From IMG/VR virus record IMGVR_UViG_3300025141_000020, positions 1 through 64,000 of that record: 64,000 bases of DNA; one strand, 5' to 3'. A program made the position numbers and the translations under genes. The notes beneath the pieces are model-generated. The model ran no database searches. It was not told where the DNA came from and saw only the letters and a list, made by a program, of their open reading frames with translations. This document shows positions 1 through 64,000 of this stretch, piece by piece. The stretch is from a virus. Position 1 is the stretch's first letter, and every line of letters starts with the position of its first letter.

Positions 1-674
1 GTACCCTCAATTAATCCTAGTTTATATGCTTGATATCTAGCACTTTTATCATGTTTCATAAAAGCTTTTTGATACCTTGACGATGCTAAGGATGGAAGTT
101 TCGAATAATCGATACTATCCCAATCCTTTGCACACATCTTGGTTTCAACCACATTTGTAAGTTTTACCAATACCTTACGGTAAATTTTAGGTGAGACTTT
201 AAGGTATCTACGTATAATGTTAGCCTTGGCACCTTTTCTAGGCATCCATTTTGCACATAGACCATCTTTGTTCTCCAATGCTGTCTTAATTAAATCTAAA
301 GCAGAGTCCCAACAATTCTGGGTTCCTACTAAAGTTAAGACATCATCCCATCTACCATATTCACTAATTAAGTGAATGTTTTTATGTAAAACTTTTCTGT
401 GGTTGTCACATAACCATAATAGACAATCTCTGAAGATTTGTCTCTCACCAGCTCCACCACGGACATCACGTGCCCAAAAAATAATTCTAATTGTTGTGAG
501 AGGGTCTTCATTAAAAGCTTTAGAAACCTTGGCGAAAAGTTTCTCGTTGCTCGCACCACGCATTGCTCCTATTTGAAAAAATAAGTTGACACAATGTTTA
601 AGTGAGGATGAGTTTGTGGTCATCCCATTCTCAGTAGTTGTGTCTCTTTGTTGTATGGCGTCGATTAAATTCAT
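1..674 (-). CDS. Ro60/TROVE-like protein (DUF2828-like), C-terminus cut by window edge
   Basis: An open frame starts at the ATG at 674 and runs off the left edge, giving at least 224 residues. The translation has the hallmarks of the DUF2828 family, which is distantly related to the TROVE/Ro60 ring proteins that bind misfolded small RNAs. Visible motifs are FWARDVRGGAGERQIF (about residues 66-81), EYGRWDDVL, LCAKWMPRKG and KLTNVVETKMCAKDWD. These helical-repeat motifs form the N-terminal half; a VWA-like half would lie outside the window. Family assignment is from memory of motif patterns, not a search. Role in the phage is unknown; binding tRNA or Y-RNA-like molecules is an inference. It is the last minus-strand gene in the window, with a 90-nt AT-rich gap upstream. 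Confidence 0.7.
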   Translation of the reverse strand, partial: MNLIDAIQQRDTTTENGMTTNSSSLKHCVNLFFQIGAMRGASNEKLFAKVSKAFNEDPLTTIRIIFWARDVRGGAGERQIFRDCLLWLCDNHRKVLHKNIHLISEYGRWDDVLTLVGTQNCWDSALDLIKTALENKDGLCAKWMPRKGAKANIIRRYLKVSPKIYRKVLVKLTNVVETKMCAKDWDSIDYSKLPSLASSRYQKAFMKHDKSARYQAYKLGLIEG

Positions 675-759
675 AGTTATATAAGTATATTAGTTTTTGT
701 AAAAATTAAATTAGATAATAATGTTAATAATAAAAATACGTCCTGTCAAGCCCCTATGA

Positions 760-1032
760 CTAATTTTTTTGTTTTGATTCCCACCTTTCTCTTCTTGATG
801 GTTTAACGTCTTTCATTTTTTTAGTTTTAGATGGTGTGGCTGCGGTATTAAGTTTTCTACCAAATTTTACTAAATGCTCTAATTTTCTAATTTCTTTTTT
901 AGATTCACCGTTAATTGGCAGTCTATCTAGCTTTTGTTGTGGTGTTAAACTATTATAGTATTCCTGTCTTGACTCAGCAGCTCGTCTTCTCTCGTTTCTA
1001 CTTGTTGGTCCGTTTTTTCTTAATTTTGCCAT
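760..1032 (-). CDS. Small basic hypothetical protein (90 aa)
   Basis: A 90-residue, strongly basic protein rich in Lys, Arg and Asn with no membrane segment, for example the N-terminal KLRKNGPTSRNERRRAAESR. No domain is recognised. The basic composition would suit nucleic-acid binding or a head-associated role, but this is only inference. It lies between the tRNA-like element upstream and the Ro60-like gene downstream. The start ATG follows an A/T-rich leader without a Shine-Dalgarno sequence, as is usual in this genome. Confidence 0.6.
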   Translation of the reverse strand: MAKLRKNGPTSRNERRRAAESRQEYYNSLTPQQKLDRLPINGESKKEIRKLEHLVKFGRKLNTAATPSKTKKMKDVKPSRRERWESKQKN

Positions 1033-1048
1033 AGTTATTTTTAGTTTT

Positions 1049-1123
1049 TAGAGCGGGTGGGTGGAACGAACCACCATCTACCTACTGGAATGTATGCCGC
1101 TTTTATCTTTAAGCTACACCCGC
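1049..1123 (-). tRNA. Degenerate tRNA-Gly(TCC)-like element
   Basis: Read on the minus strand from 1123, the sequence has a perfect 7-bp acceptor stem (GCGGGTG with CACCCGC), a 4-bp D stem (GCTT/AAGC) and a perfect 5-bp T stem (GGTGG/CCACC) around TTCGTT. The 5' end GCGGGTGTAGCTT closely matches bacterial tRNA-Gly. The anticodon region CATAC-ATTCCA-GTAGG contains TCC in a six-base loop with one A.G mismatch, and the T loop also has six bases instead of seven. No CCA is encoded. It is either an eroded phage tRNA, a tRNA mimic, or a true tRNA with two one-base deletions from sequencing. Confidence 0.6.
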
Positions 1124-1179
1124 ATGTGTTTTTACTTTAGTATAATTATAAAATAAATTTTGTGTTTAGACAAGAAAAG

Positions 1180-1368
1180 TTAGTAATTTTTTTGATGTCT
1201 TCTGAATATCCTTTGTATATCCTCTGTTGTTATCCCTCCTCTATCTAGAGGGGCATCTAACAATACTTTAGATAAGGTTTTGAAAATATCAAATCTATCT
1301 TCTTTTAATGCGTCTTCTAGCATTTTAATTTGCTTTTTTCTATCTAAACTTAATAGAAAGTTTTCCAT
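1180..1368 (-). CDS. Small hypothetical protein (62 aa)
   Basis: A 62-residue protein predicted to be largely helical and charged (RKKQIKMLEDALKEDRFD, then GGITTEDIQRIFRRHQ). No known domain is recognised. It follows the leucine-rich-repeat gene with a 32-nt gap and is probably in the same transcript. The C-terminal half resembles a short helix-turn-helix-like pair, but the match is too short to assign a DNA-binding function. Confidence 0.55.
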   Translation of the reverse strand: MENFLLSLDRKKQIKMLEDALKEDRFDIFKTLSKVLLDAPLDRGGITTEDIQRIFRRHQKNY

Positions 1369-1400
1369 AGGTAATGGTTTTTAATTAATAATTTTTTGAT

Positions 1401-2894
1401 TTAGTTTTGTAAAGCTTTTTCGGCTTCCGCTGCAGTTGGGTAGTCACCTCTATCGTCTAGGTAACCAACTACAAATCTTTCATCTTTACATCCATTAGTT
1501 GCGTAGGATTTGAACTCACCTCCAACAATGAATGGTTTACCACACCACACATTTTCCATGATTGCCATTGGTATGGTTAGACTTTTATCTCCGGTTACAT
1601 TTAGAGCTGTAATATCTAAAGTGGATATACACTCAGGTATTGTTTTTAAATTAGGATTTTCAGGTATAGATATGAAATCTAAACTTTTACATTGACATAT
1701 CTCTGATGGTAGTTCTTTTAGTATTCCTGAAATATGTAATACCTTAAGTTGTTTAAACCTACCTATAGAAGGTGGTATTTTAAATCCTTTTAGTATATTA
1801 CTATCTGGTTTAACTTTACCGTATCCTGAACCTGTTGATATTGTTATGTCTAGGTGTGCTAAGTTATCGGGTAAGGTGTTAAAGAATTCATCAAACCCAT
1901 ATAAAGCGACAAATTTTCCTAGTGCATCACCTTGTGGGTACTTAAGAGATACATGGTCTGTCATTTTGTCATTCTCTGTCATGAATTTTTCTTTAAAAAA
2001 TTCTTTAAGTTCTTCCATAGGGCCAGATAACATTTCTACTATATCAACACCTCTATCATCTATATCCATAAAATTGCTAGTTTCAAAATGAAACTGATAT
2101 CTATTTTTTGGTAATCCAGTTTGGGTGTGTTTGTCTGCATCACTCCCTCTTGGTTTTGATACTTCGGTGTCCGTTTTATCTAATATAACATATAGTGGAC
2201 CTTTTGGTATGTATGTATTTTCATAATAGGTCAACCCTGGAGCTGAAGTACACCATTGTGTTTCTTTATTTTGACCACCGTAATAACAGGCTGCTTCTTT
2301 ACCTAAAGGATTTTTTTGTTCGATTTTTATAACTTGCCATTTATCACCATCAAAAACTAGTGTTGACCCAGGATGTATCTCCAACTCTTTTCTTTCTGCT
2401 TTAGACATTGTTAATTCATCCTTACTAATATTGTAGTCCTTTACCGCATCAAATAATGCATCCGTACCTTTAATTTTATTTATATCTTTTTCACCCTTAT
2501 ATTTTTTCATTGTTTTAAGGCGGTCTAACATTAATAAATTGTCAGTTACCTTATATAAATCTTCGAAAAATTGGTCTTGTAGTTGTTCTAATTTAACTCC
2601 CCAATCGGGACTACCGTAAGCGTAATGTTTATCAGCCTCTTGTTGTAACCCCATAAATTGTTTAATAATCCATTGGGTGTATTTTCCTACTTTCTTAATG
2701 TCTCCACTGTCAATATCTGCATCTCCTCCCGGCTTAGTTGTGGGGTCTGCTAACATCATGGCTTTTAATTGTTCTACTGACATTAAAGCTTTTTTACCTT
2801 TCTTTTTTGGCTTTGTATATTTTGTCATGAAAATATCATAACGAGAACCTTCAATAATCAGTTCGGATAATACGTCTCTAAAGTTAAATGCCAT
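1401..2894 (-). CDS. Leucine-rich-repeat protein, putative virion-associated (497 aa)
   Basis: The N-terminus (MAFNFRDVLSELIIEG) is a short amphipathic helix ending in a Glu-Gly, like the tags on other enzymes in this window. A Lys-rich linker and a central region with KEAACYYGGQNKETQWCTSA (about residues 198-217) follow. The C-terminal 150 residues contain leucine-rich repeats, for example FKQLKVLHISG, LKELPSEICQCKSLDFIS and LKTIPECISTLDITAL. LRR domains mediate protein binding; the partner is unknown. The octamer TATTTATA lies 18 nt before the ATG. The start is supported by that motif and by the N-terminal tag. A virion-protein role is inference. Confidence 0.65.
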   Translation of the reverse strand: MAFNFRDVLSELIIEGSRYDIFMTKYTKPKKKGKKALMSVEQLKAMMLADPTTKPGGDADIDSGDIKKVGKYTQWIIKQFMGLQQEADKHYAYGSPDWGVKLEQLQDQFFEDLYKVTDNLLMLDRLKTMKKYKGEKDINKIKGTDALFDAVKDYNISKDELTMSKAERKELEIHPGSTLVFDGDKWQVIKIEQKNPLGKEAACYYGGQNKETQWCTSAPGLTYYENTYIPKGPLYVILDKTDTEVSKPRGSDADKHTQTGLPKNRYQFHFETSNFMDIDDRGVDIVEMLSGPMEELKEFFKEKFMTENDKMTDHVSLKYPQGDALGKFVALYGFDEFFNTLPDNLAHLDITISTGSGYGKVKPDSNILKGFKIPPSIGRFKQLKVLHISGILKELPSEICQCKSLDFISIPENPNLKTIPECISTLDITALNVTGDKSLTIPMAIMENVWCGKPFIVGGEFKSYATNGCKDERFVVGYLDDRGDYPTAAEAEKALQN

Positions 2895-2912
2895 GTTAAA
2901 TTAGTGTTTTTA

Positions 2913-2920
2913 TATAAATA
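2913..2920 (-). promoter_or_regulatory. Late-promoter-like octamer TATTTATA
   Basis: Minus-strand TATTTATA, 18 nt before the start of the LRR gene at 2894. One of 13 same-sense copies in front of start codons in this window. Confidence 0.55.
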
Positions 2921-2938
2921 TGTGTTAAGTATAAAGAA

Positions 2939-3637
2939 TTATAGGGTTTTGATATAGGATATTATATCCATTAGAGCATTAACATCTTTTTCACAATATT
3001 CTTTTATTTCTGAAATGTTATTGTCTTCATAATAGCTTCTATGTATGTTAGTCCCATCTACTTTTCCGTCTTTTGGTGTGTCTAATCCCAACACACTACA
3101 TATTAAATGTAATGCTGATAATCCTTTGTAAGACCCAAAGTTCCATACCTCTTTGGTATCTAGTGCTTTTATTTCCCATGGTTTAGTATCGTGAGAAGGC
3201 ATAATAGGTGAAGGTTTTATCTTATTTACCAACATTCTTTTACCAAGGTAAGGTAAATCAAATGTTTTGATGTTATGTCCACATAATGAAAAATCTAACT
3301 TGTAAACTCTATTTAAAAGTTTAACTGTTTCTTTTAATATCTCTTCTTCACCACCTTTAGTAAATGATTGTATTTTTCTTTCTTTAGCTGTAATGAACCC
3401 TGCACTAACACAAACTATTCTACCAAACTCTGGTAATAGTCCAGCGTATTTCTTAAATAGTTCTCCTTCAGACATTCTTTCATCTTCTGGATAATGTCTT
3501 CTAAAGTAAGACTCACCCATTTTATTCCATAAATTATAAAGAATTGTATTCTTTTCTTCCATTTCTTCTATGGTTGCATAAGACCCACAGGTTTCTATAT
3601 CAAAAAATAGTAATTTATTCTCCTGAATATTTTTCAT
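2939..3637 (-). CDS. DEDDy-type 3'-5' exonuclease (232 aa)
   Basis: An RNase H-fold exonuclease of the DnaQ/PolB-exonuclease-like superfamily. ExoI is FFDIETCG (D13, E15), ExoII is LCGHNIKTFDLPYLG with the central Asp, and ExoIII is EYCEKDVNAL, where the Tyr three residues before the Asp marks the DEDDy subclass. The family removes nucleotides from DNA 3' ends with two metal ions; likely roles are proofreading, recombination or host DNA breakdown. It overlaps the upstream 59-residue gene by 23 nt, so the two are translated from one message. Its length fits a stand-alone exonuclease domain with no polymerase attached. Confidence 0.85.
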   Translation of the reverse strand: MKNIQENKLLFFDIETCGSYATIEEMEEKNTILYNLWNKMGESYFRRHYPEDERMSEGELFKKYAGLLPEFGRIVCVSAGFITAKERKIQSFTKGGEEEILKETVKLLNRVYKLDFSLCGHNIKTFDLPYLGKRMLVNKIKPSPIMPSHDTKPWEIKALDTKEVWNFGSYKGLSALHLICSVLGLDTPKDGKVDGTNIHRSYYEDNNISEIKEYCEKDVNALMDIISYIKTL

Positions 3638-3794
3638 CGTTATTTTCGTCTTTTAGTTTTTGGTATGTGTCTGAATCTACACTTACTTGTACTACTCTTT
3701 CGTAAACTCCTGGTTCTCTATTGAAGTATTCTACGGTTTCTCCTTTGTTAAGTGTTTCTACGTCGTCTTCACGTACCCAAATTAGTATTTTCAT
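3615..3794 (-). CDS. Small acidic hypothetical protein (59 aa)
   Basis: Found by translating the gap upstream of the exonuclease. The ATG at 3794 opens 59 codons (MKILIWVREDDVETLNKGE..., ending NNDEKYSGE). It overlaps the exonuclease start by 23 nt and its own ATG overlaps the stop of the upstream 38-residue gene (ATGA). The pattern of beta-rich residues with VYERVVQVSVD near residue 30-40 looks like a small folded protein. No family is recognised. Confidence 0.65.
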   Translation of the reverse strand: MKILIWVREDDVETLNKGETVEYFNREPGVYERVVQVSVDSDTYQKLKDENNDEKYSGE

Positions 3795-3907
3795 GTTTTT
3801 GGCTTTTTATTTTTTAAAAAAATATATTCTGTGATGGTCCATCCTATACATACCATAATAATACATACGAATGTTATTCCCAATATTTGTGTTATTGTTT
3901 CAATCAT
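3791..3907 (-). CDS. Single-pass membrane miniprotein (38 aa)
   Basis: A 38-residue protein starting at 3907 with a hydrophobic stretch ILGITFVCIIMVCIGWTI (about residues 8-25) and a basic tail LKNKKPKT. The topology is an N-out or N-in single transmembrane helix with a cytoplasmic basic end by the positive-inside rule. ATGA overlap with the next gene shows translational coupling. A Bacteroidota-type -7 element (TATCTTTG) lies 4 nt before the ATG. Function unknown. Confidence 0.6.
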   Translation of the reverse strand: MIETITQILGITFVCIIMVCIGWTITEYIFLKNKKPKT

Positions 3908-3911
3908 AGCA

Positions 3912-3919
3912 CAAAGATA
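3912..3919 (-). promoter_or_regulatory. Possible Bacteroidota -7 element TATCTTTG
   Basis: Fits the TAnnTTTG consensus of the Bacteroidota housekeeping promoter, 4 nt before the ATG at 3907. No TTG is seen at the expected -33 position, so this is a weak candidate. Confidence 0.35.
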
Positions 3920-3949
3920 ATAAAAATTTATTTAATAATAAAATCTAGA

Positions 3950-5491
3950 CTAAGATTTTTCGTTTTTTATTTCTTCTTCTGGAAAAGGTAGTTTTAAGTT
4001 TGTAACCTCATCCATTATACCATCCACTTTAAAGTCCTCTGTTTTTGATATTGTGTCATCACCACTTAGTGTGTGTATAGTAACAGTATTATCTATCTCG
4101 TTAAAGTGACTTAACACCACTTTCCTCATATTTTTCCCTTCTGGTGTATGTATATCTAGTACCCATTGTTTTGGGTATGCTCCCCACATATTGGTATTAT
4201 TTCTAAACTTTAGGTGGTCCATTAGTTTTTTAAATACCTCCCGGTTATTTTTTGAGTCTTCGTAATTTCCTTTGTATTTTTCATCAATCTCATCTAATGT
4301 CCTCATCATAGCATAATTTATATCCTTCAATCCATCCTCGTCTATATCCCATGCATCATACCATGAATCTGACAAATTATACCCAATTTCATTTATGTCC
4401 CATTCCCTTAACTCACTAAAATTGTTTATCCCTCCACTACCTATTAATTGTAGTAACTGAGGATAACTTATCTTGGTGTAAAAGCCGTTGGTGGTAGCTT
4501 CCATTTCATATGTTACTTCCTGTTTAATTTCGTCTGCGACCGCTTCTTGTCTAGCTCTCCATACAGCGCACCCTATAGCCTCTAACACTTCCCACTGACT
4601 ATCGTCCCACTCTGTTCTAAAGTATCCTGTTAGAAAATTATCATATACACCTTCTGAATTAAAGATAGTAGTTTGACTGGTGGGGTTTATACCCTCCTCT
4701 TTCCAGTAATCTGGTTCGTATCTATTAACAATATCTATAAATTTTTCATTGGTTTTAGGTGAGAAGTGGTGGTCTATATATGTTAGTTCGTCATCGCTCA
4801 TCTCCTCACAGTCAGTATATGTTCCCATTGCAGAATCAAATGCCCAATCTTCATCTCCATCAATAACCAAATATGATTCTTTATATAAAGATGTAGGCGT
4901 AAACAACTCAATACCCCAATCTGAAAACTCTATAGTTTCAGTATCTTCCATATTATAAGGTGATATGTGGTCTCCTGCTAAAACTACATCATCACCAAAA
5001 AAATTATCAAGTTTGTCGATATTTCTTTCCAAATTTCTGGAACCACCTTCAATTATATCGTACACCGCTTTAGCAAATTGGTTTTTCTTAGAAAACCCTA
5101 GTAGTTCGTCCTCGGTATAAGGCATATTAAATTTTATTCTTTGTTTTGGGCTGTATCTTAACTTTAGTAGTTTAGAAATTTCTTGTTTGTGTGCAAGTAT
5201 TTTATGGGGTGTTCCGGCATTGTAACTCAATTCACTGAATAGAAGATAATCTCCGCTGTATAGGGTCGGCATTTTGGACCCTGTGTCTACGATAATGTAA
5301 CTTTTATCGTTAATTAATAATATGTAGGGGAATCCAACTGAACCTTTTATACGGTTTTCAGTGTGAGGCTGGACATCTTTTACCCAAGGTACTAATTCTT
5401 TTGTTGCTCCAAAATTAAGTGGTAGTATAAGTTTTCCGTCTTTACCATCGTAGAGTACTCTATGGTTTTTTATTTCTGTAAGATTATTCAT
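3950..5491 (-). CDS. Large acidic hypothetical protein (513 aa)
   Basis: A 513-residue, acidic, Trp/Tyr-rich soluble protein with no recognised domain. The N-terminal 110 residues look beta-rich (SVGFPYILLINDKSYIIVDT, then TLYSGDYLLFSEL). The middle is dominated by acidic stretches (IDGDEDWAFDSAMGTYTDCE), and the C-terminus ends in charged residues. No signal peptide or membrane helix. The octamer TATTTATA lies 17 nt upstream, which suggests late expression. It could be a virion or host-interaction protein; nothing in the sequence decides. Confidence 0.6.
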   Translation of the reverse strand: MNNLTEIKNHRVLYDGKDGKLILPLNFGATKELVPWVKDVQPHTENRIKGSVGFPYILLINDKSYIIVDTGSKMPTLYSGDYLLFSELSYNAGTPHKILAHKQEISKLLKLRYSPKQRIKFNMPYTEDELLGFSKKNQFAKAVYDIIEGGSRNLERNIDKLDNFFGDDVVLAGDHISPYNMEDTETIEFSDWGIELFTPTSLYKESYLVIDGDEDWAFDSAMGTYTDCEEMSDDELTYIDHHFSPKTNEKFIDIVNRYEPDYWKEEGINPTSQTTIFNSEGVYDNFLTGYFRTEWDDSQWEVLEAIGCAVWRARQEAVADEIKQEVTYEMEATTNGFYTKISYPQLLQLIGSGGINNFSELREWDINEIGYNLSDSWYDAWDIDEDGLKDINYAMMRTLDEIDEKYKGNYEDSKNNREVFKKLMDHLKFRNNTNMWGAYPKQWVLDIHTPEGKNMRKVVLSHFNEIDNTVTIHTLSGDDTISKTEDFKVDGIMDEVTNLKLPFPEEEIKNEKS

Positions 5492-5508
5492 ATTATATAG
5501 TGTTATAC

Positions 5509-5516
5509 TATAAATA
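5509..5516 (-). promoter_or_regulatory. Late-promoter-like octamer TATTTATA
   Basis: Minus-strand TATTTATA 17 nt before the ATG at 5491, in a 32-nt gap between genes. Confidence 0.55.
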
Positions 5517-5523
5517 TTAGGAA

Positions 5524-5760
5524 TTAAATGTTATACTCGGTATAAGCTGACAATCTATTATGTTTAACTCTCATTAAAGTAGAACATTTTTCATACTCCT
5601 CATTAATTTCAAAATATTTTATTAATTTGTCTATTGTTCTATGAGGTTTTGTGGGATTAAAAAATTCTAAATCCATAATCTCAGTATCATCTTCAACAGA
5701 TGTAATTATAAACTCATAAGCTAATCTGTAAGCGGCATCTTTTTCTGTAAAATTAAACAT
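5524..5760 (-). CDS. Small hypothetical protein (78 aa; longer start possible)
   Basis: The open frame extends to an ATG at 5820 (98 residues), but that start overlaps the upstream 63-residue gene by 56 nt. The internal ATG at 5760 (MFNFTEKDAAYRLAYEF...) lies 4 nt after the upstream stop and gives 78 residues, so it is preferred here. The protein is helical and acidic with no recognised domain. Its position in a run of tiny genes before the glutamine synthetase suggests early host-interaction or accessory genes. Confidence 0.55.
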   Translation of the reverse strand: MFNFTEKDAAYRLAYEFIITSVEDDTEIMDLEFFNPTKPHRTIDKLIKYFEINEEYEKCSTLMRVKHNRLSAYTEYNI

Positions 5761-5764
5761 ATTA

Positions 5765-5956
5765 TTATCTTTTACAGCTTCCTCTGATTTCATATTTGTG
5801 TCCACTATCACTGTTTTCATTTAACATTGTAGCGATTCGTACCGCTTCTTCTTTCTTTGTAATATCCCATATTTGTGATAGTCCGTCCGTTAATAAGACG
5901 TGAGTTTTTTTACCCGTTTTAAGGTCCATCATTACTTTTATTATATTATATGCCAT
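5765..5956 (-). CDS. Small hypothetical protein (63 aa)
   Basis: A compact alpha/beta protein: MAYNIIKVMMDLKTGKKTHV, then LLTDGLSQIWDITKKEEAV, ending HKYEIRGSCKR. The beta-strand/helix/beta-strand pattern and complete ends look like a real small domain. The start overlaps the end of the upstream 61-residue gene by 11 nt. No family recognised. Confidence 0.6.
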   Translation of the reverse strand: MAYNIIKVMMDLKTGKKTHVLLTDGLSQIWDITKKEEAVRIATMLNENSDSGHKYEIRGSCKR

Positions 5957-6131
5957 TTTTATATTTTTTATTTAATAGTTTTACGTAAAAATCTGCCACT
6001 CCTGGACCTAGATTATCTTCCCATTTCTTTTTAAAATTATTAATTAAATTTCTTAATGCAGGTAAATGAATAAATTTATTATTCTTATTATTTAATACTC
6101 TCATTACAAAATCAAAATCTTTTTTAATCAT
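5946..6131 (-). CDS. Small basic hypothetical protein (61 aa)
   Basis: A 61-residue basic, helical protein (MIKKDFDFVMRVLNNKNNKF...). Its start is well fixed: TATATTTG ends 4 nt before the ATG and TTG lies 20 nt further upstream, a full match to the Bacteroidota promoter layout, implying a leaderless or nearly leaderless transcript. It heads a three-gene run of small proteins (61, 63 and 78 residues). Function unknown; early host-takeover is a guess based on the host-type promoter. Confidence 0.65.
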   Translation of the reverse strand: MIKKDFDFVMRVLNNKNNKFIHLPALRNLINNFKKKWEDNLGPGVADFYVKLLNKKYKNGI

Positions 6132-6135
6132 AATA

Positions 6136-6166
6136 CAAATATAAAAATTATTTTTTACTTATTCAA
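6136..6166 (-). promoter_or_regulatory. Bacteroidota-type promoter TTG-N20-TATATTTG
   Basis: Minus strand: TTG at 6166-6164, a 20-nt spacer, TATATTTG at 6143-6136, then 4 nt to the ATG at 6131. It straddles the stop codon of the glutamine synthetase gene, so it separates the downstream small genes from that gene. Both elements and the spacing fit the known Bacteroidota sigma-ABfr consensus. Confidence 0.65.
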
Positions 6167-7202
6167 CTACCTCTAACTTAACTTTTAAAGTATTTAAAAT
6201 TCTTTTGGTTATCTTATATGGGTCTCCATTACTTGCTGGCCTTCTATCTTCTATATGCCCTTTCCAGTTATTTTGTACCGTGGAAACTGGAATTCTTATA
6301 CTAGCTCCTCTATCGGATACACCATAACTAAACTTTTCAATAGATTGTGTTTCGTGTAATCCAGTAAGTCTTTTTTCATTGTCACTCCCATAGTTGTTAA
6401 TATGTTCTTCATGATAGAAAGAAAAAGTATCACAAATACCTTCTATCATATCTTTTCCACCAAGTTCTCTCATTTTTTTGGTTGAGAAGTTCACATGCAT
6501 TCCTGAACCATTCCAGTCACCGTTTACTGGTTTTGGGTGTAATTCTACTGTAACTCCGTGGCTTTCTGTAATTCTATAAAGTAGGTATCTGCTAACCCAT
6601 AGGTCATCTGAAACTTTTAGTGCTCCTTTACCGAATAGTTGATATTCCCATTGTCCTAACATTACCTCAGCGTTGACACCGGTAATATCTAACCCAATAT
6701 TCATACATGCATCTAAATGTTGTTCTACAATTTCTCTACCAATAACTCTATCTGTCCCAACTCCACAATAGTATTTTCCTTGTGGTTCTGGATATCCTTC
6801 TTTGGGGAATCCTAGGGGTTTACCATCTTTCATTAATACATACTCTTGTTCGAATCCAAACCACCATTCCTCTTGGTGTCTGTGAAAATCGATATCCTCC
6901 AATTCTGCTCTTTCGTTAGTCTTGTGTGAAATACCTTTTTCATTTAATACTTCACATAATGCAAGATAAGACCCAACTCTTTGTGGGTCTGGGTAAACTC
7001 TCACTGGTCTTAGGATACAATCTGAATTATTGCCCACGGCTTGTTGTGTGGAACTACCGTCGAATGACCATTCTGGTAAATCTTCTAGGTTTGGTGTGGT
7101 AATCGTACCATTTAATTCTACAATTTTAGTTTTACTTCTTAAAGTTTGTTCTGGTTTAGTTCCGTCTAACCAGATATATTCAATCTTTGTTTTTATTGTC
7201 AT
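6159..7202 (-). CDS. glnII: Glutamine synthetase type II (347 aa)
   Basis: Catalyses ATP-dependent ligation of ammonia to glutamate. Family motifs are all present: the beta-grasp signature EWSFDGSSTQQA (about residue 43-54), metal-binding GFEQEYVL, GQWEYQLF, GSGMHVN, LTGLHETQSI, SDRGASIRIPVS and the C-terminal EDRRPASNGDPYK. The length is close to the usual ~340 residues of type II enzymes, so the gene appears intact. This is the beta-grasp GSII form found in flavobacteria and eukaryotes rather than the long bacterial GSI. As a phage auxiliary metabolic gene it would raise glutamine supply for nucleotide and amino-acid synthesis during infection. It overlaps the 57-residue gene upstream by 23 nt. 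Confidence 0.95.
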   Translation of the reverse strand: MTIKTKIEYIWLDGTKPEQTLRSKTKIVELNGTITTPNLEDLPEWSFDGSSTQQAVGNNSDCILRPVRVYPDPQRVGSYLALCEVLNEKGISHKTNERAELEDIDFHRHQEEWWFGFEQEYVLMKDGKPLGFPKEGYPEPQGKYYCGVGTDRVIGREIVEQHLDACMNIGLDITGVNAEVMLGQWEYQLFGKGALKVSDDLWVSRYLLYRITESHGVTVELHPKPVNGDWNGSGMHVNFSTKKMRELGGKDMIEGICDTFSFYHEEHINNYGSDNEKRLTGLHETQSIEKFSYGVSDRGASIRIPVSTVQNNWKGHIEDRRPASNGDPYKITKRILNTLKVKLEVVE

Positions 7203-7353
7203 TTTTATCTATTTTATTTAAAAGTTTATCTAGTTGTTGTTGTAATAGTCGCACCTCATTAGGCTCTACATCATCTTCTAGTTTTAGGGTTAATAGGGTT
7301 TCTTTTAATTCCTCTAATTCTTTTTTAATTTCTGGGTTGGTTTCTGTATTCAT
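7180..7353 (-). CDS. Small coiled-coil protein (57 aa)
   Basis: Translation of the gap upstream of glutamine synthetase gives 57 codons from the ATG at 7353 (MNTETNPEIKKELEELKETL..., then VRLLQQQLDKLLNKIDKND). Regular Leu/Ile heptad spacing predicts an acidic coiled coil. It overlaps the glutamine synthetase start by 23 nt and is divergent from the plus-strand gene at 7371. No function can be assigned; a regulator or adaptor of the following enzyme is possible. Confidence 0.55.
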   Translation of the reverse strand: MNTETNPEIKKELEELKETLLTLKLEDDVEPNEVRLLQQQLDKLLNKIDKNDNKNKD

Positions 7354-7357
7354 TTTA

Positions 7358-7365
7358 TATTTATA
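7358..7365 (+). promoter_or_regulatory. Late-promoter-like octamer TATTTATA (plus strand)
   Basis: Plus-strand copy of the octamer, 5 nt before the ATG at 7371. It points into the plus-strand island, so the motif follows gene orientation. Confidence 0.6.
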
Positions 7366-7370
7366 ATCAT

Positions 7371-7682
7371 ATGAATGTTATTTTAAATAATAAAGAAATT
7401 CCGGTAGAAATTATGTCTACCCCTAATAGTATTTCTACTGGCATGATGGGTAGAGACCATTTAGATGGTGGTATGTTGTTTGTTTTTGAGGATGTAGGCG
7501 AACGTTCTTTCTGGATGAAAAATTGTTTGATACCTTTAGATATCATTTTTATGGTTAATGGTGAAGTTAGTGAGGTTTACGAAAATTGTGTTCCTTGTGA
7601 ATCAGAGCCTTGTGAAAGATATTGGGGTTTGGCTGATAAAGTTTTAGAATTAAATGGTGGGGAATATTTAAAATTTATATGA
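7371..7682 (+). CDS. DUF192 family protein (103 aa)
   Basis: Matches the DUF192 (PF02643) pattern: STGMMGRDHLDGGMLFVFED, then FWMKNCLIPLDIIFMVNGEV, a Cys pair in CVPCESEPC, and the C-terminal VLELNGGEYLKF. The family is a small beta-barrel of unknown biochemical role, widespread in bacteria and archaea, often with a signal peptide; here no signal peptide is present. It is the first gene of a plus-strand island and its stop overlaps the ATG of the metallopeptidase (ATGA), so the two are coupled. Confidence 0.85.
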   Translation: MNVILNNKEIPVEIMSTPNSISTGMMGRDHLDGGMLFVFEDVGERSFWMKNCLIPLDIIFMVNGEVSEVYENCVPCESEPCERYWGLADKVLELNGGEYLKFI

Positions 7683-9616
7683 AAAGAAAAAAATTAATAT
7701 TATCTAAAAGTAGTCTTATAGATTTAATATGTGAGACGGTACTAGAAGTCTCTAATATTAATGAGGGAGGAGATACAGACACAGTTATGCCGACACGTAA
7801 ATCTCTTGGATTAGGTGGTAAAACAGCTTTAGATAGTAAGACATCTTCTTTTGTAAAAGCACAAAAAGATTCTAGTGAACACATTGGACATACAGATTAT
7901 GGATATAGTCCACACGCAGGGTGGAAACAGTTTTGGGCTGATTGGCAAAATGACGATTTCTATATCGGCGATAAGCATAGTCAGTATTGTCATAGCTGTG
8001 GACTCGGTTATCACGGATATGCCGAGGGAAATATAGATGAAGACGCGAAATTTAGTTATATACAATCTGGAACTGGTGATTTAGTTGCTGATGCAAATGA
8101 TATACAAAGCTATTTAAAAAACGAAGTGGGTGACAAATACAAGAACCTCGGAACAGATGGTACTTTTGGTGATGAAACAGCAAAAGCTGTAGGTGCTTAC
8201 TTAGGGTACCCGAATATTACATCAAAGGTGAAATTATTAGAATACCTTGCACCTAAATACCCAGATGAATTTGGGACAAAAGGTAAATCTGGTTATGGAA
8301 TTGGTGGTAAATCACAAGGAATAATAGCAGACCTATTGTCTGCAAAATGTGTAAAGGATTTGAGGGAGTGTATGGACAAATCTGATTTTGCAACAAAACA
8401 CGGTAAGACAAGAGAAGAATTTGCAGATATGTTTTGGAAGGCAGCTGTTAAAGCTAGAACAGAGGCTATAGATTGGATTATAGAGTTTTATAGTGACAAA
8501 AACCCAGATAATTTCAATAAACTTATTCCGGAAGATGAGCAGTTTAAAAATTTCTATTCTCTTTGGACTCTAAAAGACATAGTTGCCGCTATGCAAAATA
8601 ACCAGGATTTAGGTTTATCGAAATATGAGCTGCAGGGTTTAAATTACTTGAGGATGGACGTTTATAGTAAACTGCGTAATAAATTAGAAGAGATGAAGGG
8701 AGAGGAGAAGTATGAAACAGACTTAGACTACGGTGTATTTTCTAAATCACTTAGAATATTCTTTTGTTGTGAAGGGGATTTTTTTGCTTGGGTTAACGAT
8801 TCCCAATCTCTGTATCGATATAATGTAAATTTATATACTTTTCTTAACCCGAGTGAAGAGGGTTGGGAACATGACATGTTTAGTTCAACCTTACATGAAT
8901 TAGGACATATTGTAGATAATATTCTTTTGAAAGACCTGGGGGTAAAACCCTATCCGGGAGATATATATCAGGATGAAGATAAAACGACAGACTACTTGAA
9001 CCCTCCTCCTAAAGATAAGGATAAGAGAGGCCCTTATGTCACTAGAAAATCTGAGCTTTATGCGAGAATGTTTAATCTTAGACATTATTTTGATGTAAAG
9101 TCCACTATAAGTGGTGAAGCATGGGCTCAAGCATGGATGAAGAAGGTTAATAAGGGTGATATAATTTGGAATCCAGAAAAGACATTTGATGACCTTCCTG
9201 TACCTGAGTTTGGAATTTCTAAAGTTGGTGATAAGGTCTATTTGGAATTAACCTTTGAGCTTGTGTGTCGTCTATGGAGTGGTAAACGGTGGCAGAAGAT
9301 ATGTAGGGACCCTGAAAAATGGACGTATGGTGATATATGGGATTTTACTACATTTATAAAATATAAGATAGGTGATAAGGAGACATTTTCTACTGAACAT
9401 GGACTGGGAGCGTTACTAGCTACTTTTACTTTTGACCCTAACAAATTTGAAGTTGATAATAAAGACCCAGATGTTTTCTGGATTGTCTTTGATTTTAATA
9501 AGATTGCAGAAGCTAATAGATTATACGTAATGATGGACCCAAATGAGTTGGTGACTGATTCAGAGGAGTTTGCTGCCTTGGAAAATCTATATGACGGACT
9601 TCCAAAACCAAGTTAA
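7679..9616 (+). CDS. Putative zinc metallopeptidase with peptidoglycan-binding-like region (645 aa)
   Basis: The clear catalytic signature is LHELGHIVDN with HELGH at residues 406-410, the zincin active site (two His ligands plus Glu base). A third ligand is not obvious; E or H residues downstream near SELYARMF are candidates. The N-terminus is an amphipathic tag-like helix (KKLILSKSSLIDLICETVLE). Around residues 135-185 a segment with GDKYKNLGTDGTFGDETAKA resembles a PG_binding_1 repeat. The combination suggests a virion or lysis enzyme cutting peptide cross-links or host surface protein. Translationally coupled to the DUF192 gene. Substrate is unknown. Confidence 0.7.
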   Translation: MKRKKLILSKSSLIDLICETVLEVSNINEGGDTDTVMPTRKSLGLGGKTALDSKTSSFVKAQKDSSEHIGHTDYGYSPHAGWKQFWADWQNDDFYIGDKHSQYCHSCGLGYHGYAEGNIDEDAKFSYIQSGTGDLVADANDIQSYLKNEVGDKYKNLGTDGTFGDETAKAVGAYLGYPNITSKVKLLEYLAPKYPDEFGTKGKSGYGIGGKSQGIIADLLSAKCVKDLRECMDKSDFATKHGKTREEFADMFWKAAVKARTEAIDWIIEFYSDKNPDNFNKLIPEDEQFKNFYSLWTLKDIVAAMQNNQDLGLSKYELQGLNYLRMDVYSKLRNKLEEMKGEEKYETDLDYGVFSKSLRIFFCCEGDFFAWVNDSQSLYRYNVNLYTFLNPSEEGWEHDMFSSTLHELGHIVDNILLKDLGVKPYPGDIYQDEDKTTDYLNPPPKDKDKRGPYVTRKSELYARMFNLRHYFDVKSTISGEAWAQAWMKKVNKGDIIWNPEKTFDDLPVPEFGISKVGDKVYLELTFELVCRLWSGKRWQKICRDPEKWTYGDIWDFTTFIKYKIGDKETFSTEHGLGALLATFTFDPNKFEVDNKDPDVFWIVFDFNKIAEANRLYVMMDPNELVTDSEEFAALENLYDGLPKPS

Positions 9617-9681
9617 TCCGTTAAACGAATAAAAAAATATAATTTTACCATTCACAGGATTATATACACCTTTCATCTAAT

Positions 9682-9689
9682 TATATTTG
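9682..9689 (+). promoter_or_regulatory. Possible Bacteroidota -7 element TATATTTG
   Basis: TAnnTTTG match about 70 nt before the lipoprotein ATG at 9760. No TTG at the expected -33 distance is visible, so it is weaker than the 6136-6166 site. Confidence 0.35.
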
Positions 9690-9759
9690 ATTTACTATTT
9701 TAATGTTATTATTGTTACCATGTAAATAAATTTATTAATAACCTAAAAAAAAAAGAAAA

Positions 9760-9918
9760 ATGAAAAAATTAACGTATTTAACACTAATGGGATTAACATG
9801 TATTTTAGTAGCGTGTGGAGGTGATACAGAGACTGAAGTTATTGAAGAAACACCTTGTACTTCGGACACAACAGCTGTAGAAGTAATTGAAACGCCAACG
9901 GACACAGTTGTAGAATAG
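9760..9918 (+). CDS. Small lipoprotein (52 aa)
   Basis: The ATG at 9760 follows an A-rich leader (acctaaaaaaaaaagaaaa) typical of Bacteroidota translation starts. The product has a basic n-region MKKLTYL, a hydrophobic core and a lipobox LVAC with Cys19, followed by GGDTETEVIEETPC and a Thr/Val/Glu-rich tail. It should be cleaved by signal peptidase II and lipid-anchored; the acidic residues after the Cys may favour surface export in Bacteroidota. Small phage lipoproteins often act in superinfection exclusion, which is an inference here. The gene ends 24 nt before a strong terminator. Confidence 0.75.
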   Translation: MKKLTYLTLMGLTCILVACGGDTETEVIEETPCTSDTTAVEVIETPTDTVVE

Positions 9919-9942
9919 TAAATCTCATATTGTCTAAAAATA

Positions 9943-9967
9943 AAAGGTCCTTCGGGACCTTTTTTTA
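9943..9967. terminator. Bidirectional rho-independent terminator
   Basis: Perfect 8-bp hairpin AAAGGTCC-TTCG-GGACCTTT closed by a stable UUCG tetraloop and followed by a T-run on the plus strand; the minus strand also reads into TTTTATTTTT. It sits between the plus-strand lipoprotein and the minus-strand DHH gene, which converge, so it can end both transcripts. Confidence 0.9.
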
Positions 9968-9988
9968 TATGGAGTTATTGCGTGTAAT

Positions 9989-11428
9989 CTAACTACCAAT
10001 TTTCTCTTTGATGGTATTAACTAGTTCTTTTTGTACCCATTTAACAAACTCAACATACCTTGTAGGTTTACTGTCCGCTTTTTTCTTCCATGTGCCTTCT
10101 GGGTTTCTAGTGGCTCTACTAAAGAAGTTTAGTCCACTTATATTGGTTATGCATTTATGCCCACCACTATTAGCTTGTATAACGTCCCAAGCTGGCACTG
10201 TTATTTTATCTAATACTATTTTTTGTTTTTCACTTAAATTATCCCAAGGGGTATCAATAATATCAATTGCCATGTTATAGTATTGTGAACCCTCTTTTGG
10301 CATATTTTGTAGGTGGTCTTTGTATAACGCGAATAAATCTGAAGTTTTAAAGCCAATACTATCATCTTGTGCTTTTGTTTCACCAACTCTCTTAATTACT
10401 GAAATAGGTATCATATGTGCTTTTAATTGTGGTTCTATTTTTTTAAGTACTTCTTGAGCTATATCTCCTAAGTTAACACCTTTAAGAGCTCTATCCTTTT
10501 TAAATGGATTGCACGAAGCTTGTACTAACCCCATTGGCCAAGCAACTACGAAGAAATCAGCTTCTGGGTATATTTTAAATGGTGTGTATCTATCATAAGA
10601 ACCCGGTTTAAATAATGCACCACCACCATATTGTACTATTATATTACCATCTAAAGTTAAATTATCACTTTCTTGTTGGGATTTGATGTATTCGGCTTGG
10701 TTTTGTGCCATATCTTCAGGTGAAGCAAATCCTTTTTCTTTTGCATATGAAGTTATATTTTGGTATATGTTTAGTAGGGATGGGGTAGAGTTCATTACCA
10801 GATTTTCTAAGAACCCAGGTTTATTTTTATAAGCTAATAATAACTTATTAGTTAAAAGACCTAACATCCATTTCTTTTCATATGCTTGGTCACCTTTTTC
10901 AAAATCCCTAATTAAGTTCATTACTTGTTCTGGTTCAATATCGTGTTTTGCGTAGTCTGCAGAATCTACGGTATTAATCATCATAATATCTTCATTACTA
11001 AAAATATCACTAGGACTTATGGTTTGTGAGATGGTTTCTACGTTTGACCTTGCTCCTTTAAATTGTGTTGCGGTGTCATCTTCAACACCTGCTTGTGAGT
11101 CATGGTGGTCTGTATGTATCTTAAAGATTGGTTTGCCGTGTGCAAAATCTACAAGTACCGGCATTACATCACCGCTTGCGTCTGGTTTTTTAACAGAAAA
11201 TTCTTTATCCCCATATTGTATAACATGTGAACCTATAACATCAATCCCATAGCTTTCAAGATAATTTTTCATTCCTAATGCTGATACTACTCCGTCTAGG
11301 TCTTGGTGAAAGTATATCTCTGCTTTTGGATATCTGTCTGCTAATTTGTTAATATCCCTAATCCCACCTTCATTTAAAAGTGACCCATTAATATGGTCTA
11401 GTTGTTGTTCTGTTATCTCTATTTTCAT
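9989..11428 (-). CDS. DHH-family phosphoesterase (479 aa), N-terminally tagged
   Basis: Motifs of the DHH superfamily (RecJ, nanoRNase/pAp phosphatase): HQDLDGVVSALGM (motif I, about residue 41-53), LVDFAHG (motif II), HTDHHDSQ (DHH motif III, about residue 107) and a C-terminal GGHKCITNISG resembling the DHHA1 substrate loop. Such enzymes are Mn-dependent exonucleases or oligonucleotide phosphatases. The N-terminal 20 residues (MKIEITEQQLDHINGSLLNE) are not part of the fold and match the tag on lysozyme and the PG-binding protein. TATTTATA lies 4 nt before the ATG. Likely substrate is single-stranded nucleic acid or dinucleotides; this is inference. Confidence 0.8.
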   Translation of the reverse strand: MKIEITEQQLDHINGSLLNEGGIRDINKLADRYPKAEIYFHQDLDGVVSALGMKNYLESYGIDVIGSHVIQYGDKEFSVKKPDASGDVMPVLVDFAHGKPIFKIHTDHHDSQAGVEDDTATQFKGARSNVETISQTISPSDIFSNEDIMMINTVDSADYAKHDIEPEQVMNLIRDFEKGDQAYEKKWMLGLLTNKLLLAYKNKPGFLENLVMNSTPSLLNIYQNITSYAKEKGFASPEDMAQNQAEYIKSQQESDNLTLDGNIIVQYGGGALFKPGSYDRYTPFKIYPEADFFVVAWPMGLVQASCNPFKKDRALKGVNLGDIAQEVLKKIEPQLKAHMIPISVIKRVGETKAQDDSIGFKTSDLFALYKDHLQNMPKEGSQYYNMAIDIIDTPWDNLSEKQKIVLDKITVPAWDVIQANSGGHKCITNISGLNFFSRATRNPEGTWKKKADSKPTRYVEFVKWVQKELVNTIKEKIGS

Positions 11429-11432
11429 ATAC

Positions 11433-11440
11433 TATAAATA
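11433..11440 (-). promoter_or_regulatory. Late-promoter-like octamer TATTTATA
   Basis: Minus strand, 4 nt before the ATG at 11428. With a Bacteroidota-like distance from -7 element to start site, the transcript would be leaderless. Confidence 0.55.
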
Positions 11441-11442
11441 CT

Positions 11443-12006
11443 TTACAATCCTTCTATAAATTTTTGATGCTCTAACTCCCTTCTTTTAGCTAGTCCAGGA
11501 AATTTACTACTAACTCTATAAGTTTTAATTGCTTCCCCTGCTTTTTTATATTCATTAGTATCTAATGTGCCTATACTTTTTAATAGGGATATTACATCAG
11601 CCATTCTTAATCCTGAAGCACCACCATTATAGGATAAAGATAATAAAGCGTCGTACATATTTTGAGTTATTGGTACGTATATTCCTTGGTCCTCCCAATC
11701 CTTAAAAATTTTTCTTAGTCTCTTTGCGTGATAGTTAGAATCTTCTTGTAATTTCTCAGTGGCTTCCTTCTCACAATTTGTACCATCCCCTAATATATCA
11801 CCTTCTTTAACCCCCTCTGTATGTCCATATCCTATTGTCCATTTACCATCACCAATACTATATGCTTTACATTTTAAACCTTCCTCTTTTCTTATATGAC
11901 TCCAATACCATTGTGAAGCTTTTAAACTAGAAGCTCTCATAAAGTTAGAATTATCTAATTGTTCTGAAATTAGTTTAACTTGGTTTTCTGTAATTACTAT
12001 ACGCAT
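11443..12006 (-). CDS. GH24 (T4-type) lysozyme, 187 aa, N-terminally tagged
   Basis: Cleaves the MurNAc-GlcNAc bond of peptidoglycan. The catalytic core is KEEGLKCKAYSIGDGKWTIG with Glu42 and Thr57 at the spacing of T4 lysozyme Glu11 and Thr26; Asp20 is not at the T4 position, but Asp53 two residues later may replace it. Further family motifs are YGHTEGV, NMYDALLSLSYNGG and LAKRRELEHQKFIEG. The frame opens at an ATG at 12036, but the ATG at 12006 is chosen: it starts with the shared tag MRIVITENQVKLISEQ and is preceded by the TATTTATT element. No signal peptide, so a holin is expected. See the hairpin feature upstream for its control. Confidence 0.9.
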   Translation of the reverse strand: MRIVITENQVKLISEQLDNSNFMRASSLKASQWYWSHIRKEEGLKCKAYSIGDGKWTIGYGHTEGVKEGDILGDGTNCEKEATEKLQEDSNYHAKRLRKIFKDWEDQGIYVPITQNMYDALLSLSYNGGASGLRMADVISLLKSIGTLDTNEYKKAGEAIKTYRVSSKFPGLAKRRELEHQKFIEGL

Positions 12007-12045
12007 AAAAAAGTCGTTTACAATAAATACAATCATAAACGACTT
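12007..12045 (-). promoter_or_regulatory. Lysozyme regulatory hairpin with late promoter in its loop
   Basis: Minus strand 5' to 3': AAGTCGTTTA (12045-12036), a 15-nt loop TGATTGTATTTATTG, then the perfect 10-bp complement TAAACGACTT (12020-12011), TTTT, and the lysozyme ATG at 12006. The loop contains TATTTATT (12029-12022). Read-through RNA would fold into a hairpin ending at the start codon, a terminator-like or translation-blocking structure. RNA started from the loop promoter would lack the 5' arm and be open. This is the layout known for T4 gene e. Confidence 0.75.
12022..12029 (-). promoter_or_regulatory. Late-promoter-like octamer TATTTATT in the lysozyme hairpin loop
   Basis: Minus strand, 15 nt before the lysozyme ATG at 12006; a one-mismatch form of the octamer. 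The expected start site lies in the 3' arm of the hairpin, so late RNA escapes folding. Confidence 0.55.
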
Positions 12046-12060
12046 ACTACATAAAGTAGT
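12046..12060 (-). promoter_or_regulatory. Second small hairpin upstream of lysozyme
   Basis: Inverted repeat ACTAC-TTTAT-GTAGT, directly adjacent to the 10-bp lysozyme hairpin and 8 nt after the cysteine synthase stop. No T-run follows, so it is more likely part of a processed or structured leader than a terminator. Confidence 0.4.
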
Positions 12061-12067
12061 TATTTAT

Positions 12068-12967
12068 CTACATACAACTAAAATACCTCTCTCCCCTATC
12101 ACAAAGAATAGTAACCGCATTATTTTTATTGTTATCTCTTAGCCATTGAAATGCTGCGAATATATTAGCTGCAGCACTTATACCTACAAACAACCCGTAT
12201 TTTTTTGCTAAGTGTCTTGCACATTTTTTTGCACATGCTGTAGACACTGTTCTAACCTCATCTACCTTATCTAGGTCCACGAGGAATTTACTACCGTCTC
12301 CTATCCCTTGGATACCGTGAAGTCCTGGTTCACCACCACTCATAACAGCACTCTCTGTTGGCTCTATTGCTACTGTCTTTATGGTAGGCCACATTTCTTT
12401 TAAAAACTTATCGGTACCCATAAGGGTACCACCAGTTCCTGTTCCAGCCACAAAGACGTCTGGTGTACACTCTCTTATTTCATTAGCATCTTTAAATTGG
12501 TTGTATATTTCTGGACCTGTGCCCATATAATGTGCTTCTATATTTAACGGGTTGTGGAATTGGTTGCAATTAAACCAACCATTTTTATTACATATGTCAT
12601 CTCTTAAAGCTATTGCTCCATCAAAGTCTCCTTCTTCAACCTCAATTAATTCTGCACCATAAAACCTAAACATATTTTTCCTTTCTTCAGACATATTAGA
12701 TGGCATGATAATAACCATTTTATAACCTCTTTCCGCGGCTAACATTGCAAATGAGATACCACTATTACCTGATGTCGCTTCACATAGGGTATCACCTCGT
12801 TCTATTAGTTTTAATTTCTCTGCATTATTAATAATAAAGCTTGCCATTCTATCTTTAACAGAACCACTAGGATTCATAAATTCAGATTTGCCCCAAACGG
12901 TAAAATCCCCAATGGTAATGGGGATTAACGGGGTGTTACCCACATAATCAGATAGTCTTTGTTTCAT
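12068..12967 (-). CDS. Cysteine synthase, CysK/CysM family (299 aa)
   Basis: PLP-dependent O-acetylserine (or O-phosphoserine) sulfhydrylase making cysteine from sulfide. The Schiff-base Lys38 is in NPSGSVKDR, the substrate loop is EATSGNSGISFA, the phosphate-binding Gly loop is GTGTGGTLMG, and AIEPTESAVMSGG and HGIQGIGDG follow. Length is typical, so it appears intact. The stop of the cyclophilin is not in this frame; rather its own ATG overlaps the upstream cyclophilin stop (TAATG), showing coupling. An unusual auxiliary metabolic gene for a phage; it fits the extreme cysteine content of the tail proteins in 45-63 kb. That link is inference. Confidence 0.93.
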   Translation of the reverse strand: MKQRLSDYVGNTPLIPITIGDFTVWGKSEFMNPSGSVKDRMASFIINNAEKLKLIERGDTLCEATSGNSGISFAMLAAERGYKMVIIMPSNMSEERKNMFRFYGAELIEVEEGDFDGAIALRDDICNKNGWFNCNQFHNPLNIEAHYMGTGPEIYNQFKDANEIRECTPDVFVAGTGTGGTLMGTDKFLKEMWPTIKTVAIEPTESAVMSGGEPGLHGIQGIGDGSKFLVDLDKVDEVRTVSTACAKKCARHLAKKYGLFVGISAAANIFAAFQWLRDNNKNNAVTILCDRGERYFSCM

Positions 12968-13395
12968 TAGTCTACTATTTCTACTGAAAATTTGTCTCCT
13001 TGTTGGATTTGTTCTACAATCTCTAATCCTTCTGTTACTTTACCAAAACATGTATGTTGTTTATCTAGGTGTTGTGTTCCTTGTCTACTATGACAAAGAA
13101 AGAATTGTGAGCCACCAGTATTTCTACCAGCATGAGCCATAGATAACACCCCTTTGTCGTGGTATTGGTTATCCCCGTCTAGCTCACAATCAATTTTATA
13201 TCCTGGACCACCCATTCCGTTTCCGTTAGGACACCCACCCTGTGCTACGAAATTAGGGATGACTCTATGGAAGTTAAGGTCTTTATAAAAACCATCTTTT
13301 GCTAATTTAACAAAATTATTTACTGTGTTTGGTGCGTCTTTCTCATAGAACTCTACCACCATAGTTCCTTTGTTTGTGTTAATTTTACCTTTCAT
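12967..13395 (-). CDS. Cyclophilin-type peptidyl-prolyl cis-trans isomerase (142 aa)
   Basis: Catalyses proline isomerisation during protein folding. Core motifs are [20 protein letters not shown] (catalytic Arg in FHRVI), [27 protein letters not shown] and [17 protein letters not shown]. No signal peptide, so it acts in the cytoplasm. It is translationally coupled to cysteine synthase downstream and overlaps DUF3310 upstream by 11 nt. The proline-rich tail proteins (many PP and PG pairs) are plausible clients, an inference from composition. Confidence 0.93.
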
Positions 13396-13663
13396 TTTTT
13401 AATTTTTTAATTTCTCTATTAATATACCAACTTGATTTTTCTAAGTCTTGTAACTTATTTCCTTTTTTATTTGCTCTTGCAATATATTTTACCGCGTTTC
13501 CTAAATTGAATCCTAAATCCCAACCCTCTATAACCTTAATAGCTTCATATGGGTTATCTTCACCACCATAATGATTTGGGTGGTCTACCATATCTTTTTT
13601 TCTATTTTCTTTAATATTAAACTCTATAATATCTTCTTGTGTTGGATATTTTCTTTTAGTCAT
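13385..13663 (-). CDS. DUF3310 family protein (92 aa)
   Basis: Contains the DUF3310 (PF11753) pattern VDHPNHYGG...[10 protein letters not shown], then [20 protein letters not shown] and [13 protein letters not shown]. Family members are common in phages; T7 gp1.7, a nucleotide kinase, carries a related region. Whether this short form is an enzyme is unknown. N-terminal 25 residues are a basic extension. It overlaps the cyclophilin start, in a run of coupled genes. Confidence 0.8.
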
Positions 13664-13664
13664 T

Positions 13665-13997
13665 TTATTTTTTTCTACCTATCATATCTTTAATTTTGGT
13701 ATATGGGGTGTCGGTTAAATCCTCATTACCATATTTACCATAAATGTATTCTTTTAAGGTATCAATATCAACCCTCTCTGAATCATAAATGCTTATTATT
13801 TTTCCTGAGGTTTCGTTTTCATTTGGAAAGACTAGTGTTGTGTATCCAGTTTCTTCTGTTATTTTTTTTATGAATTCTTTTAAATCCACTATTGCTCTAG
13901 TTGCCTGCTTAGACAGTTTTAGTATCATCACAGGTTTATAGTCCTCCAAAGCTAGTTCTTTAGCTATTTTTTTTACTGTTGTGTATTTATTCTCCAT
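13665..13997 (-). CDS. Hypothetical protein (110 aa)
   Basis: An alpha/beta protein (MENKYTTVKKIAKELALED..., KIISIYDSERVDIDTLKEYI, ending IKDMIGRKK). Two ATGs are available, at 14009 and 13997; the second forms a TAATG stop-start overlap with the upstream gene and is preferred. No known family is recognised. Gene order places it between small unknown genes and DUF3310. Confidence 0.6.
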   Translation of the reverse strand: MENKYTTVKKIAKELALEDYKPVMILKLSKQATRAIVDLKEFIKKITEETGYTTLVFPNENETSGKIISIYDSERVDIDTLKEYIYGKYGNEDLTDTPYTKIKDMIGRKK

Positions 13998-14314
13998 TAG
14001 TTCATGCACATTGGAGGGAATCCTTTAATAATTGTTTTAAATATTTTCTTTTGTTCTACTGTTGGGTAATTTATATGGTTTTTTTGTTCTACCATAATTG
14101 CTGTTATAGTGGCCATTTGTTCTGCTGATAGCATAGGTTCTCCATCCATACCAACATTTTTTTCAGCTTGTTCCCTAACTAACTTAAAAAATTGTTCCAT
14201 ATCAACATCTAATCTAATAAACATATCTTTTCTTGCTTCTTCATCATTTTTAAAGAACTCTTTAAGTTGTCTTATGTAAATCTCTATATTAACGTCCATA
14301 AACATAAATACCAC
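13997..14314 (-). CDS. Hypothetical helical protein (105 aa)
   Basis: A Met-rich, helical protein (IEIYIRQLKEFFKNDEEARK, then FFKLVREQAEKNV and PPMCMN at the end). No recognised domain. The first Met residues (MVFMFMDVN) give alternative starts at 14314 and 14302 or 14296; the ATG at 14296 would begin MDVNIEIYIRQ. Its stop overlaps the next start. It abuts the stop of the 40-residue gene at 14315. Confidence 0.55.
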   Translation of the reverse strand: MVFMFMDVNIEIYIRQLKEFFKNDEEARKDMFIRLDVDMEQFFKLVREQAEKNVGMDGEPMLSAEQMATITAIMVEQKNHINYPTVEQKKIFKTIIKGFPPMCMN

Positions 14315-14437
14315 TTAAGAACTACTTTTATTTTTTTCTTTAGTTGGTGACGGGGGTTTATACCCATAGGTCTTCACCTGCCTTAATTCATTTAATGTTC
14401 TTTTTTTAATTATTTTTTTTCTCATTTTTTCTGTCAT
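14315..14437 (-). CDS. Basic miniprotein (40 aa)
   Basis: Translation of the apparent gap gives an intact 40-codon frame from ATG at 14437 (MTEKMRKKIIKKRTLNELRQ..., ending SPTKEKNKSSS). It overlaps the upstream 91-residue gene by 32 nt and ends right before the next gene. Highly basic N-terminal half, Ser/Lys tail. No homology can be claimed. Confidence 0.5.
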   Translation of the reverse strand: MTEKMRKKIIKKRTLNELRQVKTYGYKPPSPTKEKNKSSS

Positions 14438-14681
14438 TTTTTATTAATTTTTCATTCTGTAATAAATATTTTTCTCTTTTAGTAAAATTATTTATCCTAT
14501 CTACCTTTTTAATCATAGTTTTTTCCATGGACATTATAGTTTTTTCCAAATTTAGAATTTGTCTCTCCACTTCTAATATAGTCTCTCTTTGTTCTCTACC
14601 CTTTTTCGCTTCCCAGATTAACCACCCAAAAGCTAATACTTCTAAAATGAATAATGCTATTAATAATGTGGTGTCTATCAT
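14406..14681 (-). CDS. Membrane-anchored coiled-coil protein (91 aa)
   Basis: Residues 4-23 (TTLLIALFILEVLAFGWLIW) form one transmembrane helix. The rest is a long charged coiled coil with heptads (ILEVERQILNLEKTIMSMEK) and a Lys/Asn-rich tail. The topology (short N-terminus, cytoplasmic coiled coil) is like small phage membrane proteins of unknown role. It starts 1 nt after the stop of the DruA-like gene. Confidence 0.6.
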   Translation of the reverse strand: MIDTTLLIALFILEVLAFGWLIWEAKKGREQRETILEVERQILNLEKTIMSMEKTMIKKVDRINNFTKREKYLLQNEKLIKNDRKNEKKNN

Positions 14682-14682
14682 G

Positions 14683-15858
14683 TTATCTTCCTACCTCTTT
14701 TATATATTTATCTTGTGTGTCTTCCCACGATAAATCAATTACATCCCAATAAAATAATTGTTCTGGTTTAATTCTATCTTGGTCACACATATTTTTATAT
14801 CTTCTTATTGCTTTTTTCTTCCACCATTTTTCTGTATAAGGTATGTCGTCTTTGAATTTCTTTTTTAATTTTAAGTCTTCTTCTATTATTTCATTTCTTA
14901 GAAACTCACAGCCGTTATCATACATCATTGCAAGATAGACCCCTCTCTTGAACCCGTGGTCATAATCTGAACCCTTTATACCACAATGTTTAAAAACCTT
15001 GTTAATTATGTTCTGTTTAGGTCCTGTAGCGCTTATAGCTTTCTTATGTTCTTCTGGGTGATTATCTTTCAACCATTTATTCCAAGGTAAATATGCACTA
15101 TCATCTGGTTTTAACCTAACCTTACCGGATGTTTCACCCATTGTTTTGAAGTGCGGCATTCCATTGTACATTGAATTTATACCATATAGTGATGTTGTTC
15201 CTACAGCTATTAGTTTGTCTCCGTATTTTTCTTCCCAAGCATCTCTAATAGTCTTACAAGTAGTTAGTGCTGCTATTAATTTGCCCATTAACATATTATA
15301 CCCACCTGGTTGAGTGGAGCATATAGTTGTGGCTATAGCTGTATTATTTAGTTTGTGTTGGTCGAACTTATTGGTTTTATCCCAACCTATGTAAGCGTCT
15401 CTAACTTTAATACTTGTAACGTCAGACCCCAAACAAATCAAACCAAGGACTTTCTCTGTTTTCCTATCTCTAACCCAGAATTTCATATTACGTCCAGGAT
15501 TTGCAACCCATTCCATTGTATGGATAAGCTTACGATAGTTTACCCATTCAGTAACTCCCTTTCCTGGTTCTGCTATTTCAACATAAGGTTCTAAGTCTTC
15601 AATTTGTTTTATAGTCTTTTCTAAATTATCTAAATCTGATGGTAACCATAGATTATATCTGTACGTGTATAATTTTTTCTTTATCTTAGACATCTTACCA
15701 CCCTTATTCATTTCTTGCCACTTTTTATAAAGTGTTTGTTCTTCTACTGACATTTCTTTAAGCATGTCTAAATTATCGATTAGTTTTTGTTTCGTCTCCT
15801 CGAAATTAAAAGTGTATTCTGACTCTATAATATCAAATATTGTTGTTTGTTCTCCCAT
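14683..15858 (-). CDS. DUF4338/DruA-like protein (391 aa)
   Basis: The central part matches the pattern I know for DUF4338 proteins such as DruA of the Druantia defence system: FWVRDRKTEKVLGLICLGSD, RDAYIGWDKTNK, NNTAIATTICSTQPGGYNML, WEEKYGDKLIAVGTTSLYG and HFKTMGETSGK. The N-terminal 60 residues and the C-terminal 130 residues (charged, Trp-rich) are extra. The enzymatic activity of the family is not established. In a phage it may be an anti-defence or DNA-processing protein; that is speculation. Assignment rests on motif memory, so moderate confidence. It heads a group of coupled small genes. Confidence 0.55.
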   Translation of the reverse strand: MGEQTTIFDIIESEYTFNFEETKQKLIDNLDMLKEMSVEEQTLYKKWQEMNKGGKMSKIKKKLYTYRYNLWLPSDLDNLEKTIKQIEDLEPYVEIAEPGKGVTEWVNYRKLIHTMEWVANPGRNMKFWVRDRKTEKVLGLICLGSDVTSIKVRDAYIGWDKTNKFDQHKLNNTAIATTICSTQPGGYNMLMGKLIAALTTCKTIRDAWEEKYGDKLIAVGTTSLYGINSMYNGMPHFKTMGETSGKVRLKPDDSAYLPWNKWLKDNHPEEHKKAISATGPKQNIINKVFKHCGIKGSDYDHGFKRGVYLAMMYDNGCEFLRNEIIEEDLKLKKKFKDDIPYTEKWWKKKAIRRYKNMCDQDRIKPEQLFYWDVIDLSWEDTQDKYIKEVGR

Positions 15859-15918
15859 AGGATAATAGTAAGGTATTTTAATTGTTATTTCAAGTTTTGT
15901 TGACTTGTTAAAACTAGA

Positions 15919-15926
15919 TATTTATG
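15919..15926 (+). promoter_or_regulatory. Late-promoter-like octamer TATTTATG (plus strand)
   Basis: Plus-strand one-mismatch version of the octamer, within TAGATATTTATG, 15 nt before the ATG of the 82-residue plus-strand gene. Confidence 0.45.
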
Positions 15927-15941
15927 TTTAAATAAAAAATT

Positions 15942-16190
15942 ATGGCTTGTACTAATTGTAAAAAGAACGCTAAGACTAAAACAGATAACTTAAAAGTTGG
16001 CGCTGAGTCTATTTTAAATTCATTGGATTCCTCGTTGGAAGAACAGAAACTTAAATTAGCTGAAAAATTGTTAGATGGTTCAACTAGTGTATTAAATAAT
16101 CTGGAGAAGGTTGCTGTAACTATTTTTGGGTGGATTCCTTTAGCCGTTGGTTATTATTATATAATTAAATTTATTATTTCTTTATTTTAA
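15942..16190 (+). CDS. Small membrane protein with N-terminal CxxC (82 aa)
   Basis: Starts with MACTNCKKNAKTK (a CxxC pair), continues with an amphipathic helix (SLEEQKLKLAEKLLDGSTSV) and ends with a hydrophobic segment VAVTIFGWIPLAVGYYYIIKFIISLF that can cross the membrane. The gene lies alone on the plus strand and its last 17 nt overlap the 3' end of dnaJ on the other strand. Small size plus a C-terminal membrane helix would suit a holin/antiholin or tail-tip accessory protein, but no motif proves either. Confidence 0.6.
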   Translation: MACTNCKKNAKTKTDNLKVGAESILNSLDSSLEEQKLKLAEKLLDGSTSVLNNLEKVAVTIFGWIPLAVGYYYIIKFIISLF

Positions 16191-17199
16191 AGTTTTCTCC
16201 TTCTGACAAACTTTCTAACATTCTTATTTCGTCACCATGTAACTCTTTAGGCATTATAATTTGGGGTTTAATCACCAGGTTGCCCGATTTTCCGTTTGGG
16301 GTTTTCATTCCTTTTCCGTTCACACTAAAATTTCTAGTTATATCGGATAGAGGTGGTACAGTTATTTTTATAGCTCTTTCAAAATGAGGTATTTCTATAG
16401 TCCCTCCAAGAATCATATCCATAATCGGTGTTTGTGGTTCATAAATTAAATCACTAGCTAATAATTTAAAGTGTGGGTGTCTATTTATAACGACCTCTAT
16501 TAGGAGGTCACCAGGATGTCCTTGGTAAATCTCGTCTCCACCACCTTTATAAATAAAAGTTTGTCCTGTTGATAGGTTGGATGGGATTGTAAAGTCTACT
16601 ACCCTATCTTGAGTTATACCTCCCTTTCCTTTACAGTTAGTACAAGGTTTAATAACAATTTTACCTCTCCCTGCACAACTATTACACTGGTGTCTTTGTA
16701 CTTGTCTAAAGAAAGCGTTTCCAGCAACCTTTTCTATATGTCCTGTCCCGTTACACGTACTACAATTAACACTTTCACCACCCGCTCCTACACAAGCAGC
16801 ACAGTTAACGTTTTTTCTATATTTTAACTTTTTTGAATGACTAAAGTACATATCTTCTAAGTCTACTCTTAGTGGTATATTTAAATTTCTACCTTTATTA
16901 ACCCTTTGTTGTCGTTTGCCTCTACCAAAAAATTGACCAAAAAGGTCTTCCATTTCTGGACCACCTCTGTGGTGACTTCTGTGGTGACCACCAAATGGGT
17001 TTTGTTCACCCATGTCATATCTTTGTTTTTTTTCTGGGTTACTTAAGGTATCGTAAGCTTCACTTACTTCTTTAAAAACCGTTTCATTACCGCCTTTATC
17101 TGGGTGATGTTGTTTAGAAAGCTTACGAAAAGCCTTTTTTATGTCATCTTGTGATGAATCTCTATTTATATTTAGAGTTTTATAGTAATCTTTAATCAT
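16174..17199 (-). CDS. dnaJ: DnaJ/Hsp40 co-chaperone, type I (341 aa)
   Basis: Full domain order of a type I Hsp40: J-domain at 1-65 with HPD at 32-34, a short His/Gly-rich linker (GGHHRSHHRGG), four zinc CxxC repeats (NCAACVGAGG, NCSTCNGTGH, QCNSCAGRGK, PCTNCKGKGG; about 133-195), and the beta-rich substrate-binding C-terminal domains. It stimulates DnaK ATPase and delivers clients. All key residues are present, so it should work with host DnaK. Its start codon abuts the start of a divergent plus-strand gene. Phage-encoded DnaJ may assist folding of the very large virion proteins (inference). Confidence 0.95.
   Translation of the reverse strand: MIKDYYKTLNINRDSSQDDIKKAFRKLSKQHHPDKGGNETVFKEVSEAYDTLSNPEKKQRYDMGEQNPFGGHHRSHHRGGPEMEDLFGQFFGRGKRQQRVNKGRNLNIPLRVDLEDMYFSHSKKLKYRKNVNCAACVGAGGESVNCSTCNGTGHIEKVAGNAFFRQVQRHQCNSCAGRGKIVIKPCTNCKGKGGITQDRVVDFTIPSNLSTGQTFIYKGGGDEIYQGHPGDLLIEVVINRHPHFKLLASDLIYEPQTPIMDMILGGTIEIPHFERAIKITVPPLSDITRNFSVNGKGMKTPNGKSGNLVIKPQIIMPKELHGDEIRMLESLSEGENFKIKK
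17163..17170 (+). promoter_or_regulatory. Octamer TATTTATA inside dnaJ, pointing at the divergent gene
   Basis: Plus-strand TATTTATA lies within the N-terminal coding part of dnaJ, 29 nt before the plus-strand ATG at 17200, where no intergenic space exists for a promoter. Confidence 0.4.
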
Positions 17200-17835
17200 A
17201 TGAGTTATAACAGAAATAAATATAAAATTATACTATTTAAGAACGGTAAAAGAGTTAAATGCTTTTTCTCGTCCAATAGTTACAAAAGTATCTTAAGAAA
17301 ATATAGTAATATAATTAATGAAAAGAAACCTAAATTCGTAATAGAATATCTTTCTCGTAAAAAAGTTAGGTTTGAGTTGGGTGTCGTAACTACCGAATCT
17401 ACAGATGATAGTATATTTGTTAAAGACGAGTTGGGTAGGACCAAAGAGGTTACTATGGACAACACTGTATACAATATAGTTAAGTTATTGCCTTACTGGA
17501 AGGAAGAGTTGGTGTATGACCACACTTCTAAGTGTAAAATAACTTACCTGGAGTTTTTATCTCAATATCTTAATTATAAGGACTTTAAACAGGTATTCAC
17601 ATTAAATAACAAATTAATTGTACAAAATGAAGATGAGTTTAGTCTTTTTAGTTTAAAAACTGTTTCAGATGCTTTGCGTTTAATAGATATTATCGAGTTT
17701 GAGTTAATGGACGCTGGTAGAATGGACTGTCTGTTTGTTAGAGATACCAATACTGTGCAACGTAAACAACTATATGATTTGTTAGAACGTAAGGGTTATG
17801 ATAGAGGATTTCTTAGGAAACAATACACTTATTAA
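17200..17835 (+). CDS. Hypothetical protein, plus strand (211 aa)
   Basis: A soluble, basic N-terminal region (SYNRNKYKIILFKNGKRVKC) followed by mixed alpha/beta sequence. The segment WKEELVYDHTSKCKITYLEF and the C-terminus (DCLFVRDTNTVQRKQLYDLL, then YDRGFLRKQYTY) give the impression of a conserved phage family, but I cannot name it. The start is fixed by CAT|ATG abutment with dnaJ. It runs against the convergent minus-strand gene ending at 17836 with no gap. Confidence 0.65.
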   Translation: MSYNRNKYKIILFKNGKRVKCFFSSNSYKSILRKYSNIINEKKPKFVIEYLSRKKVRFELGVVTTESTDDSIFVKDELGRTKEVTMDNTVYNIVKLLPYWKEELVYDHTSKCKITYLEFLSQYLNYKDFKQVFTLNNKLIVQNEDEFSLFSLKTVSDALRLIDIIEFELMDAGRMDCLFVRDTNTVQRKQLYDLLERKGYDRGFLRKQYTY

Positions 17836-18081
17836 TTATTTTTTATAAAAAATAAATTCCGTATCACTTATGGTTATAGATATGGTGTCTTGGGTTCTGT
17901 CAACTCTTACCCTAACAAACTCCTCAATTTCCTTTAGCAGACCCGGATAATCTTTTTGATTAATACCAATTTTAATTATTGGAGTTGAGAATATTTTATT
18001 TTGTTTTAGCTGTTCTGCAATTTCTGCACAATCACCTAAAAACTTAAAAGATTCCTTAATTTCTTCATTAATTTCACCCAT
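17836..18081 (-). CDS. Hypothetical protein (81 aa)
   Basis: A small alpha/beta protein (MGEINEEIKESFKFLGDCAE, then VRVRVDRTQDTISITISDTE). The C-terminal beta hairpin is typical of small folded phage proteins. Overlaps the upstream 66-residue gene by 46 nt; convergent and abutting with the plus-strand 211-residue gene. Function unknown. Confidence 0.55.
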   Translation of the reverse strand: MGEINEEIKESFKFLGDCAEIAEQLKQNKIFSTPIIKIGINQKDYPGLLKEIEEFVRVRVDRTQDTISITISDTEFIFYKK

Positions 18082-18236
18082 AAACTAACATTTTTTTCTT
18101 TTTTTTCTGGTTTTTTTAGAATACCTTCTATGCCGCTTTTTTTAATCTGTGATATCAAAGCTTTTTTGTGAGCCATAAGTTTAAGTTCATCTTTATGAAT
18201 CTCCTTTTTTAACCAAAGTAGCGAGTTCTTCCCCAT
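18036..18236 (-). CDS. Small basic hypothetical protein (66 aa)
   Basis: Basic, helical (LWLKKEIHKDELKLMAHKKA, then KKPEKKEKNVSLWVKLMKKL). Overlaps both neighbours by about 45 nt. An internal ATG at 18173 would avoid the upstream overlap, but the KKEIHKDE helix appears continuous with the rest, so the long form is kept. Function unknown. Confidence 0.45.
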   Translation of the reverse strand: MGKNSLLWLKKEIHKDELKLMAHKKALISQIKKSGIEGILKKPEKKEKNVSLWVKLMKKLRNLLSF

Positions 18237-18621
18237 TTAATTCCAATTTATTATCAAAAGCTATATTTAGATTTCTAAGTGAATCTACATTATTCTCATT
18301 AAACACTTTTCTTAATTCCACCATTTTAATATTAAGTAATTCATTTTTTTCTTCCTGGTCCTTATTCCATTTTATGATAGCAAATATTTCATCACTTAAA
18401 ATTTTTGTCCCTCCAGCGTCAAAAGGAGCAAAAAATGAAACTAATTTAAATTTTTCATTACTTGTTCCAACTTTCATCTGTACTTTGCCACCCCTCTCAT
18501 TTAAGACCTCTTTGTCTTTCCATTGGATGGGTAGTTTTAAATCAATTACTACTAACCCTTCATGCATTCTAAGACTATTAAAATACTTGTTAAATTTACT
18601 TAGTTCTGTATATAATCCCAT
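18193..18621 (-). CDS. Hypothetical protein (142 aa)
   Basis: A soluble alpha/beta protein (LRMHEGLVVIDLKLPIQW, SNEKFKLVSFFAPFDAGGTK, then a helical, charged C-terminus). No motif recognised. It is downstream of two small genes (membrane protein and histone H1-like protein) and probably co-transcribed. Confidence 0.6.
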   Translation of the reverse strand: MGLYTELSKFNKYFNSLRMHEGLVVIDLKLPIQWKDKEVLNERGGKVQMKVGTSNEKFKLVSFFAPFDAGGTKILSDEIFAIIKWNKDQEEKNELLNIKMVELRKVFNENNVDSLRNLNIAFDNKLELNGEELATLVKKGDS

Positions 18622-18627
18622 TATTAC

Positions 18628-18807
18628 TTAATAAATTAAATATGTTAATATATAAGATAGTGACAATCCTAGTAACCACCTTTCTTCTTTATTTATAATA
18701 TATTCGGTTGGTTCTGGTGAAAATAGTTTAATACCAAAATTAAATACGCTTCTCAATACAACAAATATTGTGAATATAAATAAACATACGTAATACCAAC
18801 CAGTCAT
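18628..18807 (-). CDS. Two-helix membrane miniprotein (59 aa)
   Basis: An ATG at 18807 opens 59 codons in an apparent gap. Two hydrophobic segments (WYYVCLFIFTIFVVLRSVF and WLLGLSLSYILTYLIY) flank a polar loop KLFSPEPTEYIINKEER. Size and topology resemble small phage holins, but no holin motif is diagnostic. Ends 6 nt before the next start. Confidence 0.6.
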   Translation of the reverse strand: MTGWYYVCLFIFTIFVVLRSVFNFGIKLFSPEPTEYIINKEERWLLGLSLSYILTYLIY

Positions 18808-18809
18808 AT

Positions 18810-18983
18810 TTAGTTTTTGTTTGTGTTTAGTACTTCTTTTCTTAAATCTTGTAGTACATTTTTCATCTCTTGTGCTCCTTTTCTAGTTCTTACACCAGCA
18901 CTTTTATTTCCTTTTTCAAAGAATTTAATACTATCTTCTTTTAGTGTAGCCATTAAATTTTCTAATTTTTCGATTAATTCCAT
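18810..18983 (-). CDS. Histone H1-like (Hc1-type) DNA-binding protein (57 aa)
   Basis: Translation from ATG at 18983 gives MELIEKLENLMATLKEDSIK, then FFEKGNKSAGVRTRKGAQEM and NVLQDLRKEVL. This matches the small histone H1-like proteins common in Bacteroidota, which share the ekGNKaAGtRaRk core and a helix with Leu/Arg. They bind DNA and help compact the nucleoid. In a phage it may package or silence DNA, or interfere with host nucleoid structure. The gene is complete and sits 2 nt upstream of the membrane miniprotein gene. Confidence 0.8.
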   Translation of the reverse strand: MELIEKLENLMATLKEDSIKFFEKGNKSAGVRTRKGAQEMKNVLQDLRKEVLNTNKN

Positions 18984-18990
18984 TTTAATT

Positions 18991-19212
18991 TTATTTTTCT
19001 TCTTCTTTATTTAAATACGATTCTAGAGTTTCTAGTGAGTTATTTGTGTTTGCTAATTTACTAATTAATTCTACCGACTGTTTGGTTATGTGGTTGGTTG
19101 AAAATGTTTTATCGTTAAGGGTTCTTTCTAACTCATTTTCTAATTTCATTTTATCTAATAAAAACTCGTTTCGTATTATATTTATTATTCTCATAATGTA
19201 AGTGTAATACAT
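18991..19212 (-). CDS. Hypothetical protein (73 aa)
   Basis: A helical, charged protein (RIINIIRNEFLLDKMKLENE, SVELISKLANTNNSLETLES). The ATG at 19212 gives 73 residues; an alternative ATG at 19194 (MRIINII) removes six residues. It shares one base with the upstream stop. No family recognised. Confidence 0.5.
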   Translation of the reverse strand: MYYTYIMRIINIIRNEFLLDKMKLENELERTLNDKTFSTNHITKQSVELISKLANTNNSLETLESYLNKEEEK

Positions 19213-19691
19213 TATTCATTAACTGTCAAGTTAGCATCTAATATATTGTATATGTCATTTAACATATCTAACTCTGATTCTGTTTTAAGGATATATAGTT
19301 TAAATAAAAGAATAAGAAAATTTTTTATAGGTAACAAATCACTCTTATTTTCTAACATATAAAAAGACTCGTAAAAGAAGTTCCAGAAGTACTCTTTATG
19401 TTCACCCTCTTCATTAAAGTTAATGTTCTCTAATTTAAAATCACTAATAACTTTAGACCAACACCACTCATAGTGTTCTCTTTTAACCATCTCTGTGTTA
19501 ACCACATCGTCCCCTAAATAAGTTTTATGGATGATATATCGTAGTGAGTCTACATAATCAAAAAATAACTCTATTTTTTCTGAATCTATATTATGCACTT
19601 TAACCCATAAGCCCATTTTTTCACGGCTTACTGGTTCAGAAATATACTCTCTAAATTCTTGTGGTGATTTTTTTTCTTTTCCCATATACAA
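19212..19691 (-). CDS. Hypothetical protein (159 aa)
   Basis: An acidic helical protein with many aromatic residues (EHYEWCWSKVISDFKLENIN, HKEYFWNFFYESFYMLENKS). No motif recognised. Its position directly after the presumed virion/scaffold proteins hints at a structural or assembly role, without proof. The start could also be the ATG at 19685 (MGKEKKSPQE). Confidence 0.55.
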   Translation of the reverse strand: MYMGKEKKSPQEFREYISEPVSREKMGLWVKVHNIDSEKIELFFDYVDSLRYIIHKTYLGDDVVNTEMVKREHYEWCWSKVISDFKLENINFNEEGEHKEYFWNFFYESFYMLENKSDLLPIKNFLILLFKLYILKTESELDMLNDIYNILDANLTVNE

Positions 19692-19727
19692 AATAATAAT
19701 AATTGAATGGGTTGGTTGGTAAAGCGT

Positions 19728-21038
19728 CTATTGAGTCTTTTTACTATAAGACCACAATTTTTTCATATTACTAATCTCAGTATTAACACCTTCCTTAACT
19801 TGTTTTACTTTTTGTACATCGGGTGAATATCTTTTATCGTTACTCATAGCTCTTTGTTGAGCCTCTATTTTTTCTTTTTTACGATTAATTTTTTTCTTTA
19901 TTTTTTCACCTAACTCACTAGGTACTACATTGCCAAGAGGGGTACCATCTTTGTCCACTTGTGCATTACCTGTTTCAGATGAACCCTCTAAATAATCGGA
20001 CAATCTACCTATGTCTCCAACCCCATCAGCATCTTCTAGTCCCATACCTCTCCAATCATCAACAAACTCGTCTTGAGTCTCATCATTTCTATAATACTGG
20101 TATTGACCGTCAGCATTCTCTTTAGAGTGTTCAGCAAATGGGAATTTAGGGTCGTCATTGCCTTTAAAATCACCATAATCCTTAAATTTCTTTTCAAAGT
20201 CTTTGTGGTAAGCTTTAGTCTCTTTAGTGGACTCCTTACGTGACTTTTCAAATTTTTCGTATCCTGGTATACTAACATTTTTAGCTTCATTAAGTTTCTT
20301 TCTTACCAATTTTTTAATTGTATTTGTTGTACTTTCGTTAACACTAACCTCTTCATCTTTACTTAATGGTGCTACAAAAGCTCCTGCCATTCCTGATGTA
20401 GTTGCTTCCTCTACTTCTTCCTCACTCTTTTCTTCTGAATCACCAATTATTTGGCTCTTCTCTAATAATTTCATAACTTGTGTGAAGGGTTTTCTAAGTT
20501 CTGTCCTATCATTAAATAATTCTGGTAACTCTTTAAGTGCCTGGTCCAAAGCAGTGCCCCTCAGACTCCCGGCTCTAACAAGTTTCTCAATTTTTTGTAA
20601 ATTTTTTAACAGTTCATTGCTTTTTGCGTCTTGGTTTATTTTCTTTTTAAGTCTCTCATAAAGGCTTTTTAAACGTTTTTCTACATTGTAGTAATTACTT
20701 TTTGCAGAGTTTAACATAGTTGTTTGTTCACCCATTTCTTGTCGTTTAGTGAATTTAGCTAGTGAGACAGAACCTCCTTGGCTAGATATAAATCCTGAAC
20801 CACCACCAATAGCTTTTACTTGTTCTTTAACAATACTATTTATATTGTTCTCTAGGACCATTTTTTCAGCCATATCTGTAGCTGCATCCTCTAAAGCTTC
20901 TTCAATTACAATAGTATCTTTATTTGTTAATGTAAGACCTTCATTATCTCTAGCTAATGCATGGTTTTCACCAATTCTGTTAACTGCTCTTTCAATAATT
21001 TTACTTAGTTCTTCACTTGTTGCTAATATATCTGACAT
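19728..21038 (-). CDS. Putative virion or scaffold protein (436 aa)
   Basis: A highly charged helical protein. Residues 1-60 resemble a long amphipathic helix; a coiled coil spans about 120-200. A motif EEEVEEATTSGMAGAFVAP (about 218-236) is shared with the neighbouring 212-residue protein (VEEATTASSSGAY). It is followed by an internal tag-like helix (STTNTIKKLVRKKLNEAKN). Such a helical, low-cysteine, acidic protein with possible cleavage sites after Glu would fit a prohead core or scaffold. TATTTATA lies 11 nt upstream, consistent with late expression. Assignment is inference. Confidence 0.55.
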   Translation of the reverse strand: MSDILATSEELSKIIERAVNRIGENHALARDNEGLTLTNKDTIVIEEALEDAATDMAEKMVLENNINSIVKEQVKAIGGGSGFISSQGGSVSLAKFTKRQEMGEQTTMLNSAKSNYYNVEKRLKSLYERLKKKINQDAKSNELLKNLQKIEKLVRAGSLRGTALDQALKELPELFNDRTELRKPFTQVMKLLEKSQIIGDSEEKSEEEVEEATTSGMAGAFVAPLSKDEEVSVNESTTNTIKKLVRKKLNEAKNVSIPGYEKFEKSRKESTKETKAYHKDFEKKFKDYGDFKGNDDPKFPFAEHSKENADGQYQYYRNDETQDEFVDDWRGMGLEDADGVGDIGRLSDYLEGSSETGNAQVDKDGTPLGNVVPSELGEKIKKKINRKKEKIEAQQRAMSNDKRYSPDVQKVKQVKEGVNTEISNMKKLWSYSKKTQ

Positions 21039-21049
21039 AATCTTTTTAT

Positions 21050-21057
21050 TATAAATA
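21050..21057 (-). promoter_or_regulatory. Late-promoter-like octamer TATTTATA
   Basis: Minus strand, 11 nt before the ATG at 21038, with an A-rich segment in between. Confidence 0.55.
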
Positions 21058-21062
21058 TCTTA

Positions 21063-21701
21063 TTATTCGTATTTAGGTTTATTTCCCCCCATAGAATATA
21101 TTTTACCTATCGGAGTGTCCATTTTACCTACACCGACAATCCCAGCTTCTGGGTCTGTAACTGGTGACTTATAGAAACCTCGTTTAATTAGTTCCTCTAT
21201 TTCTTTCTTTACCAATTCTTTTATATATTCTTTATTTTTTCCTGTTTTTTTAGAAACAGTATCAATAGCTTCTTTAATTTTTATAGTTTCTGTTAACTCT
21301 AAAGCATTAATGTCTCCTTGGTTACAGTATGGGAATGTGGAACATTTCTTTTTTACTTTAACAAATTTTCCTCCTGGCCATTGTGTTTTTGAGGCTCCCC
21401 TCCAGTCTTTTTCACTTTTTGCCCATATTTTTGGTGTGGAGTAGGCTCCGGATGAAGAGGCAGTAGTAGCTTCCTCTACTTCTCCTTCTTGTGTCACTCC
21501 TAACCATTCTTCGTGTGATTGGTCTTGGTGTGCTTCGTCACAAGTTTTACCTGGATGGTCTTCGTCCTCCCGTATTTTACTTTTTGTTTTACGTAATCTA
21601 TCAAATTCCATTTTTAAGGGTCCTTGTGTTGCTTTTTTTAAATTACTATCAAAATTAGCTTTTATTCCCATTATCTTACTCTTTTTAATTCTGATTGCCA
21701 C
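21063..21701 (-). CDS. Putative virion protein with EEATT motif (212 aa)
   Basis: Basic N-terminus, then acidic KIREDEDHPGKTCDEAHQDQ, the motif EVEEATTASSSGAYSTPKIW, and a pattern KTQWPGGKFVKVKKKCSTFP-YCNQGDINALEL that I recall from structural proteins of large marine phages. The C-terminal part is a helix followed by GKIYSMGGNKPKYE. Cysteine spacing might bind a metal. It overlaps the upstream 80-residue gene by 31 nt. Probably a head-associated protein, as inferred from motif sharing with the 436-residue neighbour. Confidence 0.55.
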   Translation of the reverse strand: MAIRIKKSKIMGIKANFDSNLKKATQGPLKMEFDRLRKTKSKIREDEDHPGKTCDEAHQDQSHEEWLGVTQEGEVEEATTASSSGAYSTPKIWAKSEKDWRGASKTQWPGGKFVKVKKKCSTFPYCNQGDINALELTETIKIKEAIDTVSKKTGKNKEYIKELVKKEIEELIKRGFYKSPVTDPEAGIVGVGKMDTPIGKIYSMGGNKPKYE

Positions 21702-21913
21702 ATACCACGTCTAAACCAGAATGTTTTATAAAGTTCTAAAGTAACTTTACTTATAATGTCCACAATCTCACTTCTAGTCTTTCTTCCATTTTTTATCTGT
21801 AAATCAATTAATTTTTCAATCTCATTTTTAAATTGTGGTTTAGTAATAAAATCTTTTATCTCTTTTCGAGCTATTACTCCAATTTCTTTTTTATCTGTAT
21901 TAGTTAATGCCAT
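21671..21913 (-). CDS. Small helical hypothetical protein (80 aa)
   Basis: A compact helical protein: MALTNTDKKEIGVIARKEIK, then FKNEIEKLIDLQIKNGRK and an aromatic/basic end FWFRRGMWQSELKRVR. A TATTTATA motif ends 4 nt before the ATG, which would make the mRNA leaderless. It heads the pair of likely virion genes. Function unknown. Confidence 0.6.
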   Translation of the reverse strand: MALTNTDKKEIGVIARKEIKDFITKPQFKNEIEKLIDLQIKNGRKTRSEIVDIISKVTLELYKTFWFRRGMWQSELKRVR

Positions 21914-21917
21914 TACT

Positions 21918-21925
21918 TATAAATA
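21918..21925 (-). promoter_or_regulatory. Late-promoter-like octamer TATTTATA
   Basis: Minus strand, 4 nt before the ATG at 21913; very close spacing. Confidence 0.55.
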
Positions 21926-22300
21926 TTAGTTAACATTCGATACTACCCATGATGCGGTAACAATTGTTGCTGCACCTAAAAAGAAGTGAATTACGGGTTT
22001 ATTATACCATTTTGGTCTTAATTCTTTTGTTAAATCCATATATAAATCTATTCTCTGGTTTAATAGGTCTGTCTTCTCACCCATAAAAGCTATATGTAAA
22101 CTATCTTGTATATGTAACGTCTTATAATTTGTAATTTGTGTATTTAATAAATTAATCTCTATTTTCTGTAAACTATCATTCTGTTCATACACTTGAAATA
22201 GTGAGTCCATTTCAACCACTTCTTTTTCAGTAAAAGTGTGTGTTTGACTAAAAACCCATACTGGGGTAAGCAACCATAATATTAATACTAGTTTTTTCAT
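21926..22300 (-). CDS. Secreted/membrane protein, possible spanin-like (124 aa)
   Basis: The frame is open to 22471, but that part overlaps the PG-binding gene; the ATG at 22300 lies 4 nt after that gene's stop and begins a good signal peptide, MKKLVLILWLLTPVWVFSQ. A polar, coiled-coil-like middle (about residues 30-95) and a C-terminal hydrophobic helix (VIHFFLGAATIVTASWVV) follow. An exported protein with a periplasmic coiled coil and a membrane end resembles a unimolecular spanin, which links inner and outer membranes in lysis. It sits beside the PG-binding protein, which supports but does not prove this. Confidence 0.55.
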   Translation of the reverse strand: MKKLVLILWLLTPVWVFSQTHTFTEKEVVEMDSLFQVYEQNDSLQKIEINLLNTQITNYKTLHIQDSLHIAFMGEKTDLLNQRIDLYMDLTKELRPKWYNKPVIHFFLGAATIVTASWVVSNVN

Positions 22301-22304
22301 ATTC

Positions 22305-23243
22305 CTATGTTCTCCATTTTCTATTTCCACAGCATTCGCTTGCGGCAACAGCAATATTTCCTCCTCCTTTGATGCCGAGCTTTTTTGCGTCTGCATCAGA
22401 TATTTCAAGGTTTTTATGGTACTCCACCGCTTCACCATCAGGGAAAACAAGTACTCCTCCACCCTCATCATAATATGGTCCTGCCGAGTTACCTTGGTCG
22501 GAGATACAAATTACTAACCCTCCTTTTTCCCAGTCGTAAGGAATCCACTTCATACAACCATCCTTAAACCAATCTGGTTTCTTTGTTCCTGGATTATCTT
22601 CAATCCTCATACAATCTACAAACATTTGCCATCTATTAACATCACCTAGTCCGATAACATATTTAAGACAAGCTTTAATCCTATCACAATCATTTCCGGA
22701 TTCTGCTGGAATGTCTATATCGATAAACCAATCGTCACCATCTATCTCTATACTATCTCCACCATCATCAGTCCCTTGTTGTTGTTTACAATTACATTCT
22801 CTCTGACATAAAATATACGCTGCTGAATCTTTAGGGCTTGCGCTACCGTAACAATACCCACAAAGTGAATTAAGGGTATTCCATCCAACTTTTCCGTCTA
22901 CACTTAACTGTCCAGCATCTCTTTGGAATTCTTCTACTGCTTTCTTTGTTTCTTTTTCAAATTTACCGTCACAATTAGTCCAGTTTTCTATACATCCTTC
23001 GTTTATTCCACCACCTTGTTTTGTTGGGTTATACGGTCCCATCTCCCCACATCCTTTTGCTAAAAGATGTTGTATCATTTTAACCACATCACCTCTAGAC
23101 CCTCTTTTAGCTACCTTTATCTTACACCATATATCACATGGGACATCACCTTCCCTAATTCTCCCACCACTATATTGTTCAGATATAACTTGTGAAATTA
23201 TTTCAGTTAATTGTGATTCAGTTAATTTAATTTTTTTCATCAT
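22305..23243 (-). CDS. Peptidoglycan-binding domain protein (312 aa), N-terminally tagged
   Basis: Tag: KKIKLTESQLTEIISQVISE at the N-terminus, followed by QYSGG. A PG_binding_1-like domain spans about residues 48-135: RGSRGDVVKMIQHLLAKG, then CDGKFEKETKKAVEEFQRDA and VDGKVGWNTLNSLCG, with extra cysteines. The C-terminal 170 residues contain an acidic repeat (SIEIDGDDWFIDIDIPAES) and eight or so Cys, but no catalytic motif I know. It should bind the cell wall, either in the virion tail or in lysis. It overlaps the upstream 105-residue gene by 1 nt. Confidence 0.75.
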   Translation of the reverse strand: MMKKIKLTESQLTEIISQVISEQYSGGRIREGDVPCDIWCKIKVAKRGSRGDVVKMIQHLLAKGCGEMGPYNPTKQGGGINEGCIENWTNCDGKFEKETKKAVEEFQRDAGQLSVDGKVGWNTLNSLCGYCYGSASPKDSAAYILCQRECNCKQQQGTDDGGDSIEIDGDDWFIDIDIPAESGNDCDRIKACLKYVIGLGDVNRWQMFVDCMRIEDNPGTKKPDWFKDGCMKWIPYDWEKGGLVICISDQGNSAGPYYDEGGGVLVFPDGEAVEYHKNLEISDADAKKLGIKGGGNIAVAASECCGNRKWRT

Positions 23244-23560
23244 TAGTTACGTTTTTTAAGTCTATTTTTTAATGAATTAGCTGCCTGTTTTCCATTCTTC
23301 TTTTTTACTTTAGGTTTTTTCTTTTTTATATTTTTTAAATCCTGGTTGGTCTTGGTTATTTTTTTCTTAGTGTCTTTCTTTTTCTTTTTTACGTTTTCTA
23401 TTTTCTTGTCAACTTCTTTTGTTTTCTTTTCATTAGATTTAATATTCTTTTTAATCTTTTTAACTTTTTTACTACTATTTGTATTCATCATCCACACAAG
23501 GCCTATAAAGAACCCTATAACCCCTAATACCCATTTCCACGATTTTCTTAAAAATTCCAT
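23243..23560 (-). CDS. Lys-rich single-pass membrane protein (105 aa)
   Basis: One transmembrane helix near the N-terminus (WVLGVIGFFIGLVWMM, about 10-25), then about 80 residues almost entirely Lys, Asn, Asp and Val in heptads, ending KNRLKKRN. Strongly positively charged coiled coil on the cytoplasmic side. Could touch DNA or the ribosome, or act in membrane disruption; unknown. Short gaps or 1-nt overlaps link it to both neighbours. Confidence 0.6.
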   Translation of the reverse strand: MEFLRKSWKWVLGVIGFFIGLVWMMNTNSSKKVKKIKKNIKSNEKKTKEVDKKIENVKKKKKDTKKKITKTNQDLKNIKKKKPKVKKKNGKQAANSLKNRLKKRN

Positions 23561-23562
23561 AT

Positions 23563-24126
23563 CTATTGTTCTTCTGATTTTTCTTCGTCAGCGAATCTCT
23601 TAGTTGACTTTCTATTAGCTAAAACATTTGCCCATTTAGTTGTGAAAATTTTATAGTAAGCTTTTAAACTATTTAACATTTCTACAAGTTCGTCATCTAA
23701 TTTCATCATCTTGCCACTTAGATAAACACCATTTTCTTCTCCAACAGCATAAAAGAAGTCCACATCAAACTTAACCAATTTACCGGACCACTCTACAGTA
23801 TTGTCGTATATATTTAATCTGTTAAAATCTACTAGGTCAGATACTTGGTCTATAAAATCGTCCATTGTCTCTTGGTAGTTTCCTTGTTCTTCACTAGTTA
23901 GTTCTAAATCTTGTTTGTCGTAAGCGTGAACCACAACTTTACCGTTTGAAACGCTATATTCTTTTGTCTGTTCTTTGTCTCTTTCTAGAGGTTCTATCTC
24001 AGTTTCTGTCTCTACCTCTACTTGTTCAAATAAGCTTCTAGATAGGTCTAAAAGTGATTTCATTTCATCATACCTAACATTATTGTACTCATTAGTGTCT
24101 TTTGTTTTCATTGTTCTTTTTTTCAT
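23563..24126 (-). CDS. Hypothetical acidic protein (187 aa)
   Basis: N-terminal half is acidic with a segment like the shared tag (MKSLLDLSRSLFEQVEVETE, residues 22-41). The second half has alternating hydrophobic residues (LNIYDNTVEWSGKLVKFDVD) and a helical C-terminus rich in Lys. An internal start at 24063 (MKSLLDLSRS) would place the tag at the N-terminus. Overlaps the amidase stop by 4 nt. Function unknown. Confidence 0.5.
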   Translation of the reverse strand: MKKRTMKTKDTNEYNNVRYDEMKSLLDLSRSLFEQVEVETETEIEPLERDKEQTKEYSVSNGKVVVHAYDKQDLELTSEEQGNYQETMDDFIDQVSDLVDFNRLNIYDNTVEWSGKLVKFDVDFFYAVGEENGVYLSGKMMKLDDELVEMLNSLKAYYKIFTTKWANVLANRKSTKRFADEEKSEEQ

Positions 24127-24716
24127 AGTAATTCAAAATTAAACGAGGGATTAACATCTCTCCAATATTCATTATAGTTACTTCTACATACCACACCATT
24201 AAAATTTTCAACACCGTCAACTATAACATTATGGCCTATAAATTCAAAAGGTATGGTATATTCTTCACATATTTTTTTTATTAACTCTAAAACCCCCTTT
24301 AATTGTTTTTCACTATAGGTGTCCCAAAATATTCTACCTCTCCACTTTTTTTCATAGACCTTGTTATTATAAATATCCCCTAACCAGGTAACATACTTGC
24401 CATCCTGGTGTCTTCTTTTAAGCCAGCCCATATTTTCTAAACATATAACAACAACTTTATTATTATCATCGTGATATCCTGTTAAAAAGTGTTGGGTCAC
24501 ATCACCTTGTGTTAGGTGGTGTACTTTACCACTTTTTTCAATTAGATAATTAGGTATTTTTTTATAGTTCCCATCTTTACGCACTTTTATTGTTTTTAAA
24601 AAATCTATAGCACTTCTATTGCTATTACATAAAAGTACTTGTTTATACTCTCCTTGTAGTGTATTTAAGTGTGGTTTTACTATTGTCGTTGGTTTCATTA
24701 TTTTCAGTGTCTTCAT
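24123..24716 (-). CDS. N-acetylmuramoyl-L-alanine amidase-like protein (197 aa)
   Basis: Resembles the Amidase_2/PGRP fold: NYLIEKSGKVHHLTQGDVTQ and VVVICLENMGWL with the conserved strand order, an EFIGHNVIVDGVENF segment with a candidate zinc His, and VCRSNYNEYWRDVNPSFNFE near the C-terminus, a signature I associate with phage amidases. Such enzymes hydrolyse the bond between MurNAc and the stem peptide. The first zinc His may be the one in KVHHL. The N-terminal 25 residues overlap the upstream membrane gene by 74 nt; no better start exists. Lies close to the PG-binding protein. Confidence 0.6.
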   Translation of the reverse strand: MKTLKIMKPTTIVKPHLNTLQGEYKQVLLCNSNRSAIDFLKTIKVRKDGNYKKIPNYLIEKSGKVHHLTQGDVTQHFLTGYHDDNNKVVVICLENMGWLKRRHQDGKYVTWLGDIYNNKVYEKKWRGRIFWDTYSEKQLKGVLELIKKICEEYTIPFEFIGHNVIVDGVENFNGVVCRSNYNEYWRDVNPSFNFELL

Positions 24717-26007
24717 TTATCTTACTAGCTAAAGTTTGTGTGGTATCTGTTAATCTATCTAATGGTATATTATCTTCCTTATATTCAATATTAAGTACTT
24801 TAGCTAATTTTTCAAGTTCTTTATCGGTTGGGTTTATAGGTTTTTCTTCTAATTTGTTTTCGTTTCTACCAACCTCTTTACTTAACTCTTCTAATTCTTT
24901 TTCATTTAAGTCGTCTTCTGATTTAATTACTCGGGACTCTTCTTCAATTATTTCTTGTGGATAATGTTTTTCTACAAATTGTGGGTAGGTTAAATTCTCT
25001 ATATCTTCTTCTCTAGTATATTTTATATATCCTTCTAAATCAGTAAAGTAATCTTCATCAATTTCTTTTACTCTTTGTTTAGGTGATTCAGATGGTTCAG
25101 TTATATTATCTTCTTCTCTTAAACCTACTGGTGGTTCCATTTCTATTATTTTTTCTAGATGTTTATTTCTGGATGCAAAATAATCTTCTTCTGGGTCTTT
25201 ACGTTTAGGTGTTATCTGTGCGAATGCCATATTGGCTGCTACAACTAATGCAATTGCTAATGGGTCAAACACAAATATAATTAATAATAAAAACCAATTA
25301 ACAACAGTATCCATATCTTTACCTGTTGTACTAGCTAAATATTTAAGTGGGCCTAACTCTCTTTCATCTTCATTAGATATTTCTTTCTCCAATAAAGCCA
25401 TATCTGTTTTACCAATTGAATCTAATACAGCTTCTAACTTTAGATTTATCTTATCTCTGTCTGCAATTGTAGTTTTTAATTCTGCTTGTAATGCTCTTCT
25501 TGCTGAACTAGATGTTGATGTGATTACTGTTTGAGAATTTTTATCAAACCATGATACTTGTTGTGGATTAGATAATGATATTCGTAAATCTGAAATTGAT
25601 TTGTTTATTTGAGTTTTCTCAAGTGTTAGGTCTTCTTTCGTTTCTTGGAACCTAATTTGTTTTTGGTCTAATATAGCTAATGATTTGTCTAATAATTCAG
25701 ATTGAGTTGCAGTTGATTGATATGCTCCAGATAAGAATCCGTATATACCCCCACTAGTAATTACCATTAAAACAAAACAGGCTATCATTAGATAGCCTTT
25801 TAATACTTTATTTATAGTATCCCAGTACTGGTATAATAATGATGCAACAACTAATTTAGCGAATTCAAGTGAAGCTGCCATTATAATAACTTGGGTGCTT
25901 GCTCCAGCGAATAGTTTGCTTAATCCGAATACTGAGTAGAAAGCTGCGGACCCAGCCACAGATAATGCTGCCAACGCAACAATAAAAGGAAATAATCTTT
26001 TTTTCAT
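24643..26007 (-). CDS. Four-helix membrane protein with charged tail (454 aa)
   Basis: Four membrane segments: about residues 5-27, 35-58, 70-92 and 232-262 (VNWFLLLIIFVFDPLAIALV). Between the third and fourth is a long coiled coil (LLDKSLAILDQKQIRFQETK...). The C-terminal 180 residues are acidic and disordered (EEDYFASRNKHLEK..., ending TTLKYTTRRV). The DPLAIALVVAAN segment is a pattern I recall from a family common in large marine phages, function unknown. TATTTATA lies 13 nt upstream. Possible roles are membrane remodelling or lysis control. Confidence 0.65.
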   Translation of the reverse strand: MKKRLFPFIVALAALSVAGSAAFYSVFGLSKLFAGASTQVIIMAASLEFAKLVVASLLYQYWDTINKVLKGYLMIACFVLMVITSGGIYGFLSGAYQSTATQSELLDKSLAILDQKQIRFQETKEDLTLEKTQINKSISDLRISLSNPQQVSWFDKNSQTVITSTSSSARRALQAELKTTIADRDKINLKLEAVLDSIGKTDMALLEKEISNEDERELGPLKYLASTTGKDMDTVVNWFLLLIIFVFDPLAIALVVAANMAFAQITPKRKDPEEDYFASRNKHLEKIIEMEPPVGLREEDNITEPSESPKQRVKEIDEDYFTDLEGYIKYTREEDIENLTYPQFVEKHYPQEIIEEESRVIKSEDDLNEKELEELSKEVGRNENKLEEKPINPTDKELEKLAKVLNIEYKEDNIPLDRLTDTTQTLASKINEDTENNETNDNSKTTLKYTTRRV

Positions 26008-26020
26008 AGAATCTTTATTC

Positions 26021-26028
26021 TATAAATA
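26021..26028 (-). promoter_or_regulatory. Late-promoter-like octamer TATTTATA
   Basis: Minus strand, in the 21-nt gap between the sigma factor stop and the membrane protein ATG, 13 nt before the start. It would uncouple the later gene from the sigma gene. Confidence 0.6.
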
Positions 26029-26829
26029 TCATTCAGATAGGTACTCTAGCAGTTGATAGCTATCATTTCTTAATTTTCTTAAAGCTTTTTCTTTTATTTG
26101 TCTAACTCTCTCTTTTGTTAATGATAGTTCGTCCCCTATTTCTTGTAGTGTCATAGGCGTTCCTGCAAGACCATAATAGTCTTTTATAATACCTCTTTCT
26201 CTGCTATCTAATATATCCATTAAAGTGCCTAGTTCTGTTTTTAAATTAACCTCATCATCAAAAACATCTTCTGGATTGTCAGCATTATCATTTTTTAACA
26301 TATCTATTAATGTATCACCTTCATCATTTATTGGTTTATCATAATTTATGGTAGTTGGTAATAAAGCTAGTTTACTGTCAAACTGGGTTATCTCTTTTTC
26401 AGTTTTTTTCTTTTCTTTTTGTAAAGCTTGTATAACATTAACTGGATACCTTATGGTTCTAGCGTGTTCATTTAAGGACTGTAGTATTGATTGTTTTACC
26501 CACCACACAGCGTAAGATATAAACCTAAATCCCTTGTCCCAATCAAAGTTTTTGATAGCCTTTAATAACCCTAGATTACCTTCCGCTATTAAATCACTCA
26601 ATGGAATTCCTTGGTTTTGGTAGTCTTTTGCCACACTTATAACAAACCTTAGATTACCTTCTAGTAATTCTCTATGGATTTCTTCTATTTCTTTTTGTGT
26701 TATATTTGGTGATTTAATTTTTTTTGCAAGCAACTTTTCTCTATCTGGTGTTAGTACTTTAACTTTTCTAACGTCTTTTAGGTAGTGTGAAATTTCTGCT
26801 TGATTTATGAAGATGTTGTTTTTTGCCAT
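26029..26829 (-). CDS. RpoD-like sigma-70 factor (266 aa)
   Basis: Region 1.2 (about 1-40), region 2 (LLEGNLRFVISVAKDYQNQG, LSDLIAEGNLGLLKAIKNFD, GFRFISYAVWWVKQSI), region 3 and region 4 with a helix-turn-helix (MTLQEIGDELSLTKERVRQI) are all present. No acidic region 1.1. The short form resembles the primary sigma factor of Bacteroidota, so it was probably taken from such a host. The core promoter-contact residues differ in ARTIRYPVN. It should redirect host RNA polymerase to phage promoters, a natural reader for the TATTTATA motif (inference). It has its own promoter and structured leader. Confidence 0.93.
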   Translation of the reverse strand: MAKNNIFINQAEISHYLKDVRKVKVLTPDREKLLAKKIKSPNITQKEIEEIHRELLEGNLRFVISVAKDYQNQGIPLSDLIAEGNLGLLKAIKNFDWDKGFRFISYAVWWVKQSILQSLNEHARTIRYPVNVIQALQKEKKKTEKEITQFDSKLALLPTTINYDKPINDEGDTLIDMLKNDNADNPEDVFDDEVNLKTELGTLMDILDSRERGIIKDYYGLAGTPMTLQEIGDELSLTKERVRQIKEKALRKLRNDSYQLLEYLSE

Positions 26830-26861
26830 GTTTATATTTTTTATATTAATAATCTACAATA

Positions 26862-26900
26862 AGTGTACCACACTAAGTTATACGACATTATGTCAGTATA
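26862..26900 (-). promoter_or_regulatory. Structured leader of the sigma gene (two inverted repeats)
   Basis: In the 5' leader on the minus strand: TATAC-T-GACAT-A-ATGTC-GTATA (26900-26879), a near-perfect palindrome with one bulge, and AGTGT-GGT-ACACT (26874-26862). They lie between the promoter and the ATG at 26829. They may be an operator or an RNA switch; no ligand motif recognised. Confidence 0.5.
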
Positions 26901-26916
26901 GTTGTGAATACAGAGG

Positions 26917-26947
26917 CAAAAATACAAAAATAAATTTATATGAACAA
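26917..26947 (-). promoter_or_regulatory. Bacteroidota-type promoter TTG-N20-TATTTTTG of the sigma gene
   Basis: Minus strand TTG at 26947-26945, 20-nt spacer, TATTTTTG at 26924-26917, which fits TAnnTTTG. A second copy of TATTTTTG directly upstream (26932-26925) makes a tandem. Host polymerase could thus transcribe the phage sigma factor early; the leader is about 80 nt. Confidence 0.65.
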
Positions 26948-26964
26948 GTTTTGATTAAAAGAGT

Positions 26965-27309
26965 TTAGATACAGTATTTTTTAATAATTTCTATAGCTTC
27001 ATCATTACCATTAAAAGCTACACCAGCACTGAAATATTCTACATCACCGTTAGACGACTCTAATATCATAACTGGTGTAAATTTTATCTTACCTGGGTTT
27101 TCTTCGTCTGCATCACGAAAGTCCCATCTGTTTTGGATATTTTCTTTTATTTCCTTCCCTTCTAGTCCTCTAGCACCATCTCGTGGTGTTATACATCTAA
27201 TTGTATGTGGTATACTTAAATCATTAAGTCTTTTTTTCAAATCAATACAATCAGTGCATTCATTTTCGGTAAATAGTGATAGTTTATACTTACTAGTATC
27301 TAATTTCAT
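26965..27309 (-). CDS. Glutaredoxin/thioredoxin-like protein (114 aa)
   Basis: N-terminal strand YKLSLFTENECTDCIDLKKR with a CTDC redox pair (C18, C21) starting a helix, a cis-proline loop KFTPVMILESSNG and a C-terminal helix ending KKYCI. This is a thioredoxin-fold reductase of the glutaredoxin type with an acidic, unusual active site; it would use glutathione-like thiols or thioredoxin reductase. It may reduce ribonucleotide reductase or protein disulfides. Transcribed just before the sigma gene, which has its own promoter. Confidence 0.7.
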   Translation of the reverse strand: MKLDTSKYKLSLFTENECTDCIDLKKRLNDLSIPHTIRCITPRDGARGLEGKEIKENIQNRWDFRDADEENPGKIKFTPVMILESSNGDVEYFSAGVAFNGNDEAIEIIKKYCI

Positions 27310-27315
27310 ATTTTA

Positions 27316-27879
27316 TTAGTTATCTTTAAATTTATTAAGGAATTCCAATTCTTCATGTGTTAAACTTTCCATTCCTTCTTCTATAATTTTATCTAATAAA
27401 CTATCTATAGTAAAGGGCATACGTAATTTAACGTCTACTTTTTCTATAGGTGATTTTAATGTATTTCTAAGGTCTAACATTTTTTTTTCTACTAAAGCTT
27501 TAAGTGAATTAGATAATTCTTCAGCTAGTTTTGGGTCTATTAGTTTATGTTTTATGTTTTTACCTAATCCGTCATGAAATAAGTGTGACTCTAATTCTTT
27601 ATCCATACGATAAGCCAGTTTATTGGGTTTAGGCATTAAAAAATAGGTATTTACCTGGGGTGTTAAGAATTCATTCATTATTTCTGAAATTTCTTCAAAA
27701 TTCATTTTAGATTTTACACACATGATTACAATGTTGGTTCCTGTTACAAAAGAAAATTCGTCGTCAACTACTATACTCTGCATAACTTCCCTGATATTAG
27801 TTATTATTTGACGGCTTTTTTCAACCGTTTCCCAACCCCCAAACATGAATACCAAATATTTTTTTGTTCTCTTTTTCAT
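27316..27879 (-). CDS. Hypothetical protein (187 aa)
   Basis: An alpha/beta protein (KKYLVFMFGGWETVEKSRQI, TGTNIVIMCVKSKMNFEEIS) with a helical C-terminus, ending LDKIIEEGMESLTHEELEFLNK. That C-terminal pattern is common at the ends of Bacteroidota proteins (LDxIxxxGxxSLTxEExxFL), suggesting a host origin of the tail. TATTTATT lies 4 nt upstream. Function unknown. Confidence 0.6.
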   Translation of the reverse strand: MKKRTKKYLVFMFGGWETVEKSRQIITNIREVMQSIVVDDEFSFVTGTNIVIMCVKSKMNFEEISEIMNEFLTPQVNTYFLMPKPNKLAYRMDKELESHLFHDGLGKNIKHKLIDPKLAEELSNSLKALVEKKMLDLRNTLKSPIEKVDVKLRMPFTIDSLLDKIIEEGMESLTHEELEFLNKFKDN

Positions 27880-27883
27880 ATAT

Positions 27884-27891
27884 AATAAATA
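27884..27891 (-). promoter_or_regulatory. Late-promoter-like octamer TATTTATT
   Basis: Minus strand, one mismatch from TATTTATA, 4 nt before the ATG at 27879, between the SbcC gene and this gene. Confidence 0.45.
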
Positions 27892-27892
27892 T

Positions 27893-30220
27893 CTAAATAA
27901 TTCTAGATATATTCTTTTCTTTAGTTACTGTTATTATATTATCGGACCATTCTCTAACTAATGGATTATGAGTTATTAATAAAATATTTTCAAAATACTC
28001 TTTAATTCTACTGAAAAAAATACTTACTTCTTCTAGGTTCTCGTTGGATACTTTACCTAATACTTCGTCAAATACTGTTATATTTGGTCTAGGTAAACAT
28101 GAAACTTTAGTTAGTACTGTCCTAATAGCTAATGATGCCATAGTTTTTTCATATCCACTACCTGTTAATAATAATTTTTCCACCCCACTATCGTTATCTA
28201 CCATCCAAAAATCTACCTCGTTTTTGTCATTAACTTTAATCTTAACACTAAATTTAGTCACATCTGATAATAATGTTGTTAATTCATTATTTAATTTAGG
28301 AACGACACTTTTCATGATAGTTTTAATTATCCCATTTTTACCAAAAACAGTTAAATAAGCTCTAAATACTCTATCTACGTCATTCTCCTTATTTATGATA
28401 TCTATTCTTTCATTGTTTATCTTATTTGTATCTTCAATTACCTTATCTCTAGACTTATTCTCTTCAATAGTTCTAATTAGTTGGTCTTTTTTGTTATTTA
28501 ATACGTCAATTTCTGACTTAATAGTCATAGTCTTTTTATCTATATCGTTATTTTTTTCTAATTTTAATTTATTCTCTTCCCACTTTTTTAATCTACTAGA
28601 TAATTTATCTATATTAAGTTTCTTTTGGTCTATTTCTAATACTAGTCGTTCCTTTTTTAATATGTCTTTTTCATATTCATCAAAAATTAATTTTTTTGTA
28701 CTTAAAGTTTCTATAATTTTTTCAAATGATTTTAATTTTTCTTTGTCTTGTTTTACGTGTTTGGTTAATATTTTAATCTCATCTTTCAATCTTTTTATTT
28801 CCACACTATGGTCCACATCTTTAAGTGTTTGTTTACACATAGGACATATCTCAGACTCTATTAAATTATCTAAAGTATGATTTAGATTTTTTAAATTGGT
28901 TTCATTTTTTATGTTTTGGGTATTTAATGTGTCTCTGGATTTTGTTTTATCTCTTATTAATTCCAAATCTACTTCTTCTGGCACTTCATTATCTACATAA
29001 ATTTTTAATTTATCAGTCATACTTTCTAATATTCTACCCTCACTATTAATTTCTTCACCAACTAAACGTGGATTGGTGTTTTCCACATTCTTATCTATAT
29101 TCGTAGACTTACTAGCTAATAGGCCGTCTCTATCTTCATTTTTACCTTTTATTTTATTTTTAGTTTCTAATAATATAATATTATTATTTATATTTTCACT
29201 TAATAACACATCTTTTTCACTTTCTAGAGTTTTTATTTCATGTTTTAAATCTTCTATGTTATATAAATTAGATATTATTTTCTTTGACCACTCCGAGTAC
29301 ATTTTTTTAGCTACACTTTCTTTGTCTTTTAATGTCTCTAGACCCACAAATCTAGATAGTATATTACCTCGTTCTGTTGGTTTGGTATCTATTAGAGATT
29401 CTAGGTTTCCTGCTGTGGTTAGCACTGTTAATAAAAAATCGTTCATAGTTCCAATAGATTCCTTTATAAATGTCTCTGTTTCTCTCCTCTGTTCTCCGGT
29501 AAAATTCCTTAAGTCACCATTTTCATCTATTTGTAAAAATTCCAACGAAGTGCTTACTGACCAATCACCTTTTTTGGTTTTTTTTCTCTTAATTTTCCTA
29601 ATAATAATATAATCCTTACCGTCTATTTCTACGTCTCCTTGTACAAAAACTTCATTTGATTTCGTAAATCTATTAAAAATATCTATAGCTTTAGATGATT
29701 TTGTGGTGTCGTTGAAAAATAAGAATAGTATCAAATCTACAGCTAATACTGATTTTCCACCAAAATTAGGTGGGTTAGAGTCTACAACTGTTATCCCTCC
29801 TAATGAATTTATATCTAATATATTGTCTTTACCAAAAGATAAAAAGTTAGAGAATTTTATTTTTTTAATATAAACTCTTTTATATTTTGTGTTGATATTT
29901 AATTCATCGGACATTTTAGAATTAACTTTATCGTCTAATCTTTTTAATAAGTTTAAATCTACTCCGATAGAATGGGTTTTTACAAATTGTTCCATAAGAT
30001 TTTTTTGGTAAGTAGTATCCATTACATTCTCCTCAATGTCTATGTCTAACTCTCCTGTTGAATTTCTGTCGGTTGCTTTAGTTAAAAGCGTAACATTTTT
30101 TGAGTTGTACTTTCTTTGAAAGTAGCTCCTTACTCTTTTTATCTTTTCTTGTGTGAAGTTTTCTGGGGTATCTTCCCAGGTTACTTTAATAAAAGGGTTT
30201 TCTAACTTATCTATATCCAT
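27893..30220 (-). CDS. SbcC/Rad50-like ATPase, recombination endonuclease subunit (T4 gp46-like, 775 aa)
   Basis: Structure of the Rad50/SbcC family: N-terminal ATPase half with VYIKKIKFSNFLSFGKDNIL and a Walker A region NPPNFGGKSVLAVDL, long coiled coil, a zinc hook CPMC (about residue 445) at the apex, and the C-terminal half with an ABC signature LTGSGYEKTMASLAI, Walker B NITVFDEVLGKV and H-loop LLITHNPLV. With the SbcD-like partner at 31025 it processes DNA ends for recombination-dependent replication. The first Walker A glycine appears to be Pro. An extra 100 residues precede the ATPase core. Confidence 0.9.
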   Translation of the reverse strand: MDIDKLENPFIKVTWEDTPENFTQEKIKRVRSYFQRKYNSKNVTLLTKATDRNSTGELDIDIEENVMDTTYQKNLMEQFVKTHSIGVDLNLLKRLDDKVNSKMSDELNINTKYKRVYIKKIKFSNFLSFGKDNILDINSLGGITVVDSNPPNFGGKSVLAVDLILFLFFNDTTKSSKAIDIFNRFTKSNEVFVQGDVEIDGKDYIIIRKIKRKKTKKGDWSVSTSLEFLQIDENGDLRNFTGEQRRETETFIKESIGTMNDFLLTVLTTAGNLESLIDTKPTERGNILSRFVGLETLKDKESVAKKMYSEWSKKIISNLYNIEDLKHEIKTLESEKDVLLSENINNNIILLETKNKIKGKNEDRDGLLASKSTNIDKNVENTNPRLVGEEINSEGRILESMTDKLKIYVDNEVPEEVDLELIRDKTKSRDTLNTQNIKNETNLKNLNHTLDNLIESEICPMCKQTLKDVDHSVEIKRLKDEIKILTKHVKQDKEKLKSFEKIIETLSTKKLIFDEYEKDILKKERLVLEIDQKKLNIDKLSSRLKKWEENKLKLEKNNDIDKKTMTIKSEIDVLNNKKDQLIRTIEENKSRDKVIEDTNKINNERIDIINKENDVDRVFRAYLTVFGKNGIIKTIMKSVVPKLNNELTTLLSDVTKFSVKIKVNDKNEVDFWMVDNDSGVEKLLLTGSGYEKTMASLAIRTVLTKVSCLPRPNITVFDEVLGKVSNENLEEVSIFFSRIKEYFENILLITHNPLVREWSDNIITVTKEKNISRII

Positions 30221-30255
30221 ATTTAAAATATAAGATAATGTTGTTAATATATCAA

Positions 30256-30591
30256 TTATACTATCCCTGGACCTGTGTCATCATTTTTAGGTGGTTTATT
30301 TTCCTCAAACCACTCTACAACAGCGTTAATAGCCCAAACAGAACCACTAGCTAACATACCATCAAAAAATATATTGCTATATGGTATTGTTACCATACTA
30401 ATAGTTGGTGAGTAAAATGCTATAGAGAAAAAGAATCCGACCCATGTTGAGGTACACATCATACACTCTAATAGGTCACCTAGGAACGTTGACTGGTTCG
30501 TTATCCATTGTCTTGTTTTATCGAATATGCTTCCAAATACTAGTATTTGTGACATTCCGTAAGCTGCTAAAATCCATATAAGTATTTCCAT
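30256..30591 (-). CDS. DUF1360-like membrane protein (111 aa)
   Basis: Three hydrophobic segments (ILIWILAAYGMSQILVFG, WVGFFFSIAFYS, MLASGSVWAINAVVEW) and the conserved LLECMMCTSTWVGF (Cys pair, Trp, Gly) of the DUF1360 (PF07098) family, common in phages and bacteria, function unknown. It lies between the SbcC and SbcD genes with short gaps, so it is part of the same transcript. Confidence 0.65.
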   Translation of the reverse strand: MEILIWILAAYGMSQILVFGSIFDKTRQWITNQSTFLGDLLECMMCTSTWVGFFFSIAFYSPTISMVTIPYSNIFFDGMLASGSVWAINAVVEWFEENKPPKNDDTGPGIV

Positions 30592-30594
30592 AAT

Positions 30595-31032
30595 TTAATC
30601 TAGGTATGTGTCTTTTAAGTTAGATGTTTTTAAATATTGAGCTCTCCTGTTTACTGTAACGTTTTTAAAGTGTTCTAGAATATCTTCTTGTTTCTTCATT
30701 TCTTCTTTCTGTAAACTAATGACTTTTTCCCTTTCTAGTGATTGCTCTTTACATACATTTAATTTATCCAATAATTCTTTATTGTCAACCTCTTTGGTTA
30801 CAATTTTTTCTACTATAACTTCTTTTTCTACAGGTATCTCTACTATAACTTCTTTTATTACTTCTTTTTCTACTGGCATTTCTTGTATTTGTGATTTAGG
30901 TAAAAATGGAGCTACCCCATATTTGTCTAATACCAAACCATCTTTTGCACATTTGTTAAAGAACTCTTTGGTGTCTTCAATTTCATTTAATTTGCAGTAT
31001 TGTTCAAACTCTTTTAATAATTTTTTATCCAT
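30595..31032 (-). CDS. Hypothetical protein with VEKEVI repeats (145 aa)
   Basis: N-terminal helix-rich domain (LKEFEQYCKLNEIEDTKEFF), then a repeat region MPVEKEVIKEVIVEIPVEKE (about 53-84) of alternating charged and beta-branched residues, then a coiled coil. Such repeats form extended beta or coiled structure. Overlaps the SbcD gene by 8 nt, suggesting co-translation with the end-processing nuclease. Partner function is unknown. Confidence 0.6.
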   Translation of the reverse strand: MDKKLLKEFEQYCKLNEIEDTKEFFNKCAKDGLVLDKYGVAPFLPKSQIQEMPVEKEVIKEVIVEIPVEKEVIVEKIVTKEVDNKELLDKLNVCKEQSLEREKVISLQKEEMKKQEDILEHFKNVTVNRRAQYLKTSNLKDTYLD

Positions 31033-31807
31033 TTATTAATATTTCTTTTTCTTTTTCGATATCATCAATATCTGTTATTCTAAAATTAAGATATGGTTGT
31101 GAATTAGTCAAATCTTTATATTTGTATTTATTTTTATTTATGTTATATATGCCATACCCATGTTTCTTTATACTTTCCCCAAAGTTTTGGCATATGGTAG
31201 ACCCAATCATATAAGCTTTCTTATTATTAGGTATTTTATAGGTTTGTCTTTTATGTATATCTCCTGCTAAAACCACATCACATCCATCAAACCTATCAAT
31301 ACTATAACCATCATTAAATGTATAACCAAAATCATTAGATGACCCTTCAATCATCCCATGAAATAAACCGACCTTATGTTTTTCTGTATTTTCTGGAATG
31401 TCAGGTTTTACATTATGAGATATTAATGAATATACACACCACAATATATTTTCGTCTTCATAACACCCTCTATTTTTATAGTAGGTGATATTATCATTAT
31501 TTAAACTTTTAACTACAGGTGTTATAGCGTCTAACCTATCTATATTATTTTCTAAAAAATCGTGATTACCAATTAAATAAACACATTTACATATTTTAGC
31601 TGTTTCAGTCATCCACCAACACATTAAATTTATTAATTCTGGGGTCATTTGGTTTTTGGAGTGCACTAAGTCCCCTGTAAACACTATCCTGTCTGGTTTA
31701 ATGTCGGACCATTCTTTTAAAGCCTGTTTTAATATTTTTTTATCTCGTTTATGTTGTTTGTATAATTTAAGATGTAAGTCGGAATAATGTACTATAGTGT
31801 TAATCAT
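31025..31807 (-). CDS. SbcD/Mre11-like nuclease, recombination endonuclease subunit (T4 gp47-like, 260 aa)
   Basis: Calcineurin-like metallophosphoesterase with all five motifs: VHYSDLHLKL, VFTGDLVHSK, YLIGNHDFLE, GLFHGMIEG and LAGDIHKRQTY. Length is short compared with bacterial SbcD (about 400), near the size of compact phage forms, so the capping domain is minimal. It partners SbcC (27893-30220). It overlaps both neighbours by 8 nt. Confidence 0.9.
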   Translation of the reverse strand: MINTIVHYSDLHLKLYKQHKRDKKILKQALKEWSDIKPDRIVFTGDLVHSKNQMTPELINLMCWWMTETAKICKCVYLIGNHDFLENNIDRLDAITPVVKSLNNDNITYYKNRGCYEDENILWCVYSLISHNVKPDIPENTEKHKVGLFHGMIEGSSNDFGYTFNDGYSIDRFDGCDVVLAGDIHKRQTYKIPNNKKAYMIGSTICQNFGESIKKHGYGIYNINKNKYKYKDLTNSQPYLNFRITDIDDIEKEKEILING

Positions 31808-32816
31808 CTTTTTTTTGTTGGTTTGCTGTATATCGTTCGCTTAGATAAATTATAGTCCCGAAAATAAGAAACTCTAAAGGTCCGTTTATAATCATTAGTA
31901 AACTTATTACAAATACTGGTATTATTATTGTTAATTGTGATATATTAGATATTAGGGTCATAATAATTCGTCTTATCATTACATTTTCAATTGGGAGTAC
32001 TATCTTAGTTGGGTTGTAATTAAAGTATCTTAACACCCTAACTACTAAAAGATATACTGCCAGTGATATCAACAACCAAACCAGGTATTTAAAATTTACC
32101 CAAATCAAAAAAACTAGTCCAGTGATGACTTTAATTGTGTTAACCAGTTGTACCTTATTAAAGAACTTTTTTAGGTATTTTTTTATATTTTCTATTGTAC
32201 ATGAGGTGCATGGTTTTGGTGGTTCTGGTTTAATTGCACCCTTAGTATAGATACTAATCCCCAACACACTTAGAAAGTCTTTTATAAGACTGGAGTTTTC
32301 ATGTATAACTTCTATTTCATAATCATCTCCATGTAATTCTTTTAATATTCTAAGTCTGTGGTTACCATCTACCAATTTATGTTTTTTATTTGTTGGTCCT
32401 GTAATAAACCTTAAACCTTCAAGTTTAAAATATTTGGTGGTTATTGTTGCTATTTCAGGGTGCTGTATAACTATTGGTTTTATTTCTAGGTTGTACCCCT
32501 CATTTTTCATTTTATCCCTTAAAGAATCCCAATCATATGGTTTACCTAAAAGTCTAACCATCACCCAAATTATGATTTTTTGAAGTGGGTTTAGTTTGTT
32601 TTTTAATGGTATAGATACAGTATTTAAACCTTCGTCGTTTGTTGGTGTTTTTCTTACAAAATCGTTTCTTGTTGTCCCGCATTGTTTTTGTAGTTGTTCA
32701 ATAGAATCACCTTTTTTGTAAAATATGAAGTTACTACCAATTAAATCTTTTAGTTTAACCTTCATGGTGTTGGTGTTTCTTGGATTGATTATGTCGTATT
32801 TCCTCATTTTTTTCAT
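31800..32816 (-). CDS. ParB-like domain fused to membrane helices (338 aa)
   Basis: Residues 60-190 carry a ParB/sulfiredoxin-type core: IKPIVIQHPEIATITTKYFK, then KLVDGNHRLRILKELHG, with the G/D-x-H-R motif. After a CTSC pair, residues 225-330 contain four hydrophobic segments (ITGLVFLIWVNFKYLVWLLI, LAVYLLVV, LTIIIPVFVISLLMIIN, FLIFGTIIYLS). Two ATG starts are possible (32816, 32765); the second begins MKVKLKDLIG at the fold. ParB-fold enzymes bind CTP or nucleotides; a membrane-bound form in a replication operon is unusual. Function unknown. Confidence 0.65.
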   Translation of the reverse strand: MKKMRKYDIINPRNTNTMKVKLKDLIGSNFIFYKKGDSIEQLQKQCGTTRNDFVRKTPTNDEGLNTVSIPLKNKLNPLQKIIIWVMVRLLGKPYDWDSLRDKMKNEGYNLEIKPIVIQHPEIATITTKYFKLEGLRFITGPTNKKHKLVDGNHRLRILKELHGDDYEIEVIHENSSLIKDFLSVLGISIYTKGAIKPEPPKPCTSCTIENIKKYLKKFFNKVQLVNTIKVITGLVFLIWVNFKYLVWLLISLAVYLLVVRVLRYFNYNPTKIVLPIENVMIRRIIMTLISNISQLTIIIPVFVISLLMIINGPLEFLIFGTIIYLSERYTANQQKKDD

Positions 32817-33580
32817 TTTGTCATAATTTTTAATATCTCATCTCTAAAGTCATAACATTTAATAACTTTATATTCCTCATTCTTTTCGTTAAACCAGACT
32901 ATATAAGAATCACCCAAAACCAAATCAGTGTTTCTTTCTACAATTAACCTATAAAAAGATAATTGTAATGAATATGTGTTTAATTCACACACATCTAAAT
33001 GTGATAGGGGCTCTTTAAATTGTTGCCATTTATTAACCTTTTTTATGTCTTTATTTGTTTTCCAATCCCATATTTCTAATTGTTTTGACTTTTCGTTAAA
33101 AAACAACTGGTCAATCATTCCAGTTACACTCCATTCTTCATCACCAACAACAACCTCAGCTCTAACTGGTATTAATTTTCCATGAGAATCATCATAGAAT
33201 TTTTTAAACATATCTATAATCTTAAATACCCCTTCCTTACATTCTAACATCTTTTTTTCATCACCCAAGACATTAGTTATTTTATGTTCTGGGAATGGAA
33301 ATACTTTGTTGGTTAGGTAGTTTTCAGCAAATTCGTGAAAAGCGGAGCCTCTTTCACAAGAAAAATCTGCTTTATATTTCCACTCTTTTAATATCTCTTC
33401 TTTTGTTATACCTCTTTCGTCAGCTTTTTTTTGTGACCAATAATCTTTATCAAAAGGATGTTTATATTGGCCTATGATAGACGTTACTGACTTAGTTTTA
33501 ACTCCTTTCATGTAATAAACATGGTCTTGGTCATGAAATTTAATATTATTAAATTTAGCTAATTCTCTAGTTATTTTCAT
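32813..33580 (-). CDS. RecB/Cas4-like PD-(D/E)XK exonuclease (255 aa)
   Basis: Motifs of the PD-(D/E)XK nuclease family: an N-terminal Glu/His region ERGSAFHEFAENYL, GMIDQLFFNE (Asp), LEIWDWKTNK (E-x-D-W-K) and the QxxxY helix YSLQLSFYRLIV. Such enzymes cut single-stranded or double-stranded DNA ends. No iron-sulfur Cys cluster, unlike Cas4. Overlaps the next gene by 4 nt (ATGA) and follows the primase immediately. Confidence 0.85.
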   Translation of the reverse strand: MKITRELAKFNNIKFHDQDHVYYMKGVKTKSVTSIIGQYKHPFDKDYWSQKKADERGITKEEILKEWKYKADFSCERGSAFHEFAENYLTNKVFPFPEHKITNVLGDEKKMLECKEGVFKIIDMFKKFYDDSHGKLIPVRAEVVVGDEEWSVTGMIDQLFFNEKSKQLEIWDWKTNKDIKKVNKWQQFKEPLSHLDVCELNTYSLQLSFYRLIVERNTDLVLGDSYIVWFNEKNEEYKVIKCYDFRDEILKIMTK

Positions 33581-34495
33581 TTATAGTAATGTTATTTCTT
33601 TTAATCCTTCTATCCCACCTAGTTCACCAACATCTTTATCTTTTGGTAGTTTAAGTAGTTTTACCTTATTCATTAGTCTTCCCCCTTCTAATTTTCTATA
33701 TAGTTTTTTTGAATCTTCCCAGGCATCACCATCTAAACATATAATTATGTTTTTTTGTGATTTATCATATAACATAGTCCATAATTTTTCACTTACACTT
33801 TTACCTAATACTGGTATAGAATTTTCTATAAAAAACATATCAAACACACCTTCAACCAAATATATGTCTTTTTCCCAATTAATTAAATGTTCATTAAATA
33901 TTATTTTATCCTTTTCAGCTTCAGGGTTTTTATATTTATTTTTATGTCCAGTATAGGACCTAGAAACAAAATAATTAAGGTTGTTGTCAATATCATAGGA
34001 GGGAACTATTACCCTGCCACTGTATTGACCTTGGGTTACGTAACCAATTTTAAATTTGTCTATAATTTGGTCGCTTAGTCCTCTTTTCCTTAAATAGTTA
34101 TAGGCTTCTTTGTATGGTATACTTAATTTTATACCTTCTTTAAAAGAAGTGTATTCTCTTGGTAGTTCTACTTTTTTATATTTTTTCTCTGTTTTTTTAA
34201 TGAAGTCCCCACCTATTAGTTTCCAGGTTTCCTTAGTTCGTCTATTTCCCCATTTATTAAATAATTTATTTATGGACCCGTGTGTATTCATATGTTCTGA
34301 ACAAGACCAACATTTATAGACACCCATATAATAATTTACTTCAAAGTTACCTTTACCATCACCATGGTCTAGGCCTTTTATATCATAAGAACAAACTGGA
34401 CAATCAAAAGAGATTTGTCCTTTATTCGGGTAGTGTGACATATTGTCACCTAAAACTTCATTCAATAATTCTATTAGTAGTATTGGGTCTTCCAT
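33581..34495 (-). CDS. DNA primase, DnaG-type zinc finger plus TOPRIM (304 aa)
   Basis: Zinc-binding CPVCSYD...CWSCSEH (about residues 32-68), a basic linker, then an RNAP basic motif region YLRKRGLSDQIIDKFKIGYV and TOPRIM motifs YLVEGVFDMFFI (E-G) and IIICLDGDAWED (D-x-D). This is a short, helicase-free primase that makes RNA primers for the lagging strand. No helicase is present in the window. It sits between the resolvase and the exonuclease in the replication operon. Confidence 0.88.
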   Translation of the reverse strand: MEDPILLIELLNEVLGDNMSHYPNKGQISFDCPVCSYDIKGLDHGDGKGNFEVNYYMGVYKCWSCSEHMNTHGSINKLFNKWGNRRTKETWKLIGGDFIKKTEKKYKKVELPREYTSFKEGIKLSIPYKEAYNYLRKRGLSDQIIDKFKIGYVTQGQYSGRVIVPSYDIDNNLNYFVSRSYTGHKNKYKNPEAEKDKIIFNEHLINWEKDIYLVEGVFDMFFIENSIPVLGKSVSEKLWTMLYDKSQKNIIICLDGDAWEDSKKLYRKLEGGRLMNKVKLLKLPKDKDVGELGGIEGLKEITLL

Positions 34496-34530
34496 AGGTA
34501 AATTATATGGGTTTTTTAAAAAGAAGTCAA

Positions 34531-35127
34531 TTACCAGACCTTAGTCTTGTTCATTTGGCCTAAAACACATGTGTAAGCATCACACATATCATAATTTTCT
34601 TTCTTTAATGTGTTGTTCCTAGTATACACCCATGTTAGATGAGATTCTTTGTCGGAAACTTTTTGCCATATAATGTGTTTTTTATCACACCCCTTATCAT
34701 AGGAACCAAATAAAACTTTTTTTCCTTTTTTGTTCTCAGTAAATAAAGTTGGGAATGCAAATTTTCTAGAATCGTAAGTAGAAATAAATTCTGGTAATAT
34801 ATCTAACACATCATAAATAACTCTAGTTATAAAAGAGTTATATCTTATTAATATTGCTACAGTCCTTACATTATTAGAACTAATTAAGGGTTCTTCAATA
34901 ATCACTTTGGTTATACCCACCTTTTTATAGTCCATTAGTTTAGCTTTAAACTGATTTACTTTTGCCATCATTTCCGCAATCTTAGACTCTGCTTTTGGTT
35001 TTACTTTAGGTGAAAAATGAGTTAGTTCTAATAAATCTTTACTTTGCATATCAAATAATGCCCAACCTATCGTTTTTGTTGATATGTCCAGTCCTAGTAC
35101 TTTTGGTGTGTTTCCTGTCTTTGTCAT
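34531..35127 (-). CDS. RuvC-type Holliday-junction resolvase (198 aa)
   Basis: RNase H-like fold: VLGLDISTKTIGWALFD with Asp14, KVIIEEPLISSN (Glu), and the C-terminal DMCDAYTCVLG (Asp pair). It resembles phage RuvC-like resolvases that resolve four-way junctions in replicating concatemers before packaging. The last enzyme in the DNA-metabolism run, 10 nt downstream of the first tail gene. Alternative: a related endonuclease of the RuvC superfamily with a different substrate. Confidence 0.8.
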   Translation of the reverse strand: MTKTGNTPKVLGLDISTKTIGWALFDMQSKDLLELTHFSPKVKPKAESKIAEMMAKVNQFKAKLMDYKKVGITKVIIEEPLISSNNVRTVAILIRYNSFITRVIYDVLDILPEFISTYDSRKFAFPTLFTENKKGKKVLFGSYDKGCDKKHIIWQKVSDKESHLTWVYTRNNTLKKENYDMCDAYTCVLGQMNKTKVW

Positions 35128-35137
35128 AAGACAAATA

Positions 35138-36325
35138 TTAGAATTTCATTTTCAAAGTAAAGTTTGAGGGTGTGTTTTTTAGTTTTTTGATGGGTCTGTC
35201 TGTGTCAACTACTCCGATTAATTGATTTCTGTCATCGTACAAACCTATTTGTGTTATATATGTCGCTCCTACATCTGACATATTCCAAATATTATGTACC
35301 TCACCAAAAGGTGTTTTAAACTGCATTCCAGTATTTGTCCCCCCTGCTCCATAATAAGGGGCCTCTGCACTTGCCGCCGTTTGATTTTCTGTAACATAGA
35401 ACTCTCCTGAATCGGCAACAATATTTACCGTCAACACCCATTCTTTTTCAAAAGAGTAGTATTGACTCTGAGCTGATGTACTAGCTGTAAAATGTAAGTT
35501 AGTAAATCCTGATGAATCTCCCTCATAAAGAGTTGTGTTATCTTCAGTTCCACAACTATAACAAAAGTTGTTAACTAGGGTTGGGTGTGTTATAACCATG
35601 AATCCCATATCTAAATAACATATCCCTACTGGTATATCTTCAGATTGTGCGTAAGCTTTAGGTGTGTTAGAAGAAGAAACTGTATCTACAAATCTGAATG
35701 TGTCTGTAGCACCACCAGGATACCCTGTAGGTATAACCCCTGTCTGCCATCCTCCAGCCCAAGTAGCTGTGTTTACATTGGTTGCTGATAAGGTTGGTCC
35801 TGCTATTGTGTCTGAAAATAGAAATGCTCTATTAGTTGACGCTATACCTGGGTCACCTAATACATTCCCGTGTATCATTGGATTACCAAAATATGTAGCT
35901 TCTAATGAATTGTCAGAAGAAAATGCTTTAGGTTCATAATAAGAACTGTATAGTGTTTGTATTGTATAATCGTTACTTGTAATTGGGTTGTCCAGTGTAG
36001 GAAAATCAAATTTAATTGTTCTACCGTCTTGAAGTTCTCCGAATTGGCTGGAATCTATACTAACAACAATAATGTCTGATTGCATTAACCCACTAATACC
36101 ATTATTAATCCAAGTAGACGCAAAAGATTCTGTTTGTGCACAAGTTGTAGGTAAACTAAATGATGTGTATAGGTTAGAAAACGCTCTACCGTTTGTAGGA
36201 CTTCTTTGAGCTGCCGTAAATGTTAGTGAGGTCCCTGTAGCTGCTGCCCAACCATTATCTAGAAAAGGCACTAATTCAGTATTTATTAATTTTTGATTTG
36301 ATTCTATATTTTTTAATTTTCCCAT
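35138..36325 (-). CDS. Tail fibre/adhesin-type structural protein (395 aa)
   Basis: Ser/Thr/Asn/Tyr-rich beta-type sequence without enzymes motifs. The C-terminus (ATYITQIGLYDDRNQLIGVV, ending FTLKMKF) matches the pattern at the end of the 798-residue protein (KISEIGLYDNENGFPDLMAI, ending FVITIDF), which is typical of phage fibre shafts or baseplate spikes. It starts the block of late structural genes on the minus strand next to the resolvase. Position in the virion is not known. Confidence 0.6.
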   Translation of the reverse strand: MGKLKNIESNQKLINTELVPFLDNGWAAATGTSLTFTAAQRSPTNGRAFSNLYTSFSLPTTCAQTESFASTWINNGISGLMQSDIIVVSIDSSQFGELQDGRTIKFDFPTLDNPITSNDYTIQTLYSSYYEPKAFSSDNSLEATYFGNPMIHGNVLGDPGIASTNRAFLFSDTIAGPTLSATNVNTATWAGGWQTGVIPTGYPGGATDTFRFVDTVSSSNTPKAYAQSEDIPVGICYLDMGFMVITHPTLVNNFCYSCGTEDNTTLYEGDSSGFTNLHFTASTSAQSQYYSFEKEWVLTVNIVADSGEFYVTENQTAASAEAPYYGAGGTNTGMQFKTPFGEVHNIWNMSDVGATYITQIGLYDDRNQLIGVVDTDRPIKKLKNTPSNFTLKMKF

Positions 36326-36326
36326 T

Positions 36327-36722
36327 TTACGTCCAAGTTTTAGTGTTATTATTTAAGCTTAATGATATTTTATTAGACCCTATGTTAAGTTTTAAAATAT
36401 GGTAAGGGCTTGCTTTTGTGTCTAATCTTTCATTACTAGAATTAGCTGGAAATACAGTAGTTTTGGTTATTTTTGAGTTTGCTGGGTAATCCACATAAAA
36501 AGTTTTTGCTTTCTCCGTAGAATTATTTAATGAAATATATTTTGACGCTGCATACGAAGCCCCATATTCTGCCGGCGTACCAAAAAACCTCAATCCACTT
36601 GTTGCTACTTTATCATGATATCTAATTCCACCACCCATCTTGATTGAATCGAAATATACTAGGCCATTATTTTCAGTACCAAGACTATTTGCTCTAAACC
36701 ATTTTAACGCTTCTATATTCAT
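36327..36722 (-). CDS. Small structural-type hypothetical protein (131 aa)
   Basis: Beta-rich (MGGGIRYHDKVATSGLRFFG, AKTFYVDYPANSKITKTTVF), Ser/Asn/Lys composition, no signal or membrane helix. Located 2 nt or less from both neighbours, in the middle of the tail-fibre block; likely a fibre accessory or chaperone-free small structural protein. No family recognised. Confidence 0.5.
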   Translation of the reverse strand: MNIEALKWFRANSLGTENNGLVYFDSIKMGGGIRYHDKVATSGLRFFGTPAEYGASYAASKYISLNNSTEKAKTFYVDYPANSKITKTTVFPANSSNERLDTKASPYHILKLNIGSNKISLSLNNNTKTWT

Positions 36723-36723
36723 T

Positions 36724-38619
36724 TTAATTTGCTTTTATTTCTTTCCCATTTATTAATTTACGGAATAATCTTTTACCTGTGCTTGTCTCATAAGAAGTTG
36801 TTCCACTAGTTGTGTATCCATACCCTCTCGGGTCTTCTGAGTAACTATCTTTGGTTTCTCCGTCTTCACCATAAAATCTAAATACAGCGTTATCATATAT
36901 ACTATAAAAATTCTGAGATGCCGCATTTTTATATGGTATAGATTCTAGTATAGCCCCTTTATTAAATATAAAATTAACTGTCACATTAAGTGGTGTGGTG
37001 TTGCCCTTTGCTTGGGCTGTTTCTAGTACCAAACTTATCGGTATAGAGACATTATAATTATCTATACTGTCACCACTTAACCCACTTTTATATCCTCCGC
37101 TATATTTGTTAGTACTCCAAAAACTATTAGATTGTGAGGATATACCTACAAACATATCGTCGGCCATTTTTAACATTCTACCTAATAATGTGTAGTGTGG
37201 GTCTGTCCCCGCTGCTACCCTACTGGGTGATGTTGGTTGTCCTCCTGCTTGTGATGGGAAAACATTAAATAGTGCACCAGAGGATTTAAATCCATTTTGT
37301 GTAGTATTCCAATTAGAACTATATTCCATTAAACCTATTACCCTACCATAAGCATCACTAGGATTTTCCGTGTCTGTTATTTTTATCCCTTTGGCTCCTG
37401 AGTTATTTATATTCAATAAATCACCATTTGCTTCTGTCATCATGAAAGGTGGTATGGGGTAATAGACTGGACTTAAACTAGAAGTAGCTACATCCAAAAC
37501 TAACCTTGCTGCTGGTAAGGTCGTGTCTATATTTTTATAACCATCGGAATCTAGAGCGTCTACTGATAGTGCTGCTTCCATATCTGTTGTAGTCACAAAA
37601 CCAACATATGTATCTCTTATATTTGTACTTTCTCCTGCCCAACCATTAATCTTATTATCCATAATAAATTTAGGGTAGACATTTCCAACTGTATTCCAAG
37701 GTACCATTCCACCAACATTTAAATACCCCCAATCAAAAGCTCCTAAACCAAGACTTGCTTCTCCAGCTCCCGCCTTATAAGCTCTTGTAGTGTTATTTAG
37801 ACTTGGTGAAAAGAATAGTGAAAATGGGGAAGCTTGTTTAAGTCCTTTAATTGTTGTTCCATTGTATTCTATACCTGTTTGTTGGCCATTAGCTCCATTC
37901 CTGATAAATGCTCCTCCAGCTACAACTAACGAATTATAATAATCATAGTCCTTCTTTAATACCATCTTTATGTTTTCTGGTTCTAGTGACGTTCCGTCAT
38001 AAACTTTTACAGAATCCCATATATTTCCATACATACCTAAACCATATTCTGATAGCTTTTGCAAAAATTGTGAATATTCACCTTTAGTGTCAATACCTAA
38101 CCCAGTTTCAAAATATGTGGTTGCTGAACCCACAATAGTAGATGAATTAATTGATAGTGTGTCCTTATAATCAGCTACATACCTAAAAGCAAATAATTTA
38201 TGTAAGACAAATAAATCATGTACATAATAATCTATAACACATGTATCTCTATAATATTTCATATTTCCATTAGGTTGTCTCATCCCTAAGGCTACATATT
38301 TTTTATCTGTTGCTTGAACTTGGGTCTTTTCTGGTTTTGCCCATACATTATCTCGGACTTTATAACCATCATTTACTGCGTTTCTGAATGTAGTTTTGTC
38401 ACCAGTAACATCAGGAAGGTAACCTAATTGTGCGGAGTCGTTGGATGTGGCGGATGTGTCAGAATGTGCTTGTGTATTTCTATAATCTATATCACTATCT
38501 GATATACCAAATTTAGTAAATAAGTTAATTACATTGCCCGCGTTAAGTACACGACTTCTACCCAAATCGGTCAGTTGTATATTTAATGTTGTTGTTGTTG
38601 CACTACTTATAAATCCCAT
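36724..38619 (-). CDS. Tail fibre-type protein with shared N-terminal domain (631 aa)
   Basis: The N-terminus TTLNIQLTDLGRSRVLNAGN and FTKFGISDSDIDYR belongs to a small domain also present in the 259- and 798-residue proteins, resembling the phage tail-collar/fibre N-terminal domain that docks fibres on the virion (LTD-x-G-R followed by an F-G-x-S/G-D pattern). The rest is Ser/Thr/Asn-rich with loops. No enzyme motif. Probably an adhesin or fibre. Confidence 0.6.
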   Translation of the reverse strand: MGFISSATTTTLNIQLTDLGRSRVLNAGNVINLFTKFGISDSDIDYRNTQAHSDTSATSNDSAQLGYLPDVTGDKTTFRNAVNDGYKVRDNVWAKPEKTQVQATDKKYVALGMRQPNGNMKYYRDTCVIDYYVHDLFVLHKLFAFRYVADYKDTLSINSSTIVGSATTYFETGLGIDTKGEYSQFLQKLSEYGLGMYGNIWDSVKVYDGTSLEPENIKMVLKKDYDYYNSLVVAGGAFIRNGANGQQTGIEYNGTTIKGLKQASPFSLFFSPSLNNTTRAYKAGAGEASLGLGAFDWGYLNVGGMVPWNTVGNVYPKFIMDNKINGWAGESTNIRDTYVGFVTTTDMEAALSVDALDSDGYKNIDTTLPAARLVLDVATSSLSPVYYPIPPFMMTEANGDLLNINNSGAKGIKITDTENPSDAYGRVIGLMEYSSNWNTTQNGFKSSGALFNVFPSQAGGQPTSPSRVAAGTDPHYTLLGRMLKMADDMFVGISSQSNSFWSTNKYSGGYKSGLSGDSIDNYNVSIPISLVLETAQAKGNTTPLNVTVNFIFNKGAILESIPYKNAASQNFYSIYDNAVFRFYGEDGETKDSYSEDPRGYGYTTSGTTSYETSTGKRLFRKLINGKEIKAN

Positions 38620-38671
38620 ATTATTATCTTCTTATTATATAATTATCTAATTATCTAGTTTATTTTAACTA

Positions 38672-39451
38672 CTACATACATTTTGTACAACCCCCACTGC
38701 AAGTAGATTTTTCACCTAATTTATCACATAACATACAGTATATTTCATCATCTAAACAATAATCAAAATAGTTAGCTCCTGTAGATACCAAACATTTGTT
38801 AAGATATCCTAAATCTGCTATGTCAACTTTTCCGTCTCCATTAAAATCACCAATTAAGTCTTCCCCTTCTTCTGCAGTAGAACCTAGTAAATTAATTAAT
38901 AATTTAAAGTCTTCTTTATCTACAATTCCATTTCCATTAAAATCTGCACATGCGGTACAATACGTTGGGAAAAAATTTATTACTGATGACCCTACTGTCC
39001 AACAAGTATTAAACATACCTGTTGATGGTTCGTCTATACCATTTACTGTTTTTGATGGGTGGTAATTTGCCCATAATGTTGATTTAACCGGATTAGTTCC
39101 TATCCCTTGGTCATAAGTAATCACTCTATTGTCTTTAACCTCACAACTAGGGCCAACCATAACTGCTGATAGTGTGCCATAATTAACTTCGGTATCGGCC
39201 TGAACCCTACCTCTACTAGCTGGAATATCATAAAAACAACTAGTGGTTAGTGCACTTAAATCTACATCTGATACACAACTACCATCACCCACAAATCTAC
39301 GATAATCAATATCTGAATCTGATAATCCAAATTTTTTTATAGCGTCTACAAACCCACTGCCAGTAGTTAATAGTGTTTTACCGTAATCTGATAGATATAA
39401 TTTAAATGTATTACCAGAGAGTGTTACGTTATGTATGTTTAAATATGCCAT
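38672..39451 (-). CDS. Fibre-type protein with dockerin-like repeats (259 aa)
   Basis: N-terminal fibre-docking domain (TFKLYLSDYGKTLLTTGSGF, KKFGLSDSDIDYR). After a short middle region, a type I dockerin-like pair of calcium loops: ADFNGNGIVDKEDFKLLINL and GDFNGDGKVDIADLGYLNKC, with Asp at the metal positions 1, 9 and 12 of each loop and Asn at position 3. Cys residues follow (CLDDEIYCMLCDKLGEKSTC, CSGGCTKCM). Dockerins bind cohesins in cellulosomes and other complexes; in phage structural proteins they might mediate calcium-dependent assembly. No cohesin is recognised nearby. Confidence 0.75.
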   Translation of the reverse strand: MAYLNIHNVTLSGNTFKLYLSDYGKTLLTTGSGFVDAIKKFGLSDSDIDYRRFVGDGSCVSDVDLSALTTSCFYDIPASRGRVQADTEVNYGTLSAVMVGPSCEVKDNRVITYDQGIGTNPVKSTLWANYHPSKTVNGIDEPSTGMFNTCWTVGSSVINFFPTYCTACADFNGNGIVDKEDFKLLINLLGSTAEEGEDLIGDFNGDGKVDIADLGYLNKCLVSTGANYFDYCLDDEIYCMLCDKLGEKSTCSGGCTKCM

Positions 39452-39452
39452 T

Positions 39453-41849
39453 TTAAAAATCTATAGTTATAACAAATTGTTGTTGTCCATCTCTTTCTAC
39501 TGGTGATTGTAGTTTTGCTATCGCCATTAAATCTGGGAAACCGTTTTCATTATCATATAAACCTATTTCACTTATTTTAGGTTTTGTGCTATTTCCTGCA
39601 ATAGCGTTATAATTTACAAATGTCGGATTAACTGAGTTAGTAAATGACATAGTACCTGTGCCTAAAGAGACAACGTGTCTCATCTCATATATAGTTGCCA
39701 TAATATCCGTCTCTATTGTACCATAAAAGAAGTATTCGTCACCAAATTGTAATTGAGTTGCACCCAATGTGCTTGCAGGTGGTACTGATACAAAATCATT
39801 GTATGTATACCCAGTTGGTGTTGTTGGGTATGGACATGGTGCTCCTAGTGTGTCGTTACCTGTTAGATAAACTGTTGTACCAACTAAATTACTTGCTGAT
39901 ATAGCGGTTCCTACTACGTGGTTAGGTATGTCTGCTGTCATATCTAAATATTCCCACGCTCCTGGTAATGGGTCACCACCAGTTGTTATTTGAAATAGTA
40001 TGAGTAGTCTGTTTGCTTCAAATCCTAATCCTCCACTAGCTGATAAATCTTTTAAGTATGGAAACTCTTGACCGAAGGTTATGCCTACATCAAATAAAGT
40101 GTCGTTAGGTCCTAAAGTCTCATAAACATAGTAATTACAATGCATCCCCGTCATTCCCGCGGTATCGTCTGCTAACATATAAGTTATATAAACTCTATCG
40201 TACGTACTTTGAACTACTCCTTGTGTGCATCCAGACCCAGAACATCCAGTGCCCGCATCTATTTTACTTGTTCCTGGAGCGGGTAGTGTATAGCTTCTAT
40301 TAGATTTATATGACATGGCCGTTAATAACTCTTGGTCGTCTATAATTACAGTTTTATAATCTGGAAATACTTTACCTACAGTATTAGGTGTATTACCACT
40401 ACCAATATTATCATCAGTTAGAGGGTAATACCTAAGACCATCATCATTCATGTTTAGATTTTTATTGGATAGCATCACATTAGGCGTTGGGTTAAATGAG
40501 CTATTTATTGGTGGGTCAACATAAAATGTTTGCCCTAGTATTGTCTCGTCTCCCATACCTGTCCCTGTACCTGAACCAAAATTATCTTTTTTATGCCACA
40601 TTAACCAAGGCATATGTAATTTAAAGTTCCTTGCCGCTCCCATATTATTAATATTTCCAGCGAAATTATAAGCTTCTAAAGCAAATTTTTCGCCATAAAA
40701 ATCAGTAGTAGAGTTATTTGTGTAGTGTATAATCCCAATACATTTCTGTTGTTCTGGAAGTACAACTCTTGGTTTGTCCTGTGAATCATAGTACCATGTA
40801 CCACCAATTGTACCATGATATGCATCCACATCTTGTAAACTAAAACTTTGTCCATTGTTACTACCATAACCAAAATATTCTTTACTACCACAATAACCAC
40901 TTGAGCCATATTTATTAACGTCTTCGTATCCTGAAGTAATTCCAGCTACACTCTCAGACCAATTTATATTCATATTCCAAATTTTAGCGTCATTTGTTGA
41001 TACACTACAGCAATCGTTATAAGAGAGTGTGTCGTCACACCAATAAGATGTGGCATTTGCTATATTGTATATACTACCTACTGTGGTCATTGGATTACCG
41101 GAAACTGCTGGATATACTCTCATAGCTACACAATTAGATACAACCCCTTCAGAAGCATAGTCTGGCACATCCCTATCTAAAGTTAATACTATTGTACCTG
41201 TGGTAGCTGTGTAGTATGTTGCACTAACAACTTGATAAAATAGTGTTGGTCCAGCCGCTGAATAAACTAATTCTGAACAACCATTACCTGAAAATGTGTA
41301 AGATATAGATACTATATCACCTACTAGTGGGGCATAAACTTGTGAGCTACAAGCGCCTGATGTCAGAACAACTGTACTAGTTCCAGACATACCTGAAGAA
41401 CACACATTCCAGTTTGATGACAAGGTATAGTAACTATTTGTATTTGCACTAAAGTTGTGGTCTCCAGCTGTATTAATATAGGGCCCCAATGCTGGCACAC
41501 TAAAAAATCCTCTTGTGGTTGCACTATTATACACTTCTTCTATATTATGTTGTGGTATTGTTGGGCCAAATGTGTCTGTAGTATTAATTCCGCCATTTAA
41601 AGGGTATTTTATATGACCTTTATTTTTTGCTGGATAAGGATTCAAATTTTGTGCATTATGTTCAGCTTGTAGAATATTTAACTCTGCGTAAGCTATAGGT
41701 AGGGTATTATAACAATCATAACAAACTTCACTGTCTCCTAATTGGAATAATCCTATATTTAATTTACCTTCTGAAAGTTTTTTTCTTCCGGCATCTGTTA
41801 GTCTAGCTACAATTGCTCCTTGGGTACTGTTTTTAATTATATAACTCAT
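39453..41849 (-). CDS. Tail fibre-type protein with shared N- and C-terminal domains (798 aa)
   Basis: The N-terminus GAIVARLTDAGRKKLSEGKL is the third copy of the fibre-docking domain; the long middle is Ser/Thr/Asn/Tyr-rich with a few cysteines (CYDCYNTLPI, CSGSGC); the C-terminus KISEIGLYDNENGFPDLMAI matches the 395-residue protein. It is a typical long fibre or baseplate-associated adhesin. TATTTATA lies 15 nt upstream, in the longest gap of the tail block, so it may start a transcript that includes the fibre genes downstream. Confidence 0.6.
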   Translation of the reverse strand: MSYIIKNSTQGAIVARLTDAGRKKLSEGKLNIGLFQLGDSEVCYDCYNTLPIAYAELNILQAEHNAQNLNPYPAKNKGHIKYPLNGGINTTDTFGPTIPQHNIEEVYNSATTRGFFSVPALGPYINTAGDHNFSANTNSYYTLSSNWNVCSSGMSGTSTVVLTSGACSSQVYAPLVGDIVSISYTFSGNGCSELVYSAAGPTLFYQVVSATYYTATTGTIVLTLDRDVPDYASEGVVSNCVAMRVYPAVSGNPMTTVGSIYNIANATSYWCDDTLSYNDCCSVSTNDAKIWNMNINWSESVAGITSGYEDVNKYGSSGYCGSKEYFGYGSNNGQSFSLQDVDAYHGTIGGTWYYDSQDKPRVVLPEQQKCIGIIHYTNNSTTDFYGEKFALEAYNFAGNINNMGAARNFKLHMPWLMWHKKDNFGSGTGTGMGDETILGQTFYVDPPINSSFNPTPNVMLSNKNLNMNDDGLRYYPLTDDNIGSGNTPNTVGKVFPDYKTVIIDDQELLTAMSYKSNRSYTLPAPGTSKIDAGTGCSGSGCTQGVVQSTYDRVYITYMLADDTAGMTGMHCNYYVYETLGPNDTLFDVGITFGQEFPYLKDLSASGGLGFEANRLLILFQITTGGDPLPGAWEYLDMTADIPNHVVGTAISASNLVGTTVYLTGNDTLGAPCPYPTTPTGYTYNDFVSVPPASTLGATQLQFGDEYFFYGTIETDIMATIYEMRHVVSLGTGTMSFTNSVNPTFVNYNAIAGNSTKPKISEIGLYDNENGFPDLMAIAKLQSPVERDGQQQFVITIDF

Positions 41850-41864
41850 ATTTTTTTCTTTATT

Positions 41865-41872
41865 TATAAATA
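41865..41872 (-). promoter_or_regulatory. Late-promoter-like octamer TATTTATA
   Basis: Minus strand, 15 nt before the ATG at 41849, followed by an A-rich stretch (AATAAAGAAAAAAAT). Confidence 0.55.
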
Positions 41873-41886
41873 CATTTTATATCACT

Positions 41887-44800
41887 TTAATATGATGATT
41901 GTTGGGAATAAAATGCATCCCTACTTATTTTAAATGTAACTCTCTCTGTTTGTGAATCAGTTTGTATTGTTTTCGCGTTAAGGATTGGGTAGTATCTTCT
42001 TATTATAACATCGTAAGAATAAGTACCGAATGTCGGTAGTTTTAATGTTACTATCTCATTTATATTACCTACTGTGTTTATATCTATAGTTATTTTATAA
42101 TCTCTAACTATGGACCCATTAGAATCAAATAGCCTAACTATAATCTCGTCAATAGTCGTTTTGTCTTTATAGTAAAATACTGGTATGCTTGGGTTCTTAT
42201 CTGGTGTAAAACCTATAACAGTATAAATTGTTCTATACCATAATGTGAATGTGTCGTTAACGGTATAAGTATCTAAACTATCTAATAGTTGAATTCTTGT
42301 GTCGCTTGTTTTTTGATAATCTTTTTCTGGGTATATTAATGCCCCATTAACCGCGATTGTTACCGCACCCACAGATTGTTTATCTAGATTAATATAATAA
42401 TACCCATCCTTTTCGAATATGGTTTCTGTGGTTGTAGTGGTTACGGTAGCGGGAACTTGGAAAGTTTGTATGTCGGTACCTCCTTTGGTGTCGTATAGAA
42501 ATTGTATGTTGTCCCCGTTTTTTACAGTTTCTTTAAAGAAGACAACTAAACCTGTCGACCTATTATACTGATAGTCACCATTATTCGCGGTTATTTCTAC
42601 CCCATCAGGCCATTTTGTGGGGTTGGTGTAGTTGGTACTTCCCGATATACCTTGTTTTAGTGTTACTCCGTTTACTGCCACCAACGGGGAACTTCCAATA
42701 CTTGCACTTAACTGGTAGCTAAAATTTTGTGCACTCCATGCAAATGGAATTGCTGGATTACTACCATCCACTTCTTGCATGCTACGTACCAATACCGTAT
42801 CTGTAGCCAGTTGGTGGGTTTGTACGGGTAACTTAAAGTCATCCAGGTATAGTGTTGGTATCGGTGGATTAGTTAAGACTGTCATGTATAAATCTTTATC
42901 ATAATCTATTTTTTTACTAGGTGGGTATTGAGCTGTATCAAACCATAGTTCTGTTTTAGCTTTTTTATCTTTAGTTAAGTAGCTAGGTCTAATAATATAT
43001 TCCCATGATTCGGTAGTTGATAATGCTGAAAATGGAATCTCTGTAGTACCTGTACATATAATACCTCCTGTTGCACTATCCACACCACAAGGCAATGTAT
43101 CAAACATAAATTCGTAATCGGGTAGTGTTGCTACTTCCTCTGTTTCAAAAACATATGGATATATCCTATATTTAGGATAACTGTTACCAAAAATTAAATC
43201 GTCTGTATTGCCACCAAAATAGAAAGTCATTTCTTTTGATGTGTCTGTACTTGCGTTGTAGATTGGTAACGCTGGCATATTACCAATTGTAGTTATTGGG
43301 GTTACGCTCGGGCTAGATAACCCTGGTATGGTTGTTGTTGGTTGTGGAGTACTTTGTAATGTTACATTAACTTTTGGTCGTATTACGGGTACCCCTTTAT
43401 TGCACCTGTTGTTGGTTGTGGGTCTACACTTTTGTGTGGTTATTATGTTTGATGTTGAGGCACTCGTTGCTAACACGCTTACTGTTGTAGATGGGCCCTC
43501 TAAATTAGATTTAAAGGTCATGTGATACCAATTTGCCTGTGGTTGTGACGTCTGATACATACCAATTCTTCCAGGTAATTTATATTTTAATAAGGAATTA
43601 TTATCTACCCATTCTGGTGCTGAGGCACTATTACCTGACCACGTAAGACTATTATTTAAATCAAAATTAATGTCATACACAGAATTATATGGTCTTGCAT
43701 CCCCTATGCTACCATTAAGTGGGTCTGTAAATTCTATTTTAAATCTAGTATTAGCTCTAGTAATCTTAATCCTAAGTCCTTGTACGGATGCCCAAGTACC
43801 ACCACTTGTTAGTGGTGATGTTGTTCCAGAGTTTGTTAGTATCATAGTTTGACCGTAGTCTGATGCCGCGGAGTAAGTAGTAGAGATGCAACCACCATTA
43901 CACTCCCTAAAATTAGGGCTTGTGTATCTATTGAATGCGTACGCACTCATATGAGAATTATTTCTTACTGATACTTGTCCTGTACTAGTTCTCATACTTA
44001 AAGATAATGAGTGTCTTACACCTATTGGTCCATATAACCCCAATGTATCTCTAAATGAATGTAGTAATAAAGCTATTGTATCGTCATCACTAGATGTTGA
44101 GTTTACCGTGACTTCCCATTCATAGTTGTCAGATGGGCAAGCACTAACCATACCTGTTGACTGTGAATTATTTGTGTTAGATTGTAATTTTCTCAAACTA
44201 CCAGTTAAGACATTACTAGCTAAAGCTATTTTACCATTAGAATCTACTGTTCTATCACTACCATCAACATCAATATTTCTAACTCCATAAGTACTACCTG
44301 TACACATTGAAGCTCTTGGATTGCCGTACATCCCATAGTTTTGTCTTGGGTCTATAGTTAACCATTTTACCAATGGTGTTTGTGATGTAGTCGGCCACCT
44401 AACAACAAATTTATCAATGTATTCATTATAATAAAATTTACCTATATCACCGGCAAGTGTACCAACAGTTGGTCCTATTGCGTTACCTTCCTCCATTTCT
44501 AGATTGTATGCTCCTAGATACCAATCTGTTCCTGTGTCAGTTAATCTATCTGCTGTATCTCCGGTATATAACCAGACTTTTGGGTCGTTAGAGTGTATTA
44601 CTCCGTCTTGGAATAGTCCTGTAGGTACTGAACGGTCTTCTGCCCAACCAGGCCCCCAACCTGCTTGAAATTGAAAATCGTAATCAGCGAAAGGTACGAA
44701 AGCACCCCACTTATCAAAAATTTCAGTCATTGACCACCCACTATATGTCAATCCACTATTATAATCAAATTCAGTACATCCGGAACTAAACTCAATATTG

Positions 44801-45300
44801 TCAACTGTAGGTCTATTTTCAACCATAGTAACACTATATACACCATTATCTAGATTGTTGAAAGTATATGTTGTGTCCGCTGAGGTTCCGTAATAAATGT
44901 CTATTAATTTATCGGATTTTCTTAGCTCATACCTAAAATACTCCCCTAATGTTGTAGCGGTAGTTACGGCTATACTACATTTCTTGTTTGTGTCCGTAAC
45001 ACATGAATTGTCTGATAGACTTACAGTAAGAGTTGGTTTAACTAGTCCACTTATGGTAAATGTGGTGGACCCGGTCTCCCCTACAATGTCAGTTATAGTT
45101 CCAGTATAATCACCTTCACATAGATTATACACCCCAAAAGTGTCTGCGGTATAAGAGTTAACTGAGCCTGACCAAGAAACACTATATGGTGAAGTCCCCC
45201 CAGAAACTGTTAACCCATTTATGTATCCACTACAAGACCCGCTTAATGTGTTTCTTAAATTATATTGACTAAAAATTATATTTCCGTTATTTGTTGGCAT
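41887..45300 (-). CDS. Giant adhesin-like protein with SprB repeat (1137 aa)
   Basis: The N-terminal 95 residues include TVSGGTSPYSVSWSGSVNSY and then YNLCEGDYTGTITDIVG, a SprB-type repeat as in the Bacteroidota gliding adhesin SprB. The next domain (about 150-620) is beta-rich and contains glycine and Cys-rich loops; around 620-720 Ser/Thr/Pro-rich linker (PTTTIPGLSSPSVTPITTI). The C-terminal third has beta-rich Ig-like segments (YYINLDKQSVGAVTIAVNGA, NEIVTLKLPTFGTYSYDVII). Likely a distal tail or fibre component that contacts the host surface. Role inferred. Confidence 0.65.
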   Translation of the reverse strand: MPTNNGNIIFSQYNLRNTLSGSCSGYINGLTVSGGTSPYSVSWSGSVNSYTADTFGVYNLCEGDYTGTITDIVGETGSTTFTISGLVKPTLTVSLSDNSCVTDTNKKCSIAVTTATTLGEYFRYELRKSDKLIDIYYGTSADTTYTFNNLDNGVYSVTMVENRPTVDNIEFSSGCTEFDYNSGLTYSGWSMTEIFDKWGAFVPFADYDFQFQAGWGPGWAEDRSVPTGLFQDGVIHSNDPKVWLYTGDTADRLTDTGTDWYLGAYNLEMEEGNAIGPTVGTLAGDIGKFYYNEYIDKFVVRWPTTSQTPLVKWLTIDPRQNYGMYGNPRASMCTGSTYGVRNIDVDGSDRTVDSNGKIALASNVLTGSLRKLQSNTNNSQSTGMVSACPSDNYEWEVTVNSTSSDDDTIALLLHSFRDTLGLYGPIGVRHSLSLSMRTSTGQVSVRNNSHMSAYAFNRYTSPNFRECNGGCISTTYSAASDYGQTMILTNSGTTSPLTSGGTWASVQGLRIKITRANTRFKIEFTDPLNGSIGDARPYNSVYDINFDLNNSLTWSGNSASAPEWVDNNSLLKYKLPGRIGMYQTSQPQANWYHMTFKSNLEGPSTTVSVLATSASTSNIITTQKCRPTTNNRCNKGVPVIRPKVNVTLQSTPQPTTTIPGLSSPSVTPITTIGNMPALPIYNASTDTSKEMTFYFGGNTDDLIFGNSYPKYRIYPYVFETEEVATLPDYEFMFDTLPCGVDSATGGIICTGTTEIPFSALSTTESWEYIIRPSYLTKDKKAKTELWFDTAQYPPSKKIDYDKDLYMTVLTNPPIPTLYLDDFKLPVQTHQLATDTVLVRSMQEVDGSNPAIPFAWSAQNFSYQLSASIGSSPLVAVNGVTLKQGISGSTNYTNPTKWPDGVEITANNGDYQYNRSTGLVVFFKETVKNGDNIQFLYDTKGGTDIQTFQVPATVTTTTTETIFEKDGYYYINLDKQSVGAVTIAVNGALIYPEKDYQKTSDTRIQLLDSLDTYTVNDTFTLWYRTIYTVIGFTPDKNPSIPVFYYKDKTTIDEIIVRLFDSNGSIVRDYKITIDINTVGNINEIVTLKLPTFGTYSYDVIIRRYYPILNAKTIQTDSQTERVTFKISRDAFYSQQSSY

Positions 45301-45308
45301 TTTCTATA

Positions 45309-48300
45309 TTATTCTTCTGGACATACATCATCACTAGATATACACTCGTTTATTGCTTTACAAAAATAAGTTCCATGAGGACATATACCACTCTCATCAC
45401 TATCAGTCTCAGTATCAGGGTTGTCTATCAGGTCATCTTTAATTGTTTGTGGTGTTAATGGATTTTCTATTTGGTCTACTCTTTGTTTTTCTTTTTCTGC
45501 GTCACTAATTACTTGTGTTGTGGACTTATCTCTTATTTCATCTTCAGTTTCCGTTATTACCTCTTGACAGTTTGCCTTACATTTTTCTATACTCTCATAA
45601 CGACCATTTCTGTCTTCAAAACATAACCCCTCAAAACAGTTCCACCTCTCAGTGCCGTTTCCGTTTCCAGAGCCTGACCCCCAACCTGAACCACACCAAT
45701 TATTCCATTCACCACATTTGATTGGTCCGTCTGGGTCACAACCTCCCGGTTCACACCTACATCCACACTGCCTTTGGGTACAAACCTTTTTACAGTCCTC
45801 TAGACTACTATATCTTCCTTGGTTAGTTTCTATACACTCACTTTTTGTGGGTGATGCTCCTATACCAATTTTTCCTCTATTGTCCCGATTTACGGGTAAT
45901 CTTTGTTGTACACAATCATACCCCCTTCTTCTACCTACACCACTACCATAACTACTACCATTAACTTGTTGGCACTCTTCCTCACATCTATCTAAAGTTT
46001 CAAATCTACCTCGTGGGTCTTCTATACAAACCGGTTCACTACTACCATTGCCATCAGATGTCCTCCTACCTCTATCTGTAGGAATATAACATGTATATCT
46101 ACATTCACCGTAGTCACATTCTGATTGTGGCTTTGGTGGTCCTCCTGGGTTTGTACCACCGTCGTCATCATCTATATTTGGTATTACACCTTTAGGTTTT
46201 ATAGGGGTTACACCACTCACAACCTCTTTTATTAGATTGCCGCTCTCAGCACAGTGATTTATAATTACCGGAGTACAACTTGCGTTTAATTTTTTACAAT
46301 ATTCATTTGCCCTTTTTATACAATCTATACAATCATCAGATTTAGTATCTGCCATTATTTCTGATATTCCGAATATTGGGTCTAATTTCAATTTATTAGC
46401 AACGTCTTGGTTACATTTGCAATAATACTGACAACTAGTAGATTCTGGTTTAACTATTATTGTTGGGTCTACAATCGTGATTACTTTACCGTCTATAGTT
46501 ATTTTTTTATCTACATTAACTACTTTCCATTTATCCGGTGTAGTTTTATGTAAAATGTCGTAGGAGGTTAACGCTTTTTCTGTTGAGCATGGTTTAAATA
46601 GTCCACATTCTGGTGTAATTACTATATAGTGTATTAAATCGTTGCCATATAAATCTTTAAATATATTTTTCACCACATATGAATGTCTTTGTTGTGGAAA
46701 TGTGTATAGACAAGTAGCGTCATAGTCTTGGTTGTATTGTGGCAAACATACTTTAAATATCCCATTTTTAGACATTTTTGTCATATAGTTGATTGTCCCT
46801 CCTTTAAGTGTATAGTCTTTTATAATATTGTTTTCTATTAGTGATTGCCATGCATTCATTGGTTTATTTCTTACTATATCCCATTTTAGTACATTATTAG
46901 TTCCTTTGCTGTCCACAAAAGTTAAATGGTTAAAAGTTGTCATATTAACTGTAGGCACCGTTAATGTATTACACCCATTATCGGTTATATAAAGTGACCC
47001 GTCTAACTTTACAGACCTACCGTTATTTCCTTTAACAATATCAAACCCTTGTGACATCTCCGTTGAGTCAAAAAATAATTGTTTTTCCCGTACACTATTT
47101 GCGGACTTAATTGCTCTAAAAAATGGTGCTTCTGAAATCGCCCCACTATCATCTAGTTTATGCCCTAAATTTACTGTTATAGTACTAGTGCCCCCAGTAC
47201 CAAATTTAGATGTTGTCTCACTAACACAAGTATACTTTAATTGTACTTTATCCCCTTTAATTAAATTTACAAACCCACTATCAACACTAACAGTACCATT
47301 ATGTTCAAATATTGTTGATGCTGATGTAGCACTCATATCACAAATTGTAAATGTACTAGATGTTTTATCTATATCCGTTACTTGTAACTTTAAATAATCA
47401 TTGGCTATACCATCATTATCGGTCCTTAAGACTTTATATTCAGCTAATGTACTTTCTGTACCAGCTGAAGAAGTTTTAACCAAAGATACCACAAAAGAGA
47501 ACCCTAATATCCCGTTAGCATTTTTACCTCTTTCTCCTGGGTAGTATTTGAAGTTGGTGTCCATTAGTGCTATATTAGTTTCTCCAACACCCGCATTTAT
47601 TAAAGAAGTGTTTATTAATCTTTTAATTTCATAGTTAGTGGAAGGATAGGTTCCAGTCATAGCGGAAGCATAAACAGTACTTAGATATTCACACCATTTA
47701 GTGTCTTTGTATCCCACGTTTAAGTGCCCTTTGTATGTTAACCTATACAGACCACTACTCTGAGCACTATATGTCATATAATCTGTCGAGGTTGTTTCAT
47801 TTATAATTAAACCGTCATTATATACATTATAAAAAGCGTAGGGCTTATAACTCTCTGTGTAGTCACCAATTAATGGAATAGGTTTGTTTAAATTAAAATC
47901 ACTTATAGGTACTACTGTGTCAGCCGAGATAGAGGCCCCACTAATAGTTATATCATAAGTATTAGTTATAGCTGATGTATGTGCGGAATATATCCCGCTA
48001 TATCTTCCGTAAGTTGTAAAACAAAAATCTGTATTACTATTCTGTTGTATTGGAGTGTCTTTATATAAAAATGTTAATTTTTTAATGTTTTCACTTTTAG
48101 GACTTCTTTCTGTATATGGGTGGCTCGCCTTGCCAATATGGTAGTAACCAATATACGGACTACCGTCTAATAATAATTCTTTTCCTGTGGTATATAATCC
48201 GTTTTGTCTACCAGATTTTATGGTCCCTATCCTTGTTTTTTTACGTGGACATATTAATATCTCTTTTATTAAACCATCACTATCATAAGTAAATCTAACA

Positions 48301-49472
48301 TCATTAAATTGATTTAATGTGGAACGTTTAATCCATTGTGATATATTAGAATATATCCTATTTACAGTTTTCGTTGACCCATTTTTATCCACTACATTAT
48401 AAGTTTCTTTACTACCTATTTGCTGTTTTTTTAATTTTTCTATAAAAGCTATTTGTTGTTGGGTGTTTGTAAATTTTAATGATATACATTTATTAACTGA
48501 TGAAAATATTTTATTATTTCTTATTTCACTTGTCCAATCAAGTGGGCTTATTTCTTTTCCGTTAAGTACAAGTGTTGGGGTTTCTGTTATTATCCCTTCA
48601 TTGACTTCTCTACTAACATTATATGGTATCTGAATCTTGTTAGTCGTACCCAAATTGAATTCACTTAAATTTGCGTTAACGTTAAATTCATTTTCAATAG
48701 CGTATACCTGACTTGACATTAATTCTATAGCGTCTGCTGGTATATTTTGTTTAGTTAGTTGTTTTTTATAGTCGTAGATTACCTCGCCAGTACCCATATT
48801 ACCATTATCTAGAGTTAGGTATGCTGTATTTAATTTCACCTTTTTTCTGGGCACTGTAACTTGTTTTGGTACACTTATATTTGGTGTAAACCCTTCTAAT
48901 ATAATATTGTCTGTAACATCACAATTAAAACTTAGTGATGTGGTATATTGGCCACAATTCTCACTTAGTATGTCCATGTCAAAAGAAAGTCTTGCTAGAT
49001 TGTTTTTACTTATATTAGGTAGTATCATTTGGATTGGGTGTACCCTTCTTGTCTTACTGCCTGTTGGCAATTTTAATGCCCCTATAACTATACCTGTACG
49101 AGTATTCTGTGTATTATAATAATTTATATGAGATAAAAATGCCCCATATTCTTTACCTCGTACGGAATTAAAAGAATATTTCCCATTATCCCCTTTAAAA
49201 ACTTCTAGAATAATATCAGAGTTATTAATACCTATATTGTCTAAATATTTTTTTAATTTTACCTGTTTACTGCTAAATCTTAAAAATAATCTTTTAAGGT
49301 TACTGTCTGTTTTAACAAAAATCTGAGCTGGTGATTGTGTGTTATATGTAAAACTAAAGCATTTTCTTTTTTTGTAGTTTTTATCCTTGATTCTTCCTGA
49401 AACATAGAATACGAATTTTAACTCATTACTGAGTACCCTAAAATCAACACTACTGTTATAAACTTTTGACAT
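45309..49472 (-). CDS. Giant structural protein with cysteine-rich C-terminal modules (1387 aa)
   Basis: The first 1100 residues are beta-rich without enzyme motifs (PTGSKTRRVHPIQMILPNIS...). From about 1125 to the end there are four cysteine-rich modules of one design: a Trp/Tyr-Cys start, a Cys-Ile/Phe-Glu turn, then Gly-Arg-Phe/Tyr-x-Ser/Thr-Leu/Ile-x-x-Cys-x-x-x-Cys (GRFETLDRCEEEC, GRYSSLEDCKKVC, GRYESIEKCKANC). The extreme end CPHGTYFCKAINECI resembles LDL-A-like ends. Such modules are probably disulfide knots. The same design occurs in the 2883-residue protein. No signal peptide, so disulfides must form in the virion or after release. Confidence 0.65.
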   Translation of the reverse strand: MSKVYNSSVDFRVLSNELKFVFYVSGRIKDKNYKKRKCFSFTYNTQSPAQIFVKTDSNLKRLFLRFSSKQVKLKKYLDNIGINNSDIILEVFKGDNGKYSFNSVRGKEYGAFLSHINYYNTQNTRTGIVIGALKLPTGSKTRRVHPIQMILPNISKNNLARLSFDMDILSENCGQYTTSLSFNCDVTDNIILEGFTPNISVPKQVTVPRKKVKLNTAYLTLDNGNMGTGEVIYDYKKQLTKQNIPADAIELMSSQVYAIENEFNVNANLSEFNLGTTNKIQIPYNVSREVNEGIITETPTLVLNGKEISPLDWTSEIRNNKIFSSVNKCISLKFTNTQQQIAFIEKLKKQQIGSKETYNVVDKNGSTKTVNRIYSNISQWIKRSTLNQFNDVRFTYDSDGLIKEILICPRKKTRIGTIKSGRQNGLYTTGKELLLDGSPYIGYYHIGKASHPYTERSPKSENIKKLTFLYKDTPIQQNSNTDFCFTTYGRYSGIYSAHTSAITNTYDITISGASISADTVVPISDFNLNKPIPLIGDYTESYKPYAFYNVYNDGLIINETTSTDYMTYSAQSSGLYRLTYKGHLNVGYKDTKWCEYLSTVYASAMTGTYPSTNYEIKRLINTSLINAGVGETNIALMDTNFKYYPGERGKNANGILGFSFVVSLVKTSSAGTESTLAEYKVLRTDNDGIANDYLKLQVTDIDKTSSTFTICDMSATSASTIFEHNGTVSVDSGFVNLIKGDKVQLKYTCVSETTSKFGTGGTSTITVNLGHKLDDSGAISEAPFFRAIKSANSVREKQLFFDSTEMSQGFDIVKGNNGRSVKLDGSLYITDNGCNTLTVPTVNMTTFNHLTFVDSKGTNNVLKWDIVRNKPMNAWQSLIENNIIKDYTLKGGTINYMTKMSKNGIFKVCLPQYNQDYDATCLYTFPQQRHSYVVKNIFKDLYGNDLIHYIVITPECGLFKPCSTEKALTSYDILHKTTPDKWKVVNVDKKITIDGKVITIVDPTIIVKPESTSCQYYCKCNQDVANKLKLDPIFGISEIMADTKSDDCIDCIKRANEYCKKLNASCTPVIINHCAESGNLIKEVVSGVTPIKPKGVIPNIDDDDGGTNPGGPPKPQSECDYGECRYTCYIPTDRGRRTSDGNGSSEPVCIEDPRGRFETLDRCEEECQQVNGSSYGSGVGRRRGYDCVQQRLPVNRDNRGKIGIGASPTKSECIETNQGRYSSLEDCKKVCTQRQCGCRCEPGGCDPDGPIKCGEWNNWCGSGWGSGSGNGNGTERWNCFEGLCFEDRNGRYESIEKCKANCQEVITETEDEIRDKSTTQVISDAEKEKQRVDQIENPLTPQTIKDDLIDNPDTETDSDESGICPHGTYFCKAINECISSDDVCPEE

Positions 49473-49476
49473 ATAA

Positions 49477-52400
49477 TTAATAATTAAAACTAGAGCTTTT
49501 TATGTTATAAGATTGTGCTCCTTGGTTGGTGTTATTACCAACAATGTTAGTTGGGGCTATATTATAATTTTCAATCCAAGCTTGTGTATTCGCTCCAAAA
49601 CATTTAAGACCATCTATATTTAAAATATTATCTGTTGCTCCTTGTTTTGTAAATATAGATTGTGATAAGTATTTATCTTTGTTACTATGATATCTGTTAG
49701 CAAGTCTATTGGTTACCTCTCTGACTAATTCGCTCCCTGAAGCTCTGTTCTGATTATTTATATTATATTGATTTGCGTAACTAGATATTGGGTTGTATGT
49801 ACCTCCACTTATTATATTATTAAAGTATAAAGAACCTGATGTTGGTGGTGCTGGTAAACTCATCATCATAGGAGTACTAGCCATTCTTGCTTGTGGGTAA
49901 GAAGTGTAACCACTTAAAGCGGGGCCAGTTATTAATATCTGAGGGATAATAGGCATTGTATTTCCGCTTGGGTTGAAACACCTATAAACAAATTTATCTC
50001 TATGAAATGCTGAATTTTCTACTTTCTCACCACTTGTCCATAGTGTGGTTGCTGGAACCATTTCTTCAACAAGTTTAAGCCAATATGTGCCTAACTCCCT
50101 AACATAACTTAACATTTTAGTGTACGTATATTGATTATTGTTAGCACAAACTTCTTGTAAGTATTGAAGATAAATTTGTTGTAGTACGGGATACCCTCCC
50201 GTTTTACCATCGTTTATTGTCATCCTATCTCTAACATCAATTAAAACTTTCCAGAAATTGTTAAGGAATCTTTTAAAATTCATATTTCTAGTGTCTATAC
50301 TAAGCCCAGCTATTGTTTCATCAAAGACGTATATATAGTTTAATATAAGAAACTGTCCCGATGCTCCACCAGAATCATCTTCAGATACAAATACTTTAAC
50401 ATCCTCTAAAACATTACCATAAGTTTCAAATGTAGACATTACATGTGGACTACCATCAGCGTATAGAGTGTATATAGCTCCACCACCTTCTTTTAATCTA
50501 ATTTCTCCTTTAAAAAATTTATCAACACCAGATGTCCAAACATTACTACCTAAAACATTAGTTCCTTGTTCAGTTGCACTACCTGAATTATTAGCATCAC
50601 TATATACTTTAATATTTCTACCTGTAAAAAAGATGCTTTCTACAAAATGAGTTACGTTGGGGGGTGTGCTGATATCATTTGTGGTTAATGTCCCAGGAGA
50701 GAACCCAATTATAGTCTGTGGAGAAGTGTCGTTAACACAAACTTCAAACCTTAAAAGAGCCCCTTTTGACCTTCTAAAATTCTTATTTGAGGCAAATCCA
50801 CCGTCATGACTCCCTGCTCCACCCGACCTAAATTTACTTCCGGTATAAGGTGTTCCGTCATCTGTTTGTCCTACAACTGTTTGAGAGTAGTTAGCTCCGA
50901 ACCATTTACCAGTATCATCGATAGAGGTTTGGAATGTGCTGTATAGTGTGCCTCCGGTCATACTATTGGTGTTCGCACTAAAGAAACAGCCGTATTCTAC
51001 TGATTGTCTATATACGTCATATACTAATGCTTGTCCTATATTTAGTGATATGTCAACATTTTTTACATTTAATACTAATCTTTCATCTTGGGTTTGATAA
51101 TATGATGCTCTTGTATCGTAAACCCAGTCTCTTGTTTCTAGTTGTGGTTCTTTTCTATTCCATGATTTTTTATCGTCAATCATTCTTGTTAGACCAAACC
51201 CAAAATACATATGTGGGAACCTTCTAAACCTATCTAAATAAGGTGCTTTAATTCTATTAGAATATTCTCCTCCTGTCCAAAAGCCACCCCAAGTGAAGTT
51301 TTCAAATTTATTTACTATTGTTGGTGTACAACCCGTTAGTATCGATTTATCTCTATTAACTATTATATCCGATTTATGTTCTTCTGTTCTTTGGAACCAT
51401 CCGGCCCCTCTTTGGAAGAAATAGTTATTTGTAACTCTTGGTCTTACTGGAAACCCTTCGTTGTCTATAGGGTAATCGCTTCTTTGGAAGTTGTGGGATG
51501 TGGCTCCTGTTTCATAATACCATTGGCTTAATGGCACACTGTAGTTTATTGTGGATGAGGTATACGTTCCTCCGGATAATGTGCTCCAACTTCTGGTAAA
51601 TTTATTTTGTGCCTGTTCGTAGTGGTAGGTCCCACCTGTTGTCATTGCATTAAGACTATTATCGTCCCACACAAAACTTAATGGGGTGTTCATATTAATT
51701 TTAGTGTCCGCTAAAACTACATATTCGTTAAATTCAATTAAGGCCTCTGGTGCACCCACTAATGTTAGTAAAAACTCTATTGCTTTCCTTGTACCTTTAG
51801 ATTTAAATAGATACCCCGTATTTAGTAATATTCTTCTATATAGTTCTATATCTAGTTCAGCTGGAGTCATACCAACACTACTACCAGAATAGGTTGGTTT
51901 GCTAACCCCTAATACGCTGTCTAAGAACCCTACTTTATCTAATGTACTTGGTGTTGACCATCCTAACGTTCTGGCAAAATTCTTAATTAACCCATTAGGT
52001 ATATTATTTTTACCATCGTAGGTTACATTGGTCATATAGGCTATACCATCTACAAAAGTTTTTATGTCGTCAAAACTCCTACCGTATATTTGTAAGGTTT
52101 TTTCTACTTTTTGGTCTGGCGTGTCAAATTCTTTTAGTGTTGGTGATGTTAGAAATCTAGAGACTAGGTTGGTTTTTATATTGTCTAGTTCATCTCCTAT
52201 GTCAGCCAAACCTTTTAGGTAATCAATATACGCAGAACTTACCACATCAAGATTGACATCGTCCCCTAACGGCCACGTTTTATTTATGTAATCATAAAAT
52301 TTGACTCCCTCACTGGTTTCTTTAACTATTTTAAATTTAGCTGTATAGATAGGAATGACATTTCTAGTCATTAGAAAAGCTTCAACACCTTTTAAAGACC

Positions 52401-53241
52401 CTAGTTGTCTTTCACTTTCATCACCATTAGGCTTTAAGTAAAATTTTGTGGTGGTGGATGTCACTGCTGTACCAAAAGGGTCTCCCTCTACTATTATTTC
52501 TATAAAAGATGACCCTATAGTTTGTGCTATAAAGTCAACAACTTTATATTCTTGAGTACCGACATTATTATTAAAAGTTAAAACATAATCTTTATACTCA
52601 TTTGTTATATTTCTTAATTTAGATACCTTACCTTCAGCGATTTTAGTTATTGTATTTGCTGTATTACCTAGATTTTCTAAATTTAATATAACTTCTTCTG
52701 GTGACAAATGTCCGTCTAATAGATTTCCATTTGTTGTAAATTCTATATTAAATGGGTTGGATATGTAATTAACATCACACTTAAAGGTTGTTCTATTTGT
52801 TGTGATGTTATAACTTATATTATACGCTGTAGTATATCCGGTTGTTTCATAGATATCGGTACCATCAAAATATAATGCTGCGGGAAATGTGTTGATGATG
52901 TTATCTACAGCAACATTTAACCTTTTCTTTAGGGAGCCATATAAAACAAAACTACTTAAATCACTAGTGTCGTTATTTATAAAAACCTCTAAATTATTGC
53001 TAGCTGTAGTTCTTGCTATCTCTAGATTAGCTATGCCTAGTGTTGATAATGTTATTGGGTTGGAGAAACTATTTATTTCGTACCCTACTGGCACTGGATT
53101 ACTTATATCTTGCGCAAAAGAGAATGTGCTATTGGTCATTTGTGATGACCCGTCAGTTATTTGGTTTCCGACTAAATTATCACTAAATGTTTCACTGCCG
53201 TTTGGTGGTGCTGGAGGGTATCGGAATCTATTACTTGCCAT
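49477..53241 (-). CDS. Large structural/baseplate-type protein (1254 aa)
   Basis: Begins MASNRFRYPPAPPNGSET. Beta-rich, Asn/Thr/Tyr-rich throughout, with conserved-looking blocks VEKTLQIYGRSFDDIKTFVD, RILLNTGYLFKSKGTRKAIE (about residues 378-490) and FLTLVGAPEALIEFNEY. These helical segments after a beta N-terminal part recall baseplate wedge proteins, but no named family is certain. It lies between the 306-residue protein and the Cys-rich 1387-residue protein with 4-10-nt gaps and has low Cys, unlike its neighbours. Confidence 0.55.
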   Translation of the reverse strand: MASNRFRYPPAPPNGSETFSDNLVGNQITDGSSQMTNSTFSFAQDISNPVPVGYEINSFSNPITLSTLGIANLEIARTTASNNLEVFINNDTSDLSSFVLYGSLKKRLNVAVDNIINTFPAALYFDGTDIYETTGYTTAYNISYNITTNRTTFKCDVNYISNPFNIEFTTNGNLLDGHLSPEEVILNLENLGNTANTITKIAEGKVSKLRNITNEYKDYVLTFNNNVGTQEYKVVDFIAQTIGSSFIEIIVEGDPFGTAVTSTTTKFYLKPNGDESERQLGSLKGVEAFLMTRNVIPIYTAKFKIVKETSEGVKFYDYINKTWPLGDDVNLDVVSSAYIDYLKGLADIGDELDNIKTNLVSRFLTSPTLKEFDTPDQKVEKTLQIYGRSFDDIKTFVDGIAYMTNVTYDGKNNIPNGLIKNFARTLGWSTPSTLDKVGFLDSVLGVSKPTYSGSSVGMTPAELDIELYRRILLNTGYLFKSKGTRKAIEFLLTLVGAPEALIEFNEYVVLADTKINMNTPLSFVWDDNSLNAMTTGGTYHYEQAQNKFTRSWSTLSGGTYTSSTINYSVPLSQWYYETGATSHNFQRSDYPIDNEGFPVRPRVTNNYFFQRGAGWFQRTEEHKSDIIVNRDKSILTGCTPTIVNKFENFTWGGFWTGGEYSNRIKAPYLDRFRRFPHMYFGFGLTRMIDDKKSWNRKEPQLETRDWVYDTRASYYQTQDERLVLNVKNVDISLNIGQALVYDVYRQSVEYGCFFSANTNSMTGGTLYSTFQTSIDDTGKWFGANYSQTVVGQTDDGTPYTGSKFRSGGAGSHDGGFASNKNFRRSKGALLRFEVCVNDTSPQTIIGFSPGTLTTNDISTPPNVTHFVESIFFTGRNIKVYSDANNSGSATEQGTNVLGSNVWTSGVDKFFKGEIRLKEGGGAIYTLYADGSPHVMSTFETYGNVLEDVKVFVSEDDSGGASGQFLILNYIYVFDETIAGLSIDTRNMNFKRFLNNFWKVLIDVRDRMTINDGKTGGYPVLQQIYLQYLQEVCANNNQYTYTKMLSYVRELGTYWLKLVEEMVPATTLWTSGEKVENSAFHRDKFVYRCFNPSGNTMPIIPQILITGPALSGYTSYPQARMASTPMMMSLPAPPTSGSLYFNNIISGGTYNPISSYANQYNINNQNRASGSELVREVTNRLANRYHSNKDKYLSQSIFTKQGATDNILNIDGLKCFGANTQAWIENYNIAPTNIVGNNTNQGAQSYNIKSSSFNY

Positions 53242-53251
53242 AATTCCGAAT

Positions 53252-54172
53252 TTAAACTTTTATATTACTAAAAATCTTACCGAAATCTATATTATTACCT
53301 CTATTTTGCCTAACCTCATATAATTGGTCGTTATATTGGTCTCTAACCTCATATAAGTCGTATTGAGCGTAGATGTTGTTGTTACCAGATAAATCATATA
53401 AAGTGTAAATACCGTCATCGATAGATTTAGTTTGATTACCGTAAGCTGCTATTGCTAATGTTTCAAAGTCGTGGTCTACCATTTCAATATCTAACACCAA
53501 TGGATTAAAAAATGTATTAGTTATTATAACCTTTTGACCTGGTTGTCCAATAAATGGTATAGCGTTTGGATTATTAGAAGGTGCACTAGTTGGTGTTAGT
53601 GTACAAAAAATTAAATTAGTTTGTTTATTAGTATAAACATATCTTGGTGATATTTGATTTGGATTAGATAGGTTTGCTGTTACTGGTTCACAAAAAAAGT
53701 TAGACGTTACTACTCTGAAAAAATTATGTATTTTTTCGTTATTTAGTTGTAGGTATTCTATTCTATATCCAACTAGTCCGTGTGGTTGAAATCTACTTCT
53801 AAATTCTGTTGGTATGTTATTTAAGTCGAATACTAACCCTTTAACGTTTGGTAGTGATGATAGTATCCCACAATCAATAATTTCTGTTCTGATTTCTGCA
53901 GGTCTTATGTAGACAGTGTATATTCCTTTATTTGCAAAAATATTGGATGGGAGACTTAGGTTATATAATCCACCTAACACCTCTATTCCAGCAGATGCTG
54001 GACCCCCAGTGCCCCCTGCATGGTAATATGGGGTAAGTACCGAATTTGCTTGTAATTTAAATAGTGTAGTTGTACTGGTAGCGTCTCTATTAGGTGCTGC
54101 GTGTACAATCACTTCCATATCATCTGGAAGTACATCAGCTGGTCTCTTTATTCCGTATGCTCCTAATGCCAT
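53252..54172 (-). CDS. Structural protein, putative baseplate or tail component (306 aa)
   Basis: Begins MALGAYGIKRPADVLPDDME, a compact beta-rich protein (IGQPGQKVIITNTFFNPLVL, YTLYDLSGNNNIYAQYDLYE). The motif VGYRIEYLQLNNEKIHNFFR and the Arg-Pro-rich beginning are reminiscent of conserved phage structural proteins, but I cannot name the family. Separated by 10 nt from the 1254-residue gene and 3 nt from the 73-residue gene, so part of one transcript. Confidence 0.55.
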   Translation of the reverse strand: MALGAYGIKRPADVLPDDMEVIVHAAPNRDATSTTTLFKLQANSVLTPYYHAGGTGGPASAGIEVLGGLYNLSLPSNIFANKGIYTVYIRPAEIRTEIIDCGILSSLPNVKGLVFDLNNIPTEFRSRFQPHGLVGYRIEYLQLNNEKIHNFFRVVTSNFFCEPVTANLSNPNQISPRYVYTNKQTNLIFCTLTPTSAPSNNPNAIPFIGQPGQKVIITNTFFNPLVLDIEMVDHDFETLAIAAYGNQTKSIDDGIYTLYDLSGNNNIYAQYDLYEVRDQYNDQLYEVRQNRGNNIDFGKIFSNIKV

Positions 54173-54175
54173 ATA

Positions 54176-54397
54176 TTAAGGTTGTTTGTCAATTTTATAA
54201 AATCCTCTACCGTGTAATGCTAATTCACCTAGATTCGGTACTTGTCCTAGTCTTTGTGGTCTCTCAAAAACACTAATTCTGCCTCTTTCTATGAATATAT
54301 TCGACCTAACTTCTGGTCTCTCACATACATTCATTAATACCTCTTCTTTTGTTAAGGGTATTATACATCCGGTTACATCAACTTTTTGTAAAGGCAT
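54176..54397 (-). CDS. Small structural-type protein (73 aa)
   Basis: MPLQKVDVTGCIIPLTKEEV and RGRISVFERPQRLGQVPNLG. Short, beta-rich, with no cysteine pairs. TATTTATA lies 10 nt upstream, marking a new transcript start after the 2883-residue gene. Likely a minor tail or baseplate protein; unknown family. Confidence 0.55.
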   Translation of the reverse strand: MPLQKVDVTGCIIPLTKEEVLMNVCERPEVRSNIFIERGRISVFERPQRLGQVPNLGELALHGRGFYKIDKQP

Positions 54398-54407
54398 CGT
54401 TTTTTAT

Positions 54408-54415
54408 TATAAATA
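54408..54415 (-). promoter_or_regulatory. Late-promoter-like octamer TATTTATA
   Basis: Minus strand, 10 nt before the ATG at 54397, in the 58-nt gap after the giant gene's stop. Confidence 0.6.
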
Positions 54416-54455
54416 TCTGTGTACTCATTTATTTGTTTCATTAGGCACATAATTT

Positions 54456-57400
54456 CTATAGTAGTGTTAACGGAGTACCACAACTTTCACAACCCTCTTT
54501 AACACCACATGTAACCCATTGTCCTGTATGGTTATGAAATTGTACGGTTATAGTTCCTAATGTTCCTCCTGCTGCAGTAGTGTCATGTAGAACATTACCA
54601 TAACCATCATTTGCCCAACTAACGTGACCAGGAATAGGACTTCCATTTGGGTAAACCGCTGTAGTTGTAGCCTCCCAAAAACAATCTCCTAGAACACCAT
54701 TTTGAAATGGGTCTGGGTTACCTCCTGGGCCTCCAGCTACACAACATACACAACAGTCACCTGATAAAGTACCTGAGCCGTAATTGTAGAATCCACTTAA
54801 ACCTGGGTATGTAAAACATTCGTTTTCTTGGAAAGCATACTGTATGGTTGGGAAACTCCATTGGCTACCTCCTAAATATGAATGGGTAAGTGGTTGTCCT
54901 GGTGCTAGTAAACCTGCTGACATTAAATCTGGTTCACAGCATCCACAAATTGTGTGTTCACAACAGTTTTGGGTACAACCAGTATAATCACTTATTGGCC
55001 ATGCATCGTCCCACACATTAGATGGACCTCCAGTTGTTCCTGTCCCAGGAAGTATCCAACAATCACATGTTATGGGTCCTGTTGTACAATGACAAGGTCG
55101 AGCTCCACCCCATACCTCAGGACAACAACCTTGAGCACCTCTTGGAGATAATGTTGGGTCCCATATTTGACATGCAGGTCCTAAATTTGGTAATGGGCTC
55201 GGATTAAGGTATAAACCTGAATCGTTATATTTAGTAGCTGTCCCCAAAGGAAGTGTTGCTGCACAAGCAGCCCCGGTAATACTATCGGCATTACACTGAT
55301 TCACACAAGCATTAAAATTAGTGGGACTTACCCATTCACAAGCCAGATTCCTCATAATGGATTGTATTTCTACGAAATCTGTACATGTTGATACGTCGGT
55401 ATTGTATTCGGTCATCAATCCAGCAATAGTATCTCCCCAAGATGGGTACATAGCGAAGCCTAATCCCCAAGTCGTATGACAATGGTATGTACCCCCGTTT
55501 GGGTTTGGTGGATAGCCACTAGATGAGCTTGGTGGTGCGTTAGAATATGTGCTATAAAACAGATGGTCAGAAGAACACATGCCTCCGGTTCCCACTCCTG
55601 TTGGTGGTGGAATCGGGCAAGGAACAGTTTGTCCTGGTGACGATATTCCTACTGTATTGGTGTAAACACTTTGTATTGCAGGCTGGAAAGGTGGGGCAAC
55701 GTTAATATGCCAGTTGATGTAATCCGTGGGAGTACCAACAACACCACTATGGTTAGTATTACTACATTTTGATTGAGCCCACCAATATGGACTACTATTA
55801 CATAAGTAAGACTTACATAAGGCGTCACAGTCTACTTGATTCACAAAAACATCTGGGTCACTATAACTATACATCGCTTGAACACACCCACCAATATTTC
55901 CATCAATACATTTCCACGTTAGTGTTGGTGTACCTCCTGTACCACATGTAAAACATTTCTCATCAAGTCCAGTGGAATTAAGAAAGTGTTCAGTGTCACA
56001 TGGCACCCACCATGGCTTACCGGCACCTTGACCCTGCCAAGTTGTTACGTTAGGGCTAGGTCCCATTGTATAGAGATTTAACCCGTCTGCACTATTACCA
56101 GATAACCAATTACACCAATGTTCTGATGGTGAGTATTGGTCTGGTAACATATTTGCTAAATGTTGTCCTGCATCCCACATCTGAGTTCTAACCCAACAAC
56201 AGCCCGGGTGGAGTGGGTCTTTTACAATTTGTCCTTCTCCCCAATAAGGTTCTGTGCTTGACCACATTTGTACTGTTGTGTGGGGTATTACATTGGTTCC
56301 GTCCCAACCGTCAAATGTGTTTGGTACTGAGTTATCATATATCCCAAGACTACCATTCGATAATACAGTTGGATTCCAATAGCCAAGTAAACCAGCCTGA
56401 TGATGGTACCATGATTTTTGTCCCACACACTGGTCACATTCTCCTGGCTCTATAGGTTCACAATTATTTGTTAATGTCATGCAACTATAGAAACTATCAT
56501 AACAATCACGAGTACAAGTTGCACACCCCCAATCTAATTCACATGGTGTTGGTGCTGATGGAGGTGTACATGGTCCAACATTTATATCTAACCATCCACT
56601 ACATTTACAAGGGTTTAATACTGAATTTGGGTTAGATACTATGTATTGGCTACCCATTGGATTTTGACATATAATACAACATGGTACTGGTGGTCCAGAA
56701 GATACAGGAGCAGAACCTATAGTTCCTAGATTAATATCTACGGGATTAACATCTGGCCCTAATACTTTTTGATGTACTATTTGCTCTGATACGAATCCTT
56801 CTGTTGTTGGATAGATTGGTACTGGGCCGTCATTACACTTGCCCATACTTACTTGTGTGTCGATTCCATTACAATTACAAGGAGCTGCTCCCTGCACTAT
56901 ATAGTAAATAATACCTGTTCCACGAACCTCTGGTAGATGTTTACAACATATTTTACAATTTCCTGAACTACTCCCACCGTCTGGGCATTCTACCATTGGT
57001 CCCGTGCCATCTAAAGACGTACAATACATTCGGCATGGTAAATTTTGGGGGTTTGGGTAGCTAAGTGTCGTACCTGCTACACAACCACCTTGGCCATCAT
57101 CTTCACAACAACAACAATCCTGTGGACAACTAATCTGACTAATTCCCGCACAAACTGAGTTACATGGTAGTCCTGTTGGGTTGAATTGCGTCGTTTGTGT
57201 ACCGTTAACACAGTTTCCAAATCCATCGTCCTCACAACAACAACATGGAGTTCCTTGGGTGGTGGGTTCACAACAGTATTTACACCATTCCTGACACTTT
57301 TCTAAACTAGAGAAAGGTGTACCACCACCATTATAACTCACTTGTGAACCAGGAGCTCCAGCGTCAGTACCCCAAACATTATCCCCATAAGATGCATTAG

Positions 57401-60400
57401 CTGTTATTTCAGTGTTTATATATGGGTATTCTTCTATACAATTTGTTATCTGATATGGGTATTGTGGGTTATTATCGTCACACCACCATCTTTCTTCATA
57501 CACTACAGGAGGACACTCTGGGTCACATGGAATCCACATTAAATCAGTACCGTACGCTGGTAGTCCTGAAGTATTTAAGGCGTTCATATATAGATTATAA
57601 TAATCAGAAGGTAACATTGTTGTATCATACAGTGCCCAATCCCCTGTACCTAAAACCATCACATAACAACAACCATCTTGAGTCACAACATCACCATTTA
57701 TGTATGTTCCTCCATTAGCTGTTGGTGTTGGTGTCCATGACAAAGGTGTACTATTAAAGCTGGTCAAGGTAATACTATAAGTTAGTAGAACACCAGCACT
57801 ACCCTCGTAATGGTATGTTATGGTATTATCTAAACATTTCTCACACTCACAACATCTTTGATTATTGTTTGTTGCTGCATGACAGCACGCTAAGGTGTAA
57901 CATGGTGGTAATTGTACTGGATTAGTTGGTGCGGCTGTGAACTCACATTGGCACACACCATTACATTCAAATTGACATACCAGTTGGCAGTCAGCTTGTG
58001 CAGTAGGACCTACATATGGCCCAGACATTAAGGTGTTAATTACTGGGTAAACTATACATCCCAGTATATCATCACAATAATAATCTAGGTATATTTCTAC
58101 ACAAGGCTCCTCGGTAATGATACAATCAATTAGTGTTGCATAACAATCTGCTGCCATACAGTTGCAGTTTTGATTCATAGCACAATACCAGTTTAAATAA
58201 CAAGTTCCTGGGGATGAGGTTACTGAGTCACAGTCACAACAAAATCTACAAGCTTCTTGACAAGCTCCTAGTGAAGTAAAATAAGCCATATTGTTTACAG
58301 CTCTAGTTACAGCTCCAACACCAAATAAATTTGTATCTAATAGTGTGCTAATATTACTCACACAACCACCCAAACTAGCACTGTAATCATAGTGACACCA
58401 GTACTCTGTTGGTGGTAATGAACAGTCACAAGGTGTTGTTGTTGTTGTTGCTAAGAAACAACCTAAAGCGTCCCAGAAAAAAGTACCAGCACAGTTAGAT
58501 ACATTTCCGACAAAAGTACATACAGACACACCATTAGGGTCGCAGCACCAAGTACACTCTGGTTGACAGTCCCCTAATGACGTAAAGTTTGTAGTTAGTG
58601 GGTTTTGGTACAGTGCGTCACCATCATTTACTTCTACACACCCAGTACCATCTACATTTACCACCGCATTAGGTGAACAATCAGAACTATCGTCACAATA
58701 CCATTGTGGCGGTAATGGTCCGGGACAACAGTTTGGTAATAACGCATTTACTGGATTTATACCCATACATTCATTGTAGGAATTGTATGCGTAAACATTT
58801 GGTGGACAATCCGTTGGGATTGGACCAGATGCTAGAATTAATTCTTGTTGGTAAGTTGCACACATTGGTATGCAAGGATTTGTTCCTGGTATACAAAAAC
58901 ATTGTGCGTCACACTCATCACCACTACCATTATCACAAGTTGAGTTATTATAACAATTAAAAATATGTCCTGTTCCCATAGTAGTGTCACACGCACTTGG
59001 TACACATCCGTCTGGTGAACATTCCCAACTTGGTGTATAGGCCGGGTCACAAACATCACATGGGTCATAAGTTGCTGCTTGCCATATAAATGGTACTGGT
59101 GGGTCTCCTGGCGTTAGATTACAACTTACCCAACAGTTTGGTACTGAACCAGCTGGTGGGTCTCCTGGTGTAAAATGATTACAATCATATGTTGTTGGGT
59201 CTCCTGGTGTAGGTGGGGTTTGTGGTAATATAATAGGGCAATCACATCTAAAACAACAAAAATCGGTATCAGTATCACCCCAATAAACAGCATCATCTTC
59301 ATCGTAAAACTGGAATAAACTATTCCAGGCTCCAGTTGAATTTACTGGTTCCGGGCCACATGCACAATCACATGTTTCATCTGTTGGGTCACAACATGTT
59401 GGAGTAGTAGCTGGTGCTACTGGTGGGCATAAAGCGTTAGTACAATCAAACATAAAACACCACGGATATGCGGGGTTAAATACATACCCAGATGATGTTG
59501 GGTCATTACATGGGGTAGTTGATATGTTGTAAGCCTGGTCGTATGAACAAGGCCAATCTAATATTGGTGATGGTGGCCCATTTGGGTACCAAATCATATT
59601 GAATCCTGATGTTAAGTCATCATCACAGTCCGCATAACAACATCCTTGATTTGCATAACAACAAGCTGAAAAAGTGTCATATCCGGTCCATAATGGGTCT
59701 GGGTCGGTAACCTGCCAATTATTTTGAGCTATAATTGTTTGACTAATCCCTTGTTTACAACCAATTAAAACCGGTGGTATAGTTGGTGTCGTTGTTGTAC
59801 CTGTTTCTGTAAAGCAGTCCCAACCAAAATCACAAATACAAGCTGCTAGACAAGATGGTTGGTCAGGATAAGATGGGATTCCGTTTAATCCTCCTGTTGG
59901 GTCTGGACCATATGTGTTAGGACTTGTAGATATTAGTGTAGGACACATGTTTGGGTAGGAACTAGTACATGGAGTCATGGCATTACAATCACATGTCCAA
60001 CATTCTATATTTACTGTACAAGCTGTAACACAGTCTGCCTCGGTTAAGTATGGACCAGTACCGGTTGGTGGTCCACCTAATGTATACCATGGTATACATG
60101 GACTCTGGTATGGTCCTGGTGTAGGTGGGTTATATACAATATATGGGTCATCACACCACCAACTACAAGGTACATCTCCAACTACATTTGACACACCAAA
60201 ATATATTAACATATTTGATTCACAGTCACTTTGTGAAGGCCACAAGGTGGCGTTTGGGTCCATTGAACCAATAACTAGTGGTCCTGGTGTCGGTATACCA
60301 CCCAAAGACTGGCATCCACTTTCACAATCCCAAGTCCAGACTGTATCAATACAACATCCTGCTATAGGGCCAATAGGTGCTAGATTAACTGGTGGTATAA

Positions 60401-63107
60401 ATGTGCTTGGTGCATTAGATAGTACACCATTATTACAATCACTTATGAGATAAGGTGGACTTAAATATAAACTATAGTTATAAGCTAAATCAGTAAATGT
60501 GTTATTTATTGCGTTAACACTAATCATTGTGTTAATATATAAGGTAGCATCATAGTCACAACCTAATGTATCACAACAAGGCACTCCCATAGCCGCTGGT
60601 GTTGTACATGAATAAGCTATTGGTTCACAATAATCACTACATAGTGGTTCTGTAGCAAAAGATAGTGGTGTAAAATAAAGAGGGTCGTCAGATAGTATTG
60701 GGTAACATCCTTGACATGTATATTGTTCTGTACATACCCATCTACTATCAAAACACGTACCATCATTTAAGTTAGTATCACAGTCACCCCAAAACATTTC
60801 TCCGGTTACAGTAATTGGATTACCAAATTGGTCAACCGTATCTAAAGTTGCTCCCGATATCATAATACAGTCCAGACTTGTAGAACTTGGTAATGGACAT
60901 GCTTGCCAGTGTGGGGATATGTCTGGTTCACCATAAGTTCCTGCATAGTTCCATTCAGAACAAGGAAAAGATGATGAAATCTGGTCAGTTAAACACACGT
61001 AACATACACCATTATAACTTACCGTATCATTCTCATTATAGCTAGCAAACGTAGAATCCCAAGGTCCCCCAAGCCATCCCCATGGATTAGAATTCATTTG
61101 CATGGCATTGAAGATACCATTTATTCCAATACAATCAACATCACAATCTCCTACTGGCCCTTCTATAGGACAAACCCAACTTACACACCCTATGTAATCC
61201 CATTGGGTTGTAAATTGCATTGTGTATCCTGTTGGTGGGTCTAATGTTCCACTAACTAGGGCTTGGTAACAATTTCCTTCTGTTCCTTCTACGAAGTCTC
61301 CAGCGTTATAAAAGTTACCCTGACTATAAAAGTTAGTTGGTCCTAGTGTAAAGTCGTTACATGGCGTATTTGTTCCTGGTGGACATGCAACACAATCTGG
61401 AGTACAAGCTTCCCATACATGTGTTTTAACACCACCGTCATTATATACCCCTTCTTCCATCATAACAGGGGCTACACCATACCATGGGTCAGATGAAGAT
61501 ATGTTTATTACAGCCATAAAACAACAACAAGAATTATATGTAACATCATAAACTATATCACCTATAGCATAGTTACCACTTGGTGACCAATCACCAATTA
61601 CAGTACCTGGACCTATTGGTATTGAAGTTCCCATAATTCCAGGTATATTACCTCTATCCACATATTCATCTTTTGTTGTACAATATTCACAATCACCTGA
61701 TGGACACGCAATGCATTCTTCTGCTCCCCACGCTAAATTATCTAAACCACAACTCGTAGCCTCAAAAATTGTTATCCCGTTAGTAAAGTCCCAGAAATTT
61801 ATTGGTGTGTCACCATCAGCCCATGTACCACTAGAGTTTGCTGCGGAAGATATGGTGTAAGCTGTAAACACGGTAGTTGCATCTGTAATCACACCATATA
61901 CACCAGTTAAAAATCCGTTAGTTATAGGGTCTAAAACATCACCACCTATAGGTACTACCACACCAACATTAAAACCTGGTGGTAGGTTAGGTGAGTTTAA
62001 GTTTGTATATGTTTGAAAATTACCCAAAATACTATCTGTTATTCCTGACACCGTAAAACATGGTTTACCAGATATAGCTCCAGGGCCAAAAGTCATACCA
62101 CTGTATTGATTTATGTGGGTTGCTGAATCCAGAGGTAAATCTGGGTAGTCATTAAAATAACCTGTAGATGAACCTTGAAAACCACTTGGGTTACCAAATA
62201 TATCATAGGTTGGTGGTCCCGTTAGGGGACTTGATTGGTCCATTTGAAATGGTGGAGTTGCTAATGGACCGGCCATAAATGGATAAGTCTCTAATGGTAG
62301 TGATAATATTTTTTCAGTACTTAGTGGTCCCCATGGTGAATCTTGTGTAATGGTCACCTTATATTTTGCTGGTGTTGTCGGATAAATCTTTATATCTTGT
62401 GTAGTTAAATTTGGAAAATACATGTGTTGCACTGATGTTCCGTCACCCCAGTCGATAGTATATGGTGACTTTTGTAATTGTTCGTAATATCCAAAATCAG
62501 TAGTATTACTTACTAACACACCATAACCACTGTTGGATACACCAGAATAAACAAAGTTAGCGAAAACTTCTTGTTGTGATATATTTCCATCCCAAACAGA
62601 ATAATGTCCAATATCATTAAAATCTTGACTTAAAAAAATTGGTACTTTACTAACATCTGGACCTAGTTGGTCTAGACATTCACAACCAAAAGTGTTTGGT
62701 GTTATGTTAATAGGGTTATTATTACTTTGGCCAACATTTATAACACTCCTTGTTTGATTAAAACTATCACTGTATGTGGTTCCTAATAAGGTAACATGTA
62801 GCCCTTTAAAAAGTATGTATAAAAAACTATCTACACTGGTACAGTGGTTAGGGCTATTATTAGGCCCTGTATTCCACAAAATAACACAAGGGTCACTTGG
62901 GGAACAATGTTTTAGTTCTTCTGGGAATGTATTAAGTATGTCTCCATTAATTGCAGACATAACATCAACTCCAGTAGTATTGTACATAGTAATGCCAGAA
63001 CAATTTGTACTAGTGTTTATAGGCCAAAAATTTGTACCACCACTACAAGGTATTTCCCAATATATATCTGGGTTTATTCTCTTTATTCTAAATTTTTGTA
63101 CTTCCAT
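54456..63107 (-). CDS. Giant cysteine-rich multimodular adhesin-like protein (2883 aa)
   Basis: Largest gene in the window; no signal peptide. N-terminal 190 residues link to the virion (guess). Near residue 215 a PKD-like motif TIDWGDGTS followed by TPAKYKVTITQDS. Then at least six modules of carbohydrate-binding type (about residues 509, 599, 692, 1271, 1806, 2289), with an aromatic, Tyr-x-x-Gly/Asp-Asp-x-Val, Cys-Cys-Tyr/Phe and a closing Trp-x-Pro-Cys, resembling CBM5/12. Between them are repeated disulfide-type modules (WWCDD..., YWCDD..., SLxxCQxxCxxCC). Cys exceeds 10 percent in places. Probably the host-binding fibre or tail appendage; carbohydrate binding is inference. Confidence 0.7.
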   Translation of the reverse strand: MEVQKFRIKRINPDIYWEIPCSGGTNFWPINTSTNCSGITMYNTTGVDVMSAINGDILNTFPEELKHCSPSDPCVILWNTGPNNSPNHCTSVDSFLYILFKGLHVTLLGTTYSDSFNQTRSVINVGQSNNNPINITPNTFGCECLDQLGPDVSKVPIFLSQDFNDIGHYSVWDGNISQQEVFANFVYSGVSNSGYGVLVSNTTDFGYYEQLQKSPYTIDWGDGTSVQHMYFPNLTTQDIKIYPTTPAKYKVTITQDSPWGPLSTEKILSLPLETYPFMAGPLATPPFQMDQSSPLTGPPTYDIFGNPSGFQGSSTGYFNDYPDLPLDSATHINQYSGMTFGPGAISGKPCFTVSGITDSILGNFQTYTNLNSPNLPPGFNVGVVVPIGGDVLDPITNGFLTGVYGVITDATTVFTAYTISSAANSSGTWADGDTPINFWDFTNGITIFEATSCGLDNLAWGAEECIACPSGDCEYCTTKDEYVDRGNIPGIMGTSIPIGPGTVIGDWSPSGNYAIGDIVYDVTYNSCCCFMAVINISSSDPWYGVAPVMMEEGVYNDGGVKTHVWEACTPDCVACPPGTNTPCNDFTLGPTNFYSQGNFYNAGDFVEGTEGNCYQALVSGTLDPPTGYTMQFTTQWDYIGCVSWVCPIEGPVGDCDVDCIGINGIFNAMQMNSNPWGWLGGPWDSTFASYNENDTVSYNGVCYVCLTDQISSSFPCSEWNYAGTYGEPDISPHWQACPLPSSTSLDCIMISGATLDTVDQFGNPITVTGEMFWGDCDTNLNDGTCFDSRWVCTEQYTCQGCYPILSDDPLYFTPLSFATEPLCSDYCEPIAYSCTTPAAMGVPCCDTLGCDYDATLYINTMISVNAINNTFTDLAYNYSLYLSPPYLISDCNNGVLSNAPSTFIPPVNLAPIGPIAGCCIDTVWTWDCESGCQSLGGIPTPGPLVIGSMDPNATLWPSQSDCESNMLIYFGVSNVVGDVPCSWWCDDPYIVYNPPTPGPYQSPCIPWYTLGGPPTGTGPYLTEADCVTACTVNIECWTCDCNAMTPCTSSYPNMCPTLISTSPNTYGPDPTGGLNGIPSYPDQPSCLAACICDFGWDCFTETGTTTTPTIPPVLIGCKQGISQTIIAQNNWQVTDPDPLWTGYDTFSACCYANQGCCYADCDDDLTSGFNMIWYPNGPPSPILDWPCSYDQAYNISTTPCNDPTSSGYVFNPAYPWCFMFDCTNALCPPVAPATTPTCCDPTDETCDCACGPEPVNSTGAWNSLFQFYDEDDAVYWGDTDTDFCCFRCDCPIILPQTPPTPGDPTTYDCNHFTPGDPPAGSVPNCWVSCNLTPGDPPVPFIWQAATYDPCDVCDPAYTPSWECSPDGCVPSACDTTMGTGHIFNCYNNSTCDNGSGDECDAQCFCIPGTNPCIPMCATYQQELILASGPIPTDCPPNVYAYNSYNECMGINPVNALLPNCCPGPLPPQWYCDDSSDCSPNAVVNVDGTGCVEVNDGDALYQNPLTTNFTSLGDCQPECTWCCDPNGVSVCTFVGNVSNCAGTFFWDALGCFLATTTTTPCDCSLPPTEYWCHYDYSASLGGCVSNISTLLDTNLFGVGAVTRAVNNMAYFTSLGACQEACRFCCDCDSVTSSPGTCYLNWYCAMNQNCNCMAADCYATLIDCIITEEPCVEIYLDYYCDDILGCIVYPVINTLMSGPYVGPTAQADCQLVCQFECNGVCQCEFTAAPTNPVQLPPCYTLACCHAATNNNQRCCECEKCLDNTITYHYEGSAGVLLTYSITLTSFNSTPLSWTPTPTANGGTYINGDVVTQDGCCYVMVLGTGDWALYDTTMLPSDYYNLYMNALNTSGLPAYGTDLMWIPCDPECPPVVYEERWWCDDNNPQYPYQITNCIEEYPYINTEITANASYGDNVWGTDAGAPGSQVSYNGGGTPFSSLEKCQEWCKYCCEPTTQGTPCCCCEDDGFGNCVNGTQTTQFNPTGLPCNSVCAGISQISCPQDCCCCEDDGQGGCVAGTTLSYPNPQNLPCRMYCTSLDGTGPMVECPDGGSSSGNCKICCKHLPEVRGTGIIYYIVQGAAPCNCNGIDTQVSMGKCNDGPVPIYPTTEGFVSEQIVHQKVLGPDVNPVDINLGTIGSAPVSSGPPVPCCIICQNPMGSQYIVSNPNSVLNPCKCSGWLDINVGPCTPPSAPTPCELDWGCATCTRDCYDSFYSCMTLTNNCEPIEPGECDQCVGQKSWYHHQAGLLGYWNPTVLSNGSLGIYDNSVPNTFDGWDGTNVIPHTTVQMWSSTEPYWGEGQIVKDPLHPGCCWVRTQMWDAGQHLANMLPDQYSPSEHWCNWLSGNSADGLNLYTMGPSPNVTTWQGQGAGKPWWVPCDTEHFLNSTGLDEKCFTCGTGGTPTLTWKCIDGNIGGCVQAMYSYSDPDVFVNQVDCDALCKSYLCNSSPYWWAQSKCSNTNHSGVVGTPTDYINWHINVAPPFQPAIQSVYTNTVGISSPGQTVPCPIPPPTGVGTGGMCSSDHLFYSTYSNAPPSSSSGYPPNPNGGTYHCHTTWGLGFAMYPSWGDTIAGLMTEYNTDVSTCTDFVEIQSIMRNLACEWVSPTNFNACVNQCNADSITGAACAATLPLGTATKYNDSGLYLNPSPLPNLGPACQIWDPTLSPRGAQGCCPEVWGGARPCHCTTGPITCDCWILPGTGTTGGPSNVWDDAWPISDYTGCTQNCCEHTICGCCEPDLMSAGLLAPGQPLTHSYLGGSQWSFPTIQYAFQENECFTYPGLSGFYNYGSGTLSGDCCVCCVAGGPGGNPDPFQNGVLGDCFWEATTTAVYPNGSPIPGHVSWANDGYGNVLHDTTAAGGTLGTITVQFHNHTGQWVTCGVKEGCESCGTPLTLL
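56580..56965 (-). repeat. Duplicated C-x-x-C protein modules inside the giant gene
   Basis: Two consecutive coding units share the plan CxxC/CC-(15-20)-Tyr-Ile-Val-x...Pro-Cys-x-Cys-x-Gly-x-Asp-...-Gly-x-Cys (KICCKHLPEVRG with PCNCNGIDTQVSMGKC; CCIICQNPMG with PCKCSGWLDINVGPC). This is internal duplication of a cysteine-rich module. Confidence 0.6.
57035..57250 (-). repeat. Tandem pair of CCCCEDDG modules
   Basis: Two units of about 40 codons, each beginning with four cysteines and EDDG (CCCCEDDGFGNCVNG; CCCCEDDGQGGCVAG) and ending with Pro-x-x-Leu-Pro-Cys-x-x-x-Cys. A recent tandem duplication inside the giant gene. Confidence 0.65.
59095..59222 (-). repeat. TPGDP coding repeats
   Basis: The plus strand shows GGGTCTCCTGG(C/T)GT at least three times in about 125 bases, encoding TPGDPP/TPGDPT on the minus strand. 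Short collagen-like, Pro-Gly-rich linkers joining cysteine-rich modules. Confidence 0.65.
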
Positions 63108-63110
63108 TAA

Positions 63111-63989
63111 TTATATTATATATTCATACCATGTTATAGGTTGTATAGATGTCATACCTTTTTCACCTAGAAAGACAGGGTTAAAAGGAAATCCTAATAA
63201 GTAAGCGTTATTATCAAACACCCTCACCTTATAACTATATTTTGGTGTTGTTAGTTCATTAACACTTATATTGACCTGGTAATAAAACCAGTTTGATGGT
63301 TCCATAGGTCCTACATTCCCACTTGGGTTTGCATTTACAAATCTATTTGATTTACCTGTTTTTGCATTAAAGAACTTGCATGACATGTAAAATGTTTCTA
63401 TCTCAAAAAGGTCTCTATTTTTTAACCAATGTATATAGTAACTCTCATCTTTTCCTGTGTATGGACCTAATTGTACTTCTGGTAACCAAACATCGTACTG
63501 GGTAGGTAGTGCTTGTGATGCTAGTTGGTAGTAAGCTACTGGGTCTTCGTCTTTGTCTATATTTACGGGATACTTACCACAGTTAGTGGTTGGTAGTATG
63601 ATAGTAAACATTAATTTTTGTTTTTCTCTTTCTGGACTGTCGTAGTAGTCGAACTTCCAAAAACTATTTGTAAAGGATTTTTTATTTCTATATAATTCAG
63701 CGTCAGTAAAGTCAGCATTATTAAAATTAACAGCGTTAGCTCCCCAGTTTTGATTAACTTCATCAAAAAATCTAAACTGATAAAATATATTATAATCCCC
63801 TGTGTCGTTACCATAATAATATCTTGTGGTTTCGTAGTCTTGGATTACATTTACGGCATCCTCCAACTCAACTTGTTCATAATCTGTAATAAGTTGTTCT
63901 CTACCAACTTCATCAAATATTTGACCTAGGGGTACGGTGATATTTTTTTCACCTGGGTTTACTCTTATTTGTATTCTATTCACAGACAT
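63111..63989 (-). CDS. Structural protein upstream of the giant adhesin (292 aa)
   Basis: Starts at ATG 63989 (MSVNRIQIRVNPGEKNITVP); an upstream TTG in frame is not needed. Beta-rich, acidic/aromatic (YNIFYQFRFFDEVNQNWG, EREKQKLMFTIILPTTN), and a likely connector or fibre-base protein given its place 3 nt before the giant gene. No known family recognised. The right edge of the window is only 11 nt upstream, so its promoter and neighbour are not visible. Confidence 0.6.
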   Translation of the reverse strand: MSVNRIQIRVNPGEKNITVPLGQIFDEVGREQLITDYEQVELEDAVNVIQDYETTRYYYGNDTGDYNIFYQFRFFDEVNQNWGANAVNFNNADFTDAELYRNKKSFTNSFWKFDYYDSPEREKQKLMFTIILPTTNCGKYPVNIDKDEDPVAYYQLASQALPTQYDVWLPEVQLGPYTGKDESYYIHWLKNRDLFEIETFYMSCKFFNAKTGKSNRFVNANPSGNVGPMEPSNWFYYQVNISVNELTTPKYSYKVRVFDNNAYLLGFPFNPVFLGEKGMTSIQPITWYEYII

Positions 63990-64000
63990 CTCCAAATTCT

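Follow-up and report, generated by a model that had tools for sequence, protein, structure and literature searches.

The window analysed here is a 64,000-nucleotide stretch that corresponds to positions 1-64,000 of a 210,568-base IMG/VR record of a large marine phage (IMGVR_UViG_3300025141_000020; G000 in the coordinates below). On its minus strand a cyclophilin-like isomerase gene, a cysteine-synthase-like gene, a hairpin, a lysozyme gene and the gene of a 479-aa protein follow one another in that order. The 10-bp perfect stem of the hairpin, the promoter-bearing loop, a T-run and the lysozyme ATG are all contained within 12045-12004. A first-pass annotation had described the two arms, the 15-nt interval, four extra T's and an octamer, and re-reading of the sequence located each of them at the same positions. 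The features, all on the minus strand, are as follows.

14304..14310, minus strand: nearest conserved upstream promoter, TATTTAT, with 4 nt between it and the ATG that follows; shares its class with the lysozyme promoter
12967-13395, minus strand: cyclophilin-like isomerase
12068..12967, minus strand: cysteine-synthase-like gene (PALP), from which read-through RNA may originate
12045-12011, minus strand: hairpin
12036..12045, minus strand: 5' arm of the stem, AAGTCGTTTA (sequence, RNA fold, conservation in relatives)
12021..12035, minus strand: 15-nt interval between the arms, TGATTGTATTTATTG (sequence)
12035-12032 with 12024-12021, minus strand: inner stem extension, some pairs G·U (RNA fold, pair counts)
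12025-12031, minus strand: 7-nt loop UGUAUUU (RNA fold)
12022..12029, minus strand: promoter octamer TATTTATT, phage consensus TATTTATA (enrichment, spacing, conservation)
12017, minus strand: predicted transcript start (A), placed by spacing and by analogy with leaderless-type sites (TATTTAT + 5 nt + ATG)
12011..12020, minus strand: 3' arm of the stem, TAAACGACTT (sequence, RNA fold, pair counts)
12007..12012, minus strand: U-run TTTTTT, terminator-like, directly 5' of the ATG (sequence, terminator prediction)
12007-12010, minus strand: the four further T's, TTTT (sequence)
12004-12006, minus strand: lysozyme ATG (sequence)
11962..12006, minus strand: lysozyme codons 1-15, MRIVITENQVKLISE, an N-terminal stretch ending [LI]xE, putative propeptide
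11443..12006, minus strand: phage lysozyme PF00959, GH24 type, 187 aa (profile match)
11434..11440, minus strand: TATTTAT ahead of gene 9989-11428, with 5 nt to its ATG; a leaderless-type site, conserved among relatives
9989-11428, minus strand: 479-aa protein, the next gene

At the RNA level the stem comprises 14 pairs, with U·G, G·U and A-U pairs added to the 10-bp core, so that the octamer (12029-12022) straddles the loop and the 3' arm. The stem is AU-rich, with three G-C pairs, and the folded hairpin has a dG of -17.3 and a z of -5.1, a stability equalled by 0 of 200 shuffles. By themselves, perfect 10-bp repeats around a short loop are not rare in this AT-rich genome (14 seen in 210 kb versus 9.4 expected). 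A stem this good around the promoter arose in 2 of 20,000 local shuffles, and when 52 sites bearing TATTTAT were compared, the stem score at the lysozyme motif was 28 and the next best 18.5. Since the lysozyme site is the only one of the 52 with a strong motif-nested hairpin, hairpin nesting as a general rule for the promoters of this phage was rejected. A second stable hairpin, whose 3' arm overlaps TATTTAT, is found at G000 203014-203044 (-), before a 2948-aa gene (194122-202968).

The U-run is equally confined to this site. None of the 198 called starts in the record has five or more T's in the 6 nt before its ATG; the gene caller had put the lysozyme start upstream of the true ATG, which alone has such a run. 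The main stem stops 4 nt short of the AUG, which weak outer pairs reach in many relatives, and no Shine-Dalgarno sequence was seen at the lysozyme start.

Counting of 7-mers upstream of the 198 called genes of the whole record returned TATTTAT as the most enriched (50 of the 198 genes versus 4.2 expected), within a wider promoter consensus of TATTTATAATAAAA. The spacing between motif and ATG has maxima at 5 nt and around 14-16 nt, and the lysozyme ATG stands 16 nt from its promoter, counted from TATTTAT. Phage-wide enrichment, site spacing and conservation all agree with the earlier proposal that the octamer is the promoter motif of the phage. Genes bearing the motif encode the tail sheath, portal, terminase and head-tail adaptor and also a DnaB-like helicase; because of the latter, the designation "late" is likely for many TATTTAT genes but not proven for every one of them. 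In many genes TATTTAT is only 4-6 nt before the ATG (peak 5), which suggests that leaderless mRNAs are a major class in this phage. By analogy to these sites, RNA from the predicted start at 12017 would lack the entire 5' arm. A search for an early promoter just upstream of the lysozyme operon found none. As the lysozyme promoter and the nearest conserved promoter upstream of it (14310) belong to one class, a timing role does not follow from the arrangement.

The calculated cost of opening the lysozyme start region differs sharply between the two RNAs. On read-through RNA it is 14.7 kcal/mol, rank 1 of 197 genes (mean 4.5, sd 2.6), and on promoter-started RNA the computed 2.8 kcal/mol is an ordinary value. 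Most hairpin-bearing relatives behave alike, with 8-17.5 kcal/mol on read-through versus 1-3.5 kcal/mol on promoter RNA; in one relative with a mismatched stem, opening on read-through RNA costs 5.2 kcal/mol. With the start site as predicted, these energies bear out the suggestion that RNA begun in the loop is free of the 5' arm and open at its start region. The companion claim, that the start codon is blocked on read-through RNA, stands only in part: the computed opening cost speaks for it, whereas the stem ends short of the ATG and sequesters no Shine-Dalgarno sequence. Structure in the start region tunes initiation in Flavobacterium johnsoniae in the absence of a Shine-Dalgarno sequence (PMC6847099).

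The hairpin is also predicted to be terminator-like. Its stability is comparable to that of the other terminators of the phage, of the form AAAGG..CCTTTTTTT, and it has the layout of an intrinsic terminator: a stable stem, followed at once by a U-run, after a stop codon. Given the U-run, the element resembles an intrinsic terminator no less than a ribosome block. Comparable stability and the U-run together make termination just before the start codon the simplest reading, and a start region as occluded as computed would be a further barrier. The intrinsic terminators of the phage (AAAGGTCC..GGACCTTTTTTT) share the stem and the U-run after a stop codon; in contrast to them, the lysozyme hairpin alone carries a promoter in the loop and borders directly on a start codon. 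Elsewhere in the record, terminators stand just upstream of promoters, for example at 104340-104362, 208994-209019 and 205993-206012. Bidirectional terminators of the form AAAGG..CCTTT occur between genes at 9942-9963 in the window and at G000 147353-147382 and 177326-177353.

Related contigs were collected by searches with the neighbouring genes and with the element itself. The element is present in about 25 of them, once per contig in 24, in addition to variants, and this conservation rules out a chance repeat. Both arms are 95-100% identical between the window and eight relatives, while in most pairs the neighbouring gene retains about 52% identity at its fourfold silent sites, which are thus near-saturated; recent recombinational exchange of the module could contribute to the conservation of the arms. 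The element precedes two divergent groups of PF00959 lysozymes and one unrelated protein that matches the endolysin family PHROG 938 (E 6.6e-6 to 4e-4). Searches of Pfam and PDB gave no convincing match for this third class and its structure model is too poor (pLDDT 42), so that PHROG 938 is the basis for calling it an endolysin. The upstream gene also differs in some relatives, and the element still directly precedes the hydrolase gene. Its persistence across changes of enzyme and of upstream gene confirms that the hairpin is conserved and tied to a wall-hydrolase gene.

Most substitutions within the arms replace C by T or A by G, which leaves the sense RNA with a G·U pair. When the 14 pairs were tallied across 18 distinct sequences, 39 cells were G·U and 14 broken in the sense RNA, compared with 2 and 51 on the opposite strand. 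The comparison of relatives for compensatory changes that the first-pass annotation had proposed yielded one double change, from G-C to C-G (L115/L068), with a covariation score not above that of shuffles. Formal covariation is weak because the arms hardly vary, and it does not suffice statistically as proof of the stem.

In five contigs (L003, L007, L010, L012 and L031) the promoter and much of the T-run are kept and the stem is weak or absent. In a sister group (L131-L143, L239-L252), a few bases separate TATTTAT from the lysozyme ATG that follows, an arrangement of the leaderless type without a hairpin. The hairpin is therefore not indispensable, and its absence from several relatives and the sister group marks it as a feature of one clade rather than a deep inheritance; the earlier suggestion of deep conservation is contradicted by these losses. 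A distant relative, L038, has a different and shorter hairpin, AACTATTT..AAATAGTT, at about 3790-3830, just before a lysozyme-type gene and with the promoter in its 5' arm; it is possibly an independent version.

The lysozyme matches PF00959 with 70.4 bits (curated cut-off 22.3) and is the sole such match in the 210-kb record. Its N-terminus resembles the propeptides cut by T4 gp21-type proteases, and the record encodes a prohead protease of this type (PF03420, E 2.7e-27, G000 150998-151480). At least 13 proteins, the lysozyme included, start with a short ITExQ...[LI]xE stretch, among them those at 7679, 9989-11428, 11443-12006 and 22305-23243 of the window, which suggests a set of capsid-targeted proteins. 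In T4, N-terminal propeptides of this kind direct proteins into the head (PMC9026906), so the lysozyme may be head-packaged, and its role in lysis is uncertain because of the capsid-type propeptide. As the only PF00959 protein in the record, it remains a plausible endolysin. It is conceivable, if rather doubtful, that the hairpin-promoter and the adjoining propeptide together make up a transferable cassette for expression and targeting, with unrelated wall hydrolases swapped between phages behind it; the enzyme would then be late, promoter-specific and head-packaged, and not a classical endolysin.

Portal and sheath comparisons place Flavobacterium phage immuto, Rhodothermus phage RM378 and Microcystis phage Mel-JY01 among the nearest named relatives. 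Promoters of the form TTG...TAnnTTTG, of which TAnnTTTG is the Bacteroidota promoter consensus (PMC6847099), occur at 6143 (-) and 26924 (-) in the window and at G000 168825 (+), 182070 (+) and 203817 (-), and some of them stand 4 nt before an ATG. They point to early genes and, as some genes carry TAnnTTTG, the host is probably a member of the Bacteroidota.

The first-pass annotation had likened the site to T4 gene e, and the literature agrees that the T4 lysozyme gene is controlled by a hairpin in this way (PMC3014915, PMC2988022). The gene e leader forms a hairpin with late promoters in the region of its 5' strand (PMC3014915, PMC2988022), translational occlusion reduces expression about 100-fold, and some T4-type phages with gene e have no such structure (PMC3014915). 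Both systems place a phage lysozyme gene behind a hairpin, with promoter RNA devoid of the 5' strand and read-through RNA folded, and in both the structure is present in close relatives and absent in others. They differ in that the stem sequence here is unrelated, the octamer TATTTATA is the reverse complement of the T4 TATAAATA, the stem stops before the ATG at a start devoid of a Shine-Dalgarno sequence, and the element also precedes unrelated hydrolases. Moreover, the U-run here is terminator-like, whereas T4 gene e is not described as having a terminator. The unrelated stem, the reverse orientation of the octamer and a sister group without the hairpin all run counter to shared descent. Thus, as judged by sequence, the element likely works like that of gene e and is no member of the gene e system by descent. 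The T4-type homing endonuclease genes I-TevI, mobE and segB, together with soc and 49, likewise have a late promoter at a hairpin and a silenced read-through RNA, but these are other genes and their Shine-Dalgarno sequences are sequestered. In seg43(25) of Aeromonas phage 25, a very stable hairpin also ends just upstream of an initiation site that it leaves uncovered, but no wall hydrolase is involved (PMC2988022). No report of promoter-in-hairpin control of a lysozyme in the present phage group was found in the literature.

The reading that we favour, and regard as fairly probable, is a nested control site in which a terminator-like hairpin stands directly before a wall-hydrolase gene, with the promoter of the phage itself embedded in the hairpin loop and 3' arm. 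Read-through RNA from the cysteine-synthase operon would fold into the stem and presumably stop for the most part in the U-run, before the start codon; any RNA that passes the U-run would have a start region too structured for efficient initiation in the cell. RNA from the loop promoter would lack the 5' arm, carry a short open leader of about 11 nt, depending on the exact start, and be translated. With read-through RNA stopped or blocked and loop-promoter RNA translated, lysozyme would be made only from its own promoter. The hairpin, the promoter motif, their uniqueness and conservation, the strand-specific pairing and the difference in accessibility are computed results, and any timing effect of the element is presumptive.

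The same stem and U-run, so similar to the other terminators of the phage, would also fit plain insulation, in which the hairpin ends the upstream operon, overlap with the promoter merely saves space, and there is neither ribosome block nor timing role. Terminators just upstream of promoters elsewhere in the record and an upstream promoter of the same class are in keeping with this. However, the nested form exists only at the lysozyme gene, it stays directly before the hydrolase when the upstream gene differs, and the start region behind it is the most occluded of all 197; we therefore consider insulation possible but on the whole unlikely. The geometry shared with T4 gene e (PMC3014915, PMC2988022) and the opening energies would instead agree with pure translational silencing of an early read-through RNA, with late-promoter release and lysis timing and no termination. 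This is somewhat improbable, as it leaves the unique conserved U-run unexplained and calls for an early promoter that was not found upstream in the operon, and for occlusion by a stem that ends 4 nt before the ATG with no Shine-Dalgarno sequence to sequester.

A palindrome centred on a promoter and highly conserved in sequence might also be a DNA operator, bound by a repressor or activator. No second exact copy of an arm occurs in the genome, though, and the changes are biased towards G·U solely in the sense RNA, a preference that a DNA palindrome would not call for; such an operator seems a poor prospect. An in-frame ATG inside the hairpin (12036-12034), from which the frame in the window is open (MIVFIVNDFF-MRIV), raised the idea of a dual start of the lambda S kind with a longer, differently acting protein. 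The relatives led us to reject it as extremely improbable: the inner ATG is lost in L013 (TATAGTT), and in L011 and L017 the leader is one base shorter and out of frame.

Relative to T4 gene e, the nested control site would be new in its terminator component and in the exchange of enzymes behind a fixed element. If this interpretation is correct, the gene e solution arose independently in a group of large phages probably infecting Bacteroidota, with no Shine-Dalgarno sequence to hide, and the promoter-in-hairpin was combined with a terminator and retained while the enzyme itself was replaced. Keeping a wall-cutting enzyme off read-through RNA would then be selected strongly enough for the solution to be re-invented, and the site would offer a small, testable element.
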